Part shown: one piece after another, positions 1 through 24,800 of the stretch
Layout of the letters: each line of letters starts with the position of its first letter
How positions within the stretch are numbered: position 1 is the first letter of the stretch
Notes under the pieces: model-generated
The model's input: only the letters and a program-made list of their open reading frames with translations
Told to the model about the DNA's origin: nothing
Database searches by the model: none
IMG/VR virus record: IMGVR_UViG_3300022693_000586
Coordinates: 1 to 24,800 of that record
Strand: one strand, 5' to 3'
DNA length: 24,800 nucleotides
Origin: a virus
Translations under genes and position numbers: made by a program

Positions 1-27
1 TACATATTTCAATCGGTTTGGCTATTG

Positions 28-70
28 TATAAATATCGGAAAACCTATATATTTAATAAAAAGTATCGGA
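28..70 (+). promoter_or_regulatory. possible early rightward promoter/operator region
   Basis: Upstream of the first gene there is a TATAAA box at 28-33 and a 7-bp direct repeat TATCGGA at 34-40 and 64-70, the second overlapping the ribosome binding site region of the Cro-like gene. The position, just before a cro-like gene, is where a phage pR promoter and repressor operators normally lie. I see no convincing -35 box and no clear palindromic operator, and the left part of the region is outside the window, so this is a weak call. Confidence 0.3.
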
Positions 71-78
71 GATTTTGC

Positions 79-279
79 ATGAATCAATGGCAAAAGATGA
101 TCTCTGAGTTAAGGGAAAAAGGTCTCACTCAGACATATATCGCCACAGAAATAGGCTGTTCACAAAATTACGTCAGTGATTTAGAGCGTGGCTTATGTGG
201 AAAACGCCTTTCATATGAACTAGGAAAAAAACTAGAGATCTTATGGAAGGAAAATTGTTCAACACAATTAACCGCTTAG
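79..279 (+). CDS. Cro-like helix-turn-helix regulator
   Basis: A 66-residue protein with one XRE/Cro-type helix-turn-helix: the stretch from about residue 15 to 45 (LTQTYIATEIGCSQNYVSD) has the spacing of a recognition-helix unit. I chose the ATG at 79 over an upstream in-frame ATG at 25 because 79 is preceded by CGGAGA at a proper distance. As the first rightward gene before a CII-like gene and replication genes it occupies the cro position of a lambdoid early operon and probably represses early promoters during lytic growth. The function is inferred from fold and position; it could also be a Cro-like accessory repressor. Confidence 0.65.
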   Translation: MNQWQKMISELREKGLTQTYIATEIGCSQNYVSDLERGLCGKRLSYELGKKLEILWKENCSTQLTA

Positions 280-287
280 GAACAACC

Positions 288-662
288 ATGAGCAAAGTAT
301 CAGCCGATTTAACTGCAAGAGCGAGAAATGAATTGACTCGGGTATTGCAAGCGCTTTCCTCAAGTAATCAAGGACAGCTTGCAGAACAAATAGGCTTAGA
401 CCCTAGCACATTATCTCGAATGAAAAATGATAAGAAATCCAATGGATTGACAGAGATTGAAAACTGTTTAGCTCTTTTGGATGTTCTTGGATTCAAAACA
501 GTGCCTAAGAAATATCGAATGATTAGCGAAGAAAAGCTTAATGCTCTTTTCGTGATGTCAAAGGCATGGATGGAAAGCAAGCAATCAATTGACGATCTCT
601 TTCAAGATGACATTGAAGATTTTGGAATGAGTTTTGAGCTTGGTTACAAAGAAAAAGCCTGA
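288..662 (+). CDS. CII-family transcriptional regulator
   Basis: A 124-residue protein whose N-terminal half (ARARNELTRVLQAL...GQLAEQIGLDPSTLSRMK) matches the general layout of the phage CII family: a leading helix followed by a helix-turn-helix that ends in a Ser/Arg-rich recognition helix. The C-terminal half (residues about 80-124) is acidic and helical. The ATG at 288 is preceded by TAGGAAC; an in-frame ATG at 243 lies inside the previous gene and is less likely. Lambda CII activates the lysogenic promoters pRE, pI and paQ as a tetramer. Here the role as lysogeny activator is inferred from family and from its place between the cro-like gene and the O-like gene. Confidence 0.7.
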   Translation: MSKVSADLTARARNELTRVLQALSSSNQGQLAEQIGLDPSTLSRMKNDKKSNGLTEIENCLALLDVLGFKTVPKKYRMISEEKLNALFVMSKAWMESKQSIDDLFQDDIEDFGMSFELGYKEKA

Positions 663-679
663 TTTCGTGGATCAGGCTT
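655..679 (+). other. 9-bp perfect hairpin at the end of the CII-like gene
   Basis: AAGCCTGAT (655-663) and ATCAGGCTT (671-679) are perfect inverted copies with a 7-nt loop. The left arm contains the stop codon of the CII-like gene. No T-run follows, so it is not a standard intrinsic terminator. It may stabilise the 3' end of the upstream message, act as a pause or tR1-like site, or bind a regulator. Confidence 0.5.
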
Positions 680-698
680 CAGTGTTCAAGAGGTGAAT

Positions 699-854
699 AT
701 GAACCATCAAATATTAGCAGACATTGAGCTAAATCGAAAGATTAGTTTGTTTCAGAAAGCGGTTGAGGCTTACACACTTGATCGGACACTCGAAAATTCA
801 GTTGCTTTGGCAAAAGCTAAGGCTGAGCTGGCTAGTTATGCGTGGGGTGTTTGA
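699..854 (+). CDS. small phage protein, unknown function
   Basis: A 51-residue ORF with start ATG at 699 after a strong AAGAGGTGA ribosome binding site. It ends TGA at 852-854, overlapping the ATG of the O-like gene (ATG at 854) by one base, which is the tight translational coupling seen across this operon and argues that it is real. The predicted protein is short, helical, mildly charged and has no recognisable motif (begins MNHQILADIELN, ends SYAWGV). It lies between a CII-like regulator and the replication initiator, so a role in early control or replication is possible, but nothing in the sequence shows it. Confidence 0.65.
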   Translation: MNHQILADIELNRKISLFQKAVEAYTLDRTLENSVALAKAKAELASYAWGV

Positions 855-1648
855 TGAACGTTGGTTTTGACTTAGATAAAATCCTAAAGCAGGCGACACC
901 AGTGGAAGACAAATACACTAGAACGCCAAATTACTTGGTGGACAAAGGCTATGTGTCTGAGATGACTGGTAGCGCTTTGAAATGCTACGTTGTGATCAAT
1001 CGTTTCACAGATGGTTTCTCGCGTACTAACTGGTCAATCACATCTAATTTTTTGCAAGATAAGACAGGAATCAAGAAACTTAAAACTTTAACGGATGCAG
1101 TACGTCAGTTAGAGCAATTAGGTTTAATTTTGGTTGTTCGTTCTACTGGTGAAACTAATAAATTTTCAATAATTCATCCTGAGTTTGAACTACCTACCAA
1201 AATGGATGGTAGTGCCGATAATGGTATGGATACCACCCCCGAAAATGGTGCGGGGAGTACCCACCAAAATGGAGGGGAGACTACCCCCGAAAATGGCGCT
1301 ACTAAGAAAGAAACAAATAAGAAAGAAAATATTAAGAAAGATATATGTGAGATTTTTGAGTTTTGGAAAACCACATTCAGCAAAAATGAAAAAACGATTC
1401 TATCTGACAAACGAGCTAGAAAAATTCAGTCTCGTCTCGTTGATGGTTACCTTGTTGAAGACATCAAACATGCAATCTTGAATTGCTCTAAATCTGATTA
1501 CCATGTTCAAGGTGGATATACAGATATCGAACTGATTTGCCGTGAACCTGAAAAACTAGATCGTTTTATCAACATGTTCCCCAAAGCAGGCTCAACCCTA
1601 GTTCCCGAACTACCAGGTAACTACGAAGCTGACATGGGGGATTGGTAA
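854..1648 (+). CDS. O-like replication initiator protein
   Basis: A 264-residue protein of the phage replication-initiator (O-like) type. Residues about 20-105 form a helical, winged-helix-like domain (YLVDKGYVSEMTGSALKCYV...QLEQLGLI). Residues about 121-152 are an unusual linker of 8-residue repeats with a shared xNGxxTTP pattern, and residues about 149-163 are Lys-rich in 5-residue steps. The C-terminal part (about 170-264) would contact the helicase or its loader. The DNA encoding the linker carries iteron-like repeats and an AT-rich block, so the gene appears to hold its own origin, as lambda O does. The ATG at 854 follows GTGGGGTG; an upstream GTG at 842 is less likely. The stop codon overlaps the helicase ATG. 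It should bind the origin and recruit the DnaB-type helicase made from the next gene. Confidence 0.8.
   Translation: MNVGFDLDKILKQATPVEDKYTRTPNYLVDKGYVSEMTGSALKCYVVINRFTDGFSRTNWSITSNFLQDKTGIKKLKTLTDAVRQLEQLGLILVVRSTGETNKFSIIHPEFELPTKMDGSADNGMDTTPENGAGSTHQNGGETTPENGATKKETNKKENIKKDICEIFEFWKTTFSKNEKTILSDKRARKIQSRLVDGYLVEDIKHAILNCSKSDYHVQGGYTDIELICREPEKLDRFINMFPKAGSTLVPELPGNYEADMGDW
1196..1347 (+). repeat. candidate replication origin: 24-bp iterons plus 15-bp AT-rich repeats
   Basis: Four iteron units start exactly 24 bp apart at 1215, 1239, 1263 and 1287. Each begins with a version of CCGAAAATGG or ACCAAAATGG, and the second and third end in TACCC. A partial fifth copy (ACCAAAATGG) starts at 1196. 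Immediately downstream TAAGAAAG occurs three times at an exact 15-bp period (1303, 1318, 1333) in a very A-rich strand, ending in ATATATG. Iterons next to an AT-rich unwinding region inside the initiator gene is the lambda ori plan. The repeats are seen directly; the origin function is inferred. Confidence 0.75.
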
Positions 1649-2970
1649 TGAGTCATATCCACAATATTCCGATGGAACAAGCTGTTTTGACAGCATTGAT
1701 GACTGTTGCTAACTCGTTTGATGTAGTGAGCAATGATCTTGATGTGGACTGCTTCTTTCCTGAAAGACATAAGCAAATCTTCACAGCAATTGCGGAACTG
1801 GCGAATGACAACAAGCCTTATGATTTCGTAATGGTTGAGCAGCAACTCAAACAGAAAAACGTAATTCATTTGATGGGTGGTTCTGAATACCTATTGCAAA
1901 TGAGTAGTGAAGCGCCTTCGAGTTTTTATAATCTTGAGTCATACACTGCTGAACTAAACAAATTCAAAGCTCATCGTGAAGTTGAAAAGATGGGTGAAAG
2001 TATTGCTCAACTCTCACAGGACCTAACCATTCCTGATATTCACATTGCAGCCGAAGCAATTCTTGATGGTAAGAAAACTGGAACTGATGCGGAAAAATCT
2101 AGCTTCACTTTTGAGGAAGCAATCAAGCGCTCAGTAGATCGATTAATTGAGAAAGCGGAAGCTAAAAACAACAAGCAATACGCAGGAGTGAAATTCAATC
2201 TAGCTCACTTGGATAACCTAGTTGGATTGATTCAGAAAGGTCATTTTTGCGTGATCGGTGGTAGACCTGGCTCAGGTAAATCAACACTGGCGCAAATGGT
2301 CGCTATTCAGACTGCTATTCAGTACAGAGAAGCTGTTTTGGTTGTTTCGGCGGAAATGGATGTTGAGACATTCACAAATCGTTGTGTATCAGCTTTAACG
2401 CATATTCCTTATGACAATATTCATAATGCTCAATTGTTTGATGGCATGTTGCAGCAGTTTGCAGAAGCTCAAAGTCGCTTTGAGAAATTACCTATTCACA
2501 TTGAAGACAAGCAAAAACCAACGATAGCGGAAATCCACTCATACGCCCGTAAAGCAAAGCGCAAATACAAGCAGCTTGGTTGCATCATCATTGATTACTT
2601 GCAGCTTGTGCGAGATCCAAGCAAGAAAGATCGCTATCAAGAAGTCAGCTCAATCAGCCGTGATCTAAAGGCACTGGCTAAAGAGTTCAATTGCCCAGTG
2701 ATTGCATTAGCTCAGTTAAACCGTGAATCAGAGAAAGGTAAACGCCCTAAAGCTTCTGATCTCAAAGAATCAGGTCAGATTGAACAAGATGCTGATCAAA
2801 TCATTTTAGCTCATCCAATTCTTAACTCGGAAGATGAGTTGCCTAGCGGTTTTACAGAAATCATCGTTGCTAAAAATCGACATGGCAAACGTGGCGTAGT
2901 TCGAGTTATGGATCGTTTAGATATTTGTCGCTTTGTGGGTATTAGCGAGGAAGTGGGAGGTGGGGCGTGA
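1648..2970 (+). CDS. dnaB: DnaB-type replicative DNA helicase
   Basis: A 440-residue hexameric helicase of the DnaB family. The N-terminal domain starts with the typical IPMEQAVL pattern; the RecA-like ATPase domain has Walker A GGRPGSGKS at residues about 204-212 and Walker B CIIIDYLQL near residues 312-320, followed by a sensor region (IALAQLNRES) and a DLKESGQIEQDAD segment typical of DnaB. The length is close to that of cellular DnaB (about 450-470). The ATG at 1648 overlaps the stop of the initiator gene (TAATG). It unwinds DNA at the phage fork; having its own helicase means the phage does not depend on a P-type loader stealing host DnaB, though a loader could be one of the unknown neighbours. 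Confidence 0.95.
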   Translation: MSHIHNIPMEQAVLTALMTVANSFDVVSNDLDVDCFFPERHKQIFTAIAELANDNKPYDFVMVEQQLKQKNVIHLMGGSEYLLQMSSEAPSSFYNLESYTAELNKFKAHREVEKMGESIAQLSQDLTIPDIHIAAEAILDGKKTGTDAEKSSFTFEEAIKRSVDRLIEKAEAKNNKQYAGVKFNLAHLDNLVGLIQKGHFCVIGGRPGSGKSTLAQMVAIQTAIQYREAVLVVSAEMDVETFTNRCVSALTHIPYDNIHNAQLFDGMLQQFAEAQSRFEKLPIHIEDKQKPTIAEIHSYARKAKRKYKQLGCIIIDYLQLVRDPSKKDRYQEVSSISRDLKALAKEFNCPVIALAQLNRESEKGKRPKASDLKESGQIEQDADQIILAHPILNSEDELPSGFTEIIVAKNRHGKRGVVRVMDRLDICRFVGISEEVGGGA

Positions 2971-3728
2971 AACATAAACTTATGTTGGGCGATTGCCTCG
3001 AGCGTATGAAGGAAATTGAAACGGGTACCGTGGATATGATTCTTTGTGATTTGCCTTACGGTACCACCTGCTGCAGTTGGGATGCGGTTATTCCATTCGA
3101 GCCACTTTGGGAGCAATACGAACGAGTAATCAAAGAGAATGGTGCAATTGTTTTATTTGCAGCTCAGCCATTCACAGCAGTACTTGCAACATCAAATCTA
3201 AAGCTATTTCGATATGAGTGGATATGGGAGAAACCTGCAGCTACTGGATTCTTTAATGCACATTTCCAGCCGTTACGTGCTCATGAAAACATCCTCGTGT
3301 TTTACAAGGCTAAACCAACATTCAATCCGATAAAAACGTTTGGACATGAACGCAAGACAGCGAAGCGTAAAGACATTGGGTCAGAGCACTACGGAAAACA
3401 GGTAAACATTAAATCTTATGACTCAACAGAGCGGTACCCGCGTTCAGTTCAATTATTCAGTAGTGATAAGCAGAAATCGAACTTTCATCCAACTCAAAAG
3501 CCAGTTGCTCTTTGTGAGTACTTGATTCGTACATACACAAATGAAGGTGAAACAGTACTCGATAACACAATGGGAAGCGGTACCACTGGTGTTGCTTGTG
3601 TAAACACAGGTCGTTCATTCATTGGGATTGAGCAAGAGCAGAAGTACTTTGATATAGCGAAAGAACGTATTGCTCAGGCAGGTACCGAGAAAGAAATGCA
3701 GCCTGATCTATTTGGAGAAGCGGTATGA
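2967..3728 (+). CDS. beta-class DNA N6-adenine/N4-cytosine methyltransferase
   Basis: A 253-residue amino-methyltransferase. Catalytic motif IV DLPYG is at residues 28-32, before the AdoMet-binding motif I (DNTMGSGTTG, residues 199-208); this order defines the beta class. The HPTQKPVALCEYLI segment ahead of motif I is typical of the family. No restriction endonuclease gene is adjacent, so it is an orphan enzyme, probably modifying phage DNA against host restriction or altering transcription. The start overlaps the helicase stop by 4 bp. The gene itself contains five GGTACC hexamers (3024, 3060, 3433, 3579, 3681), four of them in frame as Gly-Thr codons; I found none elsewhere in the window. 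DPPY-type enzymes mostly methylate adenine, but target base and site cannot be read from sequence. Confidence 0.92.
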   Translation: MKHKLMLGDCLERMKEIETGTVDMILCDLPYGTTCCSWDAVIPFEPLWEQYERVIKENGAIVLFAAQPFTAVLATSNLKLFRYEWIWEKPAATGFFNAHFQPLRAHENILVFYKAKPTFNPIKTFGHERKTAKRKDIGSEHYGKQVNIKSYDSTERYPRSVQLFSSDKQKSNFHPTQKPVALCEYLIRTYTNEGETVLDNTMGSGTTGVACVNTGRSFIGIEQEQKYFDIAKERIAQAGTEKEMQPDLFGEAV

Positions 3729-4036
3729 AACATCTTCTAGATAATCAAACTGTGGATTGGGTTGGGCCAATTATTAATACGGGTTCAATTGTAGCTCTGA
3801 ATCAAGAAATTGCTGTTGGAAGAACATTCAATATTTTGTATTTCGCAGTGAACCAATCAAAACCATTTCAACCGAGAGACGTATCAAACCTTGTTGATGA
3901 AGTTAGTTGTTCATCAATTACAAGATATTTAAACACTTTAGTAAAGCTAGGCATGTTGGAAAAAGTCACTCCGCATAAATACCAACGAACCGCTTTAGCA
4001 AAACGAATGATGAATGTTGGAGATAGCGATGAATAA
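3725..4036 (+). CDS. winged-helix DNA-binding protein, unknown role
   Basis: A 103-residue protein that overlaps the methyltransferase stop by 4 bp. The middle and C-terminal part (FQPRDVSNLVDEVSCSSITR, then LNTLVKLGMLEKV) has the pattern of a MarR/ArsR-like winged helix: a helix-turn-helix followed by a short beta-wing. The N-terminal ~40 residues are not recognisable. It may be a phage regulator of the early operon. Family assignment is by eye from the helix pattern only. Confidence 0.7.
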   Translation: MKHLLDNQTVDWVGPIINTGSIVALNQEIAVGRTFNILYFAVNQSKPFQPRDVSNLVDEVSCSSITRYLNTLVKLGMLEKVTPHKYQRTALAKRMMNVGDSDE

Positions 4037-4433
4037 TCAAGAATTAATCCAATGCGTAGAAAGACAAAAAGCTTTAAGCAATCAAAGCGGAATTATCGAG
4101 AACAAGAAAGCTGTTAGTGAATTACTTCAAAAGCAAGTCGATGAATGGTTAGCAAAAGGCGGAAAGATTGCTGATTTAGATGCTCATGAGCGATTTCAAG
4201 AAGCAACGTTCAGTGGGAACACGCAACAACAAACCAAGCGTGTTAGAGCGTCAGGAGTGGCGCGCAGAGCAGCACAGAAGAAAGGTGAAATCTTTTATCA
4301 CGGTCTTGAATGCGCAATTTGCAAAGAGACGTTGCGCTACGTTCAGAACATGAATTGTGTTGCTTGTAATCGTAAACGTGCACAACAACGTGGGAAAGGA
4401 AAAGTGCAGCGTGTTGTTGGAGAAATGGCATGA
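4029..4433 (+). CDS. phage protein with C-terminal zinc-ribbon
   Basis: A 134-residue protein starting at the ATG at 4029, which follows TTGGAGA; an upstream TTG start at 4014 is possible but not needed. The N-terminal part is helical and charged. The C-terminal part has two Cys pairs, CAIC (from GLECAICKETLRY) and CVAC (from NCVACNRKR), spaced as in a four-Cys zinc ribbon, with a basic tail (KRAQQRGKGKVQR) suited to nucleic acid binding. It overlaps both neighbours. The precise role is unknown; a small zinc-binding DNA- or RNA-interacting protein is the best description. Confidence 0.7.
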   Translation: MNNQELIQCVERQKALSNQSGIIENKKAVSELLQKQVDEWLAKGGKIADLDAHERFQEATFSGNTQQQTKRVRASGVARRAAQKKGEIFYHGLECAICKETLRYVQNMNCVACNRKRAQQRGKGKVQRVVGEMA

Positions 4434-4594
4434 ACTTCAAACTAATGATGACTTTGAGAAGTAAATACAATCAAGGGCTTAGAACTAAAGAAACACTCGA
4501 AGCAAACCGTTTGTATTTGAAATTGCGTAAGTGCGGATTGTTAGAAGTTGCTAAGGCTGACATTACAAATCGTGACAAGGAGCAAAGCCAATGA
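4430..4594 (+). CDS. small phage protein, unknown function
   Basis: A 54-residue ORF with ATG at 4430 overlapping the previous stop (ATGA) and its own stop TGA at 4592-4594 overlapping the next gene start (4591). This double 4-bp overlap, plus an upstream GGAGAAATGGC region that supplies a ribosome binding site, supports it as a gene. The protein is basic and helical (begins MNFKLMMTLRSK, ends NRDKEQSQ) with no known motif. Confidence 0.65.
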   Translation: MNFKLMMTLRSKYNQGLRTKETLEANRLYLKLRKCGLLEVAKADITNRDKEQSQ

Positions 4595-5235
4595 ATGCGA
4601 AACCTCTAAACGTTCTAGTTGCATGTGAATACTCGGGGCGAGTCAGAGAAGCCTTTGCAGCTTTGGGGCATAACGCTATGTCTTGTGACTTGCTACCTAC
4701 AGAAGTGCCAGGTAATCACTACCAGGGCGATGTACGTGATGTGTTGTATGAGAACTGGGATTTGATGATTGCACATCCTGAGTGCACGTATTTAACAAAT
4801 GCTGGTGTTTGTCACTTGCATAAAGATCCTAGCCGTTGGCCTAAGCTTTTCGATGGTGCTGCATTCTTTAAATTACTACTTGAAGCAAAGCACATTCCAA
4901 TGCGAGCAATTGAAAATCCAATTATGCATAAGTATGCAAAAACCTTAATTGGTGGTGTGAATCAAAGCCAGGTTATACAGCCATACATGTTTGGGCATAT
5001 GGAGCAGAAAGCTACGTGTCTATGGCTTGAGGGATTAAACCTGTTAGAGCCAACAAACGACGTCAAAGAAGAAATGATGCAGTTGCCAAAGAATCAACGT
5101 GAACGTCTGCATTACTTACCACCTAGTCCAGACCGCTGGAAAGAGCGCTCAAGAACATACCCTGGTGTCGCTGATGCGATGGCTATGCAGTGGGGTGGTG
5201 ATGTACGACATTTAAATTTGAGGGAAGCAGTATGA
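4591..5235 (+). CDS. C5-cytosine-methyltransferase-like protein
   Basis: A 214-residue protein resembling phage proteins annotated as DNA cytosine methyltransferases. Seen features: a motif I-like start NVLVACEYSGRVREAF (from residue 7), a following acidic residue region (SCDLLP) fitting motif II, HPECTYL at residues 62-68 in place of the usual PPCQ motif IV (Cys65 would be the nucleophile), and ENP at 108-110 in place of the ENV motif VI. It is shorter than typical Dcm enzymes (about 330-470) and lacks an obvious target recognition domain. It could be an active minimal methyltransferase, a DNA-mimic binding relative, or a modified-base enzyme. Overlaps the next gene by 4 bp. Confidence 0.7.
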   Translation: MNAKPLNVLVACEYSGRVREAFAALGHNAMSCDLLPTEVPGNHYQGDVRDVLYENWDLMIAHPECTYLTNAGVCHLHKDPSRWPKLFDGAAFFKLLLEAKHIPMRAIENPIMHKYAKTLIGGVNQSQVIQPYMFGHMEQKATCLWLEGLNLLEPTNDVKEEMMQLPKNQRERLHYLPPSPDRWKERSRTYPGVADAMAMQWGGDVRHLNLREAV

Positions 5236-5636
5236 ACGCGATCCAATTCATAAAAGAACACGGTGTTGAGAAGGCGAGGGAAGTTGTTGATGGTGCGCCT
5301 GATAAAACCGCAACGCATTACGTGTTTAGAAAGATTCCAAACTACTACTCGGTTGATTTTCAGTCTTGGCACAACGATGGTGAATGGTGGGATAGTGACT
5401 GTCAAACTGAGCAAGATTTAATTGATAGCTATGGGCATGACTTTGTTGTCAATCTTTCCGACCTCAAGCGGATTGTTGAGAGCTTGGATTTATTAAAAAG
5501 CAATGGCGGCTATGAGGAAGCAAAAGATACGTTTGATTTCGCAATTAAACACGGGATGAATGATCTAACAGAATTTGGGAGTCGCTTAAAACAAGCCATC
5601 GCAGACTACGAAGCAATTGGAGGTGAACATGTTTAA
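5232..5636 (+). CDS. conserved-looking phage protein, unknown function
   Basis: A 134-residue acidic protein, starting at an ATG that overlaps the previous stop by 4 bp. The middle (YYSVDFQSWHNDGEWWDSD) is aromatic and acidic; the C-terminal half is helical. I do not recognise a family. Its place in the run of small overlapping early genes suggests a host-takeover or early accessory role, but the sequence does not show one. Confidence 0.7.
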   Translation: MNAIQFIKEHGVEKAREVVDGAPDKTATHYVFRKIPNYYSVDFQSWHNDGEWWDSDCQTEQDLIDSYGHDFVVNLSDLKRIVESLDLLKSNGGYEEAKDTFDFAIKHGMNDLTEFGSRLKQAIADYEAIGGEHV

Positions 5637-5952
5637 GGTTGGACAAGATGTGGTTTTAAAGAATAGCAGTCAAACCAAGGTTATGAAGATTCAAGCCTAC
5701 AACGACGAATTTATTAGAGCTTATTGGAGCAAAAAAGAATACTCGTTTGCGCATGAGTCAAACTTTAGACACGCAACAGAACAAGAAATCGCAGCAGGGC
5801 ATCGTATTGATACAAATACAGGCGTAACAGTTATAACACCAAGCGGAACTAGCAGAGTTAAAGGCGGGCTGACTGCATTTGTTGACATGGGCGACGACTC
5901 GCACATTGAGAATCATATCTCTAAGAATTGCAAGGTGATTGATTATGAGTGA
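5629..5952 (+). CDS. small beta-rich phage protein, unknown function
   Basis: A 107-residue protein starting at the ATG at 5629, which follows GGAGGTGAAC; an upstream TTG at 5617 is disfavoured. The N-terminus (FKVGQDVVLKNSSQTKVMKIQ) and the middle (GVTVITPSGTSRVKGG) look like short beta strands, similar in style to SH3-like or KOW-like barrels, but this is only a visual impression. It overlaps both neighbours by 8 bp, consistent with translational coupling. Confidence 0.7.
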   Translation: MFKVGQDVVLKNSSQTKVMKIQAYNDEFIRAYWSKKEYSFAHESNFRHATEQEIAAGHRIDTNTGVTVITPSGTSRVKGGLTAFVDMGDDSHIENHISKNCKVIDYE

Positions 5953-6340
5953 ACTACAAGATTTATATGAATCTATTAATCCAATTCCAGAAAATTTGAG
6001 TCGTTGCGGTGATGGTTACTGTCAGCATGTTTATATGCTAATTGATCCTTATGCGTCAGGTTACAAGGCTAGATTTGAAGGATTTAAGCAGGGATTGCAA
6101 CACCAACAATCCAAAGTGGATGAGCTGCAAAGACAAACTATTGATCAAGGTCAGCGATTCAATGAACAATCTCAACGTATAAAAGATTTAGAGCACAAGA
6201 ATGAAGAGCTGCAAAATCGGGTGGATGCGGCAATTTATCTTCTAACAAGCATCAAAGCCGAAAATGATTTATGGGGCTGTGATCAAGTAGAACGTCAAAT
6301 TGAATTGTTAGAGCAAGCGCTCAAGGGGGAGCAACCATGA
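5945..6340 (+). CDS. coiled-coil phage protein, unknown function
   Basis: A 131-residue protein from the ATG at 5945 (after AAGGTGATT). The N-terminal ~55 residues include Cys-containing GDGYCQHVY; residues about 57-130 have heptad-like Leu/Ile/Val spacing with many Gln and Glu, predicting a long coiled coil (for example QRIKDLEHKNEELQNRVD). It probably forms dimers or higher oligomers. No enzymatic motif is seen. Overlaps the next ATG by 4 bp. Confidence 0.7.
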   Translation: MSELQDLYESINPIPENLSRCGDGYCQHVYMLIDPYASGYKARFEGFKQGLQHQQSKVDELQRQTIDQGQRFNEQSQRIKDLEHKNEELQNRVDAAIYLLTSIKAENDLWGCDQVERQIELLEQALKGEQP

Positions 6341-6639
6341 ATTTTGATAACGAAATGATTAAGGGTATTTCTCAGAGTGATTTTGAAAAAGCCTTTGCAA
6401 AGCAGATGATGAAAGATCGAGTTTCTGATCAGATGCAAAAAGATATGGAAGCTCTTCAAAAACTTAACAGTGGCAATTATGTGATTGTGCCAAAAGAGCC
6501 AACTCAAAGAATGCTAAACGCTGGTCATGTCGCAATGAATCCTATCAAAGGGTCAGACGTCCATTCAGGGACTAATCAGAAGCGTCGTGAGTGCTACAAG
6601 GCAATGTTAAGGGCTTATCAGGAGTACGGTGACCAATGA
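6337..6639 (+). CDS. small phage protein, unknown function
   Basis: A 100-residue protein with a helical, Met-rich first half and a second half containing VPKEPTQRMLNAGHVAM and a C-terminal YKAMLRAYQE. This second motif recurs in short phage and prophage proteins of unknown function, in my recollection of such families. Starts with a 4-bp overlap on the coiled-coil gene and ends with a 4-bp overlap on the nuclease gene. Confidence 0.65.
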   Translation: MNFDNEMIKGISQSDFEKAFAKQMMKDRVSDQMQKDMEALQKLNSGNYVIVPKEPTQRMLNAGHVAMNPIKGSDVHSGTNQKRRECYKAMLRAYQEYGDQ

Positions 6640-7037
6640 CCACATTTAAAGAGGCTCAAAGAGTCAGATCAAAACCTGTGGCTAGGTCAAACGTTCCTCA
6701 TAAGCCACGTAAATCGATTAGCAAAGGTGAAGCTCTCTTAGAGAATCACCTCAATGCTTTAAAGATTCCATTTACTAAGGAGTTTCGTTTTCATCCTGAC
6801 CGTAAGTGGCAAGCAGATTTCAGAATTGATGACATGCCTATCTTGGTTGAAGTGGAAGGCGGTGTTTTTAGCAACGGCAGACACACAAGAGGTGAAGGTT
6901 ATACAAAAGACTGTGAGAAGTATTCAGCAGCAGCGGTGAATGGTTGGTTTGTGATTCGCGGTACTACAGCACAGATCAAAGCAGGACTAGTAATCAAGTG
7001 GATTGAAGATTTAATTGAACGGTTGAGAGGTGGGTGA
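6636..7037 (+). CDS. PD-(D/E)XK-type endonuclease-like protein
   Basis: A 133-residue protein with the signature of a small Vsr/DUF559-like nuclease: a helical start (GEALLENHLNALKIPFTKEFRF), then WQADFRID with Asp61 and ILVEVEGG with Glu72-x-Glu74, followed by a Lys/Tyr helix (CEKYSAAAVNGWFVIRG). Asp61, Glu72 and Glu74 are the likely metal ligands. Such proteins in phages process DNA ends, resolve branched DNA or degrade host DNA. The exact substrate is not evident. The gene overlaps the previous one by 4 bp and the following ATG by 1 bp. Confidence 0.75.
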   Translation: MTTFKEAQRVRSKPVARSNVPHKPRKSISKGEALLENHLNALKIPFTKEFRFHPDRKWQADFRIDDMPILVEVEGGVFSNGRHTRGEGYTKDCEKYSAAAVNGWFVIRGTTAQIKAGLVIKWIEDLIERLRGG

Positions 7038-7234
7038 TGCGAAAAATATTGCTTGGAGTAGCACTGTTGAATCATGGACAAGCGATGTCGCATGGTTCAC
7101 CAATTAGAGATGTATCAACAGAGGATTTCGTTAGCATCCTTAACAAAAAATATAGACACAAAGACGAATGGTCAGACCTACACCCTAATGATGATTGGCG
7201 TGGTCGTGGCAATAGAAAAAAGAAATTTAAATAA
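7037..7234 (+). CDS. small basic phage protein, unknown function
   Basis: A 65-residue protein starting at the ATG at 7037 (TGATG overlap with the nuclease stop, after GAGAGGTGG). A GTG at 7034 is a possible alternative. It ends in a strongly basic tail (DDWRGRGNRKKKFK) that could bind nucleic acid. The N-terminus MRKILLGVALL is somewhat hydrophobic but too short to call a membrane segment. No known family recognised. Confidence 0.6.
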   Translation: MRKILLGVALLNHGQAMSHGSPIRDVSTEDFVSILNKKYRHKDEWSDLHPNDDWRGRGNRKKKFK

Positions 7235-7247
7235 TTGAGGTGACGGT

Positions 7248-7469
7248 ATGAATGCAAAAACAGTAGCAGCAGAGTGGATTCATGTAGAAGACAACCCGCC
7301 AAATAAAAGAGTTATGTGCTTGTGTGAAGATGGGAAAATTAGATTTGGCAATCCAGTTTGTGGTGATGGTTACTTCTATTTAGACACTAAAGTTGGATAT
7401 GAAGTAGTGGAGTTTTGGCAGGAACTACCAAATCTGAAAGAAGTTCAAAACCAATATTGGGCTAAATAA
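7248..7469 (+). CDS. DUF551-like phage protein
   Basis: A 73-residue protein with the layout of DUF551 proteins of phages: WIHVEDNPPNKRVMCLCEDG near the start and VEFWQELP near the end, matching the family's W-x-x-V...P...V...W-x-P plan. Function of the family is not established. A strong ribosome binding site (TGAGGTGACGG) precedes the ATG. Confidence 0.7.
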   Translation: MNAKTVAAEWIHVEDNPPNKRVMCLCEDGKIRFGNPVCGDGYFYLDTKVGYEVVEFWQELPNLKEVQNQYWAK

Positions 7470-7479
7470 GGAGAACGGT

Positions 7480-8007
7480 ATGAATGCAGCGGTGAACCAC
7501 ATTATGCAGAATGTAGACTGGACTCGTTTTAGTCTTGAGGAATGGCTTTATCAGTTTGGCGCTTGGATGCGCTCAAACTCTGGAACTTGTGGTAAGAGCA
7601 TAAATCCAATTGCTATTGCGATGGATATTGCTGCAAAGAAAGTGAAACAGAAAAAACTATCAATCTTGACAGAAAAGGAAATAATTGCTGGGTATTTTTG
7701 TGGGGAAATAGAGCCAAATATTAGCTTAAAACGATCTCATATTGTTTGTCGAATCACAGACAATGAGGCAAGAGCTGTGCAGCGATTGATCTTAGACATG
7801 CAAGGGGAGTCGCATATATTGGATGAGTGGATGGATGCCTTAATTAAGCGGTATTTCTATAACAATTCATGGTCTGAAATGGTTGTAACTCAGATGAATC
7901 CAGTTGGCGATCAAATTGTTATTTACTCACAAAATGACGCAAGAGCTGATGTTAAGTGTGGTTTGGCTGCTTTACATAGTCGATATAGCTTTATCCCATA
8001 TAAGTAA
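7480..8007 (+). CDS. candidate Q-like late antiterminator
   Basis: A 175-residue protein. The N-terminus (WTRFSLEEWLYQFGAWMRSNSG) resembles the start of phage Q-type antitermination proteins of the Q82/P22-like group, and the rest is a mixed helical protein with conserved-looking Cys residues. Strong support comes from context: it is the last early gene, and within two bases of its stop there is a near-consensus promoter followed by a terminator, the arrangement of lambda Q-pR'-tR'. Q proteins load on RNA polymerase at the late promoter and make it read through terminators into the late genes. The family match is from memory and moderate; another late regulator is possible. Confidence 0.55.
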   Translation: MNAAVNHIMQNVDWTRFSLEEWLYQFGAWMRSNSGTCGKSINPIAIAMDIAAKKVKQKKLSILTEKEIIAGYFCGEIEPNISLKRSHIVCRITDNEARAVQRLILDMQGESHILDEWMDALIKRYFYNNSWSEMVVTQMNPVGDQIVIYSQNDARADVKCGLAALHSRYSFIPYK

Positions 8008-8008
8008 C

Positions 8009-8037
8009 TTGACCCTGTACAAGGCGGATGTTATATT
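8009..8037 (+). promoter_or_regulatory. strong candidate late promoter (pR'-like)
   Basis: TTGACC (8009-8014), exactly 17 bp, TATATT (8032-8037): five of six matches to the -35 consensus and a good -10 box. A start near 8044 would give a leader of about 65 nt that ends at the terminator at 8081-8108. It begins two bases after the stop of the Q-like gene. Confidence 0.75.
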
Positions 8038-8080
8038 CGTGTTAGAGTGGCGTAAGTTGTATGTAGGTCACTAAGTATTT

Positions 8081-8108
8081 AAAAGCTCATCGAAAGGTGG
8101 GCTTTTTT
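8081..8108 (+). terminator. leader terminator (tR'-like)
   Basis: AAAAGCTCAT (8081-8090) pairs with GTGGGCTTTT (8097-8106) around a CGAAAG loop, with two G-U pairs, and runs into a T-tract. It would stop transcripts from the promoter at 8009-8037 unless antitermination acts. Confidence 0.8.
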
Positions 8109-8320
8109 GTTGTCTGTAAAATGACAATCTATCCTACTGGAGTGCCGACCAGTGGAACATGCCTTTGAGTAAAACTGCTTTATGCAGCCTAAACTAGGGA
8201 GTGGCGTCCCGACCTAAAGAGGATTGAAAGCAAGTAAAACAGACCGTGCATGTTAGGTATGTGTGATTGTGAGTAGCGGTAGATCAGTTGCCGAGCTGAT
8301 CAATGTCGTAATCTAAGGCA
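8109..8320 (+). ncRNA. structured non-coding stretch between two terminators
   Basis: No convincing ORF lies here. Read as plus-strand RNA it has a series of local hairpins: CTACTGG/CCAGTGG (8134-8140/8149-8155), CTGC/GCAG (8175-8178/8184-8187), GGGA/TCCC (8197-8200/8207-8210) and GATCAG/CTGATC (8282-8287/8296-8301), then the terminator at 8321-8349. Two loops share TGCCGA. It may be the continuation of an antiterminated late leader or a separate small RNA. It does not fold as a tRNA and matches no riboswitch I know. Confidence 0.35.
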
Positions 8321-8349
8321 AGGGTGCGGCAGTTTGCCACGCCCTTTTT
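8321..8349 (+). terminator. second intrinsic terminator of the late leader
   Basis: AGGGTGCGGC (8321-8330) pairs with GCCACGCCCT (8336-8345) with one mismatch and one G-U pair around AGTTT, followed by TTTT. It closes the structured stretch that begins after the first terminator. Confidence 0.75.
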
Positions 8350-8352
8350 AAT

Positions 8353-8445
8353 TTAGAGAAGTGAATAAGCGAGTGCATAGGTCTATATCTCTCCGAGTGC
8401 ATAGCTATGTTGTTAGTGTTTGGCGCAACTGTTCACTTCATCTAA
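8353..8445 (+). other. long-range stem enclosing two direct repeats
   Basis: TTAGAGAAGTGAA (8353-8365) is complementary to TTCACTTCATCTAA (8432-8445), with one bulged base, giving a 13-bp stem. Inside the 66-nt loop CGAGTGCATAG occurs twice 24 bp apart (8370-8380 and 8394-8404), and each copy leads into CTAT so that it forms a small dyad (ATAG/CTAT). This lies just upstream of the first gene of the late region (8470). It could be a protein-binding site, an RNA control element or a packaging-related site. Confidence 0.45.
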
Positions 8446-8469
8446 GTTAATAACTAGAAAGGTTCAGCC

Positions 8470-8592
8470 ATGGACGAAGAAGAACTCAAGCAAATTGAAG
8501 AAGATTGTCAGCGGTTTAGAAACACGGTTAGCACAGTATTGTATTTAGTGCCGATGCTCTTTATGGCGTATGTGGTTTGGCGGAATTGGTGA
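8470..8592 (+). CDS. small single-pass membrane protein
   Basis: A 40-residue ORF with ATG at 8470 and a well-placed AGAAAGG ribosome binding site. The N-terminal ~18 residues are strongly acidic and hydrophilic (DEEELKQIEEDC), followed by one hydrophobic segment (VSTVLYLVPMLFMAYVVW, about residues 20-37) and a short RNW end. It is the first gene after the late promoter region. A small accessory membrane protein or pinholin-like product is conceivable, but no lysis partner lies nearby, so the role is open. Confidence 0.55.
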   Translation: MDEEELKQIEEDCQRFRNTVSTVLYLVPMLFMAYVVWRNW

Positions 8593-8596
8593 CTCT

Positions 8597-8768
8597 ATGA
8601 AAGATTACGAGACGCAAAAAACTGATTGATCAGTACATTAAAGAGATTGAGAAGTGGCAAAACTTGTCTCGGTCTTTGATGACTATGAGTGAAATGCTGA
8701 TGGTTGATAATAAGATCATCTTATTCAAAGAGCGAATCAAAAACCTAAGATCTGTATCTCATGCGTGA
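8597..8768 (+). pseudogene. small ORF split by a frameshift at an A6 tract
   Basis: From the ATG at 8597 (preceded by GGTGA) the frame reads MKDYETQKTD and stops. The next frame stays open from there to TGA at 8766-8768 and encodes a helical, charged protein (LIDQYIKEIEKWQ... ending RSVSHA), overlapping the start of the HNH gene by 8 bp as in neighbouring genes. The switch point is a run of six A (8618-8625 region); five A would give one continuous ORF of about 56 residues. So this is a recently broken gene, a sequencing indel, or a slippage-expressed gene. Confidence 0.45.
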
Positions 8769-9036
8769 TGTTAAGCGACTAGCAGCGATTAGAAAGCTGC
8801 CGTGTGTGAAATGTGGTGCAGTACCAAGTCAGGCGGCTCACAGTAATTTCGGCGAACATGGAAAGTGCAAATCGAGAAAAGCAGATGATAAATACACAAT
8901 TCCGTTGTGCCATTCTTGCCATCGTTGGTTTGATGGGTATTTTCAATTGACTCGTGAACAATCAAAAGAATGGTTCGACAAGATGCTAGAAAAGACTGAA
9001 AGGATGTTGAAGTTGAATAATGATGAGGTTTTCTAA
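8761..9036 (+). CDS. HNH-type nuclease-like zinc protein
   Basis: A 91-residue protein with Cys15-x-x-Cys18, AAHSN (His27) and Cys50-x-x-Cys53-His54. This Cys pair - His - Cys pair/His layout is that of small phage HNH nucleases related to Ref and DUF968 proteins; the second Cys pair with His54 forms the zinc site and His27 lies where the catalytic His is expected. P1 Ref is a RecA-dependent nuclease. Its neighbour is a NinB protein, so it probably belongs to a recombination set. It starts inside the preceding short ORF and its stop overlaps the next ATG by one base. Confidence 0.7.
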   Translation: MRDVKRLAAIRKLPCVKCGAVPSQAAHSNFGEHGKCKSRKADDKYTIPLCHSCHRWFDGYFQLTREQSKEWFDKMLEKTERMLKLNNDEVF

Positions 9037-9293
9037 TGAAACAAACAATCGAATTTACTCATTACGGTTATTTTGGCATTTGTCCAGTAATGTTTGCTAA
9101 TTTGGAAAGTGGAGAGCCACATGTTGAGCCTCGTTTTAAACTTGGCTGGCTCATGGATATCAGTGAGAACCTAATTAACTTGTATTTTAAATTCCGCATA
9201 CATCAGAATCCAGACTATGAACCAATGTTCCCATTGTTAGTCAAAGGTGAGTTTAAGACGCCAAAATTTTTGGAGTTTGAATTAGATGAATAG
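9036..9293 (+). CDS. small phage protein, unknown function
   Basis: An 85-residue acidic protein translated from an ATG that overlaps the HNH gene stop (TAATG). It is rich in Phe, Tyr and Pro (IEFTHYGYFGICPVMF; FRIHQNPDYEPMFPLL) and looks like a small beta-rich domain. I do not recognise a family. Confidence 0.65.
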   Translation: MKQTIEFTHYGYFGICPVMFANLESGEPHVEPRFKLGWLMDISENLINLYFKFRIHQNPDYEPMFPLLVKGEFKTPKFLEFELDE

Positions 9294-9301
9294 AGGTGAG
9301 C

Positions 9302-9790
9302 ATGAAAACAGTAGTGTTCACAATCAAAGATCACTCGGACATTGGTAAAACGATTAACTATCTGCATAACAATTACACTCAAGCTAATTTTGAGGGTAAG
9401 CCGCTTGTTGTTGAGATTAGGCCATTTGATGGTGATAGATCAAAGGCGCAAAATAGGCTTTATTGGAAGTTCTTATCTCAGTGGTCGAAACACCAAGGCA
9501 CAGATAAAGACTCGGAACATTTATTCTTTAAGAAGAAGTTTCTTGCGCGAATATATGATCGTGATGATGTAGGTCAATACAAAGCAACTTTTGCAGCAGT
9601 TAGAAAACTCAAAGAAGAGCAGCACTCAATGTATCAGCAAGTCGCTGATGGATTGAATGAACTGATTAGCACAACAGATGCATCGATTGCTCAATTCACT
9701 GAATACTTAAACGACATACATGCATTTTGCTTGAAACAAGGGTGCTACTTGGAAACCCCTGATGATTTGATGTATGCGATAGATAATTAA
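9302..9790 (+). CDS. ninB: NinB-family recombination protein
   Basis: A 162-residue protein of the NinB (lambda Orf) family. The diagnostic stretch DGDRSKAQNRLYWKFLSQWS appears around residues 43-62, followed by the FFKKKFL segment, and the length is close to lambda NinB (146). NinB binds single-stranded DNA and acts as a mediator in phage recombination, standing in for the host RecFOR step. The ATG at 9302 follows AGAGGTGAGC; a GTG at 9296 is an unlikely alternative. Next to an HNH protein, consistent with a recombination group. Confidence 0.85.
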   Translation: MKTVVFTIKDHSDIGKTINYLHNNYTQANFEGKPLVVEIRPFDGDRSKAQNRLYWKFLSQWSKHQGTDKDSEHLFFKKKFLARIYDRDDVGQYKATFAAVRKLKEEQHSMYQQVADGLNELISTTDASIAQFTEYLNDIHAFCLKQGCYLETPDDLMYAIDN

Positions 9791-9802
9791 AAGGTGGGAG
9801 TT

Positions 9803-10456
9803 ATGAAAAGACCTTATCCGCCTGAACAAGATAGTCCTTATGCAGATGATGAAGACCTAATTGATAGTGGTGGTCTACTTCATTTTGAGCCTGCTAATAA
9901 TGATTTATGGCCTTGGATAGAAGGGACCTTCTTGTGTGAGTGGGGTAAACTTCACAATCCAGACCATGAGCACCTTTTAAGCTTTCAACCTCCTGAAATT
10001 CCATTCTTATGGGCATATGCTAAATGTGAGGCAAAAGATAAACGAGTATTTGGTCAAACTGAGAAAGTGATGATTAATGTAGGAGGGTGGCGTAAACAGC
10101 GTCAGGAACTGCAATTGATTAATTGGTTTGGCGATGTTCCAAAATACATAATTACTCTAGATGCTCATGTATGTCAGGTCATGAGTGATGCAGACTTTTG
10201 CGCTTTGGTTGAACATGAGCTATATCACATCGGACATAAGAAGAATAAAGATTCTGGTGAGTTTGAATATACATCTGTAGGTGAACCTAGGTTGTATTTA
10301 CGTGGGCATGATGTCGAAGAGTTCCATGGTGTAGTTCAGCGTTATGGCGCATCAGAAGAAGTTCAGAAAATGGTTAATCTTGCGAATGAAGGTCCAACTA
10401 TATCTAGAGCCAACATTGCTCATGCATGTGGTACATGTTTATTAAAACTTGCGTAG
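9803..10456 (+). CDS. putative phage metallopeptidase
   Basis: A 217-residue protein with a zinc-peptidase motif HELYH at residues 138-142 (within LVEHELYHIGH), preceded by a domain with a conserved-looking pLWAYAKCEA and INWFGDVPKYIITLD. This fits the putative phage metallopeptidase family, in which the substrate is unknown. The ATG at 9803 follows AAGGTGGGAG. It lies just before the terminase genes, a usual position for this family. The C-terminus ends in a Cys pair region (HACGTCLLKLA). Confidence 0.75.
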   Translation: MKRPYPPEQDSPYADDEDLIDSGGLLHFEPANNDLWPWIEGTFLCEWGKLHNPDHEHLLSFQPPEIPFLWAYAKCEAKDKRVFGQTEKVMINVGGWRKQRQELQLINWFGDVPKYIITLDAHVCQVMSDADFCALVEHELYHIGHKKNKDSGEFEYTSVGEPRLYLRGHDVEEFHGVVQRYGASEEVQKMVNLANEGPTISRANIAHACGTCLLKLA

Positions 10457-10491
10457 GAGAAGTCTTTACGTAGCTATACAAAGAGGTGGTT

Positions 10492-11013
10492 ATGGCAAAA
10501 CTCACTGAACCTATGAAAATCTTTATAGTTCAAAGTCTTGCTTGTTTTGAAACACCCCAACAAGTCGCTGATGCTGTAAAGAATAATTTTAAGGTTGAAA
10601 TCGAAAGAATGCAGTGTGCAAATTACGATCCAACCAAACCAACTGGCGAGAAAATGAGTCAGAAATTAAAAGACTTGTTTTACAGAACCCGTGAAGATTT
10701 TAAATCCAATATCTATGACATTCCTTTAGCTAATAAAGCTGTCCGCCTCAATGAGCTTCAAAAAATGTATGAAGACTGGGGTAAAAACAAAATCATGAAG
10801 CAAGGCATCATCAAACAGATAAGAGATGAAATGCATGGTCATGATTTACAGCTATTAGATCTTGAATTAAAGAAATTAGAAATTCAGCGGTTGAGAGATG
10901 GCGAGGATGGTGCTGGTGATGATCCAACACCTGTAAATGTCACTATTCATGTTGTAGATGCGAGTAAAAAAGATGCCGAACATCAATCCAACACTGAATG
11001 TGCCTCAGGCTAA
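10492..11013 (+). CDS. terS: terminase small subunit (DUF2280-like)
   Basis: A 173-residue protein. The N-terminal half (FIVQSLACFETPQQVADAVKNNF, then YDPTKPTGEKMSQKLKDLF) is the DUF2280 pattern found directly upstream of large terminase genes. The remainder is helical, with an acidic C-terminal extension (GEDGAGDDPTP). Small terminases bind the packaging site as ring oligomers and feed DNA to the large subunit. The ATG at 10492 follows AGAGGTGG. Its end overlaps the large subunit start by about 40 bp. Confidence 0.8.
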   Translation: MAKLTEPMKIFIVQSLACFETPQQVADAVKNNFKVEIERMQCANYDPTKPTGEKMSQKLKDLFYRTREDFKSNIYDIPLANKAVRLNELQKMYEDWGKNKIMKQGIIKQIRDEMHGHDLQLLDLELKKLEIQRLRDGEDGAGDDPTPVNVTIHVVDASKKDAEHQSNTECASG

Positions 11014-12256
11014 CTTCCTACAATTACCAAATAAATTTAGAGCGTTCGTTGCTGGGTTTGGTTCAGGTAAAACATGGGTTGGTTGTTCAAGTCTTTGTGA
11101 TAAGTCCTGGTCCTTCCCTAAAGTGCCGTTGGGGTATTTTGCACCAACTTATCCGCAGATCCGGGATATTTTTTTTCCTACGATTGATGAAGTAGCTTTC
11201 GATTGGGGATTGAAGACAAAGATCTATGAATCTAACAAAGAAGTTGATCTTTACTATGGCCGCCAATATCGAAGCACAATTATTTGCCGATCAATGGAAA
11301 AGCCCAACACTATTGTAGGTTTTAAGATTGGTCATGCGCTGATTGATGAGCTTGATGTGATGACAAAGGTCAAGGCTCAACAAGCTTGGCGTAAGATCAT
11401 TGCTCGTATGCGATATAAACAAGCTGGTTTGTTGAACGGTATTGATGTTGCAACAACGCCAGAGGGCTTTAAGTTCACTCATGAGCAATTTGTCAAAGAA
11501 GCAAACTTAAGCGATGCTAAGCGCGCACTTTACGGAATGATTCAAGCTTCAACTTACGACAATGAAGCCAATCTCCCTGATGACTACATTGCATCATTGT
11601 TTGAGTCTTATCCACCTCAATTGATTTCTGCTTACTTAAAAGGCCAGTTTGTTAACTTGACGAGCGGGGCAGTTTATCCAGACTTCGACCGAACCTTAAA
11701 CCACACAGATGAAGAAATTAGACCTAATGAGGCTTTGCTCATTGGTATGGACTTTAACGTCTTAAAGATGGCTGCTGTGGTTTATGTCATTCGAGATGGC
11801 AAGCCAAGAGCTTTAGATGAGCTGGTAGGCGTTCGTGATACGCCAACTATGGCTGATCTTTTGATTGAAAAGTTCCCAAACCATGAGATGACAATTATCC
11901 CTGATGCGGCAGGCCAAGCTACTTCATCGAAAAAGAGTAGCGAATCTGATCATGCAATCCTTAGACAAAAAGGCTTGAGGGTAGAGGTCAATTCTACAAA
12001 CCCGAACATTAAAGACCGTATTAATGCAGTGAATGCCCTGATCTTAAATGGCGAAGGTGAGCGTTCATTATTAGTAAATACCAATAAATGCCCAAGACTC
12101 ACAGAGACTTTTGAGCAGCAAGTTTATGACGATTTTGGAATGCCAGATAAGAAATCAGGCTTGGACCATGTTGGAGATGCTGGAGGATATCCTTTAGCTA
12201 AGCGGTTTCCTATTATCAGACCAGTTACTTCATTAAAACTAGGATTTGCAAGATGA
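10973..12256 (+). CDS. terL: terminase large subunit
   Basis: A 427-residue packaging ATPase/nuclease. Walker A GFGSGKT is at residues 28-34, Walker B ALIDELD at 122-128 (Asp125, Glu126), and the RNase H-like nuclease domain begins with GMDFN at 258-262 (Asp260 as metal ligand); another acidic motif follows near DHVGDAGGY. It powers DNA translocation into the prohead through the portal made from the next gene. The start is uncertain: ATG at 10973 gives a compact N-terminus and ATG at 10958 adds five residues; neither has a strong ribosome binding site, so coupling to the small subunit gene is likely. Confidence 0.93.
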   Translation: MPNINPTLNVPQANFLQLPNKFRAFVAGFGSGKTWVGCSSLCDKSWSFPKVPLGYFAPTYPQIRDIFFPTIDEVAFDWGLKTKIYESNKEVDLYYGRQYRSTIICRSMEKPNTIVGFKIGHALIDELDVMTKVKAQQAWRKIIARMRYKQAGLLNGIDVATTPEGFKFTHEQFVKEANLSDAKRALYGMIQASTYDNEANLPDDYIASLFESYPPQLISAYLKGQFVNLTSGAVYPDFDRTLNHTDEEIRPNEALLIGMDFNVLKMAAVVYVIRDGKPRALDELVGVRDTPTMADLLIEKFPNHEMTIIPDAAGQATSSKKSSESDHAILRQKGLRVEVNSTNPNIKDRINAVNALILNGEGERSLLVNTNKCPRLTETFEQQVYDDFGMPDKKSGLDHVGDAGGYPLAKRFPIIRPVTSLKLGFAR

Positions 12257-13734
12257 CAGACGTTACTACTAAGCATCCTGATTACTTAAAGAACGTTGAT
12301 CTATGGAGCAAAGTAGAAGACGTTTGTGAGGGTCAGCATAAAGTTAAGGCTGCTAAAGAAAAGTATTTGCCGCGACATAACAGGCAAGACAGTTCAGCAG
12401 AGGCTATGGCTGCATACGATTCATATTTGGAACATGCAGTATTTTATGGGGTCACTGGTAAGACGTTGGGGAGTCTTATTGGTGGCGCTTTTTCACGCTT
12501 ACCAAACTTTCAAAGACCCGATGATCTTGAATATCTAGAACGAAATGCTAATGGGCAGGGAGTCGGAATTTATCAGATCGCTCAGGCATCATTACGTCAT
12601 GTATTAAAAACTTATCGATGCGCTTTATATGTGGATTACCCAAGTGTAACCCCATCAAAAGTTAGAGCTGAAGACTATAGTAAACAAGCTTTTCCAATGA
12701 TTCATGTACTTCCTGCTAAGTCTGTTATCAATTGGGATACGATTATTATAGGTAATCAGCAAAAACTCTCACTTGTTGTAATTCATGAGGAAGTTTCCAG
12801 CAGAACTCAAGGTGGTTTCAAGTTCGAGAAAAAAGATCAGTTTCGAGTTCTGCGCTTAGAGGAAATAGAAGGCCGATTTGTCTTTACTATCCAAGTGTAC
12901 AAGCAAAACTCTGATGGCGCTCTAACTGAAGAGCCAAAGACAATTCCAACGGATTACAACGGCAAGCAATGGGATTACATTCCATTCACTTTTGTTGGTG
13001 CTATCGATAACACCCCAGCAATTGAAAGCGCACCATTGCTTGAATTGGCTGATCTAAACTTAGCTCATTATATTGATAGCGCAGATTTCCAAGAGTCAGT
13101 TTACTTTGTTGGACAGCCTCAGTTCTTTATGGAAAATGTTGACACAACTATGTATGAAACCATCAAAAAAGATGGTCTGTACATTGGTTGTAAGAATGCA
13201 TTTCCTGTGAAATTAGGTTTTGCACAGGCAAACCCAAACACACTTTCACAAACTGCCATGGAAAAGAAATGGGAGCAGATGAAAGAGTTGGGTGCGCGTC
13301 TGGTACAGGCAGGGTCAGCGAATAAGACTGCTACAGAGGCAAACAACGATGATGCTGTACAGCATTCTGTACTATCTCTTTGTACTGTAAATATCAGTGC
13401 AGCAATAACTCAAGCTCTACGTTGGTGTGCAAAATTTGCTATGCCTAATGTGGATTCAATTCTTCCAGAAGAGTTGGTATTTGAAATCTCGAAAGAATTT
13501 AGTAAGCCTCAGTTTGACAACGAGCGCTCTAAGCAGCTTTATGAGGCATGTGTTGCTGGTAAGTATCCATTTAAAGTTTGGCATGAATATCAGCAAACGG
13601 GTGAGTTCCCTGATTATTCATATGAAGAGATTCAAGACATGCTTGAAGAAGAGCAAATGAATAGCCCAATGCCTGCTTATAACATGAATGGTGCAAACAA
13701 TGGATCAAATAACCCAACAGGATCTGTTCAATAA
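12253..13734 (+). CDS. portal protein (DUF4055 family)
   Basis: A 493-residue protein in the portal position between large terminase and the F-like head protein, with the DUF4055 character: an early segment YDSYLEHAVFYGVTGKTLGS, a long mixed domain, and a Gln/Asn-rich end. The portal is the dodecameric ring at one capsid vertex through which DNA passes. Starts with a 4-bp overlap on the terminase stop. The C-terminal ~40 residues are low-complexity (Met, Asn, Gly), and their DNA is also read in another frame as the start of the next gene. Confidence 0.85.
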   Translation: MTDVTTKHPDYLKNVDLWSKVEDVCEGQHKVKAAKEKYLPRHNRQDSSAEAMAAYDSYLEHAVFYGVTGKTLGSLIGGAFSRLPNFQRPDDLEYLERNANGQGVGIYQIAQASLRHVLKTYRCALYVDYPSVTPSKVRAEDYSKQAFPMIHVLPAKSVINWDTIIIGNQQKLSLVVIHEEVSSRTQGGFKFEKKDQFRVLRLEEIEGRFVFTIQVYKQNSDGALTEEPKTIPTDYNGKQWDYIPFTFVGAIDNTPAIESAPLLELADLNLAHYIDSADFQESVYFVGQPQFFMENVDTTMYETIKKDGLYIGCKNAFPVKLGFAQANPNTLSQTAMEKKWEQMKELGARLVQAGSANKTATEANNDDAVQHSVLSLCTVNISAAITQALRWCAKFAMPNVDSILPEELVFEISKEFSKPQFDNERSKQLYEACVAGKYPFKVWHEYQQTGEFPDYSYEEIQDMLEEEQMNSPMPAYNMNGANNGSNNPTGSVQ

Positions 13735-14782
13735 TCTGGTTCAGCATCAAGCCTATCTTTACAGACTTTCATCAAGCGAAATTAATTCACTTTTAATCCA
13801 ATTTGACTCTTTATCAAATGAGATGTTAAGCCAATTAAGAGATTTGCTAGATGAATTGTCAGAAGCTGAAAAGTCAGCATTGATGGCGGGTCAGTACACA
13901 ACACCAGCTCTTAAAGAGATTCGAGCAAGTATTCAAGCGTGGCAATCATCTTTACTTACAACGATTCCAGAGGCATTTACCGTTTCAGCATCAGCGTTAG
14001 CCGTGAATGAGGCAATGTATCAAGCTCGAATTCTTGGAGAGAAAATCAAGGAACCAAATGCTAAGACCTTATACAGCAAGATCAAGAAGCAGCCTATGTC
14101 AGGCGGGGTATTGCTAGACTATCTCTTCAATAAGATTGCTGATGATGCCAAAACAAGGGTTGAGCAAGTTATCCGTGATGGGCTCTCTCAAAGTCAAACG
14201 AACCAGCAAATCATTCATCGAATTAAAGGCAAGAAGGCTCTAAATTATCAAGATGGGATATTGGAGCAATCAAGGTCCAGTATTTCCACCATGGTGAGAA
14301 CGGCTAGAAGCCATGTTTCTAATCAGGCTATGCTTGATACTTACAAGGTATTGGACGTTTCATATGTGAAGTTTGTGGCTACTCTGGATAGTCGAACAAG
14401 CAAGCAATGTGCAAGTTTGGATGGTGTTGTTTACAAAGCAGATGAACCACATCCCACTCCACCACTTCATCCAAATTGTAGAAGCATTATTCTTCCAGTT
14501 ACGAATAAAGAAGGTACAACCATAGGCAAACGACCCTTCAATTCTAAAGTGGGAGAGGCAGGTGAAATTAACACTGTTGATTCCAATACATCTTTTAAAA
14601 ACTGGTTTGATGGGCAATCTGTAGCCTTTCAACAACAGTGGCTAGGTCCATCACGATACAAGCTATTCAAAGAGGGTAAATATTCTTTGGATAAGTTTGT
14701 AGACCCTTTAACTGGTCAGCCATTCACACTTGCTGAACTCAAAAAGCTTGATGAAGAAATGTTTAAGAGGTTGGGATTATGA
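13688..14782 (+). CDS. Mu F-like minor head / head morphogenesis protein
   Basis: A 364-residue protein. The region from about residue 200 to 270 (ISTMVRTARSHVSNQAMLD ... VKFVATLDSRTSKQCASLDG ... HPNCRSIILPV, with HPNC at 261-264) is the hallmark of the phage Mu F/SPP1 gp7 head morphogenesis family. Such proteins are minor capsid components needed for head assembly and DNA ejection. The start lies inside the portal gene; ATG at 13688 and ATG at 13700 are both possible and neither has a clear ribosome binding site. Confidence 0.88.
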   Translation: MVQTMDQITQQDLFNNLVQHQAYLYRLSSSEINSLLIQFDSLSNEMLSQLRDLLDELSEAEKSALMAGQYTTPALKEIRASIQAWQSSLLTTIPEAFTVSASALAVNEAMYQARILGEKIKEPNAKTLYSKIKKQPMSGGVLLDYLFNKIADDAKTRVEQVIRDGLSQSQTNQQIIHRIKGKKALNYQDGILEQSRSSISTMVRTARSHVSNQAMLDTYKVLDVSYVKFVATLDSRTSKQCASLDGVVYKADEPHPTPPLHPNCRSIILPVTNKEGTTIGKRPFNSKVGEAGEINTVDSNTSFKNWFDGQSVAFQQQWLGPSRYKLFKEGKYSLDKFVDPLTGQPFTLAELKKLDEEMFKRLGL

Positions 14783-14886
14783 TTATTGATTTAACAGGCG
14801 AAGGCTCATTAGAGCTTTCAAGACTTTCAACGCGAAGTAAGTTCAGATTGCGTCGATGGCTTAGAAGAATTAACAAGCCTACTTAA
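14779..14886 (+). CDS. very small basic protein, unknown function
   Basis: A 35-residue ORF whose ATG at 14779 overlaps the previous stop (ATGA) with GGTTGGGA upstream as ribosome binding site. The product ends with a run of Arg-rich sequence (SKFRLRRWLRRINKPT). An intrinsic terminator follows 14 bases after the stop, so it is the last gene of this transcript segment. It may be a real small protein or a fortuitous ORF. Confidence 0.45.
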   Translation: MIIDLTGEGSLELSRLSTRSKFRLRRWLRRINKPT

Positions 14887-14899
14887 TAAATTAAAACTT

Positions 14900-14920
14900 A
14901 GCACCTTCGGGTGCTTTTTT
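14900..14920 (+). terminator. intrinsic terminator
   Basis: AGCACC (14900-14905), a TTCG tetraloop, GGTGCT (14910-14915), then a T-run. It separates the packaging/portal genes from the scaffold and capsid genes. Confidence 0.9.
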
Positions 14921-14993
14921 ATTGTCTGCTGAAAGCGGATGCCTACAGCGAACGAGTGGAAACTCATTAATTTTAGAAAAGGTTGGATAACCA

Positions 14994-15758
14994 ATGAAAC
15001 TTAAAACGACAGAAGTAAACGGTAAGAAATATGCGGAACTAGATGCAGGAGGCTTGCCAATCTATGTTCATGATGATGGTAAAGAAGTCGGTTTTGATGC
15101 TGCTCAAGCAGTAGGAAAAATCAGCTCTTTAAATGCGGAAGCTAAAACACATCGTGAAGCAAAAGAGGCTGCCGAGAAATCTTTAAAAGTCTTTGAAGGG
15201 CTAGACCCTGAGAAGGCAAAAACTGCATTAGAAACTATGGCGAATCTTGATGCTAAAAAGCTTGTGGATGCAGGCGATATCGAGAAGGTTAAAGCAGAGC
15301 TTACTGATGCACTGAAAAAATCATATGAGCCACAGATTCAGCAACTTACCCAAGAACGTGATTCAGTTCAGGCTCAATTACACAAAGAGCTGATCGGTGG
15401 TGGTTTTGCTCGTTCGAAGTTCATTCAAGAAAAAATTGCAGTACCTGCTGACATGATTCAGGCAACCTTTGGCAATAACTTCAAAATTGAAGATGGAAAG
15501 GTTGTGGCTTATGGCATTGATGGCCAAAAGATCTATTCACGAACCAAGCATGGTGAAGTTGCTGACTTTGATGAGGCTTTAGAAACACTAGTTGGAGGAT
15601 ACCAACATAAAGACTCAATCCTAAAAGGCAACCAAAGCACTGGCGGTGGATACGGTGGTCAAGGTGGCGGGGGAAATAACAGTAATGTCGGCAATATGGG
15701 TGGAACAATCCAAGAACGCCAAGCCGCTATTGCAGCAAAATTTAATTTAGATAAGTAA
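14994..15758 (+). CDS. capsid scaffolding protein
   Basis: A 254-residue acidic protein directly upstream of the major capsid gene. Residues about 40-130 form a long charged helix with coiled-coil character (AKTHREAKEAAEKSLKVFEG; LTQERDSVQAQLHKEL), typical of scaffolds. The C-terminal third has a Gly-rich linker (STGGGYGGQGGGGNNSN) and then a short helical end (TIQERQAAIAAKFNLDK) that would be the capsid-binding tail. Scaffolds guide prohead assembly and leave before or during packaging. A clear terminator separates it from the previous gene, and TTAGAAAAGGTTGG precedes the ATG. Confidence 0.8.
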   Translation: MKLKTTEVNGKKYAELDAGGLPIYVHDDGKEVGFDAAQAVGKISSLNAEAKTHREAKEAAEKSLKVFEGLDPEKAKTALETMANLDAKKLVDAGDIEKVKAELTDALKKSYEPQIQQLTQERDSVQAQLHKELIGGGFARSKFIQEKIAVPADMIQATFGNNFKIEDGKVVAYGIDGQKIYSRTKHGEVADFDEALETLVGGYQHKDSILKGNQSTGGGYGGQGGGGNNSNVGNMGGTIQERQAAIAAKFNLDK

Positions 15759-15769
15759 TTGGAGAAATT

Positions 15770-16738
15770 ATGTCTTTATCTCAAATGCAGGTTTTCAATG
15801 AATACATCATGCCTGCCACAATTGAAACTCTTGCCCAAATGGTGCAGAAATTTAACGCTGCATCTGGTGGCGCGATTCGTTTAACCACAGATGGATTTAC
15901 TGGCGACTTCTTACAAGAGTCATTCTTTGCGTCACTTGATGGTGCTCAACGTCGTGTAGACCGATATGCTGCAAATGATACAGCACCTATCACAGATTTG
16001 TCTGAGATTAAGCACTCAAGCGTAAAAGTTGCAGGTGGTATTGGCCCAGTTCGCTATGAGCCTTCTCAAATGACGTGGTTACAGCGTCCAACAGCACAAG
16101 GTATTGAAGTTGCATCTCGTACTTTTGCAAGTTTAATGCTTAAAGACCAACTCAACACAGCAATTGCGGCTCTTGTGGCGGCAATTTCAAACCAACCAGA
16201 TGCAACAAATGATGTGTCTGCAACTGCTGGACTTACTTATAGTGCTATGAATGGCGCTCATGCTAAGTTTGGAGACCATTCTGGAAATATCATCACTGAT
16301 GTTATGAATGGCACTGCATATCACAAGCTCATCGAAAAGAACTTGAGCAATGCACAACAGTTGTTTCAATCAGGCAATGTGCGTGTAATTGATATTCTTG
16401 GCAAGTTGGTTGTGGTAACTGATGCGCCTGCATTATATACAGCAGGAACTCCAAACCAGCTTAAAGTGCTTTCTTTGACGGATGCGGCAGCTATCGTGTC
16501 AGACGGTGGTGATGTTGTATCAAACATTGAAACTACCAACGGTAAAGATCGTATTGAAACGACTTTACAGGTTGATTACTCATTTGGTGTTGGTCTTAAA
16601 GGCTACACATGGGATGAGGCAAATGGTGGCAAATCTCCAAGTGATGCTGAATTAGCAACAGGTACTAACTGGGATAAGTCAGCAACTAGCATTAAACATA
16701 CTGCTGGTGTCATCACCATTGCAGACGCAGCGCAGTAA
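15770..16738 (+). CDS. major capsid protein
   Basis: A 322-residue protein between scaffold and head-tail connector genes, the usual place and length for a major capsid protein. The sequence (DFLQESFFASLDGAQRRVDRY; VRYEPSQMTWLQRPTAQG; a long alanine-rich spine-like helix LKDQLNTAIAALVAAIS) is consistent with an HK97-fold capsid subunit, though I cannot confirm the fold by eye. A strong ribosome binding site (TTGGAGA) precedes the ATG and a UUCG-loop terminator follows, as expected for the most expressed gene of the head cluster. Confidence 0.85.
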   Translation: MSLSQMQVFNEYIMPATIETLAQMVQKFNAASGGAIRLTTDGFTGDFLQESFFASLDGAQRRVDRYAANDTAPITDLSEIKHSSVKVAGGIGPVRYEPSQMTWLQRPTAQGIEVASRTFASLMLKDQLNTAIAALVAAISNQPDATNDVSATAGLTYSAMNGAHAKFGDHSGNIITDVMNGTAYHKLIEKNLSNAQQLFQSGNVRVIDILGKLVVVTDAPALYTAGTPNQLKVLSLTDAAAIVSDGGDVVSNIETTNGKDRIETTLQVDYSFGVGLKGYTWDEANGGKSPSDAELATGTNWDKSATSIKHTAGVITIADAAQ

Positions 16739-16745
16739 TTAATAG

Positions 16746-16770
16746 GCAGCCTTCGGGCTGCTTTATTTTT
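16746..16770 (+). terminator. intrinsic terminator after the capsid gene
   Basis: GCAGCC (16746-16751), TTCG, GGCTGC (16756-16761) followed by TTTATTTTTT. It lies only 8 bases after the capsid stop, so downstream genes depend on read-through or antitermination. Confidence 0.9.
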
Positions 16771-16781
16771 TGGAGTTAAAA

Positions 16782-16946
16782 ATGTCAAAAGAACAGAAAG
16801 TAATTTACGAGCCTCATCCAGTTAGTCCAGAGCGAAAAGCCGAGCTTCGAGGGCAGGGTTATAAGATCATTGATGCGGTATTTAAACCTGAAGAAGAGCA
16901 AACCGAAAAACGCAATACTCGATCTTCTGCTCAACCAAAGGAATAA
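16782..16946 (+). CDS. small head-region protein, unknown function
   Basis: A 54-residue hydrophilic protein with ATG at 16782 after TTTTTGGAG. It contains YEPHPVSPERKAELRGQGYKI, which resembles the short sequence found in small head-associated proteins located just after capsid genes in related phages, and ends in a disordered, charged tail (EEEQTEKRNTRSSAQPKE). Three bases separate it from the next ATG. Function not known. Confidence 0.75.
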   Translation: MSKEQKVIYEPHPVSPERKAELRGQGYKIIDAVFKPEEEQTEKRNTRSSAQPKE

Positions 16947-16949
16947 GTC

Positions 16950-17327
16950 ATGACTTTTATCACCATTGCAGATGCAGAAACAATCTTAGGAGCTGACTTT
17001 GCACCGGATGGTGATAAAGCTCGTTTGGTTTTATTGGCTAATACTTGGATGAAAAATGAGATTGGGTTTGTACCTGATCCAGTCACAGAAAATCTTAAGC
17101 TTGCTGCATGTGAAATTATTAAAGGCGTTCAGGCAGGCGAGATTTACAGCGGAAAAGAACAAGAGCTTAAACGCAAAAAAGTGAAAGCCGACACGGTAGA
17201 GTCTGAAAAAGAATATCAAGATGGAAGCTTTTCATTATCAAGTTTTGAACAGATTGCTTTAGCACTTATTGGGGCTGAGAATTTGCCAAAGCATAAGTTC
17301 TTCACCATTCCTTTAGTGAGAAATTGA
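16950..17327 (+). CDS. head-tail connector (adaptor) protein
   Basis: A 125-residue helical protein following the capsid region. The layout (TIADAETILG near the start, a middle helix NLKLAACEIIKGVQAG and a loop with KVKADTVESEKEYQDGS) matches head-tail adaptor proteins of the gp6/DnaT-like type, which bind below the portal. Identification rests on this pattern and the position before the head-closure gene. Confidence 0.7.
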   Translation: MTFITIADAETILGADFAPDGDKARLVLLANTWMKNEIGFVPDPVTENLKLAACEIIKGVQAGEIYSGKEQELKRKKVKADTVESEKEYQDGSFSLSSFEQIALALIGAENLPKHKFFTIPLVRN

Positions 17328-17328
17328 T

Positions 17329-17715
17329 ATGGGTTTACGTGACGAACTTCAGGCAGATATTGCTGAAGCATTAAACTCTGATTTAGCAGACGCAGTAGCT
17401 ACCTTCACATGTACTCGGAAAAAATTAGTTAGCTCCAATCCCGCTACTGGTGAAGATACTTACACTGAATATGTCTATAGCGGTAGAGGTGTCCTATTTG
17501 GCTCATATTTAAAGGATTTGGTTAAGCCTACAGATTACCGCGCCACAGACTCTAAAGCCGTGTTATTGCAAAATGAAGTGAAGGATGCGGCAGGAACTCT
17601 AGTTGATCCAGATGTTAATGATATTTGGGTGATTGAAGGTGGTAAATATCGAGTAGTGAGTTATGGAAAGGATCCAGCGGACGCAACATGGATTGCTCAA
17701 TTAAGGAAGGTGTGA
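17329..17715 (+). CDS. head-tail joining / head closure protein
   Basis: A 128-residue protein beginning MGLRDELQADIAEALNSDLADAV and then beta-rich (FTCTRKKLVSSNPATGEDTY; VLFGSYLKDLV; DIWVIEGGKYRVVSYGKDP). This is the pattern of small head completion proteins with an N-terminal helix and a beta barrel. It starts 1 base after the connector stop. Its stop overlaps the next ATG (TGATG). Confidence 0.7.
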   Translation: MGLRDELQADIAEALNSDLADAVATFTCTRKKLVSSNPATGEDTYTEYVYSGRGVLFGSYLKDLVKPTDYRATDSKAVLLQNEVKDAAGTLVDPDVNDIWVIEGGKYRVVSYGKDPADATWIAQLRKV

Positions 17716-18005
17716 TGATTAACTTAGATGATGGCAATTTGATAAGTCAGGCGATTAATCAAGAGGGTGTTTATCACGCTGAGGTTCGCAAATCCACCAA
17801 TGGTCCAAAGAAAGTTTTGCTCGATGGCGAAGAATGCAAGTATGTGATCTTTGCAGATACTAACAAGGGCTATCTTATTCGACATAAAACAACTATTGAC
17901 GGTCGAGTTATCACAGTAGGTAATGAACCAGTATTTGAGATCCTGTTTGGTAAAGTAGAGGTGGTTTTTAATGAGTTGGACAAACAAACCGAGTGCCTTC
18001 ACTAA
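17715..18005 (+). CDS. small phage protein, unknown function, in the head-tail region
   Basis: A 96-residue protein from the ATG at 17715, preceded by AAGGAAGG; an upstream in-frame ATG at 17688 lies inside the head closure gene. The protein is beta-rich (GVYHAEVRK; KKVLLDGEECKYVIFADTNKGYLIRHKT) and looks like a small barrel. The last 35 bases overlap the following neck gene. No family recognised; the location suggests a structural or assembly role. Confidence 0.65.
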   Translation: MINLDDGNLISQAINQEGVYHAEVRKSTNGPKKVLLDGEECKYVIFADTNKGYLIRHKTTIDGRVITVGNEPVFEILFGKVEVVFNELDKQTECLH

Positions 18006-18393
18006 AACGATTGAAGCAGACCTTACCAAAAAACAGAAAGATATTGTGATTGATGCATTACAAGGGGTAGTTCTTCAAAGTCCAGTTGATACGGGAGCCT
18101 ATAGAGCATCACACCGAGTCAGCATTAACCAGACTGACCAATCATTCAATGAGGCTGAGAAAGACAAGGGTGGTGGCTCAACAATAAGTAAAGGTACAAG
18201 TGTTTTATCTCGCTTAGTTCCTTACTCGACAGTTTATATTCAAACAAATGCGCCTTATGCCAATAAGATTGAATTTGGCGGCTTTACAACAAAAGCTGAG
18301 ACTGAGAAAACAACAGGCGGTTATTCTAAACAAGCACCCCAAGGCGTTTACTCCACAACTTTTAACTATATTGCTCAGAAATACGGTGGATAA
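17971..18393 (+). CDS. neck protein, HK97 gp10-like
   Basis: A 140-residue protein with the PVDTGAYRASH motif near residues 38-48 and ANKIEFGGF near 90-98; these two are the signature of the HK97 gp10/tail-completion family (a Leu/Pro-DTG-xLR-S motif and an xYE/IEFG motif). Such proteins close the neck or help join tails. GAGGTGG precedes the ATG at a proper distance even though the start lies inside the preceding gene. Confidence 0.78.
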   Translation: MSWTNKPSAFTKTIEADLTKKQKDIVIDALQGVVLQSPVDTGAYRASHRVSINQTDQSFNEAEKDKGGGSTISKGTSVLSRLVPYSTVYIQTNAPYANKIEFGGFTTKAETEKTTGGYSKQAPQGVYSTTFNYIAQKYGG

Positions 18394-18395
18394 AA

Positions 18396-18794
18396 ATGGC
18401 AATGACTTTAGACCAAGCACGACAAGCCATTATCACTAGAGCAATGGCATTTACTGGAATAGATCAGAATCGCATTCAATACCCGAATGGGCCACTTATT
18501 AACGTGCCCACAGAAGGACTTTGGTGTGATTTAAATATCCTGTGGGGAGGTTCTATAATTGCTGGGGTTGGAGGCATGCCCTGTACACGAAGAACAGGGA
18601 TTATCTCAATCAGTTGTCTTGCTAGACCTCAAACGAATGAGGCTGATATAACACAACTTGCAGATGTATGGCTTGCTCACCTCGAATACTACTCGGTTGA
18701 CCAATTGGAAATACTACAAGGTCAAGTGCAAAACCTTGGCAATAATGGCGACTTTATTCAATACAACGTAACAATGAATTATAGAGTCAACTAA
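18396..18794 (+). CDS. tail terminator protein
   Basis: A 132-residue protein after the neck gene and before the tail tube, the position of the tail terminator. It shows the layout of that group: an N-terminal helix (LDQARQAIITRAMAFTG), a beta-rich middle (GLWCDLNILWGGS; GIISISCLARP) and a helix plus strand end (ITQLADVWLAHLEYYS; IQYNVTMNYRVN). It caps the tail tube and sets its end. Two bases separate it from the upstream stop. A terminator follows after 32 bases. Confidence 0.7.
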   Translation: MAMTLDQARQAIITRAMAFTGIDQNRIQYPNGPLINVPTEGLWCDLNILWGGSIIAGVGGMPCTRRTGIISISCLARPQTNEADITQLADVWLAHLEYYSVDQLEILQGQVQNLGNNGDFIQYNVTMNYRVN

Positions 18795-18826
18795 AACACA
18801 CAACTAACCCGTACTACTTTTAAACG

Positions 18827-18853
18827 AACCTGTCCTTAGCGGCAGGTTTTTTT
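18827..18853 (+). terminator. intrinsic terminator after the tail terminator gene
   Basis: AACCTG (18827-18832) and CAGGTT (18843-18848) form the stem, followed by a T-run. It separates the neck genes from the KilA-N accessory block. Confidence 0.8.
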
Positions 18854-18854
18854 A

Positions 18855-18940
18855 TGCCTGTTCTCAGGCAAACACTGGCTAGAGCGACGGTTCGAAAGGA
18901 AGATGGTCATTCGACTACTCATTGCATCTTCTTGCCAGTG
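18855..18940 (+). other. hairpins in the leader of the KilA-N gene
   Basis: TGCCTG/CAGGCA (18855-18860/18865-18870) is a perfect 6-bp hairpin with a 4-nt loop. It is followed by a nested structure: outer stem CACTGGC (18873-18879) with GCCAGTG (18934-18940), inner stem GAAGATG (18899-18905) with CATCTTC (18925-18931). ATTTTTATTT follows, so the whole may act as a terminator or control the gene at 18972. No promoter is evident. Confidence 0.5.
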
Positions 18941-18971
18941 ATTTTTATTTATGGGTAGTCGGAGCATATCA

Positions 18972-19700
18972 ATGAATGCAATTGTAAAAATTAAGTATGA
19001 GGATCAAGATCAAACTTTTGATCATCAAGGTTGGTTTAATGCAACACAAGCTGCTAGTAAATTTAACAAACCAGTCCATGATTGGGTGCGCCTACCAGAA
19101 ACACAGAAGTATCTAGAAGCACTTGAGCGCAAATACGGGAAAATCCCTTATTTGAAGACTAAGCGTGGAAATAATGGCGGAACTTGGCTGCACCCAAAAC
19201 TGGCAGTTCGATTTGCTCAATGGCTAGATATTGATTTCTCAATTTGGTGTGATGAGCAAATTGATAACCTAATTCGAACTAGTCAGGCTCCGCCTTCAGT
19301 TCAAGATATGATGCGTTTGATGCTCTTACCAGAAGCATCGACTTGGGAGAAACGCTTCCCAGATTCTTTTTATAAGGCCTTGGCAAAAGTTACAGGCACA
19401 AAATTCAATAACCATATTGGTGGAACACCTGCAATTTTTGGCGACTTAACAAATAAGTGGGTTTATCGAATCATTATGCCAAAAGAGATTCTAGCAGAGA
19501 TCAGAGCTAGCAAGCGTGATGGTGAAAAGATGCACCAATGGCTCACAAATGGTGGAGAAAAGTTGCTTTCAGAGCAAATAACTAAAGTTGAGGCAATTGC
19601 TAATTCATCAAATGACTATCAAGACTTTGTAAGCCGTTGCTTTCAAGCATTTAACTCGGTGAAGGGGCAATTGCGTTTAGTAATGCCGCAAGGTGAATAA
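18972..19700 (+). CDS. KilA-N / P63C antirepressor-like DNA-binding protein
   Basis: A 242-residue protein. Residues about 20-100 carry the KilA-N layout (WFNATQAASKFNK, YLKTKRGNNGGTWLHPKLAVRFAQWL, FSIWCDEQI), a DNA-binding domain of phage regulators. Residues about 110-200 match P63C (LPEASTWEKRFPDSFYKALA; GDLTNKWVYRIIMPKEI). The ATG at 18972 follows CGGAGCAT; ATG at 18951 has no ribosome binding site. It interrupts a run of tail genes and is flanked by terminators, so it is an accessory gene (a moron). It probably acts as an antirepressor or regulator; target unknown. Confidence 0.85.
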   Translation: MNAIVKIKYEDQDQTFDHQGWFNATQAASKFNKPVHDWVRLPETQKYLEALERKYGKIPYLKTKRGNNGGTWLHPKLAVRFAQWLDIDFSIWCDEQIDNLIRTSQAPPSVQDMMRLMLLPEASTWEKRFPDSFYKALAKVTGTKFNNHIGGTPAIFGDLTNKWVYRIIMPKEILAEIRASKRDGEKMHQWLTNGGEKLLSEQITKVEAIANSSNDYQDFVSRCFQAFNSVKGQLRLVMPQGE

Positions 19701-19702
19701 TT

Positions 19703-20023
19703 ATGGATGAGCGTGAAGTTGATGACTTTTTAGAAGTCCGCGAGGAATTGCAATCCATGACCCACAGTGAACTAGTTGATGAGGTAATTATCCGAATTCA
19801 ATCACAACAAAGAATGTTGATTGATAATTGGCATAGCACTGAGGATTTAAGAAAGCAAAACTCAGACTATAGAAAGATGATTTTTGATTGCAGTGAAGCT
19901 ATGGAAAAAAGTACGGAAGCGATGGAGAGAATGGTTCAGAGGATAAAATACTGGAAGAACTCATTTTGGTTCTTAGCGTTTCTAGTCATGCTTACTTTAC
20001 TAGCAACATTTATTTTTAAATAA
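19703..20023 (+). CDS. small membrane-anchored coiled-coil protein
   Basis: A 106-residue protein starting two bases after the KilA-N stop, with AAGGTGAA as ribosome binding site. The first ~80 residues are charged and helical with coiled-coil character; residues about 86-105 (FWFLAFLVMLTLLATFIF) are one C-terminal transmembrane segment, so the soluble part faces the cytoplasm. It is probably co-transcribed with the KilA-N gene and ends at a terminator. Possible roles are superinfection exclusion or membrane tethering of its partner, but neither is shown. Confidence 0.72.
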   Translation: MDEREVDDFLEVREELQSMTHSELVDEVIIRIQSQQRMLIDNWHSTEDLRKQNSDYRKMIFDCSEAMEKSTEAMERMVQRIKYWKNSFWFLAFLVMLTLLATFIFK

Positions 20024-20033
20024 CACAACCAAC

Positions 20034-20055
20034 GCCCTCAATTCGAGGGCTTTTT
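20034..20055 (+). terminator. intrinsic terminator after the KilA-N block
   Basis: GCCCTC (20034-20039) and GAGGGC (20045-20050) with a 5-nt loop, followed by TTTTT. It closes the accessory pair before the tail tube gene. Confidence 0.88.
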
Positions 20056-20082
20056 AATGCCCGAAAATTAAGGAGAACTTAG

Positions 20083-21003
20083 ATGAGTTCTGGTGCACGT
20101 CAGATAACACAAATCGCAAAAGAAACAGTCATTGGCACTACGCCGAGTCCATTTGATCGCCAAACATTTGAGTTCACTACAAATGGACTGGATGGGACTG
20201 TATCTAAAGAAACATCCAACTCAATTGCAGACAGCCGAATTGCCCGTTCATCAATGATTACTGGCGCTGAATATGCTGGCGATTTAACTTGTGAAGCTAA
20301 ATACAGTCCATTGATTCAAGACTTAATGGCCGCAGCTGCTTTCAACAACTGGGAGAACAATGTACTGACATTTGGTGGAAATGTGCGTCAAACATTTAGT
20401 GTGCTCCGCGGTTTCACTGATGTAAATGACTACCATATTTTTAAAGGCGCTCATGTAAACACCTTTGGAATTGATATTCCAGAGCAAGGCTTAATCACCA
20501 TGACTTTCGGGTTAATGGCTCTAGGTCGTTTGGGTGCAACTACTCCTCCATTGGGCACAGTAACGCCAGCCGATGACAATCCTAAAATGTCTAATATCTC
20601 TGTAGGGGATATTTTGATTGATGGTGTTTCTCAAGCGGGCATTTCATGTATTACAGCTTTTACATTCAATTGGGATAACTCAATGCAGGTTCAACGCTGT
20701 TTAGGTAGCGGCATTGATCCTAAAAAGATTCTTGAAATGATTGCAGCAGGGACAGGATCATTTACAGCAGCTTGGTCTCAAAACACCTCTGAGATGTACG
20801 CTAAACAATTCACAAATGCCAATATTTCTCTACGTGTGCCAATTACAGACAGTGAAGGCAATGAATATGAGTTATTCATTCCTAAAGTTGAAATTACGGC
20901 AGGATTACCTACAGGTGGTACAAGCGACATCTTAAATACTTCTTTTGACTACACTGTAGTTGATGAAGCACCAACAATTACCCGTACACCAGCAACGCCT
21001 TAA
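20083..21003 (+). CDS. major tail tube protein
   Basis: A 306-residue beta-rich protein in the tube position directly before the G/GT chaperones. The opening (GARQITQIAKETVIGTTPSP) and the rest (RQTFEFTTNGLDGTVSKETSNSI; pattern of alternating strands) fit a siphophage tail tube subunit, with SDILNTSFDYTV near the end. A strong AAGGAGAA ribosome binding site and a following terminator suit a highly expressed gene. The length exceeds that of lambda V (246), suggesting an extra C-terminal domain or insertion. Confidence 0.83.
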   Translation: MSSGARQITQIAKETVIGTTPSPFDRQTFEFTTNGLDGTVSKETSNSIADSRIARSSMITGAEYAGDLTCEAKYSPLIQDLMAAAAFNNWENNVLTFGGNVRQTFSVLRGFTDVNDYHIFKGAHVNTFGIDIPEQGLITMTFGLMALGRLGATTPPLGTVTPADDNPKMSNISVGDILIDGVSQAGISCITAFTFNWDNSMQVQRCLGSGIDPKKILEMIAAGTGSFTAAWSQNTSEMYAKQFTNANISLRVPITDSEGNEYELFIPKVEITAGLPTGGTSDILNTSFDYTVVDEAPTITRTPATP

Positions 21004-21012
21004 TACTGATTT

Positions 21013-21039
21013 GGCAGCTTAATTGCTGCCTTATTTTTT
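21013..21039 (+). terminator. intrinsic terminator after the tail tube gene
   Basis: GGCAGC (21013-21018), TTAATT loop, GCTGCC (21025-21030), then TTATTTTTT. Confidence 0.88.
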
Positions 21040-21050
21040 GGAGATATCAC

Positions 21051-21584
21051 ATGGCTCTCGAAGTCAATATTCAAAGAAATAAAGACGTCAGTTTGTGGCG
21101 CGAATACAAAGATACTGAAGGCAATGTACTTGCTGAGTTTAAGATCCGTGGTATTGGATATAAGCCTTATCAGGTGGCACTTGAACGAGCAAATAATCAG
21201 ATCTCATCAAAAGGCTTTGACGTAGCAAAGGCAACAGCAGAAGATAAACTCTTTCATGAATTAGTTTTAGAAGCAGTGGCTTCGCATTTAATTGAAGACT
21301 GGAAAGGCGTGGTTTTTGTTGAAGAAGGTCCTGAAGGTGAGCTGGTAAAAACAGAGCCTACTTTCAATGGCGAAAATGCATTTAAGTTGCTCAATATGGG
21401 CGATTTAGGTGTTTCTATTTGGTCTTTTATCCGCACTGAATCTGAAAAGATCCAAGCTGAAGCAAATCAATATCGAGATGATGTTGTGGGAAAGTCACAA
21501 CCCTGTACGAGTGGGCAAAGTTCGGCTCAGAAGAAGAAGCGAACGACTACAGCAAAAAGCAAAACGCAGTCGCAAATGCCTTAA
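21051..21584 (+). CDS. tail assembly chaperone G
   Basis: A 177-residue protein after the tail tube, the G chaperone position. Residues 1-148 are the G domain (LEVNIQRNKDVSLWREY; AFKLLNMGDLGVSIWSFI). The slippery site GGGAAAG at 21488-21494 is read here in the normal frame, after which the product has a low-complexity Ser/Thr/Lys/Gln tail (QSSAQKKKRTTTAKSKTQ) that looks like the out-of-frame reading of the T coding region. Lambda G and GT coat the tape measure during tail assembly. Confidence 0.85.
   Translation: MALEVNIQRNKDVSLWREYKDTEGNVLAEFKIRGIGYKPYQVALERANNQISSKGFDVAKATAEDKLFHELVLEAVASHLIEDWKGVVFVEEGPEGELVKTEPTFNGENAFKLLNMGDLGVSIWSFIRTESEKIQAEANQYRDDVVGKSQPCTSGQSSAQKKKRTTTAKSKTQSQMP
21488..21494 (+). 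promoter_or_regulatory. -1 ribosomal frameshift site GGGAAAG
   Basis: In the G frame the heptamer reads G GGA AAG, the same slippery sequence used by lambda G/T. After a one-base slip back the ribosome continues at GTC (21494-21496) in the frame that stays open to 21850. Confidence 0.9.
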
Positions 21585-21850
21585 ATCTCAACAACACTAA
21601 GGTTTTAACTAAGCCTGCTTATTCCTACACAGCAAATGCCATCCTCTCTGCTTATAACACCATTGCTCGATCTAGGCGCTATGAACAAGGTGTTCCTCTG
21701 GCATTAGATATCTCAGCAATCAATGCTTATGTTGAGCAATATGATTTACCGGTTGAGCGTTACATCTTTAATGACTGTATTTTTACGCTTGACGATATGT
21801 TCTTGGATGAGGCGCATAAGAAGGCGACGCAACGAGTGACGAAGACTTAA
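21494..21850 (+). CDS. T part of the GT tail chaperone, made by -1 frameshift
   Basis: The -1 frame is open from 21482 to TAA at 21848-21850 with no plausible start codon of its own near the beginning. Joined to G at the slippery site it gives a fusion of about 266 residues (148 from G, 118 here). The T part reads VTTLYEWAKFGSEEEANDY..., then SYTANAILSAYNTIARSR and ALDISAINAYVEQYDLP, with a C-terminal FTLDDMFLDEAHKKATQR. GT is expected to recruit the tail tube subunit to the G-coated tape measure. A minus-strand ORF across the same DNA is a shadow. Confidence 0.88.
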   Translation, partial: VTTLYEWAKFGSEEEANDYSKKQNAVANALNLNNTKVLTKPAYSYTANAILSAYNTIARSRRYEQGVPLALDISAINAYVEQYDLPVERYIFNDCIFTLDDMFLDEAHKKATQRVTKT

Positions 21851-21927
21851 ATGCTGACGTGCGATACTTAACTGTGAACAAGCGACGTGATATAGCGCAC
21901 TTGATGTTACATAATACGCCTATTCTC

Positions 21928-21981
21928 TTGACATTCCCGTAAAGATTCCTTATTGACAGAAATGTCATTAGTGCGTACCCT
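21928..21981 (+). promoter_or_regulatory. tandem candidate promoters of the accessory block
   Basis: Two perfect -35 boxes TTGACA lie at 21928-21933 and 21953-21958. The second has TACCCT (21976-21981) after 17 bp and its -35 is embedded in the dyad TGACA-GAAA-TGTCA (21954-21967). The first would use TATTGA (21951-21956). A terminator follows very soon (21995), so the real use is uncertain. Confidence 0.5.
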
Positions 21982-21994
21982 TGTTCCTATAGAG

Positions 21995-22025
21995 ACCCTG
22001 TTATCAAATGATAAGAGGGTTTTTC
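21995..22025 (+). terminator. intrinsic terminator
   Basis: ACCCT-g-TTATC (21995-22005) pairs with GATAA-g-AGGGT (22010-22020) around AAAT, followed by TTTTC. It ends late transcription after the tail chaperones. A stretch of about 230 bases without a gene (21851-22079) holds this, the promoters and the dyad at 22026-22053. Confidence 0.85.
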
Positions 22026-22053
22026 TGTCATAAAAATTGTATGTTTTATGACA
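22026..22053. promoter_or_regulatory. 10-bp perfect dyad, operator candidate
   Basis: TGTCATAAAA (22026-22035) and TTTTATGACA (22044-22053) are perfect inverted repeats with an 8-bp spacer ATTGTATG, ending 26 bases before the gene at 22080. The symmetry and length fit a binding site of a dimeric repressor. No T-run makes it a good terminator. Confidence 0.6.
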
Positions 22054-22079
22054 CCCATTAAATATAAGGGCGATAAAAA

Positions 22080-22301
22080 ATGAACAAAGGTATGAAGTAC
22101 TTTACAGAAGGTCTGCTAGCAGCTTTTGTATTAGCACCTCGTGTCCCAGTACATGCTGTTGAGCCTGCAAAAATGGAAGATCCGCGACCAATTGGTAATG
22201 CAGCAAAACATTGGGAAGCAGTCGGTAAAAACATGACAAAAGCTACCAACAGAATCGCATGTGACTTGCGCAGTAAACAACCTGAACTTAACTCATTATA
22301 A
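22080..22301 (+). CDS. small protein with hydrophobic N-terminus, possibly exported
   Basis: A 73-residue ORF with ATG at 22080 after AAGGGCGATAAAA. The first ~27 residues have a Lys-containing start, a hydrophobic core (GLLAAFVLAPRVPV) and HAVEPA, where a signal peptidase cut after VHA is possible. The remaining part is hydrophilic (NAAKHWEAVGKNMTKATNR). Not recognised as a family. It is preceded by promoter and operator candidates and followed by a DUF2335 membrane protein gene, so it is likely part of a lysogenic-conversion type accessory block. Confidence 0.55.
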   Translation: MNKGMKYFTEGLLAAFVLAPRVPVHAVEPAKMEDPRPIGNAAKHWEAVGKNMTKATNRIACDLRSKQPELNSL

Positions 22302-22312
22302 ATACCTAATTA

Positions 22313-22783
22313 ATGTCTCAACATCGTCGAACTAAACGTGGCATCGCAACAAAAAATGGCAATGATGTATCAGTTGCTGTGGAAGAGGCGGAAAGCTACT
22401 CACCATACCCGCCTCCTGATTTGGTTAAGGCATTTGAAGAAATCCAACCTGGTCTAGCTAGTCGTTTAATGCAGATTGTTGAGAATGAACAGACTATGAG
22501 TCATGAAGTGGCTCGCCATCAAATGGCAGAAAATAAGCGCATCAACACTGCAAACATTGAGAATCAAAAACATAACTCTCAATTATTCCTTCTTGGTTTA
22601 ATATTTGGAGTGTTGATAGGAATAGGGATTCTATGTGTAGCAGTATATGCGCTATATGCTGGTTATCCTTGGGTTGCAACGGCTGCTTTCTCAACCTTAG
22701 CAGCTATTTTAGTAATCCTAGTGCTTCGCAAAGTGCCTGCTTCTAATGGTGAGCAGACATCTAAGCCGTCTACTCAAAAATAG
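22313..22783 (+). CDS. DUF2335-family membrane protein
   Basis: A 156-residue protein. The segment SPYPPPDLVKAFEEIQPGLASRLM...NEQTMSHE is the DUF2335 signature (P-P-P-x-L...Y-x-x-I-x-P-G-x-A). Two transmembrane segments follow at about residues 90-115 and 118-140 (FLLGLIFGVLIGIGILCVAV; AAFSTLAAILVILVL), then a short hydrophilic tail. DUF2335 proteins are found in many prophages and genomic islands; the function is not known. No strong ribosome binding site is seen, so translation may be coupled to the previous gene. Ends before a strong terminator. Confidence 0.8.
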   Translation: MSQHRRTKRGIATKNGNDVSVAVEEAESYSPYPPPDLVKAFEEIQPGLASRLMQIVENEQTMSHEVARHQMAENKRINTANIENQKHNSQLFLLGLIFGVLIGIGILCVAVYALYAGYPWVATAAFSTLAAILVILVLRKVPASNGEQTSKPSTQK

Positions 22784-22799
22784 TAAGCAACATTCAACG

Positions 22800-22824
22800 A
22801 ACCGCTAGAGATAGCGGTTTTTTA
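22800..22824 (+). terminator. intrinsic terminator
   Basis: AACCGCTA (22800-22807), GAGA, TAGCGGTT (22812-22819) followed by TTTTT. Ends the rightward accessory block before the leftward antirepressor gene. Confidence 0.9.
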
Positions 22825-22852
22825 TTGCTTCCTAAATAGCCTATTGCTAAAT

Positions 22853-22891
22853 TACCCCTAAACAAGGGGTATTGTTATTACAACAATACCC
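22853..22891. repeat. three-element overlapping inverted repeat between convergent genes
   Basis: GGGTATTGTT (22867-22876) and AACAATACCC (22882-22891) form a perfect 10-bp stem with a 5-nt loop. Upstream TACCCC (22853-22858) is also complementary to GGGGTA (22866-22871), so the middle element can pair with either side. It sits just after the stop of the leftward antirepressor gene (22901) and could end that message, but it lacks a proper T-run on either strand. Confidence 0.5.
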
Positions 22892-22900
22892 GATAATGAA

Positions 22901-23773
22901 TTAATGAGCTAAATACCATTCAATGTCATGCGGTGATTTATTTCCTACATGCTCTAAAGTAAGGCCATAGCCAATTGCTTTTCGATTTAAAGCATTAGCA
23001 TGACAAACCGCTTCAGATGTCAAGCCACTCAAACGGCCTGCATAGCTACTTTGAATAGCTGTTAGAGCTGGATAGATTTCATTCTTAATGAACTTGCCAA
23101 GAATTGGGACGTACCACATCAAGAACTGAACATTCTTATCGCGTAATACTGTGTGAATATGAGGTTCCGTATCCTTGTATTTCTCCGTATTGCTGTACAT
23201 AGCAATTAAGTGGTGAACGTACTCAACAGCCACAGGTATTACATCATATGGAATTTCATCAATATGCTGAACATTGAAACGCTGGTGAACTAATTTATAA
23301 GCATCGCTGTAATTCAAATGCTTAGTTTTAGCTACTAAAAGATTTACTGCATTGGTTAAAGGTTCACGCTCTGATTTGTGAGTTTTGGCAACTGGTGCGC
23401 CAATTTCTTTATCAAGAACATCAAGAACCCATTTTCGAAACTGCTTTGCTACAGAAGTACGTGCAAAGAAGGTGATTAAATGGCAACCACGAAGCGAAAA
23501 AACACGAATAGTTTTTTCTAGATTTTCGGTTTTCTTCGAGAGCCTCAAATTGAGGTTCTCGACGGAACAGCTTGAATTAACAACACTCACTTTGAGGGTC
23601 GTTGTCATATCACTTGCGAACTCATCTTTATTTCGTTCATAGATTTGAGTAACCGCATTTGATTTTTCATAACCAAGTGCTTTAGCTAATTCACTAGCCG
23701 AAAGCCAGATCTGGTTATTATGTTGTACAGGTGAAAAGTTCACTTCATTAAAGGTTAGTGCTAAACTTGTCAT
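22901..23773 (-). CDS. Bro-N antirepressor protein
   Basis: A 290-residue protein. The N-terminal ~110 residues are a Bro-N domain (NNQIWLSASELAKALGYEKSNAVTQIYERNKDEF ... IRVFSLRGCHLITFFARTSVAKQFRKWVLDVLD), the DNA-binding module of phage antirepressors. The C-terminal ~150 residues (from about 140) are helical and not clearly assigned. The ATG (23773) is preceded by AAGGAA at 7 bases. The gene lies downstream of the Arc-like gene on the same strand, 69 bases away, as ant follows arc in P22. Antirepressors inactivate the prophage repressor of an infecting or resident phage. Confidence 0.87.
   Translation of the reverse strand: MTSLALTFNEVNFSPVQHNNQIWLSASELAKALGYEKSNAVTQIYERNKDEFASDMTTTLKVSVVNSSCSVENLNLRLSKKTENLEKTIRVFSLRGCHLITFFARTSVAKQFRKWVLDVLDKEIGAPVAKTHKSEREPLTNAVNLLVAKTKHLNYSDAYKLVHQRFNVQHIDEIPYDVIPVAVEYVHHLIAMYSNTEKYKDTEPHIHTVLRDKNVQFLMWYVPILGKFIKNEIYPALTAIQSSYAGRLSGLTSEAVCHANALNRKAIGYGLTLEHVGNKSPHDIEWYLAH
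23739..23767 (+). promoter_or_regulatory. weak candidate promoter of an antisense RNA
   Basis: TTCACT (23739-23744), 17 bp, TAAACT (23762-23767) on the plus strand inside the 5' part of the antirepressor gene. Start near 23774 would place the RNA directly over the antirepressor ribosome binding site. Boxes are only partly consensus. Confidence 0.3.
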
Positions 23774-23844
23774 GTTGATTTTCCTTAGTCGGGGAATGAT
23801 ACAAAACCCTGTTTGATGTGAGAGTCGGCAGGGTTTATTTTTTT
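23774..23844 (+). ncRNA. candidate sar-like antisense RNA
   Basis: Between the arc-like stop and the antirepressor start (minus-strand genes) the plus strand has a terminator: AAACCCTG (23804-23811), a 17-nt loop, CAGGGTTT (23829-23836) then A and seven T (23838-23844). With the candidate promoter at 23739-23767 this would give an RNA of about 70 nt that covers the antirepressor Shine-Dalgarno (plus strand 23781-23786). P22 sar RNA has the same position, function and length. The terminator is seen; the RNA is inferred. Confidence 0.4.
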
Positions 23845-23998
23845 AAGCTTGATGATTTGAACGCTTTAGTAACCATTCTTCAATAAGAAGGTTTACTTGA
23901 GCTGTTAGGCTTCGATGCTCTTTTTCAGTTTCAATTTTTAATTTATCTAGAGTATCTTCTGGAACGCGGATATTAATCTGAGGGTCTTTTCTAGCCAT
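23843..23998 (-). CDS. arc: Arc-like ribbon-helix-helix repressor
   Basis: A 51-residue protein, same length class as P22 Arc (53). The start ARKDPQINIRVPEDT supplies the ribbon strand, followed by two helices (LDKLKIETEKEHRSLTAQVN and LLIEEWLLKRS) as in Arc/Mnt proteins. It is read leftward from a start at 23998, with a consensus promoter in the intergenic region on its side, and is followed by the antirepressor gene. By analogy it represses its own promoter and so limits antirepressor synthesis. The gene is short and easily missed, but the fold pattern is strong. Confidence 0.85.
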   Translation of the reverse strand: MARKDPQINIRVPEDTLDKLKIETEKEHRSLTAQVNLLIEEWLLKRSNHQA

Positions 23999-24012
23999 TT
24001 TTAATCCCAATG

Positions 24013-24067
24013 TATAACGGTGATATATTTATATAACGGTGATGCTATTGTGTCAAGCACCGTAATA
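24013..24067. promoter_or_regulatory. divergent promoter with Arc/Mnt-type operators
   Basis: On the minus strand TTGACA (24056-24051), 17 bp, TATAAA (24033-24028) is a near-perfect promoter for the arc-like gene. TATAACGGTGAT occurs directly repeated at 24013-24024 and 24032-24043, 19 bp apart, overlapping the -10/spacer and the start. A third, inverted and imperfect copy (CACCGTAATA) is at 24058-24067. The RHH proteins on either side are the likely ligands. A plus-strand promoter for the gene at 24106 is less clear. Confidence 0.75.
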
Positions 24068-24105
24068 CTATTATTCTTATAAAAAGTTTTTTGAGCTTAA
24101 AAGTG

Positions 24106-24342
24106 ATGTCTAGAGCAGACCCGCAAATCAATATTCGAGTGCCTATAGAGTTGAAGAAAGAAATAGAGCATGCAGCTATTGAAAATAGTAGGTCGCTTAA
24201 TGCAGAAGTTGTTCATAGGCTGCAAGACAGTTTGAGTAGAGTGAAGGTTAATAAATCTGAACTCACTACTGAGGAACTTATGGAAGAGCTTTCTAAAAGG
24301 TTTGGTGGGTTGAATGTAAAAATTACTCCTAGTGAAGAATAA
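24106..24342 (+). CDS. mnt: Mnt-like ribbon-helix-helix repressor
   Basis: A 78-residue protein, like P22 Mnt (about 82). It begins MSRADPQINIRVPIELKKEIE, then helices with ENSRSLNAEVVHRLQDSLSR, the conserved RSxNxE motif of Arc/Mnt proteins, and a longer C-terminal part (ELTTEELMEELSKRF) that in Mnt provides tetramerisation. It shares DPQINIRVP with the leftward Arc-like protein, so the pair probably arose by duplication. I chose ATG 24106 over an upstream TTG. Divergent orientation and shared operators suggest it represses the arc/antirepressor promoter in the lysogen. Confidence 0.82.
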   Translation: MSRADPQINIRVPIELKKEIEHAAIENSRSLNAEVVHRLQDSLSRVKVNKSELTTEELMEELSKRFGGLNVKITPSEE

Positions 24343-24362
24343 TAAATAGAGCAACAATATAG

Positions 24363-24800
24363 ATGGCTAAACAAAGAAGGCTTCTTAAAACTCCGCCAGA
24401 AAAATTGCATGAACTTCTACAAATGCAAAAATTTATTGATGAAGAAATCATCATGGAGTTAAGTGCGGACCGGACAACAGCATCCTACAGAACAAGGGTG
24501 GTCATGGATGAACTGATGACAACTATCCCTGGGTTGGAGTTGAAACTAATATCCAACAGAAGCCCAAATGGATTCGTTTATCACAGTTTTTCTTTAATAT
24601 TTAATGTTATCAACCACTCAGATGTTTTTGCACAACTTGAGATTGAACCCAGCGACAAGTTGAGTCATCGCAATGAGGATGGTTCAGAAATTTATGGTGC
24701 TCATTGGTATATAATTGGAGAAACGACCAAAGTTAAGGACGATGAATCGTTTGATTGGTATAATTGGTTTAAAGAATTTAGAATTAAGACCAATTTAACT
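24363..24800 (+). CDS. unknown protein, partial, runs off the window
   Basis: An ORF open from ATG at 24363 to the end of the window (146 codons, no stop). It starts 20 bases after the Mnt-like stop and may be co-transcribed with it. The start is basic (MAKQRRLLKTPPEKLHELLQ), the rest is mixed with several aromatic residues (ESFDWYNWFKEFRIK). I do not recognise it. In P22 no such gene follows mnt, so it may be an added accessory or exclusion function. Confidence 0.6.
   Translation, partial: MAKQRRLLKTPPEKLHELLQMQKFIDEEIIMELSADRTTASYRTRVVMDELMTTIPGLELKLISNRSPNGFVYHSFSLIFNVINHSDVFAQLEIEPSDKLSHRNEDGSEIYGAHWYIIGETTKVKDDESFDWYNWFKEFRIKTNLT

Follow-up and report, generated by a model that had tools for sequence, protein, structure and literature searches.

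The window, a 24,800-nt (24.8-kb) viral fragment of an Acinetobacter phage, likely carries an antirepressor switch of the P22 immI type. As far as the sequence can tell, the switch is intact. Relative to the P22 system it would differ in three respects: a swapped N-terminal domain in the antirepressor, a probable shared operator and a predicted sar-type antisense RNA that is invisible to Rfam.

Gene order and genomic context

The cassette consists of three open reading frames, which are found at the places originally predicted: an ant-like gene (positions 22901–23773, minus strand), an arc-like gene (23843–23998, minus strand) and an mnt-like gene (24106–24342, plus strand). The immI-like order proposed for them is also borne out, i.e., mnt-like (+), divergent promoters with operator-like repeats, arc-like (-) and ant-like (-). 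The divergent mnt-like repressor gene adjoins the arc-like and ant operon, as in an immI-type region. One element was overlooked in the original prediction, a predicted sar-type antisense RNA between the arc-like and ant-like genes.

Upstream of the cassette are genes for a DnaB-like helicase, terminase, portal, major head protein, connectors, tail terminator, tail protein and tail assembly chaperone. Because of these head and tail genes, the proposed location among tail genes holds. It provides no contrast with P22, where immI also lies within the late operon (PMC2629481, PMC8022706). The 24.8-kb fragment has no gene for a prophage repressor of this phage.

Other genes close by are of note. 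An ORF that matches phrog_2017 (unknown function; 24363–24800) starts 20 bases past the mnt-like gene, with which it may be co-transcribed; in P22, orf59a follows mnt in the same manner. Upstream of the cassette and on the opposite strand is a DUF2335/phrog_3996 membrane protein gene of the moron category (22313–22783). The tail terminator gene and the tail gene after it are separated by an insert that encodes a KilA-N + P63C protein (18951–19700; E values 1.1e-20 and 8.3e-16); in Acinetobacter phage qsb1 a gene annotated as AntB occupies this slot.

Arc-like and Mnt-like repressors

Both small proteins match Pfam Arc (PF03869), in agreement with the Arc/Mnt-like pair first proposed. The scores are 31.1 bits (E 2.1e-7) for the arc-like and 42.8 bits (E 4.7e-11) for the mnt-like protein, above the curated cut-off of 20.4 bits. 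The arc-like RHH repressor is 51 aa from its ATG. A 32-aa alignment with P22 Arc gives 34% identity, and a 47-aa alignment with P22 Mnt gives 36%. The mnt-like RHH repressor is 78 aa, counted from the ATG at 24106, which was used in place of the mechanical ORF start (TTG at 24091). In a 45-aa alignment with P22 Mnt its identity is 40%, and it matches phrog_2685 with an E of 1.1e-23. P22 Mnt also matches the Pfam Repressor_Mnt tetramerisation domain (PF11423; E 1.6e-20), for which the window protein shows no match; it is therefore Mnt-like by place and N-terminal domain only.

The DPQINIRVP segment is common to both RHH proteins, as originally noted, and its fuller form is (M-x-R-x)DPQINIRVP. 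The two copies of this strand are encoded by differing synonymous codons. A toxin-antitoxin or partition role for the RHH genes was considered and dropped; the genes flank ant in the immI order, unlike either. The PHROG label "partition protein ATPase" is one that P22 Mnt itself is also assigned.

Predicted promoters and operator-like repeats

The predicted promoter Pant (24028–24056, minus strand) was read from the sequence between the arc-like and mnt-like genes. It has a -35 element TTGACA (24056–24051), a 17 bp spacer and a -10 element TATAAA (24033–24028), and its sequence is identical in all close relatives. A candidate Pmnt of weak consensus (TTGTGT ... TATTAT; 24048–24074, plus strand) was read in the same way. 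Neither promoter was above threshold in a consensus promoter scan; Pant, which ends in TATAAA, was not called because the scan requires a final T in the -10 element.

Three operator-like repeats are present. Repeat 1 (TATAACGGTGAT, 24013–24024) is at the predicted Pant start site and repeat 2, also TATAACGGTGAT (24032–24043), is in the Pant spacer at the edge of the -10 element. Repeat 3 (CACCGTAATAC, 24058–24068) is inverted, with 10 of 11 positions complementary to repeat 1, and lies upstream of the Pant -35 element, inside candidate Pmnt. An exact direct repeat as long as the 12-bp TATAACGGTGAT appeared in 5 of 5000 dinucleotide shuffles of the 107-bp arc-mnt spacer. The 12-bp repeats are invariant in all close relatives, and a diverged cassette (L024) has three sites of another sequence (ATCACAGTG..., ATCACTGTG... 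and ATCATGGTG...) in similar positions.

The places of repeats 1 and 2 relative to Pant are the same as those of P22 O_mnt and O_arc, respectively. However, O_arc and O_mnt differ in sequence according to the P22 annotation, whereas the two Pant repeats in the window are identical. Because of this identity, and because the same DNA-reading strand is present in both RHH proteins, the Arc-like and Mnt-like proteins probably share operator sites, unlike P22 Arc and Mnt. One operator sequence read by both RHH proteins is the most likely difference between this switch and that of P22.

The antirepressor and its exchanged N-terminal domain

The ant-like gene encodes a protein of 290 aa, with a Bro-N domain at residues 16–119 and a C-terminal half similar to P22 Ant at residues 127–247. 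The Pfam Bro-N match (PF02498) has an E of 3.7e-12 and 47.1 bits, above the curated cut-off of 25.6 bits. Residues 127–247, aligned over 121 aa, are 38% identical to P22 Ant, and tblastn against the phage collection gives an E of about 6e-16. PHROG matches are to phrog_2127 anti-repressor (E 9.7e-95) and phrog_245 Ant (E 9.6e-49). P22 Ant consists of the Pfam domains P22_AR_N and P22_AR_C; in the window protein Pfam finds no P22_AR_N, and P22_AR_C is under the cut-off (15 vs 22.4 bits). The original statement that this antirepressor differs from P22 Ant in domain type thus holds for the N-terminal half but not for the C-terminal half, which is homologous to that of P22 Ant. In the same way, the suggestion of the same circuit built with another effector is correct in that Bro-N has replaced P22_AR_N, but the effector as a whole is not a different one.

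A terminator-like hairpin found by consensus scan follows immediately after the ant stop codon (22867–22891, minus strand), with an 11-pair stem, GGGTATTGTT/AACAATACCC. P22 ant likewise has a terminator after it.

Similar domain exchanges occur in other phages. A Bro-N ant with P22_AR_C is present in Escherichia phages PhiR12_4 and EC.P3, and Acinetobacter qsb1 has an ORF6N ant, both in cassettes of the immI kind, and Salmonella Emek has mnt, arc and sar together with a KilA-N ant. Cassettes with Bro-N, KilA-N and ORF6N are therefore already in public phage records, and the Bro-N swap is a known kind of exchange.

A predicted sar-type antisense RNA

The predicted antisense RNA is about 72 nt (23774–23845, plus strand) and fills the gap between the arc-like and ant-like genes, from the base before the ant ATG (23774) to the arc stop codon (23845). 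It displays two hairpins (23774–23802 and 23804–23836) followed by TTTATTTTTTT. P22 sar, 70 nt in length, is bounded by the same two points. A candidate Psar (23739–23767, plus strand) consists of TTCACT, 17 bp and the extended -10 element TGC-TAAACT (23759–23767). The latter (TGCTAAACT) falls within ant codons 3–5 on the opposite strand, and P22 Psar has TGC-TATACT at the same offset. The fold z score of the element is -3.1, compared with -1.7 for the opposite strand.

Rfam sar (RF00262; gathering cut-off 43 bits) has no match in the window at either E <= 5 or E <= 10; Rfam matches in the region were rejected as chance only. The element is therefore sar-like in layout and not a member of RF00262 as modelled. 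A covariance model (R2) trained without the window's Acinetobacter clade places its best match in the 2-kb region at 23774–23839 (plus strand), which is weak at 13.3 bits and an E of 0.047. With default filters on the whole window this site is not reported, and another (23547–23606) is reported instead. As the Rfam and R2 scores are absent or weak, the case for the window copy is based on position, promoter, fold and close relatives and not on model score.

Conservation of the predicted antisense RNA structure

The two-hairpin layout is common to 27 lineages: all 18 Acinetobacter representatives, P22 and eight other enterobacterial or Pseudomonas phages; hairpin pairs were tabulated for 24 of the 27. 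The layout is kept in all inspected representatives, whether arc is present or absent, and the 5' hairpin that covers the ribosome site is kept across relatives. In Rfam searches RF00262 matches P22 sar, and none of the 18 Acinetobacter-lineage records is above the cut-off since their sequences are too far from the Rfam model.

Of the two strands, the antisense one is the more stable in 19 of 19 elements. There are 65 G-U pairs on the antisense strand vs 20 on the sense strand, a count that is informative because every G-U pair corresponds to an A-C mismatch on the opposite strand. The fold z score is below -2.5 in 17 of the 19; antisense 66-mers upstream of 140 other ORFs have a mean z of -0.90 (sd 1.63), with 16% below -2.5. 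When arms are exchanged between lineages only 63% and 56% pair, against own arms that are fully paired by construction.

Plain MAFFT alignments of the antisense RNAs yield no consensus fold, because the stems are shifted against each other by one or two bases. Iteration from a seed model of four sequences in register removed this shift. The resulting alignment of 11 sequences does not contain the window's clade, and since it was fitted to the tested structure it leans towards it; in it, 12 of 12 pairs hold in all rows (100% of cells paired). In six pairs both partners have changed (shuffle mean 2.4; 0 of 500 shuffles reach 6), and partners slid by 1–3 columns pair in 30–49% of cells.

Constraint on the start of ant

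The sequence TGNTANNNT occurs at the exact ant offset in 23 of 436 distinct ORFs of at least 100 aa, and 20 of these 23 are unambiguous ant starts. Codon 5 is NCA in 23 of 26 distinct ant leaders, which are related and so not independent draws; among NCN codons later in the same genes 34% are NCA. The start codons AGT-(T/A)TA-GCA, the complement of the extended -10 element, are kept behind four N-domain types. The protein start M-x-S-L/I-A is constant, and the domain that follows is Bro-N, ORF6N, KilA-N or P22_AR_N. We infer that the constraint on the ant start is the antisense promoter. If so, the N-terminal domain can be swapped while the first five Ant residues stay, because the codons for these residues are the promoter.

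For JLK-2012, Oslo and SPN3UB the layout is revealed when the ant start is moved to an internal ATG, a move that Rfam supports for SPN3UB. The annotated starts in these phages (L088, L097 and L099) are probably too early, and the sar-like element ends at the internal ATG at 1501, 1123 and 1471, respectively. In a separate observation, a weak R2 match (21.2 bits, E 0.079) at 2352–2411 of L089 directly precedes the second antirepressor gene in Erwinia phage Midgardsormr38.

Survey of homologous loci

An RHH profile was applied to the best 80 of 189 IMG/VR loci. The full order, with an arc-like gene directly before ant and a divergent RHH gene, is found at 20 of the 80; at 30 others the divergent RHH gene is present and arc is absent. 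At the remaining 30 there is no profile match close to ant. These last loci were considered as counter-examples, and in some of those inspected the divergent place is occupied by an ORF that resembles RHH genes by eye or by an HTH gene. The RHH-like ORF, seen at L014-type loci, has no Pfam match; the HTH gene encodes a repressor in L043 and is a weak HTH in L027. On a single contig (L023, 6066–7599) a second ANT/RHH/RHH set adjoins the first cassette, and one phage may carry two switches.

The sar layout is absent from the ant genes of Aaphi23, S1249, Pmp3, Mcat15 and APSE-2. Other Rfam RNAs are upstream of these genes: C4 in APSE-2 and sRNA-Xcc1 in the other four, phages of Haemophilus/Aggregatibacter, Pasteurella and Moraxella. 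sRNA-Xcc1 (RF02221) is above the cut-off and directly upstream of ant in each (L093, 1030–1114; L095, 1200–1283; L096, 1358–1443; L100, 1044–1129), and may be an ant-control RNA like C4. C4 antisense RNA and isrK are upstream of the APSE-2 Bro-N antirepressor gene (L098, 1264–1455). JLK-2012 has C4 and isrK (L088, 147–332) more than 1 kb upstream of its ant, which also has a sar-like element.

Proposed function and alternative explanations

In a lysogen, the Mnt-like protein would occupy the repeats and silence Pant. On entry into a new cell, where repressor would be lacking, Pant would fire and yield the Arc-like protein and Ant; the Arc-like protein would then act on the same sites to turn Pant off. 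Transcribed from Psar within the ant start, the antisense RNA may pair with the ant ribosome site and hold Ant synthesis low. Ant could bind a CI/C2-type repressor by way of Bro-N and/or its C-terminal half, and so lift the immunity of a resident prophage or shift the choice between lysis and lysogeny.

The point in this scheme most open to another explanation is the sharing of operators. P22 Arc and Mnt use different operators (annotation) and the residues that flank the DPQINIRVP strand differ between the two window proteins, so that the strand might be a family consensus only and the proteins might use separate operators as in P22. This is rather unlikely, as both Pant sites are the same 12-mer. 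In addition, the strand residues aligned with the Arc and Mnt DNA contacts are identical in both proteins. Clearly less probable is a role for the Bro-N protein as a DNA-binding transcription regulator itself and not an antirepressor. DNA binding has been claimed for Bro-N elsewhere, and in these cassettes Bro-N, KilA-N and ORF6N can replace one another at the N-terminus. Against this role are the 38% identity of the C-terminal half to P22 Ant over 121 aa, the retention of immI-type control, and the finding that every named high-score PHROG match is an anti-repressor family.

The arc-ant hairpin could also serve solely to terminate or attenuate the sense (arc-ant) transcript, with no antisense RNA made. 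The stem can form in the sense strand too, and in the window it is followed on the sense side by TTTTG, so that it could work in both directions. Yet the antisense strand is better in 19 of 19 elements with wobble pairs that fit only that strand, T-richness after the stem is greater on the antisense side (173 vs 118), and both the 5' hairpin over the ribosome site and the extended -10 element are kept. The homologous P22 element is moreover a characterised antisense RNA (annotation; PMC2629481). A hairpin acting in the sense transcript only is thus quite improbable. There is little reason to regard the cassette as a decaying remnant without current function, an "ant moron" in decay. Degraded immI regions have been described in some P22-like phages (PMC2629481), but here the three genes are intact, relatives retain the promoter and repeats, and the predicted antisense RNA still shows compensatory changes.

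Comparison suggests that the antisense RNA is the most constant control layer and that the N-terminal half of the antirepressor is exchanged freely. A more general proposal, about as likely as not, is that the sar-type RNA, and not Arc, is the constant control of P22Ant-type antirepressors across phages of Gammaproteobacteria. Its promoter would lie in the first five ant codons (M-x-S-L/I-A), so that at least four N-domains (P22_AR_N, Bro-N, KilA-N and ORF6N) could be exchanged behind it without breaking control, and the Acinetobacter Arc-like and Mnt-like proteins would have converged on one operator.

sar is a textbook antisense RNA of P22 and close relatives. A literature search, with most subscription journals outside its scope, found no report of a sar-type RNA beyond P22 and epsilon34. 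Transcription of the Acinetobacter elements would mean that sar-type control is far older and more widespread than the Rfam family. The promoter proposal, if true, would provide a simple reason for N-terminal swaps with the first five Ant residues fixed. Acinetobacter baumannii carries many prophages, and the cassette would represent a concrete switch by which an incoming phage could wake another. The epsilon34 genome paper remarked that arc-less ant regions, those of CUS-3 and HS-1, must have some other control mechanism (PMC2629481); the sar-type RNA kept at the arc-less loci surveyed here would, if the elements are transcribed, answer this remark.

Comparison with known systems

P22 immI has the order mnt(-), Pmnt/Pant, arc(+), sar(-), ant(+) and terminator, which the window matches from the other strand. 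Similarities include an RHH pair of similar length, Pant sites at the spacer and start, a predicted sar-type RNA that fills the arc-ant gap, the C-terminal half of Ant, the terminator after ant and the late-gene location. Unlike P22, the window has Bro-N in place of P22_AR_N, P22_AR_C below the cut-off, no Repressor_Mnt domain, identical operator-like repeats at Pant and a predicted antisense RNA that is not recognised by RF00262. The element resembles RF00262 in position, two-hairpin shape and a promoter inside the ant start, but its sequence is too distant.

The Arc-Arc-Ant cassettes of Salmonella phages Oslo and SPN3UB have the same order and a sar-like element, and that of Oslo is also just before the tape measure gene. 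They differ in having enterobacterial hosts, and Oslo Ant has P22_AR_N. In PhiR12_4 and EC.P3, where the cassette genes are mostly annotated as hypothetical, Arc-like (-) and Arc-like (+) genes, sar and a Bro-N ant with a P22Ant-type C-terminal half are present as in the window; these phages are enterobacterial, and in them Rfam sar is above the cut-off and P22_AR_C is fully recognised. In vB_AbaS_qsb1 (PV107591) the Ant N-terminal domain is ORF6N, unlike that of the window, and the antisense RNA is unannotated. The same cassette is nevertheless found there in the same place, between the tail chaperone and tape measure genes, with arc-like and mnt-like proteins and operators nearly identical to those of the window.
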